Source of the DNA: Acidimicrobiia bacterium
GTDB taxonomy: Bacteria; Actinomycetota; Acidimicrobiia; IMCC26256; PALSA-610
Assembly (NCBI GenBank): GCA_036271555.1
Contig: DATBAK010000037.1
Span: forward strand, 1 to 64,000
Direction: 5' to 3'
DNA: 64,000 bases
Part shown: piece after piece, positions 1 to 64,000 of the stretch
Layout of the letters: each line of letters opens with the position of its first letter
How positions within the stretch are numbered: position 1 is the stretch's first letter
Position numbers and translations under genes: made by a program
The notes under the pieces: generated by a model
Told to the model about the DNA's origin: nothing
What the model saw: only the letters and a program-made list of their open reading frames with translations
Databases searched by the model: none

Positions 1-47
1 TGACGGCGACCGAGGCCGACTGGGGGTACGCGAACGCGCTCGACGAC

Positions 48-1205
48 GTGTCGGGGCAGGTCGCGATCGCGGGCATCGGCGAGACCGCGTACACGAAGGC
101 GTCGGGCCGCACCGCGCGCGAGATCGCGGCCGAGGCCGCCGAACGCGCCATCGCGGACGCGGGCCTCGAGCCGCACGACATCGACGGGCTCACGTACTCG
201 GGTGCGTTCGCCGACTTCGACGTCGCCGCGTTCCACGAGCACTTCGGTACGACCCACGACGTCTGGTCGTCGCCGTGGGGCGGCGGCATGGCATGGGCTG
301 CAACCGCGCCGTACCTCGCGGCGAAGGCGATCGAGGAACGTACGGCCAAGCACGTGCTCAACGTGTTCTCGGTCGCGTGGGCGACGCAGCGCGGCTCGAT
401 GACGGGTGGCCCCGGCGAGGTGCACGCCGCGCAGTCGCTGAAGCAGAACCTCGAGGTGCCGTTCGGCTGGTTCCCGCAGCCGGTCTACTTCGCCACGATC
501 ATGCGCCGGCACACGATCGAGTTCGGCACGACCGAGGAGCAGTTCGGTGCGATCGCGCTCGCGGCGCGGCGGCACGCGAACCTCAATCCCGAAGCCGTGA
601 TGCACGGCCGGCCGATGGCGATGTCGGATTACCTCGCGGCGCCGATGCTCGCGGAGCCGCTGCGGCTGCTCGACTCGTGCCTCATCTCCGACGGCGGCGC
701 CGCGTACGTGACGACGAGCACCGAGCGCGCGCGTGATCTGCGCGCGGACCCGATCGTCGTCAGGGGAGTGGGCGAGGGCTACTCGGGGAGCGGCACCCAC
801 TGGGCGCTCCAGCGTGAGTTCACGAGCACGCCGCAAGTGTTCAGCGCGCCGGGCGCGTTCGCGATGGCCGACCTCTCGCCGTCCGACGTCGATCTGCTCA
901 CCGTCTACGACCCGTTCACCGTCGTGTCGCTCATGCAGATCGAGGACATGGGCTTTTGTCCGAAGGGTGACGCGGGCGCGTTCGTCGAGGGCGACACGCT
1001 GCATCACGACGCGGGCAAGCTGCCGTTCAACACGCACGGCGGACTCCTGTCGCACGCGTACGTGCTCGGAATCGCGCACGTCATCGAGGTCGTGAAGCAG
1101 CTTCGTGGTGTCGCGGCCGCGCAGGTGCCGAACTGCGAGGTCGGCGTGTACGGCGGTTACACCGGACACATGGCGAGCACGCTCGTGCTCACGAAGGACC
1201 GCTGA
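48..1205 (+). CDS. Thiolase-like protein (lipid-transfer/Ltp2-type)
   Basis: Thiolase-fold protein of 385 aa from the GTG at 48. The N-terminus (VAIAGIGETAYTK) and the C-terminal NTHGGLLSHAY and GYTGHMAS segments are typical of lipid-transfer-protein thiolases. The loop that carries the acylated Cys in true thiolases reads SSPWGGGMAW (residues 74-83) and has no Cys. That is known for Ltp2-type retro-aldolases, which work with a DUF35 partner, and a DUF35 gene follows 7 nt downstream. I infer C-C bond cleavage or formation on a CoA ester rather than classical thiolysis. The reading frame stays open to the left edge, where bases 1-2 (TG) could finish a start codon lying just outside, so the true N-terminus may be 16 residues longer. 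Confidence 0.88.
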   Translation: MSGQVAIAGIGETAYTKASGRTAREIAAEAAERAIADAGLEPHDIDGLTYSGAFADFDVAAFHEHFGTTHDVWSSPWGGGMAWAATAPYLAAKAIEERTAKHVLNVFSVAWATQRGSMTGGPGEVHAAQSLKQNLEVPFGWFPQPVYFATIMRRHTIEFGTTEEQFGAIALAARRHANLNPEAVMHGRPMAMSDYLAAPMLAEPLRLLDSCLISDGGAAYVTTSTERARDLRADPIVVRGVGEGYSGSGTHWALQREFTSTPQVFSAPGAFAMADLSPSDVDLLTVYDPFTVVSLMQIEDMGFCPKGDAGAFVEGDTLHHDAGKLPFNTHGGLLSHAYVLGIAHVIEVVKQLRGVAAAQVPNCEVGVYGGYTGHMASTLVLTKDR

Positions 1206-1212
1206 GGCCGCG

Positions 1213-1665
1213 ATGGCGATCAAGCGCGCCGACTTCCCGCTGCCCGACGTCGACGACCCGTTGACCGCCGAGTTCTTCGCGGGCGCCGCGCGCGGTGAGC
1301 TCGTGATCCCGCGCTGCGATTCGTGCGCGCGGTTCGTCTGGTACCCGGCGGCGGAGTGCGTGGCGTGCGGATCGACGGACGCGCCGCGCTGGACCGCGGT
1401 GAGCGGCCACGGCACGTTGTTCTCGTGGGCCGTCCTGCGCCGAGCGTTCCTGCCCGCGTTCGAGGAAGCGGTTCCGTTCGTGACCGCGCTCGTCGCGCTC
1501 GCCGAGGATCCCGCGGTGCGGCTCTGCACGTACATCGTCGACGCCGAGCCGTCGACGCTCCGGGCCGACGCGCCCGTGCGCGCGGTGTTCCGTCCGCTCA
1601 CGTTCCCGACGGTTCCGGGCAAGGCGGTCACCGTCGCCATGTTCGAGCTTGCGAGCAACGCATGA
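1213..1665 (+). CDS. DUF35 Zn-ribbon/OB-fold protein
   Basis: 150 aa. An N-terminal helix is followed by a rubredoxin-like zinc ribbon with C35-x2-C38 and C49-x2-C52, then an OB-fold beta domain (SGHGTLFSWAVLRRAFLP onwards). DUF35 proteins bind acyl-CoA and form complexes with thiolase-like or aldolase partners; ChsH2 with Ltp2 is the well-known case. It sits between the Cys-less thiolase-like gene and an amidohydrolase in the same operon, so a heteromer with the upstream product is likely. I chose ATG 1213, just after the upstream stop, rather than the longer open frame starting at 1105 inside the thiolase gene. Its stop overlaps the next ATG (ATGA at 1662-1665). Confidence 0.9.
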   Translation: MAIKRADFPLPDVDDPLTAEFFAGAARGELVIPRCDSCARFVWYPAAECVACGSTDAPRWTAVSGHGTLFSWAVLRRAFLPAFEEAVPFVTALVALAEDPAVRLCTYIVDAEPSTLRADAPVRAVFRPLTFPTVPGKAVTVAMFELASNA

Positions 1666-2831
1666 AGACGACGTTCACCGACTGCTTCGACCTCGACGTC
1701 CCGATCGTCGACGCCGACGCGCACGTCAACGAGCCCCCCGATCTCTGGCAGACGCGTGTCCCGGCGCGCTGGCGCGACCGCGCGCCGAAGGTGCTGCACA
1801 CCGACGACGGCGACTTCTGGTCGTTCGAGGACGGCAAGCGCTCGCGCGCGCTCGGCCTCACCGCGACCGCGGGCCTGAGCTTCCCGCAGTTCCGTCCCGA
1901 GGGGCTCCGTTACTCCGAGATCCGGCCCGGATCGTTCGAGCCCAAGGCGCGCCTCGGCGATCTCGACGCCGACGGCATCTGGGCGCAGGTGCTGTACCCG
2001 TCGGTGACGCTCTCGGGCGCGCGCCTCTACGCCGACGAGCGCGAGCTCCAACTCGCGTGCGTGCGTGCGTACAACGAATGGCTCGCGGAGTTCTGCGCGG
2101 GCGGCGAGGGCCGACTCATCGGCCAGGCGATCATCCCGACGACCGGTGTCGACGACGCGATCGCCGAGCTGCACGCGGCGCTCGCGCTCGGACACAAGGG
2201 CGTGGTGATCAGCGCCTTCCCGAACGGGACGCTGAACGCGCAACCCGAGGACGCGCCGTTCTGGGCGCTCGTGGAGGAGATCGGGCTGCCGGTCGCGGTG
2301 CACATCGGCAGCTTCGTTCCCTCCCGCCCGGGCATGAAGTGGCCCGATACGCACGAGCTGTCGTTCCTCGGCATCACGGGCGCCGCGAAGGCCGGTTCGC
2401 AGGCGCTGCCGGTCGCGTGCTCCCTGATCTTCTCGGGCATCTTCGAGCAGTTCCCGCGGCTCAAGGTCGTGCTCGTCGAGTCGAACATCGGCTGGATCCC
2501 GACCCTCACCGAGCAGCTCGACGACATGTTCCTCCGCTACCGCTGGTTCACCGGCGCGACCGAGAAGATGCGCGCGATGCCGAGCGAGCTCTTCCACCGC
2601 AACCTCTGGGCGACGTTCATGATCGACACGGTCGGGATGGAGCTGCGCTACCGCATGAACGGCGCGCACCTGCTCTGGTCGACCGACTACCCGCACACCG
2701 GCTGCGACTGGCCCAACTCGCGTGTCACGATCGAGCGCGTGTTCCGCGGCCTCCCGCTCGACGAGGTGCGCACGTTCGTGCACACGAACGCGGTCGATCT
2801 CTATGGGCTCGAGCTGCCGCCGCGCGCATGA
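1662..2831 (+). CDS. Amidohydrolase-2 family metal-dependent hydrolase
   Basis: 389 aa TIM-barrel hydrolase or decarboxylase of the PF04909 type. Visible metal-site segments are DADAHVNEP (residues 17-25), the HIGS strand mid-protein, and STDYPHTGCDW near the C-terminus, whose Asp is a usual metal ligand. Relatives hydrolyse or decarboxylate cyclic and aromatic acids (ACMSD type), and similar genes are common in actinobacterial CoA-ester degradation clusters. The substrate cannot be told from sequence. It is translationally coupled at both ends by ATGA overlaps, so it should be made together with the thiolase-like, DUF35 and CoA transferase proteins. Confidence 0.9.
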   Translation: MKTTFTDCFDLDVPIVDADAHVNEPPDLWQTRVPARWRDRAPKVLHTDDGDFWSFEDGKRSRALGLTATAGLSFPQFRPEGLRYSEIRPGSFEPKARLGDLDADGIWAQVLYPSVTLSGARLYADERELQLACVRAYNEWLAEFCAGGEGRLIGQAIIPTTGVDDAIAELHAALALGHKGVVISAFPNGTLNAQPEDAPFWALVEEIGLPVAVHIGSFVPSRPGMKWPDTHELSFLGITGAAKAGSQALPVACSLIFSGIFEQFPRLKVVLVESNIGWIPTLTEQLDDMFLRYRWFTGATEKMRAMPSELFHRNLWATFMIDTVGMELRYRMNGAHLLWSTDYPHTGCDWPNSRVTIERVFRGLPLDEVRTFVHTNAVDLYGLELPPRA

Positions 2832-5068
2832 TCTACGACGACCTGCGTGTCCTCGACCTGTCGAGCGGGCTCGCGCCCGCGTACGCGGCGAAGCTCCTGA
2901 CCGATCTCGGCGCGCAGGTCGTGCATTGGGAGCCGCCCGGCGGCGATGCGTTGCGACGCGACGACCCGCACGGCGCGCTCCACGCGTACCTGCGGACGTC
3001 GCAGCGCGCGGTCTTCGGCGACGCGGCCGCGTGGGTCGACGGCGCCGATGTCGTGTTGCTGTCGGATCCGTCGCCGGACGCGTTGTCGGCGGCCTTGGTG
3101 ACCTCGTTGCGCGAGCGCGGGCGCGCGGCGGCGACCGGCGTCGGTCCGCTCGTCGTCGTGGAGGTGTCGGCGCTCGGGCATGGTGGTCCCGACGACGGGC
3201 TCGACCTGCCCGAGCCGGTGCTCCAGGCCCGGTCGGGTGCGCTGTCCGGCCACGGGCACATGGGGCAGACGCCGCTCACCGTCGGCGGTCGCATCGGTGA
3301 GTACGTGGCCGGTGCGTTCGCCGCGCTCGGTGCCGCGACCGCGTGGCGGCGCGCGGAGCAGACGCGGCGCGCCGAGCTCGTCGACGTGTCGAAGCTCGAG
3401 GCGATGCAGCTCACGATGCTCACGGTGCCGACGCTGCTCGCGCACTTTCCCGGCGGTCGCGGCACGACGTTCCGGTTCGTGATGATCCCCGGCAACGAGC
3501 CGACGGGCGACGACCGCTACGTCGGCATCACCACGATCACGGCCGCGCAGTGGCGCGCGCTGCTCGGGGCGATGGGTCGCGACGATCTGAAGGACGACGA
3601 TCAGCTCACGACGATGATCGGGCGCTTCATGCGTGCGCAGGAGGTGAACGGTCTCCTCCACGGCTGGACGCGTGCGCACACCGCCGACGAGATCGAGGAC
3701 GCGTGCAGCGCGGCGCGCGTGCCCGTCGCGGTCGTGAGCAACGGAGAGTTGCTGCCCCAGCTCGACCAGCTGAAGTCGCGCGCGGTGTTCGTCGCGCAGC
3801 CGGGCGCGTCGTTCGTACGGCCGCGAGCACCGTTCCGCTTCCACGGGATCGCGGATCGCGAGCTCGTGGCGGCCCCGACGGCCCCGGAAGCCGGGGTGAC
3901 GCCGTGGACCGCGCGTGCCTCCGGCGATCGCGCACCCGCCGAAGTGGGTGACCGTCCGCTCGCGGGCGTGCGCGTGATCGACTTCACGGCGTTCTGGTCC
4001 GGCCCGTTCGCGACCGCATGGCTTGCCGCCATGGGCGCCGACGTCGTGAAGGTCGAGTCCGTGCAGCGGCCCGACGGCATCCGCTTCAGCGCGGCCGTTC
4101 GCGCGTCGCAGGACGCGCAGTACTTCGAGAAGTCGGGACTGTTCCACGCCGCGAATCTCGCGAAGCGCGGGATCACGCTCGACCTCTCGCAGGAGGAGGG
4201 GCGCGCGCTCGCGCGTCGTCTGATCGAGACGGCCGACGTCGTCGTCGAGAACTTCACGCCGCGCGTGCTCGACGACTTCGGCTTCTCGTACGACGCGGTG
4301 CGCGCGATCAAGCCCGACGTCGTGATGCTACGGCTGCCCGCGTTCGGGCTGTCGGGCCCGTGGCGCGATCGTCCCGGCTTCGCGCAGACGATGGAGCAGC
4401 TCACCGGCATGGCGTGGGTGACCGGTTACGAGGGTGGCCCGCCGATCATCGCGGGCGGAGTGGTCGACCCGATGGTGGGCACGCACGTCGCGCTTGCGCT
4501 GGTCGCCGCGCTCGCGCGGCGCGACCACACCGGCGAGGGCGGCCTCGTCGAGATGCCGATGATCGAGGTCGCAATCGCGACCACAGCCGAGCAGGTCATT
4601 CGGTTCTCGGAGTACGGCGAGCTCATGGGCCGGCGCGGCGAGGGCGGCGTGTACCGCTGCGCGGGCGACGACGAGTGGATCGCGCTCGATCTCGACGCCG
4701 ATGCAATGCCCGTGGCGGCGCGCGCCGAATGGTGCGCGGCGCGCACGAAGGAGGACGCGGCCGCGGCGTTGCGCGCCGACGGCATCGCCGCGTGGCCCGT
4801 GATCGCCGGCCATCTCGCGGTCGACGATCCGCAGCTCGTCGCTCGGAAGTTCTTCCAGTCGATCGACAATCCGTTGGTCGGGCGCCACGACTACCCGACG
4901 TTCCCGATGACGATGTCGGCCGGGCCCTCGACGTACTGGCGCGCGCCCGCACCGACGCTCGGCCAGCACACCGACGAAGTGCTGCGCGAGATCGGTGTCA
5001 CCGCCGACGAGCTCGCCGCCCTGCGCGAGCGCCACGTGATCGGCGACACGCCCCTCGCTCCGGGCTGA
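2828..5068 (+). CDS. Tandem-domain CaiB/BaiF (family III) CoA transferase
   Basis: 746 aa, about twice the usual 380-400 aa of family III CoA transferases, with two full domains. Domain 1 starts DLRVLDLSSGLAPAYAAKLL and domain 2 (from about residue 375) starts PLAGVRVIDFTAFWSGPFA. Enzymes of this family move CoA between carboxylic acids through an Asp-bound intermediate. By my alignment the catalytic Asp is D547 in the second copy (VVDPMVGTHVA), while the first copy has Glu (E158, IGEYVAGAF). The second copy may therefore be the active one and the first structural, mimicking the interlocked dimer in one chain. It is the last gene of the operon; a convergent SDR follows 38 nt away. Confidence 0.9.
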   Translation: MIYDDLRVLDLSSGLAPAYAAKLLTDLGAQVVHWEPPGGDALRRDDPHGALHAYLRTSQRAVFGDAAAWVDGADVVLLSDPSPDALSAALVTSLRERGRAAATGVGPLVVVEVSALGHGGPDDGLDLPEPVLQARSGALSGHGHMGQTPLTVGGRIGEYVAGAFAALGAATAWRRAEQTRRAELVDVSKLEAMQLTMLTVPTLLAHFPGGRGTTFRFVMIPGNEPTGDDRYVGITTITAAQWRALLGAMGRDDLKDDDQLTTMIGRFMRAQEVNGLLHGWTRAHTADEIEDACSAARVPVAVVSNGELLPQLDQLKSRAVFVAQPGASFVRPRAPFRFHGIADRELVAAPTAPEAGVTPWTARASGDRAPAEVGDRPLAGVRVIDFTAFWSGPFATAWLAAMGADVVKVESVQRPDGIRFSAAVRASQDAQYFEKSGLFHAANLAKRGITLDLSQEEGRALARRLIETADVVVENFTPRVLDDFGFSYDAVRAIKPDVVMLRLPAFGLSGPWRDRPGFAQTMEQLTGMAWVTGYEGGPPIIAGGVVDPMVGTHVALALVAALARRDHTGEGGLVEMPMIEVAIATTAEQVIRFSEYGELMGRRGEGGVYRCAGDDEWIALDLDADAMPVAARAEWCAARTKEDAAAALRADGIAAWPVIAGHLAVDDPQLVARKFFQSIDNPLVGRHDYPTFPMTMSAGPSTYWRAPAPTLGQHTDEVLREIGVTADELAALRERHVIGDTPLAPG

Positions 5069-5106
5069 TCGCCCCGGTCGTCCGGGCACGCGTGAGGGGC
5101 GCGCGG

Positions 5107-5919
5107 TCAGGCGGTCAGCGCGGCGTAGTCGACCTGGCCCATCGTGCTCGCGGCGCCGAACGCGGCGTCGACGACGAGGTTGAGGCCGTTCACGTACGAG
5201 CTCTCGTCGGCGTTGACGAACACGAGCGCGGGTGCGATCTCCGACGGTGTCGCGAGCCGGCCCGCCGACTGCGCCGCGGTCCAGTCGATCGTGTTCGAGC
5301 CCATCGCGGTCCGGAAGTCCGGCATCATCGGGCTCTCGATCGGGCCCGGGCTCACGCAGTTCATGCGGATGCGGCCGTCGAACCAGCACGGTCGCGCGCG
5401 CAGCATCGTGTACACGACCACGCACTCCTTCGAGAAGAAGTACGGGTCGCCCTGCTCGCCGAGGTGCGCGTCGACCCACTGCGCGCCCGCCGCGAAGTCG
5501 GCCGTCTCGACGAGCTCGCGCACGACGTCGAGCCGGTTCGGCCACCCCATGCCCGCGATCGACGCGACGTGCGCGACCGCGCCACCGGCGGGCATCAGCG
5601 GCAGCACCGTCTCGGTGAGCTCGCGCAGGCCGAGGAAGTTCACGCCGATCACCATCTCGGGCGGCCGCGTCTGCGGCACACCCGCGATGTTGAAGAGCTT
5701 GTGGATCGGCGCGCCGATCTCGGCGACGACGGACGCGATGGCGGCGGGATCGGAGACGTCGCACCGGTAGAAGTGCTCGATCGGTCCCTCGACGTCGGCG
5801 ACGTCGAGGGCGTGCACCTCGGCGCCGAGGTCGGCGAGCATGCGCGTCGTCGCCGCGCCGACACCGGTCGCGGCGCCGGTGAGCACGACCCGCTGGCCGT
5901 CGTATCCGAAGGGGCTCAT
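5107..5919 (-). CDS. SDR family oxidoreductase
   Basis: 270 aa Rossmann-fold dehydrogenase. The cofactor motif TGAATGVG lies near the N-terminus, NIAGVPQ replaces the usual NNAG, and the active site is YFFSKE (Tyr-x3-Lys). I chose the start at 5919 because GAGGAG lies just upstream at proper spacing; the open frame to 5976 adds 19 arginine-rich residues that look spurious. The FAD oxidoreductase upstream on the same strand ends 22 nt before it, so the two may be co-transcribed. Members act on hydroxysteroids, acyl-CoA hydroxy intermediates or other alcohols. The substrate is unknown. Confidence 0.9.
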   Translation of the reverse strand: MSPFGYDGQRVVLTGAATGVGAATTRMLADLGAEVHALDVADVEGPIEHFYRCDVSDPAAIASVVAEIGAPIHKLFNIAGVPQTRPPEMVIGVNFLGLRELTETVLPLMPAGGAVAHVASIAGMGWPNRLDVVRELVETADFAAGAQWVDAHLGEQGDPYFFSKECVVVYTMLRARPCWFDGRIRMNCVSPGPIESPMMPDFRTAMGSNTIDWTAAQSAGRLATPSEIAPALVFVNADESSYVNGLNLVVDAAFGAASTMGQVDYAALTA

Positions 5920-5941
5920 GACACGTTCTCCTCGGGTTGGG

Positions 5942-7081
5942 TCAGCGCGCGGCCGGTACCGGCGGCGCGAAAGCACTGAGATCGACCGTCGTCTCGATGT
6001 CGAGCGCGAGGTCGACGACCGCGCTCGCGCTCCAGGGACCGAACGTCAGGCCGCTCGCGCCGTGACCGGTCGCGACGAACGCGCCCGGCCGATCCGGGAT
6101 CGCGCCGAGCACCGGCATGCCGGTCGTCGAGACCGGTCGCAATCCGACGCGGACCTCGAGCACGGTTGCATCCGCGAGACCGGGCGCGATCGCGAGCGCG
6201 CGGTCGATGATCTCGCGCACTCCTTCGAACGTGACGCGCGGATCGAACCCGACGTCGTCGTGCGTCGCGCCGCACGCGACGCGACCGCCGGGCCACGCGA
6301 CCATGTAGTGATCGTGCAGTGGGGAGAGCACCGGCCACGCCGCGGTGTCGACGCCGTCGAGTTGAAGATGTGCGATCTGCCCGCGCTGCGGCACGACCGG
6401 CAGCGTCACGCCGAGCCGTTCGCCGAGTGCCGGCGTCCACGCGCCGCCCGCGACGACCACGGCCTTCGCCGCGATCGCGCGTCCGTCGACGTCGACTTCG
6501 ACGCCGGTGACGCGATCGCCGTCGATCACGAAGTCGGTGACGGCCGTCGTCTCCTGCTCGAGCCCGCGCGCGACCGCGGCGCGCAGCAGTGCGGCCGTGA
6601 GCTGACGGCCGTCGACACGCGCCGCCGAGTGCGAGAAGAACGCCGAGACCACCGGGCCGAGCACGGGAAAGCGCGCGTGCGCGTCCGCCGCGCTGATCTC
6701 CTCGATCGTTCCCGGCGCGGGCACCGCGCCCGGTCGGTCCGCGTCGTGCAGGAGCTTCAGATAGCCCTCGAGCATCTTCGCCTCGCGCTCGTCGCGCGCG
6801 ATCACGAGCTTCCCGCACTGCACGAAGCCGGTGTCGCGCTCGCCGTCGGCGGCGAGCGAGTCGATGAGCGCGCGGTAGTGCGCGGCGGTCGCGTCGACCA
6901 TCGCCTGGCGAGGCGAGCCGTCGCGGATCTCGGTCTCGGGCGACACGATGCCCGCGCCCGCATCGGTCGCGCGGCCCTCGTGGTGGACGTCGACGAGGAG
7001 CGTGCGCGCGCCGAGCCCGACCGCGCGGTACGCAGCCGACGCGCCGACGACGCCTCCTCCGACGACGATCAGGTCGAACAT
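5942..7081 (-). CDS. FAD-dependent amino acid/amine oxidase (DAO family)
   Basis: 379 aa. It begins MFDLIVVGGGVVGASAAYRA, a classical FAD dinucleotide fold, and ends with a DAO-type GHGASGLTFGPWSASAVVDL segment near the C-terminus that also contacts FAD. The family includes glycine, sarcosine and D-amino acid oxidases and dehydrogenases, which deaminate secondary or primary amines. I chose ATG 7081, preceded by GGAGGG with about 8 nt spacing, over GTG 7090. It lies upstream of the SDR on the same strand and is divergent from the MFS gene, with 65 nt between starts. Substrate not predictable. Confidence 0.88.
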   Translation of the reverse strand: MFDLIVVGGGVVGASAAYRAVGLGARTLLVDVHHEGRATDAGAGIVSPETEIRDGSPRQAMVDATAAHYRALIDSLAADGERDTGFVQCGKLVIARDEREAKMLEGYLKLLHDADRPGAVPAPGTIEEISAADAHARFPVLGPVVSAFFSHSAARVDGRQLTAALLRAAVARGLEQETTAVTDFVIDGDRVTGVEVDVDGRAIAAKAVVVAGGAWTPALGERLGVTLPVVPQRGQIAHLQLDGVDTAAWPVLSPLHDHYMVAWPGGRVACGATHDDVGFDPRVTFEGVREIIDRALAIAPGLADATVLEVRVGLRPVSTTGMPVLGAIPDRPGAFVATGHGASGLTFGPWSASAVVDLALDIETTVDLSAFAPPVPAAR

Positions 7082-7146
7082 CGGTGTCACCCTCCCCCCG
7101 GAATCGCATTCCGGTCAACCCGGCACGCTCCTCTAGCGTGGCGTCG

Positions 7147-8436
7147 ATGCAGGTGCACCGCTCCGACGATGCCGACTCGGAGCGGGTGTCGGATGCGCTG
7201 ATCGACGGCGACGTCGCGCTCGAGCGCGGCACCGCGCGCGCCGCGCTCCGCAACCGCGACTTCCGTGTCTTCTGGAGCGGCGTGTTCGCGTCGAACATCG
7301 GCACCTGGATGCAGAACGTGCTGCTCGGCGCGTACGGGTTGGTGCTCACGCACTCCGCGACGTATGTCGGCCTTCTCGCGTTCGCACAGCTCGGGCCCCT
7401 CCTCTTCCTGTCGACGGTGAGCGGCGTGCTCGCCGACACGCTCGACCGCCGCACGCTGCTGGTCGCCGCGCAGGTCGTACAGCTCGCGCTCGCGATCGTG
7501 CTGGCAGTGCTCGCGCTCGGTCATCACCCGTCGTCGGTCGCGATCTTCCTCTGCGTGCTCGCGATCGGTATCGCGAACGCGGTCGGCGGACCGGGCATGA
7601 GCGCGATCATGCCGTCGCTGGTTCCACGCGAGGATCTCTCCGGAGCGGTCGCGCTCGCGTCCGTCCAGATGAACCTGTCGCGAGTCATCGGACCGCCGAT
7701 CGCGGCGCTGATCTACGCGCGCTTCGGCGCGTCCCCGGTGTTCGCGATCAACGCGCTCACGTACCTCGCCGCGGTCTACAGCCTGCTCGCCGCGAAGTAC
7801 CCGCGACGCGTCGATGCGGGGATCACCGAACGGGGTGCGGCGCGTCTGATGTCGGGAGTCCGCATCGCGATCGCCGATCGACTGCTCAGCATCGTGCTCT
7901 TCGTCCTCTTCACGTTCTCGTTCATCTCCTTGAACTTCATCTCGTTCATGCCGGTTCTGGCCACCGAGCACTTCGGGATCTCGCCGAAGTCGACTGCGTA
8001 CGGACTGCTCTACGCGTCCTTCGGATTCGGCGCCGCGTGCGGAGCGGTGAGCGTCGGCTCGATCCTCGCCCGGCGCTCGAAGGCATCGCTCGTGCGCCCG
8101 GGTCTGGTCGCGTTCGCGGTCCTGCTCGCGCTGTTCGGGGTGGTGCGCGTCGCTGCGCTCTCGTTCGAGATCGCGTTCGCGCTCGGCTACGCGTACTTCG
8201 TCGTCATCACCTCGCTGTCGACGGTCCTCCAGGAGTACGTGTCGGAGGCGGTGCGCGGACGCGTCACCGCCCTCTGGATCATGGGCTTCGGTGGCTCGGT
8301 CGGCGTCGGCGCGCTCGCGTGGGGCCCGCTCGCGCACCGCTCGATCGGCGGGCTGCTCATGCTCGGAGTCGCCTGCGCCGCGGCGCTCGCCGTACTCTGC
8401 GCGCCGAGGCGGCTCGAGGCAGGGGTGGTGGGATGA
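7147..8436 (+). CDS. MFS transporter (MFS_3/EntS-like exporter)
   Basis: 429 aa polytopic membrane protein with about 12 hydrophobic segments. The first half carries NIGTWMQNVLLGAYGLVL and the loop ADTLDRRTLL, which match the MFS_3 (EntS/DHA3) drug or siderophore exporter group. The N-terminal 35 residues are charged and cytoplasmic. The start at 7147 fits the length of this extension; a frame back to 7084 would overlap the divergent FAD gene. Its stop overlaps the next start (ATGA at 8433-8436), so it is coupled to the DinB-like gene. Export of a toxic or thiol-conjugated compound is possible but not shown. Confidence 0.9.
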   Translation: MQVHRSDDADSERVSDALIDGDVALERGTARAALRNRDFRVFWSGVFASNIGTWMQNVLLGAYGLVLTHSATYVGLLAFAQLGPLLFLSTVSGVLADTLDRRTLLVAAQVVQLALAIVLAVLALGHHPSSVAIFLCVLAIGIANAVGGPGMSAIMPSLVPREDLSGAVALASVQMNLSRVIGPPIAALIYARFGASPVFAINALTYLAAVYSLLAAKYPRRVDAGITERGAARLMSGVRIAIADRLLSIVLFVLFTFSFISLNFISFMPVLATEHFGISPKSTAYGLLYASFGFGAACGAVSVGSILARRSKASLVRPGLVAFAVLLALFGVVRVAALSFEIAFALGYAYFVVITSLSTVLQEYVSEAVRGRVTALWIMGFGGSVGVGALAWGPLAHRSIGGLLMLGVACAAALAVLCAPRRLEAGVVG

Positions 8437-9137
8437 ACGGCGGACCGACGCCCGATCAGATCGCGCATTCGGAGGCGTACCGGACGACGCGCGAGCGCAT
8501 CACCGCGCTCGTGCAGAAGGCGGCGCCCGGCGCGCTCGACGCAGGCGCGCCGGCGACTCCGGCCTGGCGGGCGCGTGACGTGCTCGCGCACGTCGTCGGC
8601 GTCGCGACCGACGTCGTGAGCGGCAACGTCGCCGACGCCGGCGGCGACGACTGGACGGCCGTTCAGGTCGACACGCGCCGGGATCGCTCGATCGACGATC
8701 TGCTCGCAGAGTGGGACGCATCCGGCCCGCAGCTCGACGCCTTCGTGCTCGCGCTGCCGACCGCGATCACCGGGCAGCTCATCGCCGACACGGTCACGCA
8801 CGAGCACGACCTGCGCCAGGTGTTGGGCGCGCCCGGCGCGCGCGACTCCGACGCGCTCACGCTCGGGTTCGCGTACGTCGTGACCGCGCTCGGCCGCACC
8901 TACGACGAGACCGGCGACCGCGCGGTGCGGTTCGCGCACGACGGCCGCGAATCGACGTCCGGGACGGTCGAGCCCGCCGTAACGCTGCGGGCCTCGACGT
9001 TCGAGCTCGCGCGCGCGGTCACCGGCCGGCGGACGCTCGACGAGATCCGCGCCTACGACTGGTCGCCGAGCGCCACGCCCGAACGGCTGCTCGTGCTCCC
9101 GCCGTTCAACGCGCGTTTCGATTCATTGGGCGAGTGA
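8433..9137 (+). CDS. Maleylpyruvate isomerase family (DinB-like, mycothiol-type) protein
   Basis: 234 aa. The N-terminal four-helix DinB/MDMPI fold has metal-site candidates H53 (DVLAHVVG) and the THEHDLRQ segment at residues 122-129. Actinobacterial members use mycothiol or bacillithiol-like thiols, and many have no known substrate. Coupling to the upstream MFS exporter suggests detoxification (thiol transfer then export), which is inference. Its 3' end overlaps the convergent HDAC-like gene by 15 nt. Confidence 0.85.
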   Translation: MNGGPTPDQIAHSEAYRTTRERITALVQKAAPGALDAGAPATPAWRARDVLAHVVGVATDVVSGNVADAGGDDWTAVQVDTRRDRSIDDLLAEWDASGPQLDAFVLALPTAITGQLIADTVTHEHDLRQVLGAPGARDSDALTLGFAYVVTALGRTYDETGDRAVRFAHDGRESTSGTVEPAVTLRASTFELARAVTGRRTLDEIRAYDWSPSATPERLLVLPPFNARFDSLGE

Positions 9138-10172
9138 CGTCTCGAAGGCAGTCAGCACGTTCACGACGTTGCGGCCGATGACGTCGAGGCAGTAGCCGCC
9201 TTCCTGCACGAAGAGCGTCGGTCGCTGCAACGATGCGATGGCCGCGCCGAGCCGGTGGAAGTCGTCGCCCGTGAGGCGGAACGAGTCGACGTCCTCGAGT
9301 GCAGTGTCGACGCCGAGCGACACGACAAGGGTGTCGCAGCCGAAGGCGCGGATCGCGCCGAGCGCGTCGGCGAGCGCGGCCCCGTACGTGGACCACTCGG
9401 TGCCGGGCGGGAGCGGACGGTTGAGTGTCGTGCCTTCGCCCTCCGCGGTGCCGCGTTCGGAGGCGAAACCCGAGAAGTACGGGTAGTCGTCGACGGGATC
9501 GGCGTGCAGCGACGCGAAGAACACATTCGGATCGCGATCGAAGATCGCCTGTGTGCCGTTGCCGTGATGGAAGTCGACGTCGAGGATCGCGACGCGCGCG
9601 CCGGCGTCGCTCAACGCGCGTGCCGCGATCGCGGCGTTGTTGAGGTAGCAGTAGCCCGCGAGGCCGTCGTGCGCGGCGTGATGGCCGGGCGGGCGGCACA
9701 GCGAGTAGACGCCGCCGCGGCCCGCGGCGCGGATCTCGTCGACTCCCGTCAGCGCGATGTCGACGGCCGCGATCGAGGCCGCCCACGTGCCCGCGACGAT
9801 TGGGTCGGTGTCGTGCGAGTACCAGCCGATCTTGGCGATCGGGTGTACGGCCGTGTCACGTGTCGCGGGCTGTCCGCGAACCGGCCGCGCGTACGCGGTC
9901 AGCTCGGTGCCCGGCGCGGCACCGGTCACGCGTACGAACTCGTCGTACGCGGTCTCGAGGAACTCGACGTAGTCGCGCGCGTGCACGCGCAGCACCGGGT
10001 CGAGGCCGTGAGCCGTCGGCGCCTGGATCGGACCGAGGGCGCGCGCCCGGATCTCGGCGACGATGCGCTCGGCGCGCTCCGGAACCTCGGGCGCCGCGAT
10101 GGGCGTGCCCTGGTCGAGCACCGCGCCCTGCGGCGCGTGCGCGCGATGCGCGTCCGAAGCAATGGTCAGCAC
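9123..10172 (-). CDS. Histone deacetylase family / acetylpolyamine amidohydrolase
   Basis: 349 aa class II HDAC-like arginase-fold zinc amidohydrolase. All catalytic elements are present: tandem His 164-165 (RPPGHHA), zinc ligands D200, H202 and D289 (DVDFHHGNG and SLGVD), and the transition-state Tyr 327 (EGGYCLD). In bacteria this family includes acetylpolyamine amidohydrolases (AphA) and acetoin-utilisation proteins. The short insert around WYSHDTDPI resembles APAH-type enzymes. The neighbour across a 133-nt divergent gap is a PuuB-like oxidase, which favours polyamine or amine catabolism over protein deacetylation. A protein target cannot be excluded. Confidence 0.9.
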   Translation of the reverse strand: MLTIASDAHRAHAPQGAVLDQGTPIAAPEVPERAERIVAEIRARALGPIQAPTAHGLDPVLRVHARDYVEFLETAYDEFVRVTGAAPGTELTAYARPVRGQPATRDTAVHPIAKIGWYSHDTDPIVAGTWAASIAAVDIALTGVDEIRAAGRGGVYSLCRPPGHHAAHDGLAGYCYLNNAAIAARALSDAGARVAILDVDFHHGNGTQAIFDRDPNVFFASLHADPVDDYPYFSGFASERGTAEGEGTTLNRPLPPGTEWSTYGAALADALGAIRAFGCDTLVVSLGVDTALEDVDSFRLTGDDFHRLGAAIASLQRPTLFVQEGGYCLDVIGRNVVNVLTAFETSLAQ

Positions 10173-10180
10173 GCGCTCAT

Positions 10181-10217
10181 TGTCGCACTCGCTCCGCTCG
10201 CCGCTCCTGACGCCTCA
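10181..10217 (+). repeat. Dispersed intergenic repeat, short form (copy A)
   Basis: The core TCGCACTCGCTCCGCTCGCC is followed by GCTCCTGACGCCTCA. It matches copies near 45.8 and 49.9 kb almost base for base, and lies in the divergent gap between the HDAC-like gene and the FAD oxidase. Outside it, the gap (10218-10305) holds only GC-rich sequence with short GAGTCGGGC direct repeats. Confidence 0.75.
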
Positions 10218-10305
10218 CGCGACGAGTCGGGCCCGAGTCGGGCGGCGTTGCACAGCGACCGGCCCGCTCCCGCGCGAAACGGTGGCCTCGTAGGCTGCCC
10301 GGCCG

Positions 10306-11685
10306 GTGGACTACTCACAGGTCAGCTACTGGCTCGAGAGCTGCGGCGACGACCTGACGCCGCGCGCGCCGCTCGACGCTTCCGTCGACGCCGACGTCGC
10401 GATCATGGGCGCGGGCTTCACCGGGCTGTGGACCGCGCACTCGTTGCTCGCGCGCGACCCGTCGTTGCGCATCGTGATCGTCGAGCGCGACATCGCGGGC
10501 TTCGGCGCGTCGGGCCGCAACGGCGCGTGGTGCACGTTCGGCTTCGGCGCCGGTCCCGATCTGTTGCAGCACCGCTGGGGGAAGGACGCGGCGATCGCGG
10601 TGCACGACGCAATGGTCGCGACCGTCGATGCGGTCGGTGCGACGGCGGCGGCCGAGGGCATCGACGCGCATTACCAGAAGGACGGCGAGCTCTCGCTCGC
10701 GCTCGGCGCGCATCAGCTGCCGTCGCTCGACGCGATCCAACGGCGCTACGACGACCTCGGCCGGTCGGGATTCGTGCACCGCCTCGACCGCGATGCGGCG
10801 CGCGCCAAGCTCGACGTGACCGGCGTCGAAGGCGCAGTATGGTTCCCGGCCACGGCCGCGATCCATCCCGGCCGACTCGTGCGTGGGCTCGCGCGTGCCG
10901 TGGAGCGCAGTGGCGCGACGATCGTCGAGCAGACGGCGGTGACCGGTGTGCGCAGCGGTTCGCATCCCGCGCTCGAGACCGCGTCCGGCGACGTGCGCGC
11001 GAACGTCGTCGTGCTCGCGGGGGAGTCGTACCTGGCGCAGCTCCCCGGCTACCGGCGCGCGGTGTTGCCGATCTACTCGCTGATCGTGCTGACCGAGCCG
11101 TTGACCGACGCGCAGCTCGACGAGATCCACTGGACGCACCGCGCCGTCGTCAACTCGCAAGCGCTCACGGTCGACTACCTCTCGCGCACGCGCGACGGCC
11201 GCATCCTGTTCGGCGGGCGCGGCGCGCCGTACCACTTCGGATCTGCGATCCGGCCCGAGTTCGACCGCCACGCGGAGACCCACGAGCGCCTGCGGCGGTC
11301 GATCGTCGAGTGGTTCCCGTCGCTCGCCGGCGTGCGCACCACGCACGCGTGGGGCGGCACGGTCGGTGTGCCGCGCGACTGGATCCCGACGATGCGCTAC
11401 GACCGCGCGTCCGGCATCGCGACCGCGCACGGCTACACCGGTGAGGGCGTCGCGGCGACGAACCTGAGCGGGCGCGTGCTCGCGGATCTCATTACCGGCA
11501 CCGATTCCGAGATCACGCACCTGCCGATGGTCGGGCACCAATCGCGCCCGTGGGAACCCGAGCCGCTGCGCTTCCTCGCGGCGCGGTACCTGCAGAACGC
11601 GTCGCTGAAGCTCGACGAGAAGGCGGCCCGCACCGGCCGCCCCCTCACCGGCCGCACGATCACCGAACGCCTCATCGGCCACTGA
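10306..11685 (+). CDS. FAD-dependent oxidoreductase, PuuB (gamma-glutamylputrescine oxidase)-like
   Basis: 459 aa DAO-superfamily flavoenzyme with a GTG start. The N-terminal SYWLESC segment, the FAD motif VAIMGAGFTGLWTA and the ASGRNGAW motif are shared with gamma-glutamylputrescine oxidases and related amine oxidases. The C-terminal WGGTVGVPRDWIP and GYTGEGVAATNLSGR segments are typical of the same group. It is divergent from the HDAC/acetylpolyamine amidohydrolase-like gene, which suggests deacetylation followed by oxidative deamination of an amine. No gamma-glutamylpolyamine synthetase lies nearby, so the substrate may be a free amine. Confidence 0.88.
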   Translation: MDYSQVSYWLESCGDDLTPRAPLDASVDADVAIMGAGFTGLWTAHSLLARDPSLRIVIVERDIAGFGASGRNGAWCTFGFGAGPDLLQHRWGKDAAIAVHDAMVATVDAVGATAAAEGIDAHYQKDGELSLALGAHQLPSLDAIQRRYDDLGRSGFVHRLDRDAARAKLDVTGVEGAVWFPATAAIHPGRLVRGLARAVERSGATIVEQTAVTGVRSGSHPALETASGDVRANVVVLAGESYLAQLPGYRRAVLPIYSLIVLTEPLTDAQLDEIHWTHRAVVNSQALTVDYLSRTRDGRILFGGRGAPYHFGSAIRPEFDRHAETHERLRRSIVEWFPSLAGVRTTHAWGGTVGVPRDWIPTMRYDRASGIATAHGYTGEGVAATNLSGRVLADLITGTDSEITHLPMVGHQSRPWEPEPLRFLAARYLQNASLKLDEKAARTGRPLTGRTITERLIGH

Positions 11686-11700
11686 CCAGGCCTTTCGCGG

Positions 11701-11748
11701 AACTGATCGATCGAAGTGACGCGGGCGCGTCACTGTTCTCGATCAGTT
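11701..11748. terminator. Inverted repeat between convergent genes, likely bidirectional terminator
   Basis: Arms AACTGATCGA and TCGATCAGTT, with inner arms GTGACGC and GCGTCAC, form a long interrupted stem around a GGC loop. It lies just after the PuuB-like stop and covers the stop codon of the convergent membrane protein at 11743. There is no U-run, as is common in high-GC actinobacteria. Confidence 0.55.
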
Positions 11749-12864
11749 CGAGCGACCCGCCGGGCGCATCGAGCCGATGATCGTGCGGGCGATCTCGGGG
11801 TTCGCTCCGAGCCCGACGCGGACGGTCGTCGTCGAGCGGCGACCGTCGCGACCCAGGATCGTCACGTCGAACGCCGGTTCGAGATCCAGGACGCCGTAGC
11901 CCGGGACGAACTTGACGGCCAGGCCGGCCCGGCCGTTGCGGATGGTGCGGTCGACCGGCAGCGGCGGGATCGCCCCCTTGTCGGCGGGGCGCATCCACAC
12001 CCCGTCCGTCGGGACGGGGACGACGCCGGCCGGAATCATCGGGCAGTTCAACGTGATGCCCGCGCCGCTGCCGAGGTACGCGCCCGACTCGGGGAACGGC
12101 ACCGCGCTGCACGCGCCCGGCGCGATCGTGTTCGGGCCGAGTTGCGTGATGTTCATCGCGGGGGGCACCGACAGTGTCACGTCACCGAAGCTCAATGTCT
12201 TCCAGTCGCGCGGCACCGAGGGCCACGTGGTCGAATCGAGCACGACCCGGCGCGTCGACAGCGTCAGCGTGTCGAGCACGCGCCGGGCCTCGGTCGGCTG
12301 GTGCACGTAGACGTGCAGACCGAGCGCCGGAACCGCGTAGTCGATCCAGAGCGGGCTGCCGGGCTCGAGATACAGGTCGATGCCGTGGATCGTCAGCGCG
12401 GGGCGGCCAGGTAGCTCGCGCAGCTGCGAGAACGGCTCGACCGAGACGTACGCGCAGTCGGGCCCGTCGTGTCGGAGCGTGACGCCGGTGTTGGTGAGCG
12501 GCGCGCACGAAGAGGAGCCGGGGCCGTCGGCGGACCAACCGGGAGGAAGGGCGAACCGCGCGTCGCCGTAGTCGACGAGGCGCCAGCCCTTGGGCTCGGC
12601 GACACCGACCAGGGGCTGCGTCGTCGTGGGCACCGGCGCGATCGCCGCCGTCGTCGACGGGGCCGAGGCCGCGGTGCGAACCGAGCTCGACGTTCCGCCG
12701 CGCACGACCACGAGCAGCCCGACGACGAGCGCGACGACCACCGCGGCCGCGGCCGACCGTCGCGCGAGCCGGCCGTGCCGCAACGCGCGCACGCGCGCGT
12801 CGACGCGTGTCCGCTGTTCGGACGTCGGCCAGTCGAGCGGCAGGTCGTCGCGACCGTCAGCCAT
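11743..12864 (-). CDS. Membrane-anchored protein next to ECF sigma factor (anti-sigma-like)
   Basis: 373 aa. A cytoplasmic N-terminus of about 35 residues (charged, MADGRDDLPLDWPT start) is followed by one membrane helix (AAAAVVVALVVGLLVVV), a Thr/Ser/Pro linker, and an extracytoplasmic region. That region seems internally duplicated: GWRLVDYGDARFALPPGW and DWKTLSFGDVTLSVPPAM begin similar stretches, each followed by Cys residues. The 8-nt overlap with the upstream ECF sigma gene and this topology fit an anti-sigma factor. No ZAS zinc motif (HxxxCxxC) is visible, so it is not a classic RsrA-type protein. No known family recognised for the outer domain. Confidence 0.8.
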   Translation of the reverse strand: MADGRDDLPLDWPTSEQRTRVDARVRALRHGRLARRSAAAAVVVALVVGLLVVVRGGTSSSVRTAASAPSTTAAIAPVPTTTQPLVGVAEPKGWRLVDYGDARFALPPGWSADGPGSSSCAPLTNTGVTLRHDGPDCAYVSVEPFSQLRELPGRPALTIHGIDLYLEPGSPLWIDYAVPALGLHVYVHQPTEARRVLDTLTLSTRRVVLDSTTWPSVPRDWKTLSFGDVTLSVPPAMNITQLGPNTIAPGACSAVPFPESGAYLGSGAGITLNCPMIPAGVVPVPTDGVWMRPADKGAIPPLPVDRTIRNGRAGLAVKFVPGYGVLDLEPAFDVTILGRDGRRSTTTVRVGLGANPEIARTIIGSMRPAGRSN

Positions 12865-13384
12865 CGTCGTCTTCCTTTCCGAGCGCGCGCCGCAGCGCGC
12901 CGAGCCCGCGCGACTGGTGCTGCTTCACGGTGCCGGCGGTGGTCGACAGCGCGGCCGCGATCGCGTCGTGCGTGAGGTCGTCGAAGTAGTGGAGCACGAG
13001 CACCTCGCGTTGCCGGCGGGGGAGCGTCTCGAGGATGCGCCGGAGGTCGAGCTGCTCGTCCCGCCCGAGCTCCGGTGCCGCGGCCTCGACGCCGGAGTCC
13101 GGGCTCGTCGGTGGCCGCCGGCGTCGCCGCCGCAGCTCGTCGATCGCAAGGTTGGCGCTCACCCGCGTGAGCCACGGGTACGGCGCGCGGCCGATGCGGC
13201 GCCAGTGCAGGTGGGCGCGGGCAGTGGCCTCGATCGCCGCGTCCTCGGCGTCGCCCCGATCCCCGAGGATGCGCACGGCGACGACGAAGGCATGGCGGAA
13301 CAGCAGTGGGAAGGCGGCATCGAAGCTCGGCGCTCGCTCGTCGGCGGTCATGGTCTGCTCACTCTGACGCTCGGGGGGCGCCAT
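12857..13384 (-). CDS. ECF-subfamily RNA polymerase sigma factor (SigE-like)
   Basis: 175 aa. Region 2 spans about residues 24-80 (FPLLFRHAFVVAVRILG, EDAAIEATARA, YPWLTRVSANLAIDE). Region 4 follows from about residue 105, with LPRRQREVLVLHYFDDLTHD and a helix-turn-helix ending GTVKQHQSRGLGAL. It is co-transcribed with the downstream membrane protein, its likely antagonist. The start is uncertain: ATG 13384 and ATG 13351 both lack a clear Shine-Dalgarno site, and the shorter form still has all of region 2. Divergent from the YCII gene; the 107-nt gap probably holds both promoters. Confidence 0.88.
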   Translation of the reverse strand: MAPPERQSEQTMTADERAPSFDAAFPLLFRHAFVVAVRILGDRGDAEDAAIEATARAHLHWRRIGRAPYPWLTRVSANLAIDELRRRRRRPPTSPDSGVEAAAPELGRDEQLDLRRILETLPRRQREVLVLHYFDDLTHDAIAAALSTTAGTVKQHQSRGLGALRRALGKEDDDG

Positions 13385-13491
13385 ACCGATGACCCGAGCC
13401 GCGAGAATCTCGCGACCGAGGTCGAAATCCGGCGGCGCCGTTCGTCGGGAACACGATGCCGCCGCCGGGCGGCCAGGAGGAACGAGGCCCG

Positions 13492-13848
13492 ATGAAGTAC
13501 ATGCTGCTGATCTACGTCGACCCGAAGAGTGCGCCGAAGGACGGTTCCGAGGAGCAGCGCGCCGAGCACGGGGCGTACGGCACCTTCACGGAGGAGCTCG
13601 TGGGCGCCGGCGTGATCGTGGGTGGCGACCCGCTGCACGGCCCCGACACCGCCACGACCGTGCGCGTGCGCAAGGGCGAGACGCTCACGAGCGACGGCCC
13701 CTTCGCCGAGACCCGTGAGCACCTGGCGGGCTACTACATCGTCGACGTCGCCGACCTCGACGCCGCGATCGCGTGGGCGGCCAAGATCCCGAGCGTGCAG
13801 CACAGCGCGATCGAAGTGCGGCCGGTGCAGGACTACTCCGCGATGTGA
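13492..13848 (+). CDS. YCII-related (DGPF-domain) protein
   Basis: 118 aa ferredoxin-like alpha/beta protein. It starts [11 protein letters not shown] and contains the hallmark [25 protein letters not shown] lies 11 nt before the ATG. DGPF/YCII proteins are the genomic partners of ECF42 sigma factors in actinobacteria, and an ECF42-like gene follows 50 nt downstream on the same strand. The biochemical role is unknown; a small-molecule or thiol-linked sensing role has been suggested for the group. Confidence 0.92.
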
Positions 13849-13898
13849 CCGCGGTCCTGCCGGCCCGGCCGGTCATCCGGGGGGAGCAGAATCACGGC

Positions 13899-15155
13899 GT
13901 GCCCGACCGCCGTCGCGATCCTCTCCCCGGCGCCGTCCACGCGTCGATCGAGCGCACGGTCCGGCTCGAGTGGGGACACGTCGTCGCCGGCCTGACGCGG
14001 CGCTTCGGCGATCTCGCGCTCGCCGAGGACGCCGCGCAGGACGCGCTGACCGCCGCGCTCGAGACGTGGCCGCGGTCCGGCGTTCCCGACAACCCCGCGG
14101 CGTGGATCACGACGACCGCGCGCCGGAAGGCGCTCGATCGCGTGCGCCGCGATGCGACCCTCGCGCGCAAGGTCGAACAGCTCGAACGGGACACGCCGGC
14201 GGTCCCGGCCGAGCTCGCACCCGCGCCGATCGACGACGACCGCCTCTGCCTGCTGTTCACCTGCTGCCACCCGTCGCTCCCCATCGAGACGCGCGTCGCG
14301 CTCACGCTCAAGGCGGTCGCGGGACTCAGCACATCCGAGCTCGCACGCGCGTTCGTCGTGAGCGAGCCGACGATCTCGCAGCGCATCGTGCGCGCCAAGC
14401 GCAAGATCCGCGCCGCCGGCATTCCCTTCCGTGTGCCGCCGCCCGAGCTGCTCGCGGAACGCCTTGCGGGCGTGCTCGCCTGCCTCTACCTGATCTTCAA
14501 CGAGGGCTACACCGCGACCGCCGGCGACGATCTCGTGCGCGACGACCTGTGTCGCGAAGCGATCCGCCTCACGCGCCTCGTGCGCAGCGGGTTCAGTGCC
14601 GATCCCGAGGTCGTGGGATTGCTCGCGCTCATGTTGTTGCACCACGCTCGCCGCGCCGCGCGCATCACCGACGACGGCGACCTCGTGCTGCTCGAGCAGC
14701 AGGATCGCAGTCGTTGGGACCACGCCGAGATCACGGAAGGCGAGACACTGGTCGACTCCGCGCTACGCGCGGGCGACGTCGGTCAATACCAGGTGCAGGC
14801 CGCGATCGCCGCGCTGCACGCGACCGCCGCGAGCGTCGACGAGACCGACTGGACCGAGATCGCCGCGCTCTACGGCGTGCTCGCGCAGCTCGCACCCGGA
14901 CCCGTCATCGAGCTCAACCGCGCGGTCGCGATCGCGATGGCCGACGGTCCGCGCGCCGGGTTGGCGCAACTCGCACCGCTCGCGGAACCGCTCGCCGCGC
15001 ACCACCCGTACCACGCCGCGCGCGCCGAGCTCCTGCGGCGCGCCGGAGAAGACGTCGCGGCGCGCGCCGCGTACGACCGCGCGATCGAGCTCGCTTCGAA
15101 CCTCCGCGAGCGCGCCGCGCTCGAACGCCGACGCGCATCACTCACGCCGTCGTGA
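13899..15155 (+). CDS. ECF42-like sigma factor with C-terminal helical extension
   Basis: 418 aa from GTG 13899. Region 2 lies at about residues 12-85 ([39 protein letters not shown]) and region 4 at about 105-165 ([20 protein letters not shown]). A long alpha-helical TPR-like extension of about 230 residues follows ([36 protein letters not shown]). That size and the adjacent DGPF gene mark the ECF42 group, which has no anti-sigma factor and is thought to be controlled through the extension. Its stop overlaps a PPTase start (GTGA at 15152-15155). Confidence 0.92.
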
Positions 15156-15712
15156 GCGAACCGCTCGCGATCGAGGTCGTGATCGTCGACATCGTCGATG
15201 TCGAGCCGCGCCGCGCGTCGACCGTCCTCGACACTGCGGCGCGCGTCGTGATCGGCAGCCGCCTCGCGGTCTATCCGACCCTCGTCTTCATCGAGCGCGA
15301 GCCGAGCGGACGTCCGATCGCCGAGGGCGTCGCGCTCAGCCTCGCGCACTCCGGCGGGCTCGGCGCGATCGCGATCAGCGATCCCGGCGCGCGCGTCGGC
15401 ATCGACGTCGAACGCGTGCGGCCGCGTCGGTACCTCGACCGAATCGCGACCCGCATCTTCGACGCCGACGAGCTCGTCGCGTTGGCCGCGCTCGACGACG
15501 CCGCGCGACTTCTGGCATTCCTCCGGCGTTGGACCGAGGTCGAGGCGATCTTGAAGGCGCAGGGCACCGGCATCGCGGGCGGCTTCGCGAACGCGGTGCC
15601 GCGACCCCACGGTTGGTCGTGCGAGCCGATCGACTGCGGCCCCGGCTTCGTCGGCACCGTCGCCGCCGACGCCCCCTCGATGAAGGTGCAGACGCGTCGA
15701 CTTGGAAACTGA
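15152..15712 (+). CDS. 4'-phosphopantetheinyl transferase superfamily protein
   Basis: 186 aa. Sfp/AcpS-type magnesium motif GIDVERVRP and the second motif [15 protein letters not shown] are visible. Such enzymes transfer phosphopantetheine from CoA to carrier proteins. In the second motif the canonical W-x-x-K-E-A has Val in place of Lys, while Glu and the later Lys (LKA) are kept. The N-terminal half is short compared with Sfp (about 225 aa). GTG start overlapping the sigma-factor stop implies translational coupling, an unexpected pairing. No carrier-protein gene is in the window. Confidence 0.82.
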
Positions 15713-15783
15713 TCGTTCCCGCCGGAACGGCCGGGTCGCTCGGCGGCCGGGGCGAAGCTTGCGAGCCCGCCCAGAAAGCACAG

Positions 15784-16431
15784 TCAGAGGTCGTGACGGA
15801 ACTGGATGCTCACGCGGGGGAGCGCGTGCGCGGCCTTCGGGACGCTGTGCTCCCACGTGCGCTGACTCGTGCCGCCCATCACGAGCAGGTCGCCGCTGTG
15901 CAGCACGAACGGGATCGAGCGACCGCCGCCCTTCGGCCGCATCCGCAGCGTGCGTGGTCCGCCCAGGGAGACGATCGCGACCACCGGCTCGACGATCTCG
16001 CGCGGGATGCGATCGCCGTGCCAGGCGACGCTGTCGCGCCCGTCGCGATACAGCGCGGCGCCGAGGTGCGTGAAGGCGCGCTCGTAGCGCGCGCTCAGCG
16101 CGTCGGCCGCGTCGCCGAGCACGGGCGGCACGGTGTCGGCGTGCGGCTCGGTGCCGTACCACGCGTGCAGACGCGGCTCGTCGACGATGCGGCCGTGCAT
16201 CGTCACCGTGCGTTGGTGCCAGGGCGCGCGGGCGAGCACGGCGCCGAAGAGGTCGTCGGCGCCGGTGAGCCAGAGCGGCGCGTGATCGGCCCACGCGCCG
16301 GGCGAGAGCTCGATCCGTCGGAGCGACGCGAACGTCGGGTCGATCGACGGGCGCGCGGGCGCGCTCGCCAGCAACGACGTCTGCCACTCCATCGGCGGGG
16401 CGGCGACGGCATTCGAACGTACGTTCGCCAC
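15784..16431 (-). CDS. alkB: AlkB-like 2-oxoglutarate/Fe(II) DNA-repair dioxygenase
   Basis: Up to 215 aa. Oxidative demethylase of alkylated DNA bases (AlkB/ALKBH2 group). Iron ligands are visible as WHGDR (His, Asp) and WEHSVPK (His), the 2-oxoglutarate-binding segment as RVSIQFR, and SLGGPRTLRMRPKGGG is the conserved strand after the HxD. A LexA-type palindrome sits at 16413-16428, inside codons 2-7 of the longest frame (GTG 16431). An internal ATG at 16392 (MEWQTSLLAS) would put that box 21 nt upstream of the gene and is my preferred start, although neither start has a clear Shine-Dalgarno site. Confidence 0.9.
   Translation of the reverse strand: MANVRSNAVAAPPMEWQTSLLASAPARPSIDPTFASLRRIELSPGAWADHAPLWLTGADDLFGAVLARAPWHQRTVTMHGRIVDEPRLHAWYGTEPHADTVPPVLGDAADALSARYERAFTHLGAALYRDGRDSVAWHGDRIPREIVEPVVAIVSLGGPRTLRMRPKGGGRSIPFVLHSGDLLVMGGTSQRTWEHSVPKAAHALPRVSIQFRHDL
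16413..16428 (-). promoter_or_regulatory. SOS (LexA) box of alkB
   Basis: TCGAACGTACGTTCGC contains the perfect palindrome CGAAC-GTAC-GTTCG, which fits the actinobacterial/Gram-positive LexA consensus CGAAC-N4-GTTCG. It lies at the 5' end of a DNA-alkylation repair gene. I saw no second copy in the window. Confidence 0.7.
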
Positions 16432-16499
16432 GACCTGACGATAGCGCCTTCGCGAAGCCGCGATTCCGGAGCGATTCTCGACCGACCTACCCTGGGCGC

Positions 16500-16763
16500 G
16501 TGCTCGAAGAGGAGCCCGCCCCGGAGCGACCCGTCGATCGCTTCACGCGCACGAGCGTGGGGATGATCCTGCGGGCGTCGATGCTCGGCCTGCGCGACGT
16601 GCTCGAGCCGCCGAAGGACGAAGAGCCCGCGATCGTCGAGGAGTGGAGCGGCGCGCCGCCGACGCCGAACGGCATCTCGATGCGCCTCGACCCCGACCTC
16701 CCGTCGGACTCGATCATCCTCGTGCGGCCATGGCTCCTCGACCGCCCCGACGGCGAGGACTGA
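16500..16763 (+). CDS. Small conserved-looking acidic protein, unknown function
   Basis: 87 aa from GTG 16500. It has an acidic Pro/Glu N-terminus, a possible amphipathic helix (RTSVGMILRASMLGLRDVL) and an acidic C-terminus (RPWLLDRPDGED). No signal peptide and no known motif. Codon use (GC-rich third positions) agrees with real coding. It starts 68 nt from the alkB start on the opposite strand, so the two could share the divergent region. I do not recognise the family. Confidence 0.6.
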   Translation: MLEEEPAPERPVDRFTRTSVGMILRASMLGLRDVLEPPKDEEPAIVEEWSGAPPTPNGISMRLDPDLPSDSIILVRPWLLDRPDGED

Positions 16764-16903
16764 CGCGCCCGCGTCTCGAAGCGACCCCGAGAAAAGAAAC
16801 GGCCGCAGCGCGCCGATGTGTGGGGTCACCGGGCGCCGCAGCCGTACGTGACCGTAGCGCGCGCGAGCGCGGGTTGCCGCACCGCGCCAGGCCCGCGACG
16901 CGA

Positions 16904-16935
16904 CGGTGCCCCCGGACCGTCGGCCGGGGGCACCG
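16904..16935. terminator. Strong 12-bp hairpin downstream of HU gene
   Basis: CGGTGCCCCCGG and CCGGGGGCACCG pair perfectly around an 8-nt loop. It lies 23 nt past the stop of the HU gene (minus strand) and 140 nt after the small plus-strand gene, so it may terminate both. No U-run. The rest of 16764-16903 shows no gene. Confidence 0.65.
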
Positions 16936-16958
16936 TGAAAACGCCGATGATTTGCTGA

Positions 16959-17447
16959 CTACCGGCGCTTCGCCGCCTTCTTGGCCGGCGCCTTCTTCGC
17001 AGCCTTCTTCGCGGGCGCCCGCTTCGCAGCCTTCTTCGCCGGGGCCTTCTTCGCCGCGGTCTTGCGGGCCGGAGCCTTCTTCGCGGTCGTCTTCTTCGCG
17101 GTCGTCTTCTTGGCCGCCGTCTTCTTCGCCGGAGCCTTCTTGGCCGGAGCCTTCTTCGCCGCGGGGGCCTTGCCCGAGAGCACCGCGTCCTTGAAGTTCT
17201 TCAGCGGCGTGATCTTCGCCGAGCGCTTCGCCTTGATGCGGATCGTCTCACCGGTCGCGGGGTTGCGTCCCATGCGCGCCGGACGGTCGACCCGGCGGAA
17301 CTTCGCGAACCCCGAGATGGCGACGTCTTCCCCAGCCGCGACGGTGGCCGTGATCAGGTCGACGATGGACTGCAACACCTCGTCCGCTTCACGGCGGGTC
17401 GTCTCGATGCGCTCGGAGAGCGCGGTCACCAGCTGGCTTCGATTCAC
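16959..17447 (-). CDS. hupB: HU-family nucleoid protein with lysine-rich tail (HupB-like)
   Basis: 162 aa. Residues 1-92 are a canonical HU/IHF fold (MNRSQLVTALSERIE, ISGFAKFRRVDRPARMGRNP, NFKDAVLSGK). Residues 93-162 are a low-complexity tail of repeated (A/P)(A/P)AKK units, as in mycobacterial HupB, which binds DNA and compacts the chromosome. GTG start with AGGAGG 5 nt before it. A single-copy gene followed by a strong hairpin; divergent from an orphan ParA with a 206-nt gap. Confidence 0.95.
   Translation of the reverse strand: MNRSQLVTALSERIETTRREADEVLQSIVDLITATVAAGEDVAISGFAKFRRVDRPARMGRNPATGETIRIKAKRSAKITPLKNFKDAVLSGKAPAAKKAPAKKAPAKKTAAKKTTAKKTTAKKAPARKTAAKKAPAKKAAKRAPAKKAAKKAPAKKAAKRR
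16962..17171 (-). repeat. Low-complexity repeats encoding the Lys/Ala/Pro tail of HU
   Basis: The last 70 codons of the HU gene consist of degenerate 12-18 nt repeats (GCCTTCTTCGC units on the plus strand) giving KKAPAKK-type peptides. Such tracts expand and contract by slippage and may vary in length between strains. Confidence 0.8.
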
Positions 17448-17555
17448 GTTTCCTCCTGTTTTTCCGGACCGAACGGGGGAAGCCTTACATCACCGGGGGT
17501 CGCGCGCGCGGATTCTGAGCCGAAAAACTTGGCCTTTTCGCCATTCCGCTACGCG

Positions 17556-17586
17556 GCGTCACAAACGAGGACGAGCGCAGCGAGTG
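17556..17586 (-). repeat. Dispersed intergenic repeat, divergent copy
   Basis: Read on the minus strand, CACTCGCTGCGCTCGTCC followed by TCGTTTGTGACGC resembles the short-form repeat seen at 49.9 kb (CACTCGCTTCGCTCGTCG, CTCCTGACGC). It lies in the 206-nt divergent gap between HU and ParA. Confidence 0.45.
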
Positions 17587-17653
17587 AAAAGCCCATAACC
17601 TGCGGCGGTTCCGAAGGGCCGACGGATCGGCACTGACCACGGGGCGGGCGCGT

Positions 17654-18418
17654 ATGAGGGTCGTCGCGTCGTGCAGCGGCAAGGGTGGGGTGGGCAAGAC
17701 GACGGTCGCGGTGAACCTGGCCGCGCTCGCGGCCCGGTCGCTGCGGGTCGTGTTGTGGGACCTCGATCCGCAGGGCGCGGCGACGCACTGCCTGTCGACG
17801 GTGCCGGCACCGCGCGGTGTCGCGAAGGGCGTGGTGCGCGGCCGCCGCAACCTCGTTGCCGAGGCGCGTCCGACCCAGTGGCAAGGACTCTCCGTCGTCC
17901 CGGCCGACCGCTCCGCGCGCAACTACGACCGGCTGCTCGACGACGAGCACCGACTCCGCACGCTGTTGCGACCGATGCGCGAGCGCTTCGACCTCGTCGT
18001 GCTCGACTGCCCGCCGGGAACCGGGCGGCTCGCGGAGCAGATCGTCGACGCGGCCGACGGACTGCTCGTGCCGTTGATCCCCGGTCCGCTGTCGGTACGC
18101 GCGCTCGACCAGCTCGCGGACCTCGTGACGCGCGTCGAGCAGGCGGGCCGTAGCGGACGCGGCCGACCGACGCTGCTGCCGTTCTTCTCGATGGTCGACC
18201 GGCGCAAGCGGCTGCACCGCGAGACGGTCGAGTCCGTGCAGCTCGCGCGCCCCGAGACGTTGTCGGCGCAGATCCCGATGTCGGCCGAGATCGAGCGCAT
18301 GCCGGTGTACCGCCAACCAATCGTGGTGCGCAGTCCCGACGGCGCGCCCGCGGCCGCGTTCGCCGAGCTCTGGCGGGAAGCGCAGCTGCGCCTGTCGTGG
18401 GACGCGGCTCGCGTCTGA
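17654..18418 (+). CDS. ParA/MinD-family ATPase (orphan)
   Basis: 254 aa deviant Walker P-loop ATPase with CSGKGGVGKTTVAVNLAALA (P-loop at residues 10-17), WDLDPQGAAT and the switch segment LVVLDCPPGTG. The family positions DNA, polar proteins or cell-division factors. No parB-like gene and no parS-like palindrome (TGTTTCACGTGAAACA type) are visible, so a chromosome-partition role is not supported here. The ORF ends 147 nt before gltB. Confidence 0.9.
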   Translation: MRVVASCSGKGGVGKTTVAVNLAALAARSLRVVLWDLDPQGAATHCLSTVPAPRGVAKGVVRGRRNLVAEARPTQWQGLSVVPADRSARNYDRLLDDEHRLRTLLRPMRERFDLVVLDCPPGTGRLAEQIVDAADGLLVPLIPGPLSVRALDQLADLVTRVEQAGRSGRGRPTLLPFFSMVDRRKRLHRETVESVQLARPETLSAQIPMSAEIERMPVYRQPIVVRSPDGAPAAAFAELWREAQLRLSWDAARV

Positions 18419-18444
18419 CGCCGGCCGTGCATGACGCGGAACTG

Positions 18445-18474
18445 TTGGTCGTGGCGCGCCCTCGCCGGTACACT
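18445..18474 (+). promoter_or_regulatory. Candidate promoter of gltB-gltD
   Basis: TTGGTC (18445-18450) and TACACT (18469-18474) are separated by 18 nt, about 90 nt before the gltB ATG, in an otherwise GC-rich gap. It fits a housekeeping sigma promoter by eye only. Confidence 0.4.
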
Positions 18475-18565
18475 CGCCGGGCTCTGCCGTAGGGCCATCG
18501 ACGTCCCGCGAACGGCCGGCCCCAAACCCGGACGACCGTTTTCCCAAGCCGAGGACGTCACGCGC

Positions 18566-23095
<4,530 letters not shown>

Positions 23096-23105
23096 GCCAC
23101 TCCGA

Positions 23106-23203
23106 CGCGGCCGAAGGCGCGAGCGGAGCGAGCATCGAAGCTCGCCCGCGAACGTGCGAGTCGGCGAGCGAAGCGAAGCCGGCGAAGAAGCGAGCGAGTT
23201 GGC
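23106..23203 (+). repeat. GCGAGCG-rich spacer repeat between gltB and gltD
   Basis: The gltB-gltD gap is filled with variations on GCGAGCGGAGCGAGC and GGCGAGCGAAGCGAAGCC, the complement of the CTCGCTCCGCTCG core found in other gaps of this window. No coding potential. It separates two genes that are usually only a few bases apart. Confidence 0.55.
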
Positions 23204-24667
23204 ATGGGTGATACGACGGGGTTTCTCAAGTTCGATCGCGAGCTGCCGGTGCGCCGGCCCGTGACCGAGCGCGTGCACGACTGGCACGAGGTGTACGTCG
23301 ACTTCCCGACGTCGAAGACGCGCACGCAGGCCGCGCGCTGCATGGACTGCGGCATCCCGTTCTGCCACACCGGTTGCCCGCTCGGGAACCTGATCCCCGA
23401 GTGGAACGACCTCGTGTACCGCGACCATTGGCAGGCGGCGATCGAGCGCCTGCACGCGACGAACAACTTCCCCGAGTTCACCGGGCGGCTCTGTCCCGCG
23501 CCCTGCGAGTCCGCGTGCGTGCTCGGCATCAGCGAGCCCGCGGTGACGATCAAGCAGGTCGAGGTCGAGATCATCGACCGCGCGTTCGAAGAGGGCTGGG
23601 TCGTGCCGCTGCCGCCGTCGGTGAAGACCGACCGGCGCGTCGCCGTCGTCGGGAGCGGACCCGCGGGCCTCGCGGCGGCGCAGCAGCTCACGCGCGCAGG
23701 GCACGACGTCGTCGTCTACGAGCGCGCGGATCGCATCGGTGGGCTGCTGCGCTACGGCATCCCCGAGTTCAAGCTCGAGAAGCGCCACCTCGAACGGCGG
23801 CTCGAGCAGATGCGTGCGGAGGGCACGGAGTTCCGCACGAGCGTGAACGTCGGTGTCGACGTCGGCGCCGACGAGCTCGTCGCCGAGCACGCGGTCGTGG
23901 TGCTCGCGGGGGGCGCGACCGCATGGCGCGACCTGCCGATCCCGGGTCGCGAGCTCGACGGCATCTACCAGGCGATGGAGTACCTGCCGTTGTCGAACCG
24001 GGTGCAGGAGGGCGACATCGCCGCGCCGCCGATCAGCGCGGAGGGCAAGCGGGTCGTGATCATCGGCGGCGGCGACACCGGCGCCGACTGCCTCGGCACC
24101 TCGCTCCGCCAGGGCGCGACCTCGGTGCACCAGTTCGAGATCCTGCCGCGGCCTCCGGACCTGCGCGACGCGAGCACGCCGTGGCCGACGTGGCCGTTGA
24201 TGATGCGCACGTCGTCCGCGCACGAAGAGGGTTGCGAGCGCGTGTTCGCGGTGAACACCGAGTGCTTCCTCGCCGACTCGGATGGTGCGGTGCGCGGGTT
24301 GCGCGCGCACGAGGTGCAGTCGGTCATCGTCGACGGGCGACCGACGTTCGAGAAGGTCGACGGCACCGACTTCGAGCTCGAGTGCGAGCTCGTGCTGCTC
24401 GCGATGGGCTTCCTCGGTCCCGAGCGCGCGGGGCTGCTCGAAGGTCTCGGTGTCGAGCTCGACGGACGCGGGAACGTCGCGCGCGGCGACGACTTCCAGA
24501 CGTCGGTGCCGAACGTCTTCGTCTGCGGCGACATGGGCCGCGGTCAGAGCCTGATCGTGTGGGCGATCGCCGAAGGCCGCTCGTGCGCGGCCGCGGCCGA
24601 CCGCTGGCTCATGGGCGAGACCGCGCTCCCCGCGCCGATCGTCCCCGCGCAGGCGCCGATCCGGTAA
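23204..24667 (+). CDS. gltD: Glutamate synthase small subunit
   Basis: 487 aa NADPH-dependent flavoprotein that feeds electrons to GltB. N-terminal cysteines for two 4Fe-4S clusters are present (CMDCGIPFCHTGCPLGN and CPAPCESACVLGI). The FAD motif VVGSGPAGLAAAQQL and the NADPH motif IIGGGDTGADC follow, and a C-terminal VFVCGDMGRGQSLIVWAIAEG closes the FAD site. Complete and ordinary. No clear Shine-Dalgarno site precedes ATG 23204, as the upstream DNA is repeat-like. Confidence 0.97.
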   Translation: MGDTTGFLKFDRELPVRRPVTERVHDWHEVYVDFPTSKTRTQAARCMDCGIPFCHTGCPLGNLIPEWNDLVYRDHWQAAIERLHATNNFPEFTGRLCPAPCESACVLGISEPAVTIKQVEVEIIDRAFEEGWVVPLPPSVKTDRRVAVVGSGPAGLAAAQQLTRAGHDVVVYERADRIGGLLRYGIPEFKLEKRHLERRLEQMRAEGTEFRTSVNVGVDVGADELVAEHAVVVLAGGATAWRDLPIPGRELDGIYQAMEYLPLSNRVQEGDIAAPPISAEGKRVVIIGGGDTGADCLGTSLRQGATSVHQFEILPRPPDLRDASTPWPTWPLMMRTSSAHEEGCERVFAVNTECFLADSDGAVRGLRAHEVQSVIVDGRPTFEKVDGTDFELECELVLLAMGFLGPERAGLLEGLGVELDGRGNVARGDDFQTSVPNVFVCGDMGRGQSLIVWAIAEGRSCAAAADRWLMGETALPAPIVPAQAPIR

Positions 24668-24719
24668 CGCGGCCGGCCGGCCGCGCCGCCGGGCGCCACG
24701 CCCGCGAGGGGGGCGGCGG
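24668..24719. terminator. Palindrome and nested hairpin between convergent genes
   Basis: Directly after the gltD stop comes an 18-bp perfect palindrome (CGCGGCCGGCCGGCCGCG). Then a nested hairpin follows, with outer arms CCGCC/GGCGG and inner arms GGGCG-CCA-CGCCC. It sits between gltD and the convergent secreted-protein gene and probably stops transcription from both sides. Confidence 0.5.
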
Positions 24720-25838
24720 TCAGGACGCGGCCACTCGCTTCATGTCGGTCTCGACGAGGGGATGCGCCTTGAAGGGCCGCTTGCCGGTGTTGCTGACGCC
24801 GACCGCGACGCACGACTGGACCGCGATGCACGTCGTCCCGAGGAGCTCGTTGTCGGCGCGCGGCGCGGAGAAGGACGGCACCGTCCACGTCGACCCGTTC
24901 CAGACGTCGAGGATCGCCGCGTTGACCGGACCGGTGCGATCACCGACGACGACGCACCAGGTCGGCCGCGCGCACGACACCGAGTCGAAGATGCCCGGAG
25001 TCGGAGCGTCGGGCGTCGCGGTCACCGTCCAGTGATGACGCCGGAAGACTTCGGCGAGCGGCTGGTAGTGGTCGTCGTTGTCGCGAGTGACGCCGACCGC
25101 GAGGCACGCGGTTGTCGACGCGCAGGAGACGTCGGTGAGATTCGGATCGATCCCCGGACTCGGGCTCTGCGACTGCGTCCAGGCCGAGCCGTCCCACGAC
25201 TCGACGAGCGTGCCCTGCGCATTGGGAGCGGTGTTGTAGGTGCCCACCGCCACGCACGCGGAGGGCGAGGGGCACGAGATGTCCTCGAGGTCGCCGCCGA
25301 ACGCACTCGGCGCGGGAACCGTGGATGCCGTCCACTGCACACCGTCCCAGAGTGCGGCGATCGGCCCGCCCCCGACCGCAACGCAGGCGGTGGTGCTCGT
25401 GCACGCGACGCCGTTCAGGCCACCCTCGGACGTGAGCGCCGACGTGTCGGTCAGGGACCAGCTCGTTCCGTTCCACGTCTCGATCAGGGTCGGATCGTTT
25501 CCGGCTTGTGAGGAGAAGCGCTCGCCCACGGCGACGCAGAAATCGGAGCTGACGCACGAGATGTCGGTCAGCCAGTCGGCGAACGTGCCGCTCGGGTCGA
25601 CGGTCGGGACCGTCGACCATTCGGTACCGTCCCATTTCGCCGCGGCCGTCCCACCGCTCTGACCGACCGCCATGCAGAACGTCGCGGTCGGGCACGACAC
25701 GCCGAGCATCTCCATACCGGTGCCGAGCGCCGGCGTCTTCACGATGCGCCACGGCCTCGTCGCCGCACTCGCGCTTCCCGCGGTGACACCGACCAACGCG
25801 ACGACCGCGATCGCCGCGAACCAACGCTTCACCCACAT
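24720..25838 (-). CDS. Secreted seven-repeat protein with paired cysteines (beta-propeller-like)
   Basis: 372 aa. A Sec signal peptide (hydrophobic AAIAVVALVGVTAGSASA, cleavage near ASA-ATRP) is followed by seven repeats of about 48 residues. Each carries a (V/I)SC-x5-6-C-x-AVG segment (for example DISCVSSDFCVAVGE), with most adding a W(D/N)G-x-x-W turn. Seven such repeats suggest a seven-bladed propeller with one disulfide per blade. The protein is outside the membrane with no anchor. Function unknown; similar SC-CVAVG repeat proteins occur widely in actinobacteria. Monocistronic, with a convergent neighbour downstream. Confidence 0.85.
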   Translation of the reverse strand: MWVKRWFAAIAVVALVGVTAGSASAATRPWRIVKTPALGTGMEMLGVSCPTATFCMAVGQSGGTAAAKWDGTEWSTVPTVDPSGTFADWLTDISCVSSDFCVAVGERFSSQAGNDPTLIETWNGTSWSLTDTSALTSEGGLNGVACTSTTACVAVGGGPIAALWDGVQWTASTVPAPSAFGGDLEDISCPSPSACVAVGTYNTAPNAQGTLVESWDGSAWTQSQSPSPGIDPNLTDVSCASTTACLAVGVTRDNDDHYQPLAEVFRRHHWTVTATPDAPTPGIFDSVSCARPTWCVVVGDRTGPVNAAILDVWNGSTWTVPSFSAPRADNELLGTTCIAVQSCVAVGVSNTGKRPFKAHPLVETDMKRVAAS

Positions 25839-25876
25839 GGCCGCCCTCCTGGCTCGGAGCGCAGCCTAGGCCCGGG

Positions 25877-26290
25877 TCAGTTCAGCGCGCCCTGGCGGGT
25901 GCCGAAGAAGCGGAGCTCTTCGACGAGCTCGGTGAGCCCGGCGCGCGCCGCGATCGTGAGCGGTTCGCGGTGGCGGGCCGAGCGTGCGTCGGCGCGCAGC
26001 GACAAGCGGGCCGCGCCGTCGTCGCCGGTCGTCAAGACGATCGTGGCGGGAACGGTGTAGCCGTCGGGTGCCGAGAGATGGCCGTGGGTGGTCGACCGGT
26101 GCTCCACGCCGCCGCTCTGAGCGCCGTCGGTTCGAAACTCGGTGTCGATCTCGAGCGCGCCCAGCGGCCCGAGGGTCCAGCGCCGCGAACCGCTGATCGT
26201 GTCGACGGCGAGGAACAGCAACGCCACCCGCAGTGCGTCGGGCGCCAGCGGCAGCCGCCGGGACACGGTGACGGACTCTCGCGCGGCCAC
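25877..26290 (-). CDS. Hypothetical protein of 137 aa
   Basis: Codon use is typical of real genes here, but no family is recognised. The sequence alternates beta strands with a C-terminal helix (AARAGLTELVEELRFFG), which could be an SRPBCC-like small domain; that is only an impression. GTG 26290 has GGAAGGAG just upstream; the frame extends to 26311 without a Shine-Dalgarno site. Between it and the next gene, 26291-26541 contains no gene. Its only notable elements are a TTGACT at 26491 and the AGGAGG of the acyl-CoA dehydrogenase. Confidence 0.65.
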   Translation of the reverse strand: MAARESVTVSRRLPLAPDALRVALLFLAVDTISGSRRWTLGPLGALEIDTEFRTDGAQSGGVEHRSTTHGHLSAPDGYTVPATIVLTTGDDGAARLSLRADARSARHREPLTIAARAGLTELVEELRFFGTRQGALN

Positions 26291-26541
26291 GGGGCTCCTT
26301 CCGCCGCTCACAGGGTTTTCATCGGCCGGACACCCCGCCCGTCTGAGGTCTCGGCCCCGGTCGCCGCCATTCCGTGGCCGACCGTTGTGACTGTTCTGAC
26401 GCCGCTTCTGTCGGCACGTTCACCGCCGAGTCGGAGGTTTGCGGGCGACGCACCGGAACGGACGGGTCGCTTCACGGCCCGTGCGGCGTGTTGACTGAGG
26501 CGTCGAGGAGGGCGAGCTCCCGAACCCGACCAGGAGGCACA

Positions 26542-27780
26542 GTGTTCGAATGGCCTGAAGAGCTCGACATGGTGCGGGGCGCGGTGCGCGACTTCGTCGA
26601 CCGCGAGATCCGCCCGCACCGCGAGGAGCTCGAGCACGGCGATCTGCCGCCCTACGACCTGTTGCGCAAGCTGTACACGACGTTCGGCATCGGCGCGATG
26701 CAGCGCGACAACTTCGAGCGCCGGATCGCGATCGCCAAGGGCGAGGCCGAGGCGCCGAAACGCGACGGAGACGGCGACGGCGGCGGGCGCGGCGGCGGCT
26801 TCGGAGCCGCGATGGCGATGGTGCCGATCATCGAGCTCTGCAAGTGCTCACCCGGCATGGTCACCGCGATGGGCGTGAGCGTCGGGCTCACCGCGGCCGC
26901 GATCGACAGCCGGGGCACGATCGCGCAACGGGAGCGCTGGGTCCCCGAGATCCTCACGATGGACAAGATCGGTGCGTGGGCGATCACCGAGCCGGGTTCG
27001 GGATCCGACGCGTTCGGCTCGATGGTGTCGACTGCTCGGCGCGACGGCGACGAGTACGTGCTGAACGGATCGAAGACGTTCATCACGAACGGTCCGTACG
27101 CCGACACGATCGTGTTCATCTGCAAGCTCGACGACGGCGAGAGCAACCCGCGTGACCGCAAGGTGCTGCAGTTCGTGCTCGACCGCGGCATGCCCGGGCT
27201 CGAGCAGAGCAAGCCATTGCGCAAGATGGGTCTGCACTCGTCGCCGACCGGCATGCTCTTTCTCGACGACGTGCGCTGCGGTCGCGACCGTCTGCTCGGC
27301 GAGACCGAGGACCTGCCGGCACGCGAAGGGCGCGACGCGTCGAAGGCGACGTTCACGATGGAGCGCACCGGTGTGGCCGCGATGGCGCTCGGCATCATCG
27401 AGCGCTGCCTCGAGCTGTGTGTGCCCTACGCGAAGGAGCGCGTGCAGTTCGGTCAGCCGATCGGCAACTACCAGCTCATCCAGCTGAAGCTCGCGAACAT
27501 GGAGGTCGCGCGGCTCAACGTCGAGAACCTCGTGTTCCGCACGCTCGAACGGTCGGCCGCGGGCAAGCCGATGAGCCTGAGTGAAGCGTCGGCGCTCAAG
27601 CTCTACTCCGCCCAGGCGGCGATGAGCGTCGCGCTCGAAGCGGTGCAGCTCTTCGGCGGCAACGGCTACATGGCCGAGTACGAGGTCGAGCAGCTCTGCC
27701 GCGATGCGAAGGTGCTCCAGATCTACGCGGGGACCGACGAGATCCAGGTGGGGCACATCGCCCGCGCGCTGCTGGCGTAG
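26542..27780 (+). CDS. Acyl-CoA dehydrogenase with Gly/Asp-rich insertion
   Basis: 412 aa FAD enzyme that makes the alpha-beta double bond in acyl-CoA. Typical segments are AWAITEPGSGSDAFG (FAD/substrate), the C-terminal GGNGYMAEYEVEQL and QIYAGTDEIQ. The medium-chain catalytic Glu position is Ala here, so the base is probably E274 in TFTMERTG, as in isovaleryl/long-chain types. Residues 74-93 form a Gly/Asp-rich insertion (RDGDGDGGGRGGG) in the N-terminal helical domain. GTG start with AGGAGG. The next gene (aat) begins at the base after its stop, so they are co-transcribed. Confidence 0.93.
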   Translation: MFEWPEELDMVRGAVRDFVDREIRPHREELEHGDLPPYDLLRKLYTTFGIGAMQRDNFERRIAIAKGEAEAPKRDGDGDGGGRGGGFGAAMAMVPIIELCKCSPGMVTAMGVSVGLTAAAIDSRGTIAQRERWVPEILTMDKIGAWAITEPGSGSDAFGSMVSTARRDGDEYVLNGSKTFITNGPYADTIVFICKLDDGESNPRDRKVLQFVLDRGMPGLEQSKPLRKMGLHSSPTGMLFLDDVRCGRDRLLGETEDLPAREGRDASKATFTMERTGVAAMALGIIERCLELCVPYAKERVQFGQPIGNYQLIQLKLANMEVARLNVENLVFRTLERSAAGKPMSLSEASALKLYSAQAAMSVALEAVQLFGGNGYMAEYEVEQLCRDAKVLQIYAGTDEIQVGHIARALLA

Positions 27781-28419
27781 ATGACGCCGGTCGAGCCGCC
27801 GGCGTGCGAGTGGGAGCTGCCCGATCCCGCGCGCGCGGACGCCGACGGCGTCGCGGGCATCGGCGCCGACCTCGAACCCGGCACGCTGATCGCCGCGTAC
27901 CGCCGCGGTCTGTTTCCGATGCGACTCGGCCGCCGCGGCGCGCTCGCGTGGTGGTCGCCCGATCCGCGTGGCGTGATCCCGCTCGACGGCTTCCACGCGA
28001 GTCGCAGCCTGCAGCGCGCCCGTCCGCGCTTCACCGTCACGATCGACGCCGCGTTCCGCACCGTGATGGAAGGCTGCGCCGATCGTCGCCGCCCGCACGG
28101 CTGGATCGACGAGTCGTTCCTCGACGCCTATACGAATCTCGCCGACCTCGGATGGGCGCACAGCCTCGAAGCGTGGGAGGACGGTGAGCTGGCGGGCGGC
28201 GTCTACGGCGTGCGCATCGGACGGCTCTTCGCGGGGGAGTCGATGTTCCACTCGCGTCGCGACGCGTCGAAGGTCGCGTTGTGGGCGCTCGTCGACTGCC
28301 TCGCGCTCGACGGCGTCACGCTGTTCGACGTGCAGTGGACGACCCCGCACCTCGTGTCGTTGGGCGCGGTCGACATGCCGCGGGACACGTATCTCCGTCG
28401 GCTCCGAGCTGCGATCTAG
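27781..28419 (+). CDS. aat: Leucyl/phenylalanyl-tRNA--protein transferase
   Basis: 212 aa. It moves Leu or Phe from tRNA to N-terminal Arg/Lys of proteins (N-end rule, recognised by ClpS/ClpAP). Family segments are GLFPMRL, LAWWSPDPRGVIPLD, GWIDESFLDAYTNLADLGWAHSLE split by short turns, and the GRLFAGESMFHSRRDASKVA active-site stretch. ATG directly abuts the acyl-CoA dehydrogenase stop. Standard length for the compact form. Confidence 0.95.
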   Translation: MTPVEPPACEWELPDPARADADGVAGIGADLEPGTLIAAYRRGLFPMRLGRRGALAWWSPDPRGVIPLDGFHASRSLQRARPRFTVTIDAAFRTVMEGCADRRRPHGWIDESFLDAYTNLADLGWAHSLEAWEDGELAGGVYGVRIGRLFAGESMFHSRRDASKVALWALVDCLALDGVTLFDVQWTTPHLVSLGAVDMPRDTYLRRLRAAI

Positions 28420-28498
28420 CTTGGAGCAGGCGCGGCAGTCGTCACCAAGGCGCGGCGTGATCGTGAAGTGCACGCGGATGCGACCATAAGCTCGGCCG

Positions 28499-28849
28499 AT
28501 GGACGACATGCAGATCTTCCACAACCCGAGCTGCAGCAAGTCGCGCGGCGCGCTCGACATCCTGAAGGAGCGCCACATCGACGCCGACGTCGTCGAGTAC
28601 CTCAAGGCCCCGCCCGACAAGAAGACGCTCGAGCGCATCGTCGACGGGATCTCCGATCCGCCCGCCGCGCTCGTGCGGCACGACAACCGGTTCAAGGAGC
28701 TCGGCCTCGACCCGAAGGGCTACACGACGAAGCAGGAAGTCGTCGGCCTGCTGCTCGAGCACCCCGAGCTGATGGAGCGCCCGGTCGTGTTCCGCGGTGA
28801 CCGCGCGGTCATCGCCCGTCCGAGCGAACGCGTGAACGAGCTGCTGTGA
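28499..28849 (+). CDS. ArsC-family (glutaredoxin-coupled arsenate reductase-like) protein
   Basis: 116 aa thioredoxin-like fold. The active Cys12 is in FHNPSCSKSRGALDIL, which matches ArsC proteins of the glutaredoxin-linked group; C-terminal RPVVFRGDRAVIARPSERV is also typical. No other ars genes lie nearby, so arsenate resistance is not supported by context. It may be a general redox or Spx-like protein. It overlaps the PPOX gene (GTGA at 28846-28849). Confidence 0.9.
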   Translation: MDDMQIFHNPSCSKSRGALDILKERHIDADVVEYLKAPPDKKTLERIVDGISDPPAALVRHDNRFKELGLDPKGYTTKQEVVGLLLEHPELMERPVVFRGDRAVIARPSERVNELL

Positions 28850-29271
28850 CGAAGATGACCGGCGACGACTGGAAGCGCTTCGCCTTCGCCACGCCCCGCA
28901 CCGCGAAGCTCGCGACCGTGCGCGCCGACGGGTCGCCGCACGTCGCGCCGATCTGGGTCGCGCTCGACGGTGACGACATCGTCTTCACGACCAACACCCA
29001 AACGGTGAAGGGCAAGAGTCTCCGGCGCGATCCGCGTGTCGCGATGGCCTTCGACGACGAGACGCCGCCGTTCTCGTTCGTGACGATCGAGGGCGAGGCG
29101 ACGATCTCCGAGGATCCCGAGCAGCTGCTCGCGTGGTCGACCGTGCTCGGCGGCAGGTACATGGGCGAGGATCGCGCCGAGGAGTTCGGTCGCCGCAACG
29201 CGGTGCCGGGTGAGTTGCTGGTTCACGTGCGGCCGACGCGTGTCGTCGGCGAATGGGGCGTCAGCGAATGA
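28846..29271 (+). CDS. PPOX-class F420-dependent oxidoreductase
   Basis: 141 aa split beta-barrel flavin/deazaflavin-binding protein. AKLATVRADGSPHVAPIWVA and a LRRDPRVAMAFDD segment fit the F420-binding PPOX group common in actinobacteria. It reduces an unknown substrate with F420H2. The start is GTG 28846 (overlapping the ArsC-like stop) or ATG 28855. A second acyl-CoA dehydrogenase starts 19 nt downstream in the same direction. Confidence 0.88.
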   Translation: MTKMTGDDWKRFAFATPRTAKLATVRADGSPHVAPIWVALDGDDIVFTTNTQTVKGKSLRRDPRVAMAFDDETPPFSFVTIEGEATISEDPEQLLAWSTVLGGRYMGEDRAEEFGRRNAVPGELLVHVRPTRVVGEWGVSE

Positions 29272-29290
29272 CGCCGAGAGGGAGGATCCG

Positions 29291-30544
29291 GTGAGCGAAC
29301 CGACCGTCGAGGACGTCCGCGCCGAGGTGCGCTCGTGGCTCGCCGAGAACTGGGATCCCGACCTCAGCGTCGGCGACTGGTGGGAGCGGCTGGCGCAGTC
29401 GGGCTACGCCGCGCCGACGTTCCCCGAGGACTCCTTCGGGCGCGGGTATTCGCGTGCGCTCGCGAACGTCGTGAGCGACGAGATCCGCGACGGCGGCGCG
29501 ATCGGCCCACCGTCGGGCCTCGGCTACGCGCTCGCGGCGCCGACGATCGCGCGGCACGGAACGCAGGAGCAGAAGCAGACATGGCTGCTGCGCATCCTCA
29601 ACGGTCAGGACGCGTGGTGCCAGCTCTTCAGCGAGCCGGGCGCGGGCTCCGACCTCGCGTCGTTGCAGTGCCGCGCCGAGCTCGACGGTGACGAGTACGT
29701 CATCAACGGTCAGAAGGTGTGGACGTCGACCGCGCAGCTCTGCAACCTCGGCATGTTGATCGCGCGCACCGACCCGGACCTGCCGAAGCACGTGGGCATC
29801 ACGTACTTCCGATTCGACATGACGCAGAAGGGCGTCGAGGTGCGTCCGCTGCGCGAGATGACGGGGCGCGCGCTCTTCAACGAGGTGTTCATCGACGACG
29901 GGCACGTGTCCGCGGCCGACAACCTCGGCGGCGTCAACAACGGTTGGGCGGTCGCGAACACGACGCTCGCGGCGGAGCGCGCGAGCCTCGGCAGCGGTGG
30001 CGGCGGCGCCGCGGGCGCCGCGTTCCCCGGCCCGCTCGCGGGACATCTCGAGCGCAAGGCGGGCGAGTTCGTCGGCCAGGTGCGTACCGGCGGCACCGGC
30101 GGCGGTGGGTCGGGCATGACCGACCGACTCATCGGGCTCGCGAAGGAGCTCGGTCGAGACGACGACCCGGTCGTGCGCCAGGGTCTCGCGCGGCTCTACA
30201 CGCTGAACCGCATCGGCGGATTCTCCGCGCTGCGCATGCGCGGCGGTGGTGCGTCGGCGGGCGCGCCGAACATTGCGAAGCTGATGATGAGCGACCTGCT
30301 GCGACTCAACCGTGAGCTCGGGAACCAGATCATCGGCGCCGACGGGATGCTCATGGGCGAAGGGACCGCGGGCGGCGGGCTCGTGCAGGAGATGACGCTG
30401 TTCTCGCCGGGTCCGTCGATCTACGGCGGCACCGACCAGGTGCAGCGCAACATCATCGGCGAGCGCGTACTCGGCCTCCCGAAGGAGCCCGGCCCCGACA
30501 AGACCACGCCCTTCCGCCAGCTGTTGGTCGGCACGCAGCATTGA
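29291..30544 (+). CDS. Acyl-CoA dehydrogenase (FadE-like) with Gly-rich insertion
   Basis: 417 aa. The FAD segment LFSEPGAGSDLASLQC and C-terminal SIYGGTDQVQRNIIGERVLG are typical. The residue at the medium-chain Glu position is Gly; the likely base is E229 in LAAERASLG. Directly after it come Gly/Ala-rich stretches (GSGGGGAAGAAFPG and GGTGGGGSG) that replace part of the usual helix connection. GTG start with GGAGG. Its substrate may be branched or steroid-derived, as in other actinobacterial FadE families, but this is inference. Confidence 0.92.
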   Translation: MSEPTVEDVRAEVRSWLAENWDPDLSVGDWWERLAQSGYAAPTFPEDSFGRGYSRALANVVSDEIRDGGAIGPPSGLGYALAAPTIARHGTQEQKQTWLLRILNGQDAWCQLFSEPGAGSDLASLQCRAELDGDEYVINGQKVWTSTAQLCNLGMLIARTDPDLPKHVGITYFRFDMTQKGVEVRPLREMTGRALFNEVFIDDGHVSAADNLGGVNNGWAVANTTLAAERASLGSGGGGAAGAAFPGPLAGHLERKAGEFVGQVRTGGTGGGGSGMTDRLIGLAKELGRDDDPVVRQGLARLYTLNRIGGFSALRMRGGGASAGAPNIAKLMMSDLLRLNRELGNQIIGADGMLMGEGTAGGGLVQEMTLFSPGPSIYGGTDQVQRNIIGERVLGLPKEPGPDKTTPFRQLLVGTQH

Positions 30545-30612
30545 TGCTCGCGCTCGCTGCGGGTCGGGATACCCGGCCCGCGGGCGCTCGCCGCTCGGGA
30601 CGCGGGATGGGA
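30545..30612 (+). repeat. Dispersed intergenic repeat, long form with hairpin (copy D)
   Basis: TGCTCGCGCTCGCT is followed by the hairpin GCGGGTCGGG-ATA-CCCGGCCCGC (30559-30581, one G-T pair), then CGCTCGCCGCTCGGGACGCGGGATGGGAG. The flanks equal the short-form copy at 45.8 kb, so the hairpin looks like a module inserted into it. It starts at the base after the acyl-CoA dehydrogenase stop and may also end its transcript. Confidence 0.75.
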
Positions 30613-30622
30613 GTGCGCGCGA

Positions 30623-31246
30623 TCAGTCGCGGCCGGCCGCGCTGCGCAGCTCGCGCCATTCGGCGGGGCGCACGACCCATTCGAGCTGACGGCCGGTCTC
30701 CGCGGCCGCTTCGGGCGGGACCGCGACGATGCGGTCGATGGTGAAGCCGAGTCGACGCGGGATCGCGGCGCTCGCGTGGTTCGCCTCGTCGCAGTAGACG
30801 AGCACGCGCTCGATCCCGTCGACCGCGAGCGCGGTGTCGGTGAGCGCGGCGACCGCGCGCGTCGCGAGCCCGAAGCCGGTCACGTCGGCGCACAGCCAGT
30901 AGCCGATCTCGAGCGTCCGCGGTCCGCGTCGCGCGGTCAGGCCGAACGCGCCGAGCAGGCGTTCGAAGCCGTCGTCGGCGGTCGCGAAGAGCCCGTAGCC
31001 GAAGTCGGCACCGCGCGCCCATTGCAGGTCGGCCTCCGCGAGCCGGCGGCGCTGGAAGCGCGTGTCCGCCGAATCCTTGCCCGCCCACGGCATCCAGGGC
31101 CGCAGGTGGTCGAGGTTGTCGCCGACCGCACCCGCGACCTTCGGCGCGTCGCCGACGCGCAAACGACGCAACGCGAACGTGCGCTCCGCGCCGGGACCGA
31201 GCGTGCCGTTGCCGAGGTCGATCCGATCCGGAGGCAGCGCGGCCAC
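30623..31246 (-). CDS. GNAT acetyltransferase (RimJ/RimL-like)
   Basis: 207 aa. The N-terminal LRRLRVGDAPKVAGAVGDNL and LRPWMPWA segments and the acetyl-CoA-binding region around TGFGLATRAVAALTD are typical of RimJ/RimL-type N-acetyltransferases, followed by HASAAIPRRLGF. These acetylate protein N-termini or small molecules. Convergent with the acyl-CoA dehydrogenase across the repeat at 30.6 kb. Substrate unknown. Confidence 0.88.
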   Translation of the reverse strand: MAALPPDRIDLGNGTLGPGAERTFALRRLRVGDAPKVAGAVGDNLDHLRPWMPWAGKDSADTRFQRRRLAEADLQWARGADFGYGLFATADDGFERLLGAFGLTARRGPRTLEIGYWLCADVTGFGLATRAVAALTDTALAVDGIERVLVYCDEANHASAAIPRRLGFTIDRIVAVPPEAAAETGRQLEWVVRPAEWRELRSAAGRD

Positions 31247-31308
31247 GGCGTCAGTACATCACGCGGCGCGAATGGGTGCGGCGCGCGATACCGCTCGGAC
31301 GCGATCGG

Positions 31309-31866
31309 TCAGCTGATTTGGAGCTTCCCGACCAGGCGGAAGGCCACCGACGCGAGCGGCGCGCTGACGCAGTCGCGCGGCTTCGGCGCGAACTCGATCG
31401 TCGCGCTCAGCTTCATGCCCTTGAACACTCCGGTGGTCACCTTGCCCTTGACGCGCAGCTTGGTCGGCTGCCCGAGCATGGCGTTCAACGTCACCGTGGT
31501 GGTCGACGTCTTGCCGGTGTTCCACTTCGTCGTGAGCGTGCCGGTCGGCGGGTGCGGTGACGACTTGCCCGCGACGAAGATGTCGCAGTTGGTGTCGGCG
31601 TGGAACTTGCTCGTCGAGCTGAAGGTGCCGCTCGTGACGCCGCCACCCTTGCAACCGCCGGACTTCGCGCCCTTCACCGTGACCGCCGGCTCGACCTTCT
31701 GCTTCGAGTGGAAGACGGGCAGTGGCGGCTTGAAGGTCGCGGTGCCGCTGCTGCTCGAACAGGTCGTGCCACCCGCTGCGGCGGCGCGGCTTGCAGTGCC
31801 GCCGACCGTGATCACCATCGGGACGACGAACGCGATCGTGAGCCACCACTTCGTCGACGCGCGCAT
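31309..31866 (-). CDS. Small secreted Thr/Ser/Lys-rich protein
   Basis: 185 aa. A Sec signal peptide (WWLTIAFVVPMVITVGG, cleavage near SRAAAA) is followed by a mature protein rich in Thr, Ser and Lys with about four Cys, likely all beta. GGAAGGA precedes ATG 31866 at good spacing; the longer frame upstream runs into the divergent editing gene. The 94-nt gap to that gene probably holds two promoters. No recognised family. Confidence 0.78.
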   Translation of the reverse strand: MRASTKWWLTIAFVVPMVITVGGTASRAAAAGGTTCSSSSGTATFKPPLPVFHSKQKVEPAVTVKGAKSGGCKGGGVTSGTFSSTSKFHADTNCDIFVAGKSSPHPPTGTLTTKWNTGKTSTTTVTLNAMLGQPTKLRVKGKVTTGVFKGMKLSATIEFAPKPRDCVSAPLASVAFRLVGKLQIS

Positions 31867-31960
31867 TCGAGTTCCTTCCGCCGGGGAGGAGACCTTCGCG
31901 TGGTACCCGCGGGACGCGCCGGGAAACGAGGCGCGCGCCCGACCACTAGGGTCGCACGCG

Positions 31961-32665
31961 ATGGCGACGGAGTTGTTGTTCTTGCGCGATGCGTACCTGC
32001 GCGAGTTCGACGCGCGCGTCGTGTCGCGACGCGACGACGCGGTCGCGCTCGACCGCACCGCGTGCTACGCGACGGGCGGTGGACAACCCCACGACCGGGG
32101 CTTGCTCGACGATGTGGAGATTGTCGACGTGCGCAAGGACGGCGACCTCGTGTGGCACACGCTCGCCGGTGCTGCGCCCGAAGAAGGTGCGAACGTGCAC
32201 GGTGTGCTCGATTGGGACCGCCGCCACCGGCTCATGCGTACGCACTCCGCGTTGCACACGCTGTGCGGCGTGATCTGGAACGAGTGGGGCAAGGCGGTCA
32301 CCGGCGGCAACATGGAACCGCTCGAAGCGCGTATGGACTTCGAGTTCGACCCGCTGCCGGAGGGCTTCGCCGCGACCGTCACCGAGCTCGTGAACGCCGA
32401 GATCGCGGCGGACCGGCCGATCGAGGTGTCGTTCCTGCCACGCGGCACCGCGCTCGACGACGCGGATCTCATCCGCACGAAGGTGAACCTCATCCCCGAG
32501 TCGGTCACCGAGATCCGAGTCGTCGACATCGTCGGTCTCGACAAGCAGGCCGACGGCGGCACGCACGTGCACTCGACCGCGGAGATCGGTCGCTTCGAAG
32601 TGGTGAAGACGGAGAGCAAGGGCAAGGGCAACAAGCGCCTGCGCGTCCGCATCCACGACGCGTAA
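31961..32665 (+). CDS. Alanyl-tRNA editing protein (AlaX-like)
   Basis: 234 aa stand-alone AlaRS editing domain, which removes Ser or Gly mis-attached to tRNA-Ala. It shows the glycine-rich YATGGGQPHDRG, the zinc motif HSALH, and the second motif ADGGTHVHST with Asp where classical AlaRS has Cys. The C-terminal TESKGKGNKRLRVRI is typical of the AlaX-M group. ATG 31961 fits homologue length; the upstream open frame to 30776 is an artefact of GC content. Cytoplasmic, apparently monocistronic. Confidence 0.93.
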   Translation: MATELLFLRDAYLREFDARVVSRRDDAVALDRTACYATGGGQPHDRGLLDDVEIVDVRKDGDLVWHTLAGAAPEEGANVHGVLDWDRRHRLMRTHSALHTLCGVIWNEWGKAVTGGNMEPLEARMDFEFDPLPEGFAATVTELVNAEIAADRPIEVSFLPRGTALDDADLIRTKVNLIPESVTEIRVVDIVGLDKQADGGTHVHSTAEIGRFEVVKTESKGKGNKRLRVRIHDA

Positions 32666-32683
32666 GCGCGCGCGTGTCGCGGC

Positions 32684-33466
32684 TCAGCCCGCGATCGCGT
32701 TCCGGAAACCTTCGAGGCCGCCGCCGTCGACGAGGATGTCGATGCCGGAGACGAACGACGCCGCGTCGGAGAGCAGGAACGCGACGACCGCGGCAACTTC
32801 GTCGGGCCGCCCGAACCGACCCGCGGGCGAGTGCTCGAGCATGAGCTTCATCACCGGCTGGCCGTCGAACTCCTGCCGGCCCATGTCGGTGTCGATCATG
32901 CCCGGCGACACCGAGTTCACGCGTCCGCCGCGCGCGCCCCAGGTGACCGCGGCGCGCGCGACGGCGCGGATCACGCCGTGCTTCGCCCACGCGTACGCGA
33001 TCCCGGGATCGGCGAGCCGTTCCGCGGCGCGGTCGAGGAAGCCGTCGGCGAGCGGTTCCTCGACGAGCGCGGCGAGCTCGGGGTCGGGCGCGAGCACCGC
33101 GATCTGGTGCGCGGCGCTCGACGCGAAGCACACCGCGCGCGTGCCCGGGGTCACGAGCGGCTCGAAGCCGTCGAGCAGGAGCTGGGTACCGACCAGGTCG
33201 ACCGCGAGGATCCGGCGCGCGTCGGCCATCGTCGGTGAGATACCGGCCGCGTGCACGAGCGCGCGCAGCGGGCCGAAGTCCCGGACCCGCGCGACGAGCG
33301 TCGCGATCGCGTCGGGGTCCCCGACGTCGCACGGGACACCCACCGTTCCGTCGATCGCGGGCGCGTCGAGATCGGCGACGACGACGTGCTCGGCGAGGTC
33401 GCGGACGCGCTCGACGCAGGCGCGACCCATGCCGCGCGCCGCACCGGTGACCACGACGACCGACAC
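32684..33466 (-). CDS. SDR family oxidoreductase
   Basis: 260 aa. NAD(P) motif TGAARGMG, VHAAGIS, catalytic YAWAKHG, and the conserved end SFVSGIDILVDGGGLEGF. GTG 33466 starts directly at the first beta strand (VSVVVVTGAARG), and the open frame before it lies antisense to the divergent VOC gene. These enzymes resemble 3-alpha/20-beta hydroxysteroid dehydrogenases, but the substrate is not determined. Convergent with the AlaX-like gene (18-nt gap). Confidence 0.9.
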   Translation of the reverse strand: MSVVVVTGAARGMGRACVERVRDLAEHVVVADLDAPAIDGTVGVPCDVGDPDAIATLVARVRDFGPLRALVHAAGISPTMADARRILAVDLVGTQLLLDGFEPLVTPGTRAVCFASSAAHQIAVLAPDPELAALVEEPLADGFLDRAAERLADPGIAYAWAKHGVIRAVARAAVTWGARGGRVNSVSPGMIDTDMGRQEFDGQPVMKLMLEHSPAGRFGRPDEVAAVVAFLLSDAASFVSGIDILVDGGGLEGFRNAIAG

Positions 33467-33503
33467 CCGCGCAGCGTACCGGCACGGTCCTATCCTCGAC
33501 CGC

Positions 33504-33863
33504 GTGGGAGCCAGGTTCACCGAGCTCAGCGTCGACGCACACGATGTCGACGCACTCGCGCGCTTCTGGTGCGCGGTGCTCGGCTGGAACGAGGTCGATC
33601 GCGACGAGGACGCGGTCGAGATCGCCGATCCCGACGGGTCGCGGCCGACGATCGTGATCGCGAAGGTCGCCGACGACAAGGTCGTGAAGAACCGCGTGCA
33701 CCTCGACGTCAGTCCGGTGGGCAGCGATCAGGCCGAGGAGCTCGAGCGCTTGCTTGCGCTCGGCGCGACGCGCGTCGACGTCGGTCAGGGCGAGGTCTCG
33801 TGGATCGTGCTCGCCGACCCCGAGGGCAACGAGTTCTGTCTGCTCTCGCGCCGGCGCGACTGA
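33504..33863 (+). CDS. VOC/glyoxalase superfamily protein
   Basis: 119 aa, a single set of two beta-alpha-beta-beta-beta units. LSVDAHDVDALARFWCAVLGW at the start is split here as SVDAHDVDALARFW and CAVLGW. VKNRVHLDVSP and LADPEGNEFCLL complete the actinobacterial glyoxalase-like fold (PF18029 type). GTG start; divergent from the SDR with 37 nt between starts and 5 nt before the next gene, so likely co-transcribed with it. Function unknown. Confidence 0.88.
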   Translation: MGARFTELSVDAHDVDALARFWCAVLGWNEVDRDEDAVEIADPDGSRPTIVIAKVADDKVVKNRVHLDVSPVGSDQAEELERLLALGATRVDVGQGEVSWIVLADPEGNEFCLLSRRRD

Positions 33864-33868
33864 CGCGC

Positions 33869-34498
33869 ATGGTGTTACTGCGCGAATTCCTCGAGTGCGA
33901 CGGTGTGCACGAGCACGTCGAGCTGGGCTCGCGCGTCGGCTTCCTCGCGCTGCACGGAGGGCTCGAGCGGGGCACCTTCGAGATCGCGCGCGAGGCGAGC
34001 ATCCGGTCGGGCGCGTCGTTGTACGCAGTCGTGCAACCCGAGACGCTGCGCTGGCACGTGTCGTCGGCGGACTACGACCCCGCGCAGTCCGACGCGCTGG
34101 CCGCGTTCCTCGACCACGTCGACGTCATCGTGTCGGTGCACGGCTACGGCGGGCTCATTCCCTCCGACGACCGATGGACGACCGTGCTCGTCGGGGGCGC
34201 GGACCGCGCGCTCGCGGCCCGGCTCGCGGCGGCACTGCGCGGTGCGCTGCCCGAGTACACCTTTCTCGACGAGCTCGAGCGCATCCCGCTCGGACTGCGC
34301 GGCGTGCATCCCGACAATCCCGTCAACCGGGCGCGCCGCGGGGGAGTGCAGCTCGAGCTGCCGCCGCGCGTGCGCGGCTACGGCCGCTGGTGGGACGAGC
34401 GCGATCCGGAAGGGCCGGCGCCGGGCACGCTGCGCCCGCACACCGAAGCGCTCGTTGTCGCGCTCGCCGATCAGGCCAGGTGGCCGGTGTCGTTGTAG
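33869..34498 (+). CDS. Poly-gamma-glutamate hydrolase family (YjqB/DUF867) protein
   Basis: 209 aa zinc carboxypeptidase-like fold. VGFLALHGGLERGTFEIARE at the N-terminus and VIVSVHGYGG match the YjqB/PghP family, known from phage gamma-PGA hydrolases but also found as chromosomal copies. No capsule genes or phage genes surround it. ATG 33869. The last 28 nt overlap the convergent histidine phosphatase gene. Confidence 0.82.
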   Translation: MVLLREFLECDGVHEHVELGSRVGFLALHGGLERGTFEIAREASIRSGASLYAVVQPETLRWHVSSADYDPAQSDALAAFLDHVDVIVSVHGYGGLIPSDDRWTTVLVGGADRALAARLAAALRGALPEYTFLDELERIPLGLRGVHPDNPVNRARRGGVQLELPPRVRGYGRWWDERDPEGPAPGTLRPHTEALVVALADQARWPVSL

Positions 34499-35169
34499 CG
34501 GCGCAGGATCGTGCGGTCGCCGGTGACGACGATCTCGCTGATCGACGCGTTGTCGGCGCCCGCGAACGCGAACGGACGCGAGTCCGTGACCCGCTGCAGC
34601 AGCTGGCCGATGACGCCGCCGTGCACGACCGCGACGACGCGGCCGTCGGGATGCGCGTCGACGATGCGCTGCAGACCGCGCTGCAAGCGCGCGTCGAACG
34701 CTTCCGCGGGCTCGGCGCCGGGGATCACGTCCCACCGCTCCTGCTTGAAGATCTCCTCGAAGATCGGATCGCGCGCCGCGGCGCGCACGCGCAGCTCGCC
34801 GCCTTCCCATTCGCCGAGGAACACCTCGCGAAGCTCCGGCTCTTCGATCGGCGTGAGCCCGAGCCGCGCCGCGAGCGGCGCCGCGGTCTGGTGCGTCCGC
34901 TGCAACGTGGTGACGTAGATCGCGTCGACCCGCTCGAGCGCGAGTCGCTCGCCGACCTTCTCCGCCTGCGCGACGCCGACCGGGTCGAGCTCGGGATCGC
35001 CATGCCCGTCGCGTCGCGCGAACGGCTCGCCCGGACGCGCGGGTGCGGACTCGCCGTGGCGCACGAGGAGCACGGTCGTCGCGCCCGGCGGCACGCTGAA
35101 CTGGTGCTGCCGGAAACCCTCGGGCGTCGGCTCGTGCTCTCCGAATTGCGCGGAGCGGGGGGCGGGCAC
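34471..35169 (-). CDS. Histidine phosphatase (phosphoglycerate mutase-like) family protein
   Basis: 232 aa. The catalytic LLVRHGES (phospho-His) and the late VVAVVHGGVIGQLL His are present. The region between resembles broad-specificity phosphatases rather than glycolytic mutases, which have the separate gene near 63 kb. An N-terminal extension of about 30 residues (MPAPRSAQFGEHEPTPEGFR) precedes the first strand. Divergent from the thioesterase (49-nt gap). Confidence 0.9.
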   Translation of the reverse strand: MPAPRSAQFGEHEPTPEGFRQHQFSVPPGATTVLLVRHGESAPARPGEPFARRDGHGDPELDPVGVAQAEKVGERLALERVDAIYVTTLQRTHQTAAPLAARLGLTPIEEPELREVFLGEWEGGELRVRAAARDPIFEEIFKQERWDVIPGAEPAEAFDARLQRGLQRIVDAHPDGRVVAVVHGGVIGQLLQRVTDSRPFAFAGADNASISEIVVTGDRTILRRYNDTGHLA

Positions 35170-35218
35170 GCGTTTCCTCCGGGTTCGGGGCGGGCGGCCG
35201 GCAGGCTACGTTGCCGTC

Positions 35219-35986
35219 GTGGCCGGTGACGAGCTGGTGCCCCGCCCGACGCGCGGTCGCGTGTTCACGGGCTCGGTGCGCGTGCGGCTCGCGGATCTCT
35301 CGCGTACGGGTCGGCTCCGCCTCGACGCGATCGCGCGGTTCATGCAGGACGTCGCGAGCGACGACGCCGTCGACGCGGGTCAGCAACCCGAGCGCGCCTG
35401 GGTCATGCGGCGGCTCGCCGTCGAGTTGCACGACGACCGCGCCGCGCACCTGCGCGACGAGCTCACGCTGGCCACGTGGTGCTCGGGAGTCGGCCGCGCG
35501 TGGGCCGAGCGCCGCACCGACATCGCGCTCGGTGCGACGACGGTCGCGCGCGCGACCGCGGTGTGGGTGCTCATCGACGTCGCGAGCGGACGTCCGGTGC
35601 CGCTCGGTCCCGACTTCGACGCCGTGTTCGGCGAGGCGGCCGGCGGTCGGAGCATCGGCCAGCGCCTGAGTCATCCGCCACCCGCGGACGGTGCGCGGCG
35701 CGACCGCTGGCCGGTTCGGACCACCGACTTCGACCTGCTCGGTCACGTGAACAACGCCGCGTACTGGGCCGCGGCCGAGGACGCGCTCGCCATGCTCGAC
35801 CCGCGTCGTGCCCCCCGCCGCGTCGCGATCGAGTTCCGCGGTGGCATCGACCCCGGTGAGCCCGTCGACCTCGTGCAGATGACCGACGGCAACGAGCTTC
35901 GCCTGTGGCTCACGGTCGCGGGTGACGTGAGGGCGTCGATGCGGCTCGACCTCGCGCCCTCGGACCGTGTGGCGGGTCGCTTCTAG
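35219..35986 (+). CDS. Acyl-ACP thioesterase (FatA/FatB-like)
   Basis: 255 aa double hot-dog protein. N-terminal VFTGSVRVRLADLSRTGRLR and AWVMRRLAVELHD, then the second hot-dog with DFDLLGHVNNAAYW (the Asp-x-Asn/His active-site region of this family). It releases free fatty acid from ACP or hydrolyses a related acyl thioester. GTG start. The F420 LLM gene follows 9 nt downstream and may be co-transcribed. Confidence 0.88.
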   Translation: MAGDELVPRPTRGRVFTGSVRVRLADLSRTGRLRLDAIARFMQDVASDDAVDAGQQPERAWVMRRLAVELHDDRAAHLRDELTLATWCSGVGRAWAERRTDIALGATTVARATAVWVLIDVASGRPVPLGPDFDAVFGEAAGGRSIGQRLSHPPPADGARRDRWPVRTTDFDLLGHVNNAAYWAAAEDALAMLDPRRAPRRVAIEFRGGIDPGEPVDLVQMTDGNELRLWLTVAGDVRASMRLDLAPSDRVAGRF

Positions 35987-35995
35987 GATGCGCGC

Positions 35996-37033
35996 ATGGC
36001 CAAGGACCTGAAGCTCGGATTCCAGATCGGCTACTGGGGAGCGTCGCCGCCGCCGAACTTCCCCGACATCCTCGTCGAGGCCGAGAAGCTCGGCTACGAC
36101 TCGTTCTGGACCGCCGAGGCGTACGGCTCCGACGCGCTGACCCCGCTCGCGTGGTGGGGTGCGTCGACGTCGCGCATCAAGCTCGGCACGTCGATATGCC
36201 AGATGTCGGCGCGCTCACCCGCGGCGATGGGCATGGCCGCGATCACGCTCGACCATCTGTCGGGCGGACGCTTCATCCTCGGACTCGGCGCGTCGGGTCC
36301 GCAGGTCGCCGAGGGTTGGTACGGCGACGACTACCGCAAGCCGCTCGCGCGCACGCGCGAGTACGTCGAGATCGTGCGGCGCGTGGTCGCGCGCGAGGAA
36401 CCGGTCGACTTCGAGGGCAAGCACTACCAGATGCCGTTGCGCGGCGGCATGGGGCTCGGCAAGCCGCTGAAGTCGATCACGCACCCGCTCCGCAAGGAGA
36501 TCCCGATCTACCTCGCGTCGGAGGGTCCGAAGAACGTCGCGCTCACCGCGGAGATCGCCGACGGCTGGCTCGCGATCTTCTACGCGCCGCGCGTCGACGG
36601 TTTCTACAAGGACGCGTTGAGCGAAGGCTTCGCGCGCCCGACCGCGCGCCACGGCTGGGACGACTTCGAGATCGCGTGCACGGTGCCGGTGATCATCACC
36701 GACGACCCCGAGAGCGCGGCCGACTTCTACCGTCCGGTGATGGCGCTCTACATCGGTGGTATGGGCGCGCGCGAGGTGAACTTCCACAACGAGGTGTTCG
36801 CGCGCATGGGCTACGAACGCGAGGCGAAGGTCATCCAGGATCTCTACCTCGACGGCAAGAAGGAAGAGGCCGCGCGCGAGGTGCCGCTGCAGCTCATCGA
36901 GGACACCGCGCTCATCGGTCCGAAGGAGAAGATCCGCGACGACCTCGAGAAGTGGCGCGAGTCGGTCGTCGGCACCCTCCTCATCAGCGGCGACGTGAAC
37001 ACCCTGCGCACGGTCGCGGACCTGGTTCTGTAA
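35996..37033 (+). CDS. F420-dependent LLM-class oxidoreductase
   Basis: 345 aa TIM-barrel flavin/F420 enzyme of the luciferase-like family. The N-terminal LGFQIGYWGA, FWTAEAYGSDALTPLAWW and the GRFILGLGASGPQVAEGWYG segment fit actinobacterial F420 LLM groups. It would use reduced F420 to act on an unknown substrate. It lies between the thioesterase and the YceH-ALDH fusion, all on one strand with gaps of 9 and 6 nt, so they form a probable three-gene operon. Confidence 0.92.
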   Translation: MAKDLKLGFQIGYWGASPPPNFPDILVEAEKLGYDSFWTAEAYGSDALTPLAWWGASTSRIKLGTSICQMSARSPAAMGMAAITLDHLSGGRFILGLGASGPQVAEGWYGDDYRKPLARTREYVEIVRRVVAREEPVDFEGKHYQMPLRGGMGLGKPLKSITHPLRKEIPIYLASEGPKNVALTAEIADGWLAIFYAPRVDGFYKDALSEGFARPTARHGWDDFEIACTVPVIITDDPESAADFYRPVMALYIGGMGAREVNFHNEVFARMGYEREAKVIQDLYLDGKKEEAAREVPLQLIEDTALIGPKEKIRDDLEKWRESVVGTLLISGDVNTLRTVADLVL

Positions 37034-37039
37034 CAGGCC

Positions 37040-39097
37040 GTGAGCGACGACGACGAAGCGGGCGGCGGCTCCGAGCCGGAGCGGATCACGCTCGAACCGG
37101 AAGAGGCGCGCGTCGTCGGCGCGCTCGCGGAGAAGTCGCTCGCGACGCCCGAGAACTACCCGCTGTCGCTGAACGGGCTCGTCACCGCGTGCAACCAGTC
37201 GACGAACCGCGAGCCGGTCGTTGCCTACGACGAGGCGACGGTCGAACGCGCGCTCGAAGGACTGCGCGAGAAGCAGCTGGCGCGCCGCATCAAGGCGGCC
37301 GGGCAGCGGGTCGTGAAGCACCGGCACGTGCTCGACGAGACGTTGCGTCTGAACCGGCGCGAGCTCGCGCTCGTCACGTTGTTGCTGCTGAGGGGTCCGC
37401 AGACGCCGGGTGAGCTGAAGACGCGGAGCGGCCGGCTCGCGACGTTCGACACGCTCGCCGACGTCGAGGCCGCGTTGCGTGCGCTCGCCGAGCCCACACG
37501 CGGATTCGTCGGTGAGCTCGGCCGGCGCCCCGGACAGAAGGAGAACCGCTGGGGCGAGCGGCTGACCGCCGGCGCGGCCGACGGCGCCGCCGGGGTCGCG
37601 GGTGTCGCGCCGGCGCCCGAGCCGACCGTCGGTGTGCCGTCGACCCCCACGGTCGGCGTCTCGTCGCAGCCGCGTCCGGAGCGCGCGTTCACGCCGTCAC
37701 CGGCGACGCCGCGCCCGATCCCGGTGCGCAACCCTGCGACCGGTGCGCTGATCCGCGAGCTCGAGGTCGACGACGACGCGACGGTCGCGACGAAGGTGCG
37801 GAGGGCGCGCGCCGCGCAAGCGGGCTGGGCGGCGCGCTCGTTCGACGATCGCGCGGTCGTGCTGCTCGACTTCGTCGATCGCCTCGAGGCCGCGATCGAC
37901 GACTGCGCGGCGACGACGACGTCGGAGATGGGCAAGCCGATCACGCAGGCCCGCAACGAGATCCGCGCGGTGCGCGAGCGCGTCGAGTTCTTCGTCGAGC
38001 ACGTGCCGCGCATCGCCGCGGCGCGCACGGTGACGACGGCTCCGGAGCTCGAAGAGTCGATCACGTACGACCCGGCCGGCGTCGTCGCGCACGTGAGCGC
38101 GTGGAACTACCCGTACTTCGTCGGACTCAACTCGATCGTGCCCGCGCTGCTCGCCGGCAACGCGGTGATCTACAAGCCGTCGGAGCTCGCGTCGCTCACC
38201 GGCCTGCGCATCACCGATGTGCTGCACGCGTCCGGAGTGCCGGTCGACGTCATGCAGGCCGCGGTCGGAGCGGGTCCGACCGGCGCCGCGGTCGTCGAGA
38301 GCAACGTCGACGTCGTCTGCTTCACCGGCTCGTACGCGACGGGCCGGCGCGTCGCGGCCGCGGCGGCCGAACGTCTCGCGCGGGCGCAACTCGAGCTGGG
38401 CGGCAAGGACCCCGCCTACGTCTGCGACGACGTCGACATCGCGCGCACGGCGACCGCGGTCGCCGAGGGCGTCTTCTACAACGCGGGTCAGTCGTGCTGC
38501 GCGATCGAGCGCGTGTACGTGCACGAGCGGATCTTCGACGCGTTCGTCGATGCCTTCGTCGCCGAGACGCGTGGCTACGTGCCCGGCGATCCGACCGATC
38601 CTGCGACGACGCTCGGGCCGCTCGCGCGCGCGGAACAACCCGCGCTGCTCGCGGCGCAGGTCGCCGACGCGGTCGCGCGCGGCGCACGGGTCGTCGCCGA
38701 CGGCGGCTCGGTCGACGGCGCCGGCAACTTCTTCGCGCCGGTGGTGCTCGTCGACGTCGACCACTCGATGACCGTGATGCGCGAGGAATCCTTCGGACCG
38801 GTGATCGGCATCCAACGGGTCGCCTCCGACAGCGAAGCCGCGCGCCTCGCCGCCGACACCGAGTACGGCCTCACCGCCGCGATCTTCACCGACGACCGCG
38901 AGCGCGCCGACCACTTCCTCGCGGGCATGGACTCGGGCACGGTCTACTGGAACTGCTCCGACCGCACCACCGCGCGCCTGCCCTGGGCGGGGCGCGGCCA
39001 CTCGGGTCTCGGCGTGTCGCTCGGCGACGCGGGGATCCACGCCTTCCTACGCGAGAAGGCCCGCCACAGTCGACCGCCGCGCGCCTCGTCTACCTAG
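37040..39097 (+). CDS. YceH (DUF480)-aldehyde dehydrogenase fusion protein
   Basis: 685 aa in one frame. Residues about 15-175 are a complete YceH/DUF480 tandem winged-helix domain (LAEKSLATPENYPLSLNGLV, CNQSTNREPVV, ending RPGQKENRW). Residues about 176-226 form an Ala/Pro/Val linker with PTVGVPSTPTVGVSSQP. Residues about 227-670 are an aldehyde dehydrogenase of the succinate-semialdehyde type, with VSAWNYPY, LELGGKDP (Glu) and the catalytic Cys in NAGQSCCAIERVYV. Both are usually separate proteins of about 215 and 455 aa. GTG start 6 nt after the LLM gene. It could be a redox enzyme with a DNA- or protein-binding module. The 3' end overlaps the convergent permease by 4 nt. Confidence 0.9.
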   Translation: MSDDDEAGGGSEPERITLEPEEARVVGALAEKSLATPENYPLSLNGLVTACNQSTNREPVVAYDEATVERALEGLREKQLARRIKAAGQRVVKHRHVLDETLRLNRRELALVTLLLLRGPQTPGELKTRSGRLATFDTLADVEAALRALAEPTRGFVGELGRRPGQKENRWGERLTAGAADGAAGVAGVAPAPEPTVGVPSTPTVGVSSQPRPERAFTPSPATPRPIPVRNPATGALIRELEVDDDATVATKVRRARAAQAGWAARSFDDRAVVLLDFVDRLEAAIDDCAATTTSEMGKPITQARNEIRAVRERVEFFVEHVPRIAAARTVTTAPELEESITYDPAGVVAHVSAWNYPYFVGLNSIVPALLAGNAVIYKPSELASLTGLRITDVLHASGVPVDVMQAAVGAGPTGAAVVESNVDVVCFTGSYATGRRVAAAAAERLARAQLELGGKDPAYVCDDVDIARTATAVAEGVFYNAGQSCCAIERVYVHERIFDAFVDAFVAETRGYVPGDPTDPATTLGPLARAEQPALLAAQVADAVARGARVVADGGSVDGAGNFFAPVVLVDVDHSMTVMREESFGPVIGIQRVASDSEAARLAADTEYGLTAAIFTDDRERADHFLAGMDSGTVYWNCSDRTTARLPWAGRGHSGLGVSLGDAGIHAFLREKARHSRPPRASST

Positions 39098-39726
39098 TTC
39101 CGGCGGTCGGCCAGCGCGCCGGCGCCGACGACCGCGCCGAGCGCCACCACGATCGCGACCGGCACCGCGACCAGCGCGCGGCCGACGCGGTCGTCGTTCA
39201 GGTCGCGAAGCACGTGTTGCAACGGCGGCAACAACGCGAGCACGACGAACGCGCCGATCGACACGAGCAGCGCCACACCGGTGTTGTCGACGACGGGTCG
39301 GTGCAGGCACGTGCCGATCGCAACACCGACCGCGGTCGCCGCGACCTGCAGGAGCAGGGCGGTGATCACGATCACGACGGGGTTCGGCGCGTGCGCGGGG
39401 TTCTGCGCGGTCGCGAGCCCCGCGATCGTCGGAATCAGCGCGAGCTCGTTGGCGAACGTGAAGGCGGTGACGGCGCGGGCGCGGTGCAGGCGCGCGGGCG
39501 ATCCGGTCGCCGCGGCGAGCAGCTCGCGGTGCCCCTGGTCGTCGATGTTGCCGATGCCGACCGTGAGCCAGCACGCGATGGCGATGAACATGAACGAGTC
39601 GTTGCCGGCGTTGCTCAATCCGCTGCCGGGGCTCGCGACGGTGAAGGCGGTCCAGAGCAACACGATGACCGCGGGGCCGACCCACTTCGCCGACCGCAGC
39701 GCGAGCCGCGAGTTGAACGCGATCAC
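39094..39726 (-). CDS. ABC transporter permease-like integral membrane protein
   Basis: 210 aa with about six hydrophobic helices (WVGPAVIVLLWTAFTV, FMFIAIACWLTVGIG, IVITALLLQVAATAVG, VALLVSIGAFVVLALL, ALVAVPVAIVVALGAVVG). It has no recognised catalytic motif. GTG start overlaps the stop of an ABC ATPase gene (GTGA at 39723-39726), so it is probably the membrane half of a small ABC-2-type exporter. Substrate unknown. Confidence 0.8.
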   Translation of the reverse strand: MIAFNSRLALRSAKWVGPAVIVLLWTAFTVASPGSGLSNAGNDSFMFIAIACWLTVGIGNIDDQGHRELLAAATGSPARLHRARAVTAFTFANELALIPTIAGLATAQNPAHAPNPVVIVITALLLQVAATAVGVAIGTCLHRPVVDNTGVALLVSIGAFVVLALLPPLQHVLRDLNDDRVGRALVAVPVAIVVALGAVVGAGALADRRN

Positions 39727-40433
39727 GGGCGATCGTCGGTGAGGTAGCGGAAACCCAGGTCCGCGGCGTGCGTCGTGACCTCTTCGACGCGCGTCGCCGG
39801 GCCGCGCAGCCGGATCGTGACCTCGGCGATGTCGGACGCGGACTCGATGCGGAGCACGCCGCGCGTGATCGACACGATCCGATCGGCACCGACGATCGTC
39901 TGCGTCAGCTGCTCGGTGAACAGCACCGCGGCCGCGCGCCGGCGGGCATCGTTCATCAACGCGACGACCGCGGCCGCCCCCGTGCTGTCGAGACCTTCGG
40001 ATGCCTCGTCGATGACGACGAGGTCGCTCTCGCTGCTGAACGCGTCGGCCAGGAGCAGCTTGCGCAGGTTTCCGAACGAGAGCTCACGGCACGCTCGGTC
40101 GAGGCGCCCGTCGAATCCGAGCTGTTCCAGCACGTCGCTCCAGGGCACGCGCCGCGTGCGCCGCACTCCGTCCAACCACGACTGCACGGTGAGCAACGGC
40201 GGCTCGACCGCCGCGGGAACGTACGCGAGTCGGGGGGTTCCCAGCCGTCGGCCGGTCGCGGGCCGCAGCAGGTTGGCGGCGACGCGCAGGAGTGTCGTCT
40301 TGCCCGCGCCGTTGGGGCCGGTGACGCCGACGACCTCACCGGGCTCGATCGCGAGCGTGACGTCGTGCAGGACCGGCTGCCCGCCGAAGCGGACGCCGAC
40401 GCCGTCGAGCGCGACGATCGACCCCGTCGTCAG
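39723..40433 (-). CDS. ABC transporter ATP-binding protein
   Basis: 236 aa. Walker A GPNGAGKTTLL, signature region LSFGNLRKLLLADAF (LSFGN in place of LSGGQ) and Walker B LVVIDEASEGLD. No ATG, GTG or TTG lies at the expected domain start. The best candidate is CTG 40433, which overlaps the esterase stop as CTGA, exactly like the ATGA/GTGA junctions elsewhere here. A GTG at 40487 would add 18 Arg/Pro-rich residues encoded inside the esterase gene. It is coupled to the permease downstream. Confidence 0.82.
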   Translation of the reverse strand: MTTGSIVALDGVGVRFGGQPVLHDVTLAIEPGEVVGVTGPNGAGKTTLLRVAANLLRPATGRRLGTPRLAYVPAAVEPPLLTVQSWLDGVRRTRRVPWSDVLEQLGFDGRLDRACRELSFGNLRKLLLADAFSSESDLVVIDEASEGLDSTGAAAVVALMNDARRRAAAVLFTEQLTQTIVGADRIVSITRGVLRIESASDIAEVTIRLRGPATRVEEVTTHAADLGFRYLTDDRP

Positions 40434-41929
40434 TGGTTGTCCCAGAGGCGGCGGGTCTCGGCGCCGGGATCGTCGAGCGCTTCCCACGTCTCGTCGATGC
40501 GCATCGTCGCGCGGCGCGTCGTGTCGTATTGCGGCCACTCCGGGATGGCAGCGTGTCCGGGCGCGCCGTCGCGCGCGAATGCGATCCACGCGTCGTGCAT
40601 GCGCGACGCGATCGCCGCGCGCTCGGGACCGTCGCCGGTGAAGAGGTCGCTCCCGGGTTGGTCGAGCGTGTCGAACACGAACGGGATCTCGAGCGCGTGC
40701 GTCGACTTGAGCAAGCCGCCGAACGCCGGCGACTCCCACGTGAAGAAGTAGCTCCATACGGGCGCGTGCGGGAGCTGCGCCTCGGCGAGTTGGATCGCGG
40801 GAACCCGGAACAGTGCGTCGGTGGCCATCGCGTTCCACTGGTCCTGCAGCGTCGAGCCGGGCAGGATGCGGCGGTAGGTCGCGAGGAACTCGTCGACACC
40901 GTCCTCTCCGTAGTACGTGCGGACGCGCGCTCGAATACCGGCCTCGTCGAGTGACGCGAGCGACGGATCGAGGACGCTGAAGAGCGTGAACTCATTTTTG
41001 TTCGTCCCGATGAGCAGCCGGACTCCGGCGGCGCTGCCGTCGCGGATCGCCGCGAGCGCGGGGCGGGGGAGCACGGTGCCGTCGACGACGGGCTGGAACG
41101 GCAACCCGTTCGCGTCGGTCTCGAGCCCCACCGCGGCTTGCGCGGTGATGATCTCGTCGGTCGACTTCGCGTAGAGCGCGTCGAGGTCGCCGGGCTTCAC
41201 GCCGAGCTGCTCGACGATGACGCTCGCGATCTCGGTCGCGTGCTCGCGCGTCGCGAACCACGACGCCGCGCCGCTCTGCGGGATCGCGGCAGAGAAGAGG
41301 CCGCGCGCCGCGGGCATGCCGAGCAGCGTTCCGATGCTGCCCGCGCCTGCGGACTCACCGAAGATCGTCACGCGGTTCGGGTCGCCACCGAACGCCTCGA
41401 TGTTGTCGCGCACCCACTCGAGCGCGGCGACCTGGTCGAGCAGGCCGACGTTGCCCGAGCCCGCGACGTCGTCGCCGAAGAGGTCGGCGAGGTGCAGGAA
41501 GCCGAAGGACCCGAGGCGGTAGTTGAGCGACACGAGCACGACGTCGCCGCGCGTCGCGAACTTCGTGCCGTCGTACCACGGTGTCGCACCCTCGCCGAAC
41601 ATGAACGCGCCACCGTGGATCCATACCATCACCGGTCGGCGCGCGTCGTCGAGGCCGGGCGTGAACACGTTCAGATAGAGCGAGTCCTCGCTCTTCGCCC
41701 GTTCCTCGCCGCCGAGCATCTGGTCGAGCATGAAGAGGCCCTGCGCCGACTGCGCGGAGAACTTCGTCGCGTCGCGCACGTCGTCCCACGCGTCCTCGCG
41801 CTGCGGCGGCTTCCAGCGCCGCCCGCCCACCGGCGGCGCCGCATACGGGATCCCGCGGAACACGTGGATCCCGTTGCGTTCGAGCCCCTGGACCTTGCCG
41901 CTGCGGGTGTCGACGATCGCGCCTGTCAT
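40430..41929 (-). CDS. Type B carboxylesterase/lipase
   Basis: 499 aa alpha/beta hydrolase. The nucleophile elbow is FGESAGAGS, the oxyanion-hole segment is VWIHGGAFMFG, SEDSLYLNVFTPG is the family signature, and the catalytic His is in STHALEIPFVF. It hydrolyses carboxylic esters; para-nitrobenzyl esterase-like enzymes are the closest known group. No signal peptide. ATG 41929 is preceded by GGGAG. It is first in a likely operon with the ABC pair. Confidence 0.93.
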   Translation of the reverse strand: MTGAIVDTRSGKVQGLERNGIHVFRGIPYAAPPVGGRRWKPPQREDAWDDVRDATKFSAQSAQGLFMLDQMLGGEERAKSEDSLYLNVFTPGLDDARRPVMVWIHGGAFMFGEGATPWYDGTKFATRGDVVLVSLNYRLGSFGFLHLADLFGDDVAGSGNVGLLDQVAALEWVRDNIEAFGGDPNRVTIFGESAGAGSIGTLLGMPAARGLFSAAIPQSGAASWFATREHATEIASVIVEQLGVKPGDLDALYAKSTDEIITAQAAVGLETDANGLPFQPVVDGTVLPRPALAAIRDGSAAGVRLLIGTNKNEFTLFSVLDPSLASLDEAGIRARVRTYYGEDGVDEFLATYRRILPGSTLQDQWNAMATDALFRVPAIQLAEAQLPHAPVWSYFFTWESPAFGGLLKSTHALEIPFVFDTLDQPGSDLFTGDGPERAAIASRMHDAWIAFARDGAPGHAAIPEWPQYDTTRRATMRIDETWEALDDPGAETRRLWDNH

Positions 41930-41963
41930 TGCAGTCTCCCTGGGTGAGTGGCGGGAGCGTAGG

Positions 41964-42776
41964 TCAGATGCGGTCCCAGACCATCGGACTGCCGTCGCTC
42001 GGCGCGTCGAGCGCATCCAACATCTCCACGGGACTGTGCTTGTTGATGTGCCCGATCAGCATGTTGTAGACGCCGTAGCCGCACAGCTCGCGCAGGCGCG
42101 ACGAGAAGTCCTTCGCGATCGCGCGCGGGATGCCGAGCTGCTGGTTCTCCTGCTGGCGGATCCAGCCCGCGCAGTAGTTCATCGCGATGCCGACGCGCCG
42201 TTCATCGGTCGTGTTCGCGCCGCCGCCGTGCCACAGGCTGCCGACCCACACCAACACGGAGCCCTTCTCCATCTCCGCGGGGATCGAGTCGTAGGGCTTG
42301 CCGTAGTCGGGGGAGTGATCGAGGAGATGCGTGCCCGGCACGACGCGCGTCGCGCCGTTGGCCGCGGTGAAGTCGGTGAGCGCCCACATCGTGTTGCAGA
42401 CCGTCGGCACGTGCGGCTTCGGGAGCGGGATCAGCTGGTCGTCGGCGTGGATCGGCTGCGCGATCTCGCCGGGCAGGATCGAGATCGACGACAGTGACGA
42501 CACGAGGCAACCGGGATCGAGCACGCGGTCGACGACCGGGAGCACCGCGGGATGCACCGGGATCTGCTCGTACCGCGATCCGTACGCGAGCAGGTTGTAG
42601 ATGCGGACGGTCTGCGCACCCTCGAACGAGTTGCCGGCGGGCTGCACGCCGAAGTCGCGTTCGAGGCGGTCGACGTCGGTGGTGAGCGCGTCGATCATCT
42701 CGGGCTCGATCGCGTGCTCGAGGATCGTGTAACCGTCGGCCGCGACGCGCGCGACGTGCTCGTCGATCGTGGTCAC
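41964..42776 (-). CDS. Phytanoyl-CoA dioxygenase family protein
   Basis: 270 aa Fe(II)/2-oxoglutarate oxygenase. The metal ligands appear as QPIHADDQ (His-x-Asp) and SLWHGGGANTTDERRVG (distal His and the 2-oxoglutarate Arg). These enzymes hydroxylate acyl-CoAs or small metabolites. GTG 42776 is chosen at the first helix (VTTIDEHVARV); the frame to 42809 would reach into the divergent gene. Starts are 26 bp apart, so the promoters overlap. Confidence 0.9.
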   Translation of the reverse strand: MTTIDEHVARVAADGYTILEHAIEPEMIDALTTDVDRLERDFGVQPAGNSFEGAQTVRIYNLLAYGSRYEQIPVHPAVLPVVDRVLDPGCLVSSLSSISILPGEIAQPIHADDQLIPLPKPHVPTVCNTMWALTDFTAANGATRVVPGTHLLDHSPDYGKPYDSIPAEMEKGSVLVWVGSLWHGGGANTTDERRVGIAMNYCAGWIRQQENQQLGIPRAIAKDFSSRLRELCGYGVYNMLIGHINKHSPVEMLDALDAPSDGSPMVWDRI

Positions 42777-42801
42777 GGGCGAGACGGTAGCGTCGCCGGC
42801 C

Positions 42802-43338
42802 GTGACCATCTACGCGCTCGGCGACCGGGTCCCCGAGATCCACCCCGACGCCTTCGTGCACCCGGATGCGACCGTCATCGGTTCGGTCGTGATCGGGGCG
42901 GACAGCAACGTGTGGCCGCAGGCGGTGCTGCGGGGCGACTACGGGCAGATCATCATCGGCGCGCGCACGTCGATCCAGGACGGCAGCGTCATCCACGCGA
43001 CCAACCGGTTCCCGACGCGGATCGGCGACGACTGCGTGATCGGGCACCTCGTGCACATGGAGTGCTGCACGATCGAGGAAGGCTCGCTCATCGGCTCCGG
43101 ATCGATCGTGCTGCACCGCGCGATCGTGCGCGCGCACGCGCTCGTCGGCGCAGCCGCGCTCGTGCCGAACGACATGGAGGTGCCGACCGGCGCGATGGCG
43201 CTCGGCGTGCCCGCCAAGCTGCGTCCCGACAGCGTCGACGCCGCGTCGATCCTCGAGAACGCCGCGAACTACGTGCGCAACGCGCGCGAGTACAAGACGA
43301 AGCTACGCGAGTTCCGGCCAGACCAACTCGGTACTTGA
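42802..43338 (+). CDS. Gamma-carbonic anhydrase-like hexapeptide protein
   Basis: 178 aa left-handed beta-helix with a C-terminal helix (ILENAANYVRNAREYKTKL). Gamma-CA active-site segments are GDYGQIIIG (Arg/Asp region), SVIHATN (first His ligand) and GHLVHMECC. Where the family often has GH-x3-LHGC, the last ligand His is replaced by Glu here. It may still bind metal, or it may be a CA-like protein without hydratase activity. GTG start. The next gene is convergent, across the long-form repeat. Confidence 0.88.
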   Translation: MTIYALGDRVPEIHPDAFVHPDATVIGSVVIGADSNVWPQAVLRGDYGQIIIGARTSIQDGSVIHATNRFPTRIGDDCVIGHLVHMECCTIEEGSLIGSGSIVLHRAIVRAHALVGAAALVPNDMEVPTGAMALGVPAKLRPDSVDAASILENAANYVRNAREYKTKLREFRPDQLGT

Positions 43339-43409
43339 GGCGTCCGGAGCGCCGAGCGGCGGTGGAGCCGTGCGGGCCGGGTATCCCGGCCCGCAGCGAG
43401 CGCGACCAT
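43339..43409 (-). repeat. Dispersed intergenic repeat, long form with hairpin (copy E)
   Basis: Read on the minus strand, ATGGTCGCGCTCGCT is followed by the perfect hairpin GCGGGCCGGG-ATA-CCCGGCCCGC (43372-43394), then a CGCTCGGCGCTCCGGACGCC tail. The same layout is present at 30.6 kb, where one stem pair is G-T instead of G-C. It fills the gap between two convergent genes, so it may act as a terminator. Confidence 0.75.
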
Positions 43410-43413
43410 GAGC

Positions 43414-44103
43414 TCAGGCGACGAGGTGACCGATGAGCGCCGTGAGCGCCATCGCGATCCCACCGCCGAGCACGACACGCGCCGCGGCCCGAGTGCGCGG
43501 CGCCCCACCGGCGCGCGCGCCGAGCACACCGAGCAGCGCGAGCGCGAGGAGCGCGACGACGAAGGTCGCCGGGACGCGCGCGTTGCGCGGTGACAGCCCG
43601 ACGGCGATCAGGGGCGCGATCGCGGCGGTGGTGAACGACACGGCCGACGTCCACGACGCCTGGAACGGGCGCGCCGCCGCGATCTCGGTGATGCCGAGCT
43701 CGTCGCGCGCGTGCGCGCCGACCGCGTCGTGGGCTTGCAGCTGCTGCGCGACCTCGCGCGCGAGTGCGGGCTGGAGTCCGCGCCGGATGTAGATCGCCGC
43801 GAGCTCGCGCAGCTCGGCTTCGGGATTCGACTCGATCGCGGCCGCCTCCATCTCGAGGTCGGCGATCTCGGTGTCGCGCTGCGAGCTGACCGAGATGTAC
43901 TCGCCGACCGCCATCGATGCCGCGCCCGCGATGAGGCCGGCCAACCCGGCCGTCATCACGGCCGAACGGGACGAGTTCGCGGCGGCGACGCCGATCACGA
44001 GGCTCGCGATCGACACGATCCCGTCGTTGGCGCCGAGCACCGCGGCGCGGAGCCAGCCGATGCGCGGGCTGCGATGGTGCTCGGCCGCGTGCTCCATGCT
44101 CAT
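43414..44103 (-). CDS. VIT1/CCC1 family membrane protein (iron/manganese transporter-like)
   Basis: 229 aa. LRAAVLGANDGIVSIASLV in the first helix, MAVGEYISVSSQRDTE, a cytoplasmic acidic helical insert with many Glu (IADLEMEAAAIESNPEAEL), and three C-terminal helices. The family exports or stores Fe2+/Mn2+. ATG 44103 (MSMEHAAEHHRSP) is preferred; an in-frame ATG at 44097 is possible. Monocistronic. Confidence 0.93.
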   Translation of the reverse strand: MSMEHAAEHHRSPRIGWLRAAVLGANDGIVSIASLVIGVAAANSSRSAVMTAGLAGLIAGAASMAVGEYISVSSQRDTEIADLEMEAAAIESNPEAELRELAAIYIRRGLQPALAREVAQQLQAHDAVGAHARDELGITEIAAARPFQASWTSAVSFTTAAIAPLIAVGLSPRNARVPATFVVALLALALLGVLGARAGGAPRTRAAARVVLGGGIAMALTALIGHLVA

Positions 44104-44227
44104 GATCGCGCCCGCTCCGCTCGACACGAAGCTCCATCGCGGCACGCGGGCTGATTCGCTCGCCGCTCCGTCGCCACGAGCCGTGACCCTAGCCAGGGTG
44201 CTGTGCGATCGCGGTGTTCGGTTTACC

Positions 44228-44602
44228 TCACCGAACGACCGCGATCGCGCGCTGCAGCTCGACGATGTCGAACACGCGGCGCACGATGCCGTGCGCGCCG
44301 CAGAGCATGACGTCCGTCCGGTTGCGCGCGACGTGCGAGCGCACGCGCAGGAACGCGTTCACGCCCGCAGCGTCGCAGAACCGAAGGTCGTCGAGGTGGA
44401 GCTCGAGCAACGCGACCGTTGGTTCGAGTGTGCGCGCGACGTCGGCGAGAAGCGCATCGGCGGTGCCCGCGTCGAGCTCGCCGAGGAGCCGGCAGTGCGT
44501 CACGATTCCCTTGCTCGTGAAGACGAGCTCGAGGGAGGTGACCTCGTCGCCGTCGACCTGATCGCGGTGGTGAGTCGGGTTCGGCGTGCAGTCGGGGCGC
44601 AC
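44228..44602 (-). CDS. STAS-domain protein (anti-sigma-factor antagonist-like)
   Basis: 124 aa. The STAS fold is seen as LELVFTSKGIVTHCRLLGEL, the phosphorylatable-loop region LRFCDAAGVNAFLRV and a final helix (GIVRRVFDIVELQRAI). The usual Ser of the DSSG loop is replaced (CDAAG), so regulation by phosphorylation is unlikely. The first usable start is GTG 44602; the open frame to 44722 would overlap the divergent regulator. No partner anti-sigma kinase is in the window. Confidence 0.75.
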   Translation of the reverse strand: MRPDCTPNPTHHRDQVDGDEVTSLELVFTSKGIVTHCRLLGELDAGTADALLADVARTLEPTVALLELHLDDLRFCDAAGVNAFLRVRSHVARNRTDVMLCGAHGIVRRVFDIVELQRAIAVVR

Positions 44603-44633
44603 GACTGCAGTGAAACACCGACCCGAGACCCCT

Positions 44634-44657
44634 CGATACCCCCGAACGGGGGTATCG
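44634..44657. promoter_or_regulatory. Perfect 24-bp palindrome between STAS and LuxR genes
   Basis: CGATACCCCCG-AA-CGGGGGTATCG has 11-bp perfect arms and lies in the 85-bp divergent region, 31 bp before the regulator's start. It looks like an operator for a dimeric regulator controlling both genes, perhaps the LuxR protein itself. GAGG at 44676-44679 is the Shine-Dalgarno site of the regulator. Confidence 0.6.
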
Positions 44658-44687
44658 ACGCACCGAGTCGGGGTAGAGGATCCGGTC

Positions 44688-45347
44688 GTGGTCGCCACTC
44701 CCGTCCGTATCGCCGTCGTCAACGACTACGAGATCGTCGTCGCGGGACTCGCCGCGCTCCTTCGACAATTCCCCGAGCAGCTGAACGTCGTCGAGCAGCT
44801 CGTGATCGGCGAGCCGCTGCTCGAGCCGGTCGATGTCGCGCTGTACGACACGTACGGGCGCGTCGGCATCGCCACTCCCGCGCTCCGCGCGTTGCGGGAC
44901 ACGCCCAATGTGCATCACGTCGCGATGTTCTCGTTGGATCTCGGACCCGATCTCATCGCCGAAGGCCGCAGTGCCGGTGCCGACGGGTTCATCTCCAAGG
45001 CGCTTCCGGCCGACGACATCGCGCGCGCGTTGGTCCGCGTCGCGCGCGGCGAGCTGGTCGTCGCCGCGCCGACGACACCGCGCGCACCGAGCGCGACCCT
45101 CGACTGGCCCGCGAAGGACGCGGGGCTGACCGAGCGCGAGAGTCAGGTGCTCGTGCTCGCGGCGGAGGGTCTCTCGAACCGCGAGATCGCGGCCGCGCTC
45201 TACCTCGGCGCCGAGACCGTCAAGGCGCACCTGCGCCAGATCTTCCGCAAGCTCGACGTGCGCAACCGGGTCGAAGCCACGAACTACGTGCGCACCGCGG
45301 TCAGCTTCCGTCACCGCATGACCGCGCCGTTGTCCGAGATCGACTGA
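44688..45347 (+). CDS. LuxR-family response regulator
   Basis: 219 aa (NarL/FixJ type). The N-terminal receiver has IAVVNDYEIVV (Asn-Asp in place of the usual Asp pair), a phospho-acceptor Asp in VALYDTYGR and Lys in FISKALP. The C-terminal helix-turn-helix starts LTERESQVLVLAAEGLSNRE and ends TVKAHLRQIFRKL. GTG 44688 has GAGG at 8 nt. No sensor kinase gene is adjacent. It is divergent from the STAS gene across a perfect palindrome. Confidence 0.92.
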   Translation: MVATPVRIAVVNDYEIVVAGLAALLRQFPEQLNVVEQLVIGEPLLEPVDVALYDTYGRVGIATPALRALRDTPNVHHVAMFSLDLGPDLIAEGRSAGADGFISKALPADDIARALVRVARGELVVAAPTTPRAPSATLDWPAKDAGLTERESQVLVLAAEGLSNREIAAALYLGAETVKAHLRQIFRKLDVRNRVEATNYVRTAVSFRHRMTAPLSEID

Positions 45348-45365
45348 GCCACGTAGGGTGCCGGC

Positions 45366-45803
45366 ATGCCCCTCGTCGACGACCTGCTCGCGAACACCGG
45401 TACGTACGTCGGCATCGACGCCGTTGTCGGCTTCGACGAGCGCGGTGCGGCGCGCATCGTCGTCACCGCGCTGCCGGGCGATAGTGGTGTGCAGCTCGAC
45501 TACGAGATCCTCAACCCCGCGCATCCCGACCGTGTGCGCGGTCACATCGAGCACACGATCATCGGTCGCACGCACGACGGCGGCGCCGTGATGGTGATCG
45601 GTCACCCGCACGCGAGCTCGGTCGCGGTGCTGCGCGAGACCGACCCCGGAGTCTTCGAGGTCGGCGCGGAAGGATCACCGTTCCCGATGCGCGTCGAGCT
45701 GTCGGTGCCCGAATCGGGCCGTCTCCGGCACTCGTGGTGGTACGGCCGCCCCGGCGGCGTCGCCGAGGAACGCGACGTCTCCGAACTGACGCTCGTCGGC
45801 TGA
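45366..45803 (+). CDS. Hypothetical beta-rich protein, unknown function
   Basis: 145 aa, soluble, no signal peptide. Alternating strands with HTIIGRTHDGGAVMVIGHPH and a late WWYGRPGG suggest a small beta-barrel, possibly lipocalin-like; no known motif is recognised. ATG 45366 follows the regulator stop by 18 nt, so it is probably co-transcribed with it. Confidence 0.75.
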   Translation: MPLVDDLLANTGTYVGIDAVVGFDERGAARIVVTALPGDSGVQLDYEILNPAHPDRVRGHIEHTIIGRTHDGGAVMVIGHPHASSVAVLRETDPGVFEVGAEGSPFPMRVELSVPESGRLRHSWWYGRPGGVAEERDVSELTLVG

Positions 45804-45810
45804 GCCTGCT

Positions 45811-45857
45811 TGGTCGCGCTCGCTCCGCTCGCCGCTCCTGACGCGGGATGGGAGCGG
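45811..45857 (+). repeat. Dispersed intergenic repeat, short form (copy B)
   Basis: TGGTCGCGCTCGCTCCGCTC, then GCCGCTCCTGACGCGGGATGGGAGCGG. The first 30 bases match copies at 10.2 and 49.9 kb; the last 20 match the 3' end of the hairpin copy at 30.6 kb. Lies 5 nt downstream of the beta-rich gene; the rest of the gap (45858-45949) shows only the Shine-Dalgarno site of the thiolase. Confidence 0.8.
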
Positions 45858-45949
45858 CATCGCAGGATCCGCGTCGCACCGGTGCTCCTTCCGGACCCAT
45901 TCTCAGGTCGGAGCTAGCCTGCGCGGTCCCACGAACGCAGGAGCAATCG

Positions 45950-47149
45950 ATGCCCGAAGCCGTGATCGTCGCCACCGGCCGGACGCCCATCGGGCGCGCC
46001 AACAAGGGATCGCTGGTCGAGTGCCGGCCCGACGACCTCAGTGCGCTCGTCATCAGGGCCGTGCTCGACAAGGTGCCTGCAGTCGCCGACTCCATCGAGG
46101 ACGTCATCTGGGGCTGCGGCCAGCCCGCGGGCGAGGCGGGCACGAACGTGGCACGCGTCGCGGCGCTTCTCGCCGGGCTCGACGCGCCGGGTGTCACCGT
46201 GAACCGCTACTGCTCCTCGTCGTTGCAGACGATTCGCATGGCCGCGCACGCGATCCGTGCCGGTGAGGGCGACGCGTTCGTCGCCGGTGGCGTCGAGACC
46301 GTGAGCCGGTTCCAGTTCGGTGCCGCCGACACCGGTCCGCCCAACCCGAAGTTCGAGGCCGCGCACGCGCGTACCAAGGAGCGCGAGGCGGGCGGCGCGC
46401 CGACGTGGGAGTCCAACGGTCGCCTCCCCGACGTCTACATCGCGATGGGTCAGACCGCGGAGAACGTGCGCGAGATCACCGGCGTGACGCGCGCGGAGAT
46501 GGACGAGTTCGCGCTGCGCTCGCAGCAGCGTGCGGTCCAGTCGCAGGAGCGCGGCTTCTTCGAGCGCGAGATCATCCCGGTGCGGTTGGCCGATGGCAGC
46601 GTCGTGTCGAAGGACGACGGCCCGCGCGCCGACACCACGCTCGAGAAGCTGGCGTCGCTCAAGCCGGTGTTCCGCCCCGACGGTGAGGTCACCGCGGGCA
46701 ACTCCTGCCCGCTCAACGACGGTGCGGCCGCGGTCGTCGTCATGAGCGACACGAAGGCCAAGGCGCTCGGCATCACGCCGATCGCCCGCATCGTCGCGAG
46801 CGGCGTGAGCGCGCTCGACCCCGAGATCATGGGTCTCGGTCCGATCGGCGCGTGCCAGCAGGTGCTCGCACGCGCGTCGATGACGATCGACCAGATCGAC
46901 CTGGTCGAGATCAACGAGGCGTTCGCGGCGCAGGTCGTGCCCTCGGCGAAGGAGCTCGGCATCCCCTACGACAAGCTCAACGTGAACGGCGGCGCGATCG
47001 CGCTCGGTCACCCGTTCGGCATGACCGGCGCGCGCATCATGACCACGCTGCTCAACGGCCTCGAAGACGCGAACAAGACGTTCGGCCTCGAGAGCATGTG
47101 TGTCGGCGGCGGTCAGGGCATGGCGATGATCGTCGAGCGCCTCGCGTAG
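45950..47149 (+). CDS. Acetyl-CoA acetyltransferase (thiolase, FadA-like)
   Basis: 399 aa true thiolase with all three active sites: the nucleophilic Cys in VNRYCSSSLQT, His in GGAIALGHPFGMTGAR and the Cys of ESMCVGGGQGMAM. It cleaves 3-oxoacyl-CoA (beta-oxidation) or makes acetoacetyl-CoA. GCAGGAG precedes ATG 45950. Its stop TAG abuts the stop of the convergent kinase (TAGCTA at 47147-47152), leaving no gap between the genes. Confidence 0.95.
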   Translation: MPEAVIVATGRTPIGRANKGSLVECRPDDLSALVIRAVLDKVPAVADSIEDVIWGCGQPAGEAGTNVARVAALLAGLDAPGVTVNRYCSSSLQTIRMAAHAIRAGEGDAFVAGGVETVSRFQFGAADTGPPNPKFEAAHARTKEREAGGAPTWESNGRLPDVYIAMGQTAENVREITGVTRAEMDEFALRSQQRAVQSQERGFFEREIIPVRLADGSVVSKDDGPRADTTLEKLASLKPVFRPDGEVTAGNSCPLNDGAAAVVVMSDTKAKALGITPIARIVASGVSALDPEIMGLGPIGACQQVLARASMTIDQIDLVEINEAFAAQVVPSAKELGIPYDKLNVNGGAIALGHPFGMTGARIMTTLLNGLEDANKTFGLESMCVGGGQGMAMIVERLA

Positions 47150-48109
47150 CTAGCGCATCCAGTCGCGCAGCCAGTCGGCGCGACCCGCGACGAACTCGTC
47201 GAGTCCCGGGCGTCGGAGATTCAAGCCGAGGTTCAAGATGCTCAGCCGACGCACGCCGGTGAGCTCGTGCACGACGGCGTCGTCGGCGGGCCACGAACGG
47301 ATGTGCTCGTAACCGCGGCGCAGCGCGGCGATGCGCTCGGCCGCGAACGGGCGCAGCCCGAGCGTCGTCAGCGCGAACGCGATGTCCTGCACCTCGAAAC
47401 CCCAGAGCAGGTCCTGGAAGTCGATCGGCGTGAGCCGGCTGCGCCACACGAGGATGTTGTTCGGGTGGAAGTCGCCGTGCAGCAGGTGCGGTGGGTGCGG
47501 CGGATCGGCCCACAGCGCGTCGACGGCCACCTGCGCGCGGTCGAACGCCTCGGCGAACAACGTGCCGTACCGCTCGTCGACGCGTGGGATGCGGTCGGGG
47601 AGCCGGAAGACCGTGACCGTGTCGCCGGTGATCACGGGCTGGCGCCGTCCGCCGTCGAAGGTCGTGCCGTGCTCGTGCAATCGCGCGAGCAGTTCGCCCG
47701 CGCTCGTCATCGACGCGGTGTCGATCGCGTCCCAGAGCCGTCGCCCGCGTACCCACTCGAACAGGACGCAGCGCCGCGTCCCGGGCACTCCGTCGACTTC
47801 GACATCGGTGACGAACGCGCCCTCGCGATTCGCGATCGGAAGCGGCGGGCGGAGATCGGTCTCGGCGCGCAGCGCGACGAGCCACGCGGTCTCGACTGCT
47901 TCGGTCTCGTCGGTGTGGATGCGCTCGTGCGCACCGACGCGCAACGCGAACGTACGGCCGTCGGCGTCGACGCGGAAGAGGGTGTTGAACGACTCCTTCA
48001 AGAGGGTGATGCGCGCGTCCTCGAGCCCGTAGTGCTCGAGTGCGACGCGTGCGAGCCCGCGCAGCCGGGTGGTCTGGCCGCGCGGCGTCAACGCTTCGAA
48101 CGGCTGCAT
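47150..48109 (-). CDS. Aminoglycoside phosphotransferase/choline-kinase-like (APH) family protein
   Basis: 319 aa protein-kinase-like fold. Catalytic HGDFHPNNIL and metal-binding LTPIDFQDLLWG are visible, and ITLLKESFNTLFRV holds a nucleotide-binding loop. Related bacterial proteins phosphorylate small alcohols or antibiotics; the homoserine kinase-like SrkA group is similar. A resistance role is not supported by context. The SDR gene ends 20 nt upstream on the same strand. Confidence 0.88.
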   Translation of the reverse strand: MQPFEALTPRGQTTRLRGLARVALEHYGLEDARITLLKESFNTLFRVDADGRTFALRVGAHERIHTDETEAVETAWLVALRAETDLRPPLPIANREGAFVTDVEVDGVPGTRRCVLFEWVRGRRLWDAIDTASMTSAGELLARLHEHGTTFDGGRRQPVITGDTVTVFRLPDRIPRVDERYGTLFAEAFDRAQVAVDALWADPPHPPHLLHGDFHPNNILVWRSRLTPIDFQDLLWGFEVQDIAFALTTLGLRPFAAERIAALRRGYEHIRSWPADDAVVHELTGVRRLSILNLGLNLRRPGLDEFVAGRADWLRDWMR

Positions 48110-48129
48110 CGCCGCCGATCGTCGCGCGT

Positions 48130-48948
48130 TCAGCTCGGCGGGCGCAGATGGGTCTCGGTGACGAGCCCAACGGCCTGCGTGTGGAGCTGTTGCGCTCGCG
48201 ACACCATGATCCCGTGGTCGGCGCGCAGCCGGGCCATGCCCGCGTTGTGACCGGTGTAGGAGACCGGCTGGCGGATCATCCAGAGGATGCCCTCGGCGGC
48301 GACTTCCGATGGCTCCCAGTCGGGATGGTCGCCGGGCAGGTTCGCGACGAAGCCCTCGGACGCGACGGGGACGTCGATGCGGAACGTGTTCACGTTGATG
48401 TTGTCGGCGCGCAGCTGCACCGCGAGGTCGACGGTCAGATGCTCGAGCGCGCTCTTCGCCATCCCGTACGCCATCAGCCCCGGGAAGTAGTTGAGCGCCG
48501 CGACCGACGACACGTTCACGATGCAGCCCGACTTGCGCGCGCGCATCGACGGGAGCGCGGCCTGGATCGCGATCAACGGCGCGCGCAGGTCGACGGCGAA
48601 GACGAGGTCGAAGCGCTTCATCGGCAGGTCGACGTCGCCGGGGAACGTGATCGCGGCGTTGTTCACGAGGATGTCGACGGGGCCGAGCTGTTCCGTCGCG
48701 GTTGCGACCATCTGCTCGACCTCGTCGTCCTTCGCGAGGTTCGTCGGCACGGCGATCGCGGTGCCGCCCGCGGCGCGGATGCGACCGACGGTCTCGTCGA
48801 TCGTGCCCGGCGTCGGCATCGGCGTGGCGTCCGTCGCGCGCGCCGCGCACGCGACCGCGCAACCTTCGGACGCGAGCGCGACCGCGGTCGCGGCACCGAC
48901 GCCGCGGCTCGCACCGGTGACGATCGCGACCTTTCCCTGCAGCTCCAT
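48130..48948 (-). CDS. SDR family oxidoreductase
   Basis: 272 aa. Cofactor motif TGASRGVGAATA, NNAAITF, catalytic Ser-Tyr-Lys in VSSVAALNYFP and YGMAKSA. ATG 48948 (MELQGKVAIVTG). Close to general 3-oxoacyl-ACP/CoA reductase-type SDRs; substrate unknown. It may share a transcript with the downstream APH-like gene. Confidence 0.92.
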   Translation of the reverse strand: MELQGKVAIVTGASRGVGAATAVALASEGCAVACAARATDATPMPTPGTIDETVGRIRAAGGTAIAVPTNLAKDDEVEQMVATATEQLGPVDILVNNAAITFPGDVDLPMKRFDLVFAVDLRAPLIAIQAALPSMRARKSGCIVNVSSVAALNYFPGLMAYGMAKSALEHLTVDLAVQLRADNINVNTFRIDVPVASEGFVANLPGDHPDWEPSEVAAEGILWMIRQPVSYTGHNAGMARLRADHGIMVSRAQQLHTQAVGLVTETHLRPPS

Positions 48949-48959
48949 GGCGCAGGACC

Positions 48960-49865
48960 CTACGCGGGCGCGCCGAGGCTCGGCAGTTCCTGCTCGAGCG
49001 TGAGGTTCGGCGCGTAGAGGTCGCCGAGCGCCTCGACGCGCGCGAGCGCGTCGGCCGCCTCGAACGTGAGCGACGGGCCGTCGCCGGAGTCGTGCACCGC
49101 TTCGATCTCGGACCACGCCACCGGTGTCGACACCCACGGCCGCGGCCGGATGCGCAACGAGTAGGGCGCGACCGTGGTCTTGGCGCGGTCGTTCTGACTC
49201 CAGTCGACGAAGACGCGGCCGCGCCGGTGCTCCTTCGCCATCACCGTCGTCACCCGCTTCGCGTCGCGCGATTCGAGCAGTTGTCCGAGCGCGAGCGAGA
49301 ACGACTTCGTCGCGTCGTCGGTGACGCCGGGCGTGTTGAGCGGCACCGACAGGTGCAGGCCCTTCGACCCCGACGTCTTCACGACCGCCTCGAGCCCGAG
49401 CTGCGCGAGCAACGCCCGCAGGTCGAGCGCCACGCGCGCGCAGTCGACGATCGTCGCGGGCGCTCCGGGGTCGAGGTCGATGACCATCGCGGTCGGTCGC
49501 GTGAGGTCGTCGACGGTCGCCTGGTAGCAGTGGAGCTCGAGCGCGGCGAGGTTCGCGACCCAGACGAGCGCCGCGAGCGAGTCGACCAGACAGCCCTCGA
49601 ATCCGACGTGATGGTCGTATCTACCGATCGTCGCCGTTTTCACCCATTTCGGACGATGGCTCGGCGCGCGCTTCTCGAAGAACACCTCGCCGCCCGGGCC
49701 GTCGGGTGCCCGCACGAGGGTCGGTACCCGGCCCCGCAGATGAGGGAGCAGGACCGGTGCGATGCGGCGGTAGTAGTCGAGGACGTCGGCCTTCCGGAAG
49801 CCGGTCTCGGGGTACAGGACCTTGTCGAGATTCGACAGGGCGAGCCGGTGCCCGCCGATCTCCAC
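48960..49865 (-). CDS. ligD: LigD-type NHEJ polymerase/primase (stand-alone)
   Basis: 301 aa archaeo-eukaryotic primase fold that fills and extends ends during non-homologous end joining. It shows LALSNLDKVLYPETGF, RAPDGPGGEVFFEKR, the catalytic VIDLDPG, the KTSGSKGLHL loop and WSQNDRAKTTVAPYSLR. Only the polymerase domain is present; no nuclease or ATP-ligase domain is in the window. GTG 49865 is the shortest reasonable start; GTG 49889 lies within the repeat next to it. Divergent from ku. Confidence 0.92.
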   Translation of the reverse strand: MEIGGHRLALSNLDKVLYPETGFRKADVLDYYRRIAPVLLPHLRGRVPTLVRAPDGPGGEVFFEKRAPSHRPKWVKTATIGRYDHHVGFEGCLVDSLAALVWVANLAALELHCYQATVDDLTRPTAMVIDLDPGAPATIVDCARVALDLRALLAQLGLEAVVKTSGSKGLHLSVPLNTPGVTDDATKSFSLALGQLLESRDAKRVTTVMAKEHRRGRVFVDWSQNDRAKTTVAPYSLRIRPRPWVSTPVAWSEIEAVHDSGDGPSLTFEAADALARVEALGDLYAPNLTLEQELPSLGAPA

Positions 49866-49880
49866 CTGGACTGTGCTTTC

Positions 49881-49917
49881 TGGTCGCACTCGCTTCGCTC
49901 GTCGCTCCTGACGCCTC
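49881..49917 (+). repeat. Dispersed intergenic repeat, short form (copy C)
   Basis: TGGTCGCACTCGCTTCGCTC, then GTCGCTCCTGACGCCTC. Differs from the copy at 10.2 kb by only a few bases. It lies in the ligD-ku divergent gap and touches the 5' end of the longer possible ligD frame. Confidence 0.75.
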
Positions 49918-49944
49918 AGTCCCCGGGTCGGGCGGGCCGCACCC

Positions 49945-49994
49945 GACCCGCCCGTTCTGGCGGGCCGCACCGCGACCCGCCCGTTCTGGCGGGC
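49945..49994 (+). repeat. Tandem hairpin pair between ligD and ku
   Basis: GACCCGCCCGTTCTGGCGGGC occurs twice with a 29-nt period (49945-49965 and 49974-49994). Each copy folds as CCCGCC-CGTTCT-GGCGGG. No open frame of note; possible regulatory or terminator structure. Confidence 0.65.
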
Positions 49995-50031
49995 TCGCGA
50001 TGACTCTGACCTGCGAGAACGGTCGAACCCG

Positions 50032-50037
50032 TAGAAT
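50032..50037 (+). promoter_or_regulatory. Candidate -10 element of ku
   Basis: TAGAAT, one of the few AT-rich hexamers in this gap, sits 32 nt before the ku GTG. No convincing -35 hexamer at 16-18 nt. CGGAGG at 50055-50060 is the Shine-Dalgarno site. Confidence 0.35.
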
Positions 50038-50069
50038 GACACGGTTCAGCGAGCAACGGAGGTGTCGGC

Positions 50070-51026
50070 GTGCCGAATGCGATCTGGAGCGGCTCGGTCG
50101 GATTCGGGCTCGTGCAGGTGCCCGTCCGGCTGATGACCGCGACCCGCAACCGTGACGTCTCGTTCAACCAGCTCGAGGAAGGCACCGGCGCGCGCATCCG
50201 CTACCGGAAGGTCTCGGATGCGACCGGTGAAGAGGTCACGGCCGACCGCATCGTCAAGGGCTACGAGATCTCGAAGGGGCACTACGTCGTCATCGAGGCC
50301 GACGAGCTCGCGTCGCTCGCGCCCAAGGCCAGCCACACGATCGACATCGAGGAGTTCGTCGACCTCGCCGAGATCGACCCCGTCTTCTTCGAGCAGCCGT
50401 ACTACCTCGTGCCCGACGAGAAGGGGAAGAAGGCGTACCGCCTCCTCGTCGAGGCGATGAGCGAGTTGCAGAAGGTCGCGATCGGTCGCATCGTGATCCG
50501 AGCCAAGGAGCGCCTGGTCGCGATCCGCCCACTCGACGGGCTGCTGTGCGTCGAGACGATGCGCTACTCCGACGAGGTCGTCGACCGCGACGGCCTCGCC
50601 CCCGACGACGTCGAGGTCGGCGACAAAGAGATCCAGATGGCGCGCCAGCTCATCGAGTCGCTCGCGGTCGATCAGTTCGACGCCGAGAAGTTCAAGGACG
50701 AGTACCGCGAGCAGGTCCTCGACCTCGTGGAGCGCAAGGCCGCGGGCGAGGAGATCGTCGCGACCACGCCGACCGAGGCGCCCGCGAAGGTGCTCGACCT
50801 CGTGGCTGCGCTCGAGGCGAGCCTCGAGAAGGCCGCCGGCGCGCGCGGCCGCCACCCGAGCACCGGTGGTATCGGCGCGGCCGATTCGGCCGACGGCGCG
50901 GACGCGAAGGCGGCCAAGCCCGCGAAAGCGGTGAAGGCCGTGAAGGCGTCGAAGGCCACGAAGAAGGCGCCGGCGACCAAGGCCCCCGCGAAGAAGGCGC
51001 CGGCGCGCGCCCGCAAGAGCGCCTGA
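50070..51026 (+). CDS. ku: Ku DNA end-binding protein with Lys-rich tail
   Basis: 318 aa. The Ku core runs from AIWSGSVGFGLVQVPVRL to about residue 260 and includes LDGLLCVETMRYSDEVV. The last 36 or so residues are Lys/Ala/Pro repeats (KKAPATKAPAKKAPARARKSA, shown in two parts: KKAPATKAPAK, KAPARARKSA), as in mycobacterial and streptomycete Ku, where the tail aids DNA binding. Ku dimers bind double-strand break ends and recruit LigD. GTG start with GGAGG. A divergent LigD polymerase gene completes the NHEJ pair. Confidence 0.95.
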   Translation: MPNAIWSGSVGFGLVQVPVRLMTATRNRDVSFNQLEEGTGARIRYRKVSDATGEEVTADRIVKGYEISKGHYVVIEADELASLAPKASHTIDIEEFVDLAEIDPVFFEQPYYLVPDEKGKKAYRLLVEAMSELQKVAIGRIVIRAKERLVAIRPLDGLLCVETMRYSDEVVDRDGLAPDDVEVGDKEIQMARQLIESLAVDQFDAEKFKDEYREQVLDLVERKAAGEEIVATTPTEAPAKVLDLVAALEASLEKAAGARGRHPSTGGIGAADSADGADAKAAKPAKAVKAVKASKATKKAPATKAPAKKAPARARKSA

Positions 51027-51123
51027 ACGGTTCCGCGGAGCCGTCGCCCGGCTTCCACCGCCGCGACGTTGCGACCGTGAGTGCCGTGGAGAGATAACGG
51101 ATGTCGCATTGTGGAGGGCACGC

Positions 51124-51312
51124 TCATGACGCGCGCCGGGCCGGGCGCTCGACGCGGCGCAGGCCGCGGCGATCGGCAAGGGCGAGCACCCGGGCGCCCG
51201 GCCCGGCGTGGTCGTCGGCCAGATGGCCGCATCCGGCACAGACCGGCTCGTCGTGCTCGATCGGCGCTCGGTAGCTCGGACAGGGCTCGAAGCCGCCGGC
51301 GAGATGAGTCAT
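51124..51312 (-). CDS. Small Cys-rich (zinc-finger-like) protein
   Basis: 62 aa from ATG 51312, with a strong AGGAGG 5 nt before it. It carries PCPSY and VCAGCGHLADDH, a C-x-x-C plus nearby His and Cys that could hold zinc, and an Arg-rich C-terminus that could touch nucleic acid. Convergent with ku (98-nt gap). No known family recognised. Confidence 0.6.
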   Translation of the reverse strand: MTHLAGGFEPCPSYRAPIEHDEPVCAGCGHLADDHAGPGARVLALADRRGLRRVERPARRAS

Positions 51313-51383
51313 CGGAACCTCCTGGGCTGGGTCGGCGCAGTGAACCAGGAGGGTGCGACAGTGAAGCGACGAGCGGCCGCCGA

Positions 51384-52439
51384 TCAAACCGCGACCTGGA
51401 CGCTCTTGCCGTCCTTCCACTCGCGCAGCACCAGGTAGGGGCCCTTGAGCGCGGCGTGCTCGTACACGCCGAAGCCCATGATCGTGCCCGCGTGACCGCT
51501 GGTCGCCGGGAGCAGCTTCACGCGCCGCAGTCCCTCGGCGATGCCCTCACGCGTGAGGTGATCGCACCGCGCGATCGCCTCGCCGACGAGCCGGCCCATG
51601 TCGTACGCGCCGCAGCCGACGGGGCTCAACGCGGCGCGCGGCGAGCGCTCGCGGAGCGCGTCGCGCAACGGGTTGTCGTCGGCGATCGTGTCGATGTACT
51701 CCCAACCGCGGTAGCCGTCACGCCAGTCGGGGCGCGCGTAGCCGAACATCAGCGCCGAGTTCGAGAGCACCGGCACGTCCCACTCGAGCTCCGCGAGCGC
51801 GAGTGCCACCGCGCGCGACGACACACCGAGACCGAAGTACACGAGCGCGCTCGGCGCGCCCTCGCGGAGACGGGCGACGACGTCGACGAGCTGCTCGGTG
51901 AGCGGTGAGATCGTCGCCGAGCCGGTGACGTCGAGACCGAGCCGGCCGCGCGCGGCCTCGAACGCCTCCGCGTAGCGACGACCGACGGGGGACTGATCGC
52001 TGATCACCGCGCAGCTGCGCAGCCCGCGGTCGACGAGTCGCTGCGCGAGCATCGGTGGCTCTTCCTCGAGCGAGCCGATCTGGTAGTGGAACATGAGCTC
52101 GCTGCGCGTGCGCTCGCCGCCGGTGTAGTTGATGGCGGGCAGGCCCGCGGCGTCGCAGAGCGGAGCGACGATCAGCGCGTTATCGGAGATCGACGGACCC
52201 ACCATCACGAGCGCGCCCGATTGCTCGATCTCGGCGAAGCCCTGCTTCATCTCGTGCTCGCTGCCCGACGGCAGGCCGCGCACGTGGCTGCTCACGAAGT
52301 CGACCGCGCGGTCGAGCCGACCGGTCGCGGCGACATCGTCGAGTCCGAGGCGCAGCGCCGCTTCGAACCCGGCGCCCCCGTCGCCTTGGGGGAAGTCGTA
52401 GAGCAGTCCGATGAGGATGGGAGTCGGCGCGTGATCCAT
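51384..52439 (-). CDS. Type I solute-binding protein (LivJ-like) without signal peptide
   Basis: 351 aa periplasmic-binding fold. ILIGLLYDFPQGDGGAGFEA, LVMVGPSISDNALIVAPL and AYDMGRLVGEAIARCD are typical of branched-chain amino acid/amide-binding proteins. ATG 52439 gives MDHAPTPILIG with no signal peptide, and no hydrophobic leader is found upstream in frame. It may be a cytoplasmic ligand sensor or an enzyme-associated binding protein. It lies 1.2 kb from a complete Liv-type transporter operon. Confidence 0.87.
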   Translation of the reverse strand: MDHAPTPILIGLLYDFPQGDGGAGFEAALRLGLDDVAATGRLDRAVDFVSSHVRGLPSGSEHEMKQGFAEIEQSGALVMVGPSISDNALIVAPLCDAAGLPAINYTGGERTRSELMFHYQIGSLEEEPPMLAQRLVDRGLRSCAVISDQSPVGRRYAEAFEAARGRLGLDVTGSATISPLTEQLVDVVARLREGAPSALVYFGLGVSSRAVALALAELEWDVPVLSNSALMFGYARPDWRDGYRGWEYIDTIADDNPLRDALRERSPRAALSPVGCGAYDMGRLVGEAIARCDHLTREGIAEGLRRVKLLPATSGHAGTIMGFGVYEHAALKGPYLVLREWKDGKSVQVAV

Positions 52440-52548
52440 GGCCGAAAAGTAGCGTGCCGCCCGTGAAGAACGAGGCGCAGACCGCAGGCGCGGACATCCG
52501 CACACGCAGACGGCGCCGTCCGGCTCGAGGGCCGGAGGTCGGAGCCGC

Positions 52549-52968
52549 ATGAATGCGGACGCGATGCGCGCGCTGGTGCGCCGGCACATCGGCGAGGGCT
52601 TCAATCGCGGCGACTGGACCGTGTGCGAGACCACGCTCGCCGACGACTACACCGCGTTCTACGGCGCCGACGGTGAGGCGAACGTCGGACGCGAGCACTA
52701 TGTCCGCGTCTGCCGCTTCCTGCGCAAGTCGTTCCCCGACGTCGCGATCACGATCGAGGACCTCGTCGTCGAGCGCTCGACGATCGTGATGCGCTACATC
52801 GAGCGGGGCACGCTCACGGGTCGACCGTTCCTCGACATCGAGCCCGCGGGTCAGCAGTACGCGAAGCCGGGCACGACGCTCTACCAGGTGGAACGGGGAC
52901 GGCTGGCGCGCTCGTGGGGAGTCGAGGACACGCTCGGCTGGTTCCGTCAGCTGGGCAAGTACGAATGA
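52549..52968 (+). CDS. SnoaL-like/ester cyclase family protein
   Basis: 139 aa cone-shaped alpha+beta (NTF2-like) protein. It starts ALVRRHIGEGFNRGDW, then DVAITIEDLVVERSTIVMRY and a PGTTLYQVERGRLARSWGVED end. Such proteins bind small hydrophobic ligands or isomerise them. ATGA overlap (52965-52968) with the acyltransferase gene implies coupling. Confidence 0.85.
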   Translation: MNADAMRALVRRHIGEGFNRGDWTVCETTLADDYTAFYGADGEANVGREHYVRVCRFLRKSFPDVAITIEDLVVERSTIVMRYIERGTLTGRPFLDIEPAGQQYAKPGTTLYQVERGRLARSWGVEDTLGWFRQLGKYE

Positions 52969-53597
52969 GCAACCACGATCGGTTCGGCGCGTGGCGTGCC
53001 GCCGTGGTGCAGCGCGCGTGGCACGGCGCCGTGCGGTACGGCGCGATCGGTCCGCAGCAACGCGCGGCGCGAGAGTTCCAACGGTTCGGCGCCGGCAGCA
53101 TGATCAGCTTCCCGCCGACCGTGATCTTCGGTGAGGGTCGCATCGCGATCGGCGAGGGTACGTCGATCGGACCGCTCGCCTCGCTGAGCGCGGGCATGCC
53201 CGTGCACGCGGGTCGGCGCGGCGATCCGATCATCACGATCGGCGACCGCTGCACGCTCGGCAAGGGCATCGGCATCGTCGGCCACGAGCGCATCGAGCTC
53301 GGTGACGACATCTGGACCGGGCACTTCGTCTACATCACCGATCAGAACCACGGTTACGAGGACGTGGCGCAGCCGATCGGCACGCAGATGTGGAACGACG
53401 CGCCGGTCGTGATCGGCTCGGGCTCGTGGCTCGGCCACGGCTGCGTGATCCTGCCGGGCGTGACGATCGGCGAGCACGTCGCGGTCGCCGCGGGTGCGGT
53501 CGTGACGAGCGCCGTGCCTGCGTTCAGCGTCGTCGCGGGCGTGCCCGCGCGCGTCATCCGCCGCTACGTCGACGGCGAATGGGTGCGCGCGGACTGA
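52965..53597 (+). CDS. Hexapeptide-repeat acyltransferase (WbbJ/LbH type)
   Basis: 210 aa left-handed beta-helix. It shows YITDQNHGYEDVAQPIG (catalytic His region), WLGHGCVILPGVTIGEHVAV and SVVAGVPARVIRRYV, as in maltose/serine O-acetyltransferase and sugar acetyltransferase families. It transfers an acetyl or acyl group to a sugar-like acceptor. Coupled to the SnoaL-like gene; no other surface-polysaccharide genes nearby. Convergent with the transporter operon (36-nt gap). Confidence 0.88.
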   Translation: MSNHDRFGAWRAAVVQRAWHGAVRYGAIGPQQRAAREFQRFGAGSMISFPPTVIFGEGRIAIGEGTSIGPLASLSAGMPVHAGRRGDPIITIGDRCTLGKGIGIVGHERIELGDDIWTGHFVYITDQNHGYEDVAQPIGTQMWNDAPVVIGSGSWLGHGCVILPGVTIGEHVAVAAGAVVTSAVPAFSVVAGVPARVIRRYVDGEWVRAD

Positions 53598-53633
53598 CGC
53601 GCGGCGCCGCGACGCGACCCGCGACGCCGCCGG

Positions 53634-55346
53634 TTACTTGCTCGGCTTCGGATAGGTCGGTGGCTGCATCTCCGCGGGCACGGTCGTGAAGTTCGTGATC
53701 GTGTCGGCCGAATCGAAGAACTTGATCGGATCCGTCGGCAGGTGGCCGGGGAGGAAGCGGCGGCCGCTGTCGATGTAGCGGTAGGCGCCGGTGCCGGTGG
53801 TGCCGGTCTCGTCGGCGACGCCCTTGGCCGTCGGGTCGTACCAAATGAGGTTGAGGTTGTCGAGGCCGCCGAAGTCGGTGCCGCCCGGCCACAGGCCATG
53901 GTTCCCGTAGGAGAAGATCGCGCGCAGGCCGTTGGCGGATTCGGGCGCGACCGGCTGGTCCTCGAGGCCCGCGCTGAAGTTCGCGACGGTGAGGTGCGGG
54001 CCCGCGAGCTGGAGCCCCGTGAACATCACGTCGACGTCGCCCTCGACGATCCCGGTCGTGTTGAGGTCCGGCGGCGGCGTCCCGAAGTACCACTCGTGCA
54101 GCTGGTAGTCGTCGTGCTGCGTCTCGGGGAACTGCGCGCCGACGATGCCGATGCCGAACGCGTGCTTCCACTGCGTCTGGTCGTATCCCCGCGCGAACAC
54201 GTCGGTGTCGGCGTACACGGTGCCCGAGATGATCCACTCGGGGAAGTAGTGCTGCTTCGTGGCCTCGGCCGTGAAGTACTTGGGCAGCAGCGGGTCACCG
54301 CTGAAGATCACGCTCGTCGCACCCGAGCTCTTCAGCTTCGTGATGATCGTGCGCGCGTCGTCCTGCGCGGTCGTGAGGTTCAGGAAGTACGACACGTGCG
54401 TCGTGAGCGGCGTGCCCTGCGCCTTCATGCTGTTGGAGAACGAGTCCCAGATCGGCTTGAACTGCCCGTCGGGCGTGTCGTAGCTGAGCAGCGCGAACTT
54501 GCGCGTCGTGTGCTGGAAGCTCGAGTCGCCCGCGTAGACCGCGTCCTTGCCGGCGAGTTGCTTCTTGATGAGCTCGAGCGTGTCGTCGGCGGGCTGGTCG
54601 GCGGTCGGTCCCGCCCCGAACAGTCCGGGGTGCTGCTCGTAGAACGAGTGCGGCTGCGCGATGAGGCAGTTGCCGATGCACATGACGCCGCGGTTCGTGA
54701 GCTCGTCGGCGAAGGCGTTGGTCTGCGTCGGACCGTTCAGCACCGCGAACGCGTGCAGCTCGGTCGCGGCCTTGATCGCGTCGGCGCGCGCCGCGGTCGC
54801 GTCGGTCGCGGTGCCGGTGCCGTGGAGCAGCTCGAGGTTGATCTTGCGGCCGTAGAGCTCGTGCGTCGCCGCGAAGATCTTGATGTAGTCGCGTACGCCC
54901 TGCACCTGTTGATCGGGACTGTCGTACGCGCCGACGGAGCGCGTGAGCGCGTCGGTCTGCGGGTCGGGCTTCGCCACGTAGAAGACGATGTTGATCGACG
55001 TCGACGAGACGCCGGGCGCGGTCGCGCCGCCGTTGGCGCCGTGGAACGCGGGCACACACGGCGCGGCCTGGAGGATCGGGATCGCGACCTTCCCCGTCTT
55101 CGGATCGCACGTCGACTGCCACGTGTAGCTCGATGTGGTGCTCGCGTCCTTCGCGGCCGCGTACGTGATCGGCAACTCCGACTTCGAGCCGCCGCGGTTG
55201 GACGACTTCGTGTTGTCGTCCGACTTGTTGCTCTTGCGGCCGCCGAGGAAGACCGCGACGAGCACGATCACCACCGCGATCGCGAGGAACGGCGCGTAGC
55301 GCTTCAGCGCGTTCGAGCGGCGGACGGGAGGTGGCGGTGCCTGCAT
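53634..55346 (-). CDS. Membrane-anchored type I solute-binding protein of Liv-type transporter
   Basis: 570 aa. One N-terminal membrane helix (APFLAIAVVIVLVAVFLGG, residues about 18-36) with no lipobox Cys anchors a large extracytoplasmic binding domain. SINIVFYVAKPDPQTDALT, LNGPTQTNAFADELTNRGVMC and IFSGDPLLPKYF fit the LivJ/type I fold. At 570 aa it is larger than usual (about 400). GGGAG precedes ATG 55346. It is the last gene of the TetR-LivHM-MFS/LivF/LivG operon and should deliver substrate to that permease. Confidence 0.9.
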   Translation of the reverse strand: MQAPPPPVRRSNALKRYAPFLAIAVVIVLVAVFLGGRKSNKSDDNTKSSNRGGSKSELPITYAAAKDASTTSSYTWQSTCDPKTGKVAIPILQAAPCVPAFHGANGGATAPGVSSTSINIVFYVAKPDPQTDALTRSVGAYDSPDQQVQGVRDYIKIFAATHELYGRKINLELLHGTGTATDATAARADAIKAATELHAFAVLNGPTQTNAFADELTNRGVMCIGNCLIAQPHSFYEQHPGLFGAGPTADQPADDTLELIKKQLAGKDAVYAGDSSFQHTTRKFALLSYDTPDGQFKPIWDSFSNSMKAQGTPLTTHVSYFLNLTTAQDDARTIITKLKSSGATSVIFSGDPLLPKYFTAEATKQHYFPEWIISGTVYADTDVFARGYDQTQWKHAFGIGIVGAQFPETQHDDYQLHEWYFGTPPPDLNTTGIVEGDVDVMFTGLQLAGPHLTVANFSAGLEDQPVAPESANGLRAIFSYGNHGLWPGGTDFGGLDNLNLIWYDPTAKGVADETGTTGTGAYRYIDSGRRFLPGHLPTDPIKFFDSADTITNFTTVPAEMQPPTYPKPSK

Positions 55347-55370
55347 GTGGATCTCCCTGCTCGGTTCGAA

Positions 55371-58300
55371 TCAGATCGGGGTCGAGGACGCGGCGGGTTG
55401 CGCCGTGCCGTTGCCGCTGGCGCTGCCGCTGCGGCTGATCGCGGCTTCGGTGGTACCGAGGTACGACGCGACGACGCGCGGGTCGTGCACGACGTCGGCA
55501 GGTGCGCCGGTCGTGACGACCTCGCCGAGCTCGAGCGCGACGATGCGGTCGGCGATCGACAGCAACAAGGGCACGTCGTGCTCGATCACGAGGAGGCTCG
55601 CGCCGGTCTCGTTGCGGATGCGCAGCAGCAGCGGGCCGAGCGCCTCGGCCTCGCGCTGCGCGATGCCCGACGACGGTTCGTCGAGCAGCAGCACCGTTGG
55701 CTCGTGCGCGAGCACGCACGCGAGGTCGACGACGCGCCGGCTGCCGGTCGACAGCTCACGCGTGAGCTTGTCGCGGAAGTCGGTGATGCCGAGCAACTCG
55801 AGCAGCTGCTCGACGCGCTCGCGCACGTGCAGCTCCGAGTCGGTGACCGACGGGAGGTGCAACGCGGCGGCGATCGGATCGCGGACTTCGACGCGGCGCT
55901 CGAGCGCGACCGCGATCGTCTCCGCGACGGTGAGCGCGGGAAAGAGGCGGCCGTCCTGGAACGAACGTCCGAGACCGAGTCGCGCGCGTGCCGCCGCACC
56001 GAGCCGCGTGACGTCGCGCACGCCCGCGCCGGAGCCGTCGTCGAACCCGATCGTGCCCGCGTCGGCCGGGAGGAAGCCCGAGACGACGTCGAACAGCGTG
56101 GTCTTGCCCGCGCCGTTCGGGCCGAGGAAGCCCACGATCTCGCCGCCACCGACGTCGACGGTCACGTCGGTCAGCGCGTGCAGCCCGCCGAAGCGCTTCC
56201 CGACGCCGATGAGCGCGAGGCGCGTCGGTCCCACCGTCACGGCGGGCGCGACCGGCGCGTCCGCGCGCTCACTCGCCGCGCCGTTCGGCGCGCTCACCGT
56301 CGCGGCGCCCTCGAGGAACACGGACCGCAGCACGTCGGGCCGGTCGAGCAGCTCCGCGGTCGGGCCGTGGAAGCGGATCTCGCCCTTCTCCATGAAGTAC
56401 GCGGTTTCGGCGAGCGTGAGCGCGAGGTTCACCGACTGCTCGACGAGGATGATCGTCGTCCCGTTGGCGCGGATCTCGTGCACGATCGGCAGCAGCTGCT
56501 CGACGACCGCGGGCGCGAGCCCGAGCGAGAGCTCGTCGATCATCAGCAGCCGCGGCCGCGTCACGAACGCCATGCCGAGCGTGAGCATCTGCTGCTGACC
56601 CCCGGACAGGTTCCCGGCCGGTTCCTCGAGCCGCTCGCGCAACACGGGGAAGAGCGAGAGCACGTGCTCGACGCCTTCGCGCGTGCGCACGTGGTCGCGC
56701 CGGTGCAGCCAGCCCGCGAGCCGCAGGTTCTCGTTGACGGTGAGCGACGGGAACACGCCCGCGCCGCCCGGCACCTGCACGACTCCGCGCCCCGCGACCT
56801 CGTTGGGAGGCGCGTACGTCATGTCGCGTCCGTCGAACACGATCGCACCGTTGGTCGCCTCGACGACACCGGAGATCGATTTCAACAACGTCGACTTGCC
56901 CGCGCCGTTCGTGCCGAGCAGCGCGACGATCTCGCCCTCGTCGATCTCGAAGTTGACGCCGAACAGCACCTGCACGCCGTCGTACGCGACGTCGAGATTG
57001 CGCACGAGCAGCAGTTTGGCGAGCCCCTGCTTGCGCAGGTACGCGACCTCGGCCTGCGCGGCCGTCGACGTCCACACGCGGTTGATGTCGGACTTCACGT
57101 AGAGCGACGCGGACGCGATCGTCCACGCGCCGATGAGGAAGATCGGGCCGACGAAGAGCAGGCCTTGGCGGATGCCCCAGTGATTCGAGATGTAGCCGAC
57201 GACCTCGAGCGTGAGCACGCCGGGCACGACGAACAGCGACGACATCGAATAGCCGAGTGATCGCACCTTCGGCGGGATGCAGAGGCTCAGCGACGCGTAG
57301 ATGCCCGGTGCGAGCAGCGACACGACACCGCCGATGAAGACGTTCAACACGATCGCGACCCAGAGCACGGGCGTGAGCGCGAACACGGTGAACGCGGCGG
57401 CGACGATCACGCCGACGACCGCGAGCAGGCGCAGGCCGAGCCCGGGATCGGTGAGCATCATGCGACTCGCGAGCGGGATGCCGAGCATGAGCCCGATCGC
57501 GGCCGCGGGCTCGGTGCCCGCGTTGATGAAGCCCCGAGCGCGCTCGTCGAGGTGGTAGATCTCCTGGTAGTAGAGCGACGTGAGGGTCACGAGCCCGACG
57601 ATCGACGCCGCGAGGAACGGCAGCGAGTACCAGATCCGTCGCAGCGTGCGCACTTGCCAGAGGATGCGCACCGACTCCGCGAACGACGGTGGAACTTCGT
57701 CGGTCGCGATCGTCTCCGCGCTCGCGCCGGCGGCTTCGCGCTCCCAGTGACCGCGCAGCGGCTCGTGCAGCTTGAACGCGAGCACCGCGAACACCAGTGT
57801 CGGGAACGCGAACACGACGAACGGTGTGCGCCAGCCGAAGTAGTAGCCGAGCAGGCCGCCGCCGAACGCGCCGATCGCGGAGCCGACGGCGGTACCGATG
57901 CGATGGAAGCCGAAGACGTCGGTGCGCTTCTCGATCGGGTAGTAGTCGGCGAGCAGCGAGTTGTGTGTCGGCGTGACGACGGCCTTCCCGACGCCCGAGC
58001 CGCTGCGCATGATCCACAGCAACCAGATCGTCGTCGCAGCTCCGGTCGCGAGGCCGAACACCGCCCACACGAACGCGCCGGCGATCGCGATCGACACGCG
58101 GTGCAGCCGGTCGGAGAAGTAGGCGAGCGGCACTTCGAGCAGCAGTCCGCCGAGGAGCGTGAGCGCGATGAGCGTGAGGACGCCTTGGTCCGACAGGTGG
58201 AACGCGTCGCGGATGTCGGGCACGAGCACCGCGAGCGCGGAGCGATCGAGCTCGGCCGCCGCGTTCAGGCCGAAGAGCACGATCAGTGGGTAGACACGTT

Positions 58301-58388
58301 CGGCGCCGGTCAGCTCCGCGAAGTAGCGCTTGGGCGTGCGCGGCTTGTGCAGCCGCACCGTGCCGATGTCGAGGCCGAGGATCTTCAC
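55371..58388 (-). CDS. MFS-LivF-LivG triple-domain fusion transporter protein
   Basis: 1005 aa in one open frame. Residues 30-430 form a 12-helix major-facilitator domain (LNAAAELDRSALAVLVPDIR, RSGSGVGKAVVTPTHNSLLA). Residues 460-690 are a LivF-like ATPase: Walker A 492-500 (GTNGAGKST), signature NLSGGQQQM at 593-601, Walker B LLMIDEL at 614-620. Residues 722-980 are a LivG-like ATPase: Walker A 756-764 (GPNGAGKTT), degenerate signature LSTGSRR, Walker B VLLLDEPSSG. GTG 58388 overlaps the stop of the LivH-LivM gene (GTGA), so it is translated with it. I know no characterised protein of this layout. Confidence 0.93.
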   Translation of the reverse strand: MKILGLDIGTVRLHKPRTPKRYFAELTGAERVYPLIVLFGLNAAAELDRSALAVLVPDIRDAFHLSDQGVLTLIALTLLGGLLLEVPLAYFSDRLHRVSIAIAGAFVWAVFGLATGAATTIWLLWIMRSGSGVGKAVVTPTHNSLLADYYPIEKRTDVFGFHRIGTAVGSAIGAFGGGLLGYYFGWRTPFVVFAFPTLVFAVLAFKLHEPLRGHWEREAAGASAETIATDEVPPSFAESVRILWQVRTLRRIWYSLPFLAASIVGLVTLTSLYYQEIYHLDERARGFINAGTEPAAAIGLMLGIPLASRMMLTDPGLGLRLLAVVGVIVAAAFTVFALTPVLWVAIVLNVFIGGVVSLLAPGIYASLSLCIPPKVRSLGYSMSSLFVVPGVLTLEVVGYISNHWGIRQGLLFVGPIFLIGAWTIASASLYVKSDINRVWTSTAAQAEVAYLRKQGLAKLLLVRNLDVAYDGVQVLFGVNFEIDEGEIVALLGTNGAGKSTLLKSISGVVEATNGAIVFDGRDMTYAPPNEVAGRGVVQVPGGAGVFPSLTVNENLRLAGWLHRRDHVRTREGVEHVLSLFPVLRERLEEPAGNLSGGQQQMLTLGMAFVTRPRLLMIDELSLGLAPAVVEQLLPIVHEIRANGTTIILVEQSVNLALTLAETAYFMEKGEIRFHGPTAELLDRPDVLRSVFLEGAATVSAPNGAASERADAPVAPAVTVGPTRLALIGVGKRFGGLHALTDVTVDVGGGEIVGFLGPNGAGKTTLFDVVSGFLPADAGTIGFDDGSGAGVRDVTRLGAAARARLGLGRSFQDGRLFPALTVAETIAVALERRVEVRDPIAAALHLPSVTDSELHVRERVEQLLELLGITDFRDKLTRELSTGSRRVVDLACVLAHEPTVLLLDEPSSGIAQREAEALGPLLLRIRNETGASLLVIEHDVPLLLSIADRIVALELGEVVTTGAPADVVHDPRVVASYLGTTEAAISRSGSASGNGTAQPAASSTPI

Positions 58389-60592
58389 CGCGCCGGCTCC
58401 GTGAGCTCCGGCTCCGATTCCGGCTTCGATTCCGACGCCGATGGTTGCGCGGAGACCGTGGGGATCTCGGGCGCGGCCGTCGCGACCATCGTGTCGGCAA
58501 CGAGGCTCGGCACGCGGATGCCGCGCCGCCGCGCGAACCAGCGCAGACCCTCGTCGCGCAGGTCGCCGAACGCGCCACCGAGCCCGCCCGGGAGCAGCAT
58601 GAGCACGAGCAGCATGCCCGCTCCGGTCGCGAGGAACGACCACTCCGACGGCAGGAACCAGTTGATGCCCTGCACGTAGATCGCGCCAGCGATCGCGCCC
58701 GACATCGAGCCGAGACCGCCGACGACGACCATCGAGAAGACGGTGAGCGCGGCGGCAGGTTGGAAGTTGGCGAGGTCGAGCGCGCGCTGCTGGTGCACGA
58801 ACAGCGCGCCGGCGACACCCGAGATGAACCCCGACACCGCGAACGCGATGACCACGGCGCGGCGCGCGTCGATGCCGTACGACTCCGCGGCCCGCTCGTT
58901 CTCGCGCGTGCCGATGAGCACGCGTCCCGTACGGCTCGTGCGCAAACCGCGTACCGCGACGAGCGTCAGCCCGAGCATCACGAGGATCAGGACGTAGAAG
59001 CGCGTCTCGCTCCCGACCGCGATCGCGCCGAACACGCGCGTGCGCTCGATCCGGCCCTTCGGCAACCACGACGAGAAGAACTGCGGGTTCAGGAGATAGC
59101 TCGACGTGACGAGCGCGAGCGCGAGGGTCGTGACCGCAAACGAGAGCCCGCGGGCGCGCAGCGTCGGCAATCCGACGACCGTCATCACGACCGCACCGAC
59201 GCAGCCACCCGCGAGCATCACGAGCGACATGTCCCAGTGGTATCGGGTCGTGAGCGAACCCGCGACCGCGGCCGCGATGCCGACGACCGCGACCTGTCCC
59301 AGGCTCACCTGGCCGGCCCAACCCGTGAGCACGACGAGCGAGATGCCGATCATCGCGAAGATGCCGATCGTGCCCGCGAGCAGCACGCGGCTCTCACCCA
59401 TGAACAGCGGGACCGCCGCGAGCCCGAACAGCGCCAGCAAACCGAGCACCCACTGCGCGGCGACGACCTCGCGTACGCCGCGCAATTCGTTCGGGATCGG
59501 CCGCGTCTCGCGCGTCGCCTGCCAGGTCGAGACGTCGTCGGCGCCGACGCGGTTGCGACTCCGGTCCCGTGCGAAGAGCACGGCGACCACGATGATGAGG
59601 GCGATGACCGCGTCGCGGTAGCCGTCCTGGTTCCACGCGAACTTCACGCTCTGGTCGACGACGCCGAGCCCGATCGCGGCGCCGACGATCGTCGGCATCT
59701 TCTCCATGCGCCCGATCACCGCCGCGCCCAGCGCGGGCAGCAGGATCTCCGGTCCGAGCACCTGGCCGATGCTCACGCCGACGACGCCGGCGCGCAGGAA
59801 CAGCCCGACGAACGCGAGGACCGCCGAGATCATCCACACGATCGTGTGCAGGCGCTTCACCGGGACTCCGAGCAGCAGCGCGCGGCTCGCGCTCTCCGCG
59901 CTGCCGCGCAGGCCGATGCCGATCGCGCTGAAGCGCATGAACCACGCGAGCGCGAGCAGCACGAGCGGCGCGACGACGAAGACCGCGACGTCGTTGCCGT
60001 TGAACGCGACCTGCCCGAACGTGAAGTCGACGTGAACGGGCGGGCTGTATTGCGGCGACGACAGGTTGCCGAACCAACCGGGCATGAAGAACGAGAAGCC
60101 GACGAGCACCTGCGTGATCCCGATCGTCGCGACCGTGAGGATCAGGCGCGGCGCGGTGAAGAAGCGGCGGACGAAGATCAGCTCGACGAGCGCGCCGAGC
60201 ACCGCGGCCGAGAGCAGGCCGACCGGCATCGCGAACCAATAGCTCCAGCCCTTGGCGAGGATGAGGAGCGACGCGAGCAGCGACGGCACGATGCCGAGGT
60301 CGGCCTGCGCGAAGTTGATGATGCGGTTGGCGCGGAACGTGAGGGCGAGGCCGACTGCGATGAGCGACGACAGGAGCCCGAGCTCCGCGCCGTTGAGCGT
60401 GACGCCCCACGGCACGTGCCGCCAGAGCAGCCGCGAGCCGACGACGAGAACGAGGAACGGCGCGGCGGCCACGAGCGCGCGTCGCACCCCGCCGTCACGG
60501 GAGAGGTCGAGCGCGAGAAAACCGTGTTCGCGTTGGCGCGTTGCTGTGTCGCCGGTGTCGTGCAGCTGCGGCTCCCCCCGAAGCACGTTCAC
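58385..60592 (-). CDS. LivH-LivM fused branched-chain-type ABC permease
   Basis: 735 aa. Residues about 40-345 are LivH-like (TFRANRIINFAQADLGIVPS, the ALGAAVIGRMEKMP segment) and residues about 375-690 are LivM-like (LTGWAGQVSLGQVAVVGIAA, VVVGGLGSMSGAIAGAIYV). Both halves of the pore are thus in one chain. The Pro/Glu/Ser tail after residue 700 is cytoplasmic. GTG 60592 with AGGAG 6 nt before. It sits 9 nt after the TetR gene. Confidence 0.93.
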   Translation of the reverse strand: MNVLRGEPQLHDTGDTATRQREHGFLALDLSRDGGVRRALVAAAPFLVLVVGSRLLWRHVPWGVTLNGAELGLLSSLIAVGLALTFRANRIINFAQADLGIVPSLLASLLILAKGWSYWFAMPVGLLSAAVLGALVELIFVRRFFTAPRLILTVATIGITQVLVGFSFFMPGWFGNLSSPQYSPPVHVDFTFGQVAFNGNDVAVFVVAPLVLLALAWFMRFSAIGIGLRGSAESASRALLLGVPVKRLHTIVWMISAVLAFVGLFLRAGVVGVSIGQVLGPEILLPALGAAVIGRMEKMPTIVGAAIGLGVVDQSVKFAWNQDGYRDAVIALIIVVAVLFARDRSRNRVGADDVSTWQATRETRPIPNELRGVREVVAAQWVLGLLALFGLAAVPLFMGESRVLLAGTIGIFAMIGISLVVLTGWAGQVSLGQVAVVGIAAAVAGSLTTRYHWDMSLVMLAGGCVGAVVMTVVGLPTLRARGLSFAVTTLALALVTSSYLLNPQFFSSWLPKGRIERTRVFGAIAVGSETRFYVLILVMLGLTLVAVRGLRTSRTGRVLIGTRENERAAESYGIDARRAVVIAFAVSGFISGVAGALFVHQQRALDLANFQPAAALTVFSMVVVGGLGSMSGAIAGAIYVQGINWFLPSEWSFLATGAGMLLVLMLLPGGLGGAFGDLRDEGLRWFARRRGIRVPSLVADTMVATAAPEIPTVSAQPSASESKPESEPELTEPAR

Positions 60593-60601
60593 CCTTGCTC
60601 C

Positions 60602-61285
60602 TCACCGCCCACGCCGGCGTCCCCTTCCGGCGCGCGCGGGCGCCATGGTCGCACGCGCCTCCGTGGCAGTGGCGTCACCTGCCCGCAGCAGCGCCCGCAA
60701 CGTGTCGGTGACGGTCGCGGTGGCGGCGGCGAGCCCGAGGTTGCGGCGCACGCGGAGGAACTCCCACGACTCGGAGCTCGTGAGCGCGTCGCAGGCGTCG
60801 AGGGTGCGGGCACGCGTCTCGGGCCCGAGCGCGTCGAGCTCGATCGCGAAGACCCGTTCGAGCTCGACGCGGCCCTGACGGCGCGCGTAGCGGGTCGCGT
60901 TCGCGAGCGCCGGCGACCACGGCTCCTGCAGCGCAGTCGCCTTCGCGACCGGTGCGATCGCGTCCAGCACGGCCGTGCGTTGGTTCGAGAACGCGACGAG
61001 CCGGTCCTCGAACGGACCGTCGGTCGACAGCGGCCGCACGAGCGCGCCGACGCGGGTGCGCTGCTCGCGTGCGGCGGCGAGGAAGAGATCGTCGAGGTCC
61101 TCGAAGTGGACATAGACCGAGCGCAGCGAGATGCCCGCGCGCTCGGCGATGCGCCCCGCCGTCGGCCGGAGGTCGCCTTCGGCGATGAGACCGAGCAGGG
61201 CCCGGACCACCGCGTCCCGCGTCCGCCGCGCGCGCGCCGAGCGGCCGTCGAGCGTCGGTTGCGCAGCCGGTTGCGGCGTTGCCAC
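60602..61285 (-). CDS. TetR-family transcriptional regulator
   Basis: 227 aa from GTG 61285. The N-terminal HTH is RTRDAVVRALLGLIAEG and RIAERAGISLRSVYVHFED. The C-terminal ligand domain is unlike named families, and the tail is Arg/Ala-rich. As the first gene of the transporter operon it probably controls it and senses the transported compound. Upstream 61286-61429 is a divergent gap. Confidence 0.93.
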   Translation of the reverse strand: MATPQPAAQPTLDGRSARARRTRDAVVRALLGLIAEGDLRPTAGRIAERAGISLRSVYVHFEDLDDLFLAAAREQRTRVGALVRPLSTDGPFEDRLVAFSNQRTAVLDAIAPVAKATALQEPWSPALANATRYARRQGRVELERVFAIELDALGPETRARTLDACDALTSSESWEFLRVRRNLGLAAATATVTDTLRALLRAGDATATEARATMAPARAGRGRRRGR

Positions 61286-61330
61286 CGGCGGACCCTACGG
61301 TTTGTTTCACACCCTGTGCAATGCTTCCGG

Positions 61331-61372
61331 GCGGGCCCGCTGCGCTCCTTCGTCGCTCCGTTCGCCGCCGCG
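61331..61372 (+). repeat. Dispersed intergenic repeat, weak copy
   Basis: GCGGGCCCGCTGCGCTCCTT, then CGTCGCTCCGTTCGCCGCCGCG. It keeps the CGCTCC and TTCGTCGCTCCG pieces of the family but is clearly diverged. It lies between the divergent TetR and toastrack genes. Confidence 0.4.
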
Positions 61373-61429
61373 TGCCAGTGACGGGTGTCACCGCGGTGCG
61401 GGCCGAAGGCACCCGTACACTCCGCTCGC

Positions 61430-62107
61430 ATGCAGGAACCCGCGTCGCCGGCGCCGCTCCGGCTGACGATTGCGGCGCGCAGCGGGTCGATCCACCTGCG
61501 CAGCGCCCCCGGAGCGCGGGTCGAGGCCCCCGGCGCGCGGGTGCTCCACGAAGCCGAGGGCTCGGTACGCGTCGAGGCGTCATCTCGGAACCTCGAGGTC
61601 ACCTGCCCCGACGGCGCCGACGTGATTCTCGGTACCGCGTCCGGGAAGGTGCGGCTGGAAGGCCGGTTCGGCGACGTGCGGGTCACGAGCGCGTCGGGGA
61701 GCGTCGAGATCGACTCGGTCGCGGCGCTCGACGTGCGGCTGAAGTCGGGATCGGTGACCGTCGAGTCGTGCACCGGCGACTGCCACGTCGTCTCCACGAG
61801 CGGCCGCATCGAGATCGAGCGCGCCGGTCGCGTCGACGTCGGCGGGAAGTCGGGCACGATCATCGTGAGATCGGCGGCGGGAGGTTGCATCCGCACGACG
61901 TCGGGACACATCGAGGTCGGGCTCGACCGCGCGGCCGACCTCGAGGTCCGTGGGGTGTCGAGCTCGATCGAGGTCGACCTCCCCGTGGGCGTCGCGCCCG
62001 CGCTCGACCTGCACTCGATGACCGGTTCGGTGCGCGTCGACGTCCCGAGCGGCGACGACTGTCAGATCGTCGTGCGTACGGTCAGCGGATCGATCAAAGT
62101 GCGATGA
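61430..62107 (+). CDS. Toastrack-like (DUF4097-type) beta-repeat protein
   Basis: 225 aa, no signal peptide or membrane helix. Repeated strands with SGS-V-x-I/V-x turns (TASGKVRLEGRFGDV, SASGSVEIDSV, SGSVTVESCTGD, TSGRIEIERAG, VSGSIKV) build a one-sided beta-helix or toastrack. Such domains often accompany sensors at the membrane; this one is cytoplasmic by sequence. ATGA overlap couples it to the cyclase-domain gene. Confidence 0.85.
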   Translation: MQEPASPAPLRLTIAARSGSIHLRSAPGARVEAPGARVLHEAEGSVRVEASSRNLEVTCPDGADVILGTASGKVRLEGRFGDVRVTSASGSVEIDSVAALDVRLKSGSVTVESCTGDCHVVSTSGRIEIERAGRVDVGGKSGTIIVRSAAGGCIRTTSGHIEVGLDRAADLEVRGVSSSIEVDLPVGVAPALDLHSMTGSVRVDVPSGDDCQIVVRTVSGSIKVR

Positions 62108-62631
62108 CCGCGAGCGACGGGCCCGGCGCGGTCGTCTTCACCGACATCGTCGAGTTCACGCGCTACAACGCGGAGCGCGGCGACGATGCCGCAGTCGCGC
62201 TGCTCGAGCAGCAGAGCGCCGACGTACGCGCGCTGTTGCCGGAGTGCGCGCGCGTCGTGAAGGAGCTCGGCGACGGGTTGATGCTGTGGATCCCGGACGC
62301 GTGCGCCGCGCTCGAGACGTGCCTCGCGCTGCAGGACCGTGTCGGCGGTCGCGACGCGTCGAACGATGTCGACGCGATCGAGATCCGCGTCGGCGCGCAC
62401 TGGGGGTCGCCGCGCCGCCGCGGCGACGACTTCGTCGGCAATGTCGTGAACCTCGCGGCGCGCATCGTCGACCTCGCGGCCGCGGGCGAGGTGCTCGTGT
62501 CCGAGGCGTTGCTCGCGGCCGCCGGCGACGCCGCCGCGCTGAACGCGAAGGCCGACGAGCTCGGGCCCGTGTTCGTGAAGGGCGTGCCCGATCCCGTTCC
62601 GCTCTACCGGCTCAACGCCCTTGGTTCTTGA
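62104..62631 (+). CDS. Class III adenylate/guanylate cyclase-domain protein
   Basis: 175 aa, one cyclase homology domain. [17 protein letters not shown] (first metal Asp and surrounding), [14 protein letters not shown] (second metal Asp) and [16 protein letters not shown] with the transition-state Asn/Arg segment are all visible. Likely active as a homodimer making cAMP or cGMP. Coupled to the toastrack gene; tail overlaps gpmA by 20 nt. Confidence 0.9.
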
Positions 62632-63373
62632 CCGCGGCGGCGGCTTCGGCCGCGGCGGCCGGGTCGAGGTAGCGACCCTTGAGCCCGAGCGCGTCGGCGT
62701 CGTGGATCGGTCGCAGGTCGTCGTCGAGCTCGTACACGAGGGGCATGCCGGTCGGGATGTCGAGCTCGACCACGCCCTCGTCGCTCATCCCGTCGAGATG
62801 CTTCACGAGCGAGCGCAAGCTGTTTCCGTGCGCGGCGACGAGCACGACGCGCCCCGCGCGCAGGTCGGGCGCGATCGACTCGTTCCAGTAGGGAAGCAGC
62901 CGCGCGACGACATCGCGGAGGCATTCGGTCTGCGGCAGCTGCTCGCGAGGCACGTCGGCGTAGCGCTCGTCGATGCCCGACATCGGGTCGTCGATCGCGA
63001 GCGGCGGCGGCGGCACGTCGTAGCTGCGGCGCCAGATCTTGAACTGCTCGGGGCCGAACTCCTCGAGCGTCTGCTTCTTGCTCTTTCCCTGGAGCGCGCC
63101 GTAGTGCCGCTCGTTCAGTCGCCACGAACGACGGACGGGGATCCACTTGCGCCCGAGGGTGTCGAGCGCGAGCTCCGCGGTGCGGATTGCGCGCAGCTGG
63201 ACCGATGTGTGCAGCACGTCGGGCCGCAGGCCCGCGTCGCGCAGTTGCGTGCCGCCCCGCGCGGCCTCTTCCCGCCCGCGGTCGGTGAGGTCGACGTCGA
63301 CCCATCCGGTGAACAGCCCGGAGACGTTCCACTCACTCTGGCCGTGGCGGAGCAGGATCAGCGTCGCGGTCAC
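62612..63373 (-). CDS. gpmA: 2,3-bisphosphoglycerate-dependent phosphoglycerate mutase
   Basis: 253 aa glycolytic enzyme (3-PG to 2-PG). Phospho-His in [26 protein letters not shown], and the second His in [20 protein letters not shown]. Full length, with an Ala-rich end ([17 protein letters not shown]). Upstream of it, 22 nt away, ends the ABC ATPase on the same strand. Confidence 0.96.
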
Positions 63374-63395
63374 AGTCCGGACGCTAGCCGTGACC

Positions 63396-64000
63396 TCACA
63401 TGCGCTTCGCTTCGATGATGCTGCGCAGGAACGTGCGGGTGCGCTCGCGCGTCGGCGCGCTGAAGACCTGCGCGGGCGGGCCTTCTTCCTCGATCCGGCC
63501 TTCGTAGAGGAACACGACCTTGCTCGCGACGTCGCGCGCGAAGCCCATCTCGTGTGTCGCGATGAGCATCGTCATGCCCTCGCTCGCGAGCTGGCCGACG
63601 AGCGTGAGCACTTCCGACACGAGCTCCGGGTCGAGCGCGCTCGTCACCTCGTCGAGGAGCATGACCCGCGGCTGCATCGCGAGCGCGCGGACGATCGCGA
63701 CGCGCTGCTGCTGGCCGCCCGACAGCCGGTCCGGATAGTCGTCGCGCTTGTCCCAGAGCCCGATGCGGTTGAGCAGCGCGTGCGCGCGCTCGGCCGCGTC
63801 CTTCTGCGACAGCTTCAGCACCTTGCGGGGCGCGAGCGTGACGTTCTGCACGACGCTCATGTGCGGGAAGAGGTTGTAGCTCTGGAAGACGATGCCGATG
63901 TCCTGACGCAACGCGTTGAGGTCGACCCCGCGGCCCGACACGCGCTCGCCTTCGATGCGGATCTCGCCCTGTTCGATCGTCTCCAGCGCGTTCACACACC
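63396..64000 (-). CDS. Polar amino acid ABC transporter ATP-binding protein (GlnQ-like), 5' end outside window
   Basis: The C-terminal 201 residues are present; the frame is open to the edge. It starts within [13 protein letters not shown], just after the Walker A region, which lies outside. Q-loop [12 protein letters not shown], signature [15 protein letters not shown], Walker [15 protein letters not shown] and the H-loop His (IATHEMGF) are intact. GlnQ/HisP group: energises uptake of polar amino acids. Permease and binding-protein genes should lie upstream of the window. Confidence 0.93.

Follow-up and report, generated by a model that had tools for sequence, protein, structure and literature searches.

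The window, a whole stretch of 64,000 nucleotides of DNA from an Acidimicrobiia bacterium, contains a transporter locus with the minus-strand gene order TetR-type regulator, fused LivH-LivM permease (LivHM), MFS-LivF-LivG fusion and binding protein. The four open reading frames described in an earlier note on this DNA were all found at the positions given there. The locus and its surroundings comprise the following features:

60602..61285, minus strand: TetR-type regulator of 227 aa, upstream of the transporter genes; TetR_N (Pfam) barely over the cut-off
58385..60592, minus strand: LivHM, fused LivH-LivM permease of 735 aa; two BPD_transp_2 domains (Pfam)
58385..58388, minus strand: 4-nt overlap of the LivHM stop with the GTG start of the fusion (sequence)
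55371..58388, minus strand: MFS-LivF-LivG triple fusion of 1005 aa (Pfam; AlphaFold2 model)
57099..58301, minus strand: MFS domain of the fusion, residues 30-430, 12 helices, Spinster-like by PDB sequence and fold matches
57984-57986, minus strand: Lys135, at the TM4 proton-switch position of Spns proteins in the window's MFS (residue table)
57012..57098, minus strand: predicted helical MFS-to-LivF linker, residues 431-459 (DSSP helix 431-453; indel count)
56298..57011, minus strand: LivF-type ATPase, residues 460-697 (Pfam, NCBIfam, fold match)
55434..56225, minus strand: LivG-type ATPase, residues 722-985, with signature LSTGSRR (Pfam, NCBIfam, fold match)
53634..55346, minus strand: membrane-anchored substrate-binding protein of LivJ fold, 570 aa, TM 12-40 (homologues and model)
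52914..53597, plus strand: hexapeptide-repeat acyltransferase (Hexapep match), convergent with the binding-protein gene
51384..52439, minus strand: second Peripla_BP_6 protein (Peripla_BP_6 E 2.1e-18), without evident signal peptide
63396-63998, minus strand: another ABC ATPase, of polar-amino-acid type by its motifs, reaching the window edge

The Pfam search proposed in the earlier note recognized one MFS_1 region (E 1.3e-38) and two ABC_tran regions in the fusion protein, as well as the two BPD_transp_2 domains of the permease. NCBIfam models placed the ATPases of the fusion with UrtE/LivF and LivG/UrtD, and the permease matched the UrtB/UrtC and LivH/LivM models at scores under the cut-offs of those models. 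Both ATPases have intact and conserved Walker A, Walker B and signature motifs, in agreement with the earlier reading of the Walker motifs. The LivF domain matches the fold of 1ji0 (Z 32.5, 42% identity), while the fold matches of the LivG domain are LptB structures (Z about 31). All 57 triple fusions that were aligned share the LivG signature LSTGS/TRR. A paralogue from the window's own genome, in which the domains are arranged as MFS-LivF and LivH-LivM-LivG, has LSTGTRR; the E. coli LivG signature is LAYGQQR.

Branched-chain-type ABC importers of the Liv/HAAT group (TC 3.A.1.4) are exemplified by LivJ/K-HMGF of E. coli. The window's system resembles them in having two BPD_transp_2 domains, LivF and LivG, and a binding protein of LivJ fold, all encoded in one cluster, but differs in that the five roles are distributed over three chains, the MFS domain precedes LivF, and LivG carries the signature LSTGSRR. 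A complete Liv-type importer, as had been claimed, is therefore encoded here: the permease, LivF and LivG with intact motifs, and the LivJ-fold binding protein are all present. Translational coupling of LivHM and the fusion, proposed from the 4-nt overlap, is supported by a -4 overlap in most of the plus-strand homologues scored (n=43). This count leans to overlaps, since among the in-frame start codons really present the one closest to the end of the permease gene was taken. The TetR gene at the front of the cluster exists in the window, but is not a general feature, as a regulator of this kind (P0004-like) occurs in only 10 of the 30 loci with enough upstream sequence.

Occurrence of the fusion and related architectures

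A scan of genome contigs by exact peptide patterns, which distant fusions outside Actinomycetota could escape, revealed more than 30 loci with MFS and the ATPases; their sources were nearly always Acidimicrobiia or unnamed Actinomycetota, with Candidatus Microthrix among them. Matches to the fusion at E <= 1e-80 are found in 121 of the 395 genomes of the window's class, and in at least 46 of the 395, among the matches listed, one alignment spans the whole fusion. Full-length relatives are also carried by further families of the phylum. After removal of the window's duplicate (L001), 57 full-length open frames were gathered, with 45 different sequences of the MFS region among them. LivHM is located directly upstream of the fusion in 67/67 testable loci and a binding-protein gene downstream of it in 32/37, some loci that occur in both collections being counted twice. 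The triple fusion is real, with the same domain order and gene neighbourhood in other genomes, and is conserved across dozens of genera of mostly uncultured actinobacteria.

The probability that an assembly error or frameshift joined neighbouring genes is negligible. Dozens of independent genomes, the single-contig genomes G002, G003 and G345 among them, contain both junctions, and the linker is conserved among the frames from independent assemblies, which excludes frameshift or misassembly for practical purposes. The one-contig genome G110 also carries the fusion, with a longer LivF-LivG linker. Two records, L045 and L037, are titled Bifidobacterium breve and Acidobacteria; their sequences group with Acidimicrobiia, and they are probably mislabelled or contaminated MAGs.

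The layout of the window, LivHM with MFS-LivF-LivG, is designated T. In the D layout MFS-LivF is combined with LivH-LivM-LivG; it is represented by about 20 loci, one of them in the window's own genome. This own-genome locus (G000:C84; L098:8527-13844 and 13881-15374) encodes MFS-LivF of 739 aa and LivH-LivM-LivG of 1032 aa. A gene for a LivJ-like lipoprotein lies there on the other strand, and the surroundings include enoyl-CoA hydratase and thiolase-like genes. The Q layout is a single chain, LivH-LivM-LivF-LivG, of about 1250-1330 residues without MFS, encoded next to a binding-protein gene at 11 loci (L100-L106, L157-L160). LivF is covalently joined to a membrane domain, either MFS or LivM, in every T, D and Q system. 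LivHM together with LivF-LivG, again without MFS, is found in L043 and L099.

In the LivF tree, which like the MFS tree carries long-branch warnings, T proteins form one clade (97/94) and D proteins another (99/94). The MFS-free L043 falls inside the T clade beside L088 (96/85), and this nested position suggests secondary loss of MFS in L043. In the MFS tree the T and D proteins each group, and are placed with the stand-alone L134, apart from most stand-alone relatives.

The MFS domain and its junction with LivF

The AlphaFold2 model of the fusion (pLDDT 84, pTM 0.70, 34 sequences in the alignment) was built without the LivHM partner, and the position of MFS relative to LivF was not read from it. 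In this model the end of TM12 runs on as a helix (residues 431-453 by DSSP) into LivF. No indels occur in the MFS-LivF linker (residues 431-460) in any of the 45 distinct sequences; the LivF-LivG linker has indels in 44 of the 45 and is 28-84 residues long. The MFS-LivF linker of the D family, 40-41 residues by a different measure, is nearly constant too. The MFS-LivF junction is predicted to be a continuous, rigid helix.

The best PDB sequence match of the MFS domain is HnSpns (6e8j, E 9.7e-17). In fold it comes closest to human Spns1 (9boi, Z 39.0) and then Spns2 (8ex5, Z 37.8), with the other MFS folds SV2A (Z 37.4) and VAChT (Z 36.5) close behind. Judged from these sequence and model comparisons, the MFS part of the fusion is Spinster-like.

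In Spns proteins HnSpns E129 (MsSpns E126, Spns1 E164) is the proton switch, and HnSpns D60:R289 (MsSpns D57:R255) the signature periplasmic salt bridge (PMC9440201; PMC13192786, preprint). Uptake of LPC by Spns1 is impaired by E164A/E164K (PMC13192786, preprint). The position of HnSpns E129 is occupied by K/R in 37 of the 45 distinct triple fusions and by an acidic residue in 1/45; it is acidic in none of the 21 proteins of the D (MFS-LivF) clade. At the salt-bridge positions of the triple fusions, the D60 position is Asp in 4/45 and the R289 position Arg in 4/45, where the HnSpns reference was taken from a printed alignment without residues 178-201 and later positions were renumbered by 24. 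The window's own MFS keeps Asp67, but has Glu276 as the other partner. Unlike the proton-switch Glu and the salt bridge, the gating residues of Spns proteins are invariant in the triple fusions: D48, D93, R94, R97, R128 and D148 are present in 45/45 distinct sequences, and the TM1 Asp, the TM4 Arg and the motif A charge relay (HnSpns D41, R122 and D87/R91/D142) are kept in all 45. The fused domain thus resembles the Spns proteins (HnSpns, MsSpns, SPNS1/SPNS2) in its top sequence and fold matches, TM1 Asp, TM4 Arg and motif A relay, and differs from them in the replacement of the switch Glu by Lys/Arg, the mostly missing periplasmic Asp:Arg pair and the two attached ABC ATPases.

Among close pairs, dN/dS of the MFS domain lies in the range 0.08-0.29 in most cases, reaches 0.46 in a single pair, and is usually somewhat higher than that of the ATPases; by this sequence measure the domain is under purifying selection throughout. 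The lowest mean entropies belong to TM1 (0.95) and TM4 (1.12), vs 1.26-1.87 elsewhere. Between the cavity and support helices compared as groups, no significant difference in conservation was found, with a trend only (p 0.06).

The loss of both the proton switch and the periplasmic salt bridge is what would be expected if the MFS domain were a pseudo-transporter, that is, a non-transporting scaffold or allosteric regulator holding LivF at the membrane and tuning its ATPase. This main rival explanation is doubtful, yet has to be taken seriously, as it also accords with the rigid junction, with the attachment of LivF to either MFS or LivM, both of them membrane domains, throughout the T, D and single-chain systems, and with SV2A among the top structural matches. 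To our knowledge, SV2A is an MFS protein without established transport function. The invariant TM1/TM4 site and motif A charge relay and the purifying selection acting on the whole MFS domain argue against a mere scaffold, as do L043 and L099, whose LivF-LivG without any attached membrane domain indicates that a membrane anchor for LivF is dispensable. The suggestion of the earlier note that MFS acts as a passive tether of the ATPases is likewise weakened, since close relatives without MFS keep the importer; its two other suggestions, coupling of import with export and a second substrate path, are both compatible with the sequence.

Stand-alone relatives of the MFS domain carry mostly Q, K or N at the switch position when they are nearest to the fusions, and E only when more distant. 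Loss of the switch Glu as a result of fusion is therefore ruled out; it precedes or accompanies fusion. No Liv genes were found near the stand-alone MFS genes at nine such loci and at L107, within the flanking sequence examined, and a free-standing MFS beside unfused Liv genes was thus rejected as the fusion precursor. The free-standing MFS of L107 (L107:6701-7915, minus strand) is 43% identical to the fused MFS, has no ABC domains and carries Lys at the switch position. It groups in the T clade of the MFS tree, its C-terminal end lies near the linker start, and it is possibly a product of gene fission.

A close relative of the fused domain that stands free of ABC domains, in L107, and a close relative of the system that lacks MFS, L043, would suit an ordinary independent secondary carrier, which the fusion only co-expresses or co-localises with the importer, and which might, for example, export a product of the imported substrate. 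The complete 12-helix fold and intact motif A are in line with this. Such a role is nevertheless unlikely: co-expression would need less than a length-invariant helical junction, the residues of Spns proton coupling are replaced, and the fusion has been kept in dozens of genera and in two architectures.

Proposed mode of operation

We tentatively prefer, at a probability somewhat short of even, a reading in which a single Spns-like module is rigidly docked on a Liv-type importer and transports an anionic amphiphile without the canonical Spns proton cycle. The T chain holds both ATPases and the D pair one of each, so that one MFS per complex is expected; one MFS per LivF is seen in both layouts, and this chain composition suggests a 1:1 stoichiometry. 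Each complex would carry exactly one Spinster-like MFS, with its TM12 helix rigidly joined to the N terminus of LivF. ATP-driven import of one substrate would be the task of the binding protein, LivHM and the two ATPases, as in other Liv systems. The MFS domain would most likely use a cavity of its own to move an anionic amphiphile, and would do so without the proton cycle that is canonical for Spns proteins. In that cavity the basic residue 135 would join R49 and R128 near the substrate site of Spns, as placed by homology. The cargo of MFS may be related to the substrate of the importer: either a carboxylate of lipid-like or aromatic nature, or a compound formed when the substrate is catabolised. 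We infer the transport competence of the MFS domain, as well as its substrate class, its direction and the absence of proton coupling. The MFS-free relatives (the Q systems, L043 and L099) show that the importer works without it, and MFS need not share the reaction of the importer.

The replaced proton-coupling residues and the rigid covalent link between LivF and the moving half of MFS could also mean that the ATPase cycle mechanically drives or gates MFS through the TM12-LivF helix. We know of no precedent for an ATP-coupled MFS, the NBDs are also expected to drive LivHM, and the structural model was obtained without LivHM; this mechanism is highly improbable. A hybrid primary transporter, in which proton coupling of MFS was swapped for ATP and the LivF-LivG cycle drives or gates the Spns-like cavity alongside LivHM, may be envisaged with a low probability.

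Besides the single Spns-like module docked on a Liv-type importer, which we favour, other proteins offer partial parallels. The twin ATPases OppD and DppD of M. tuberculosis, the top Foldseek matches, likewise combine two NBDs in one chain for one importer; OppABCD and DppABCD are, in contrast, peptide importers without an MFS domain. Fusions of the LplT-Aas type join an MFS lysolipid carrier to an acyltransferase/ligase of the same pathway. They share with the present system the fusion of MFS to a partner, which there is the acyltransferase/ligase and here the ATPases of an ABC importer. No described case of an MFS-ABC fusion was found in the literature searched, mostly outside subscription journals. 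The statement of the earlier note that no studied member of this layout is known agrees with the absence of a paper in that literature, but the layout itself is common in sequenced Actinomycetota. The families of the parts are known; what is new is the way they are combined, together with the changes at the proton-coupling positions.

ABC importers and MFS carriers are commonly viewed as distinct machines, each with an energy source of its own. In the present systems the two are locked together, in two different arrangements of the parts, over much of a bacterial class. The single-chain and MFS-free relatives provide natural controls for the role of MFS on an ABC importer, and the system lets one ask whether an MFS protein can lose proton coupling or gain ATP coupling.

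Binding protein, neighbouring genes and possible substrates

The binding protein was described earlier as membrane-anchored, and this description is upheld by one N-terminal transmembrane helix (12-40) followed by a type I periplasmic fold of LivJ type (model pLDDT 89). The protein itself has no Pfam match and no match among PDB sequences, and 15 of 36 homologues match Peripla_BP_6. The fold matches of its model are LivJ-type proteins that bind leucine, aromatic acids (hydroxybenzoate) and fatty acids. Assignment of a substrate from these matches was abandoned, since amino, aromatic and fatty acids are all represented, without discrimination.

Genes found in the neighbourhood of related loci encode an AMP-binding ligase, PhyH, an alpha/beta hydrolase and an amidohydrolase, and enoyl-CoA hydratase at the D locus; this set fits, weakly, the catabolism of hydrophobic carboxylates. 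No paper on fatty-acid transport in Microthrix was found in the literature searched. The hexapeptide acyltransferase has counterparts of 45-73% identity at about 20 related loci; most of these encode MFS-fused systems, and the MFS-free L103 and L160 are also among them. By association it is a conserved neighbour, and at most a candidate partner of the transporter. The second Peripla_BP_6 protein (51384-52439) occurs in 10 related loci with 54-73% identity, the similarity starting at the IGLLYDFPQ segment, and is possibly an AmiC-like cytosolic sensor of the imported substrate.
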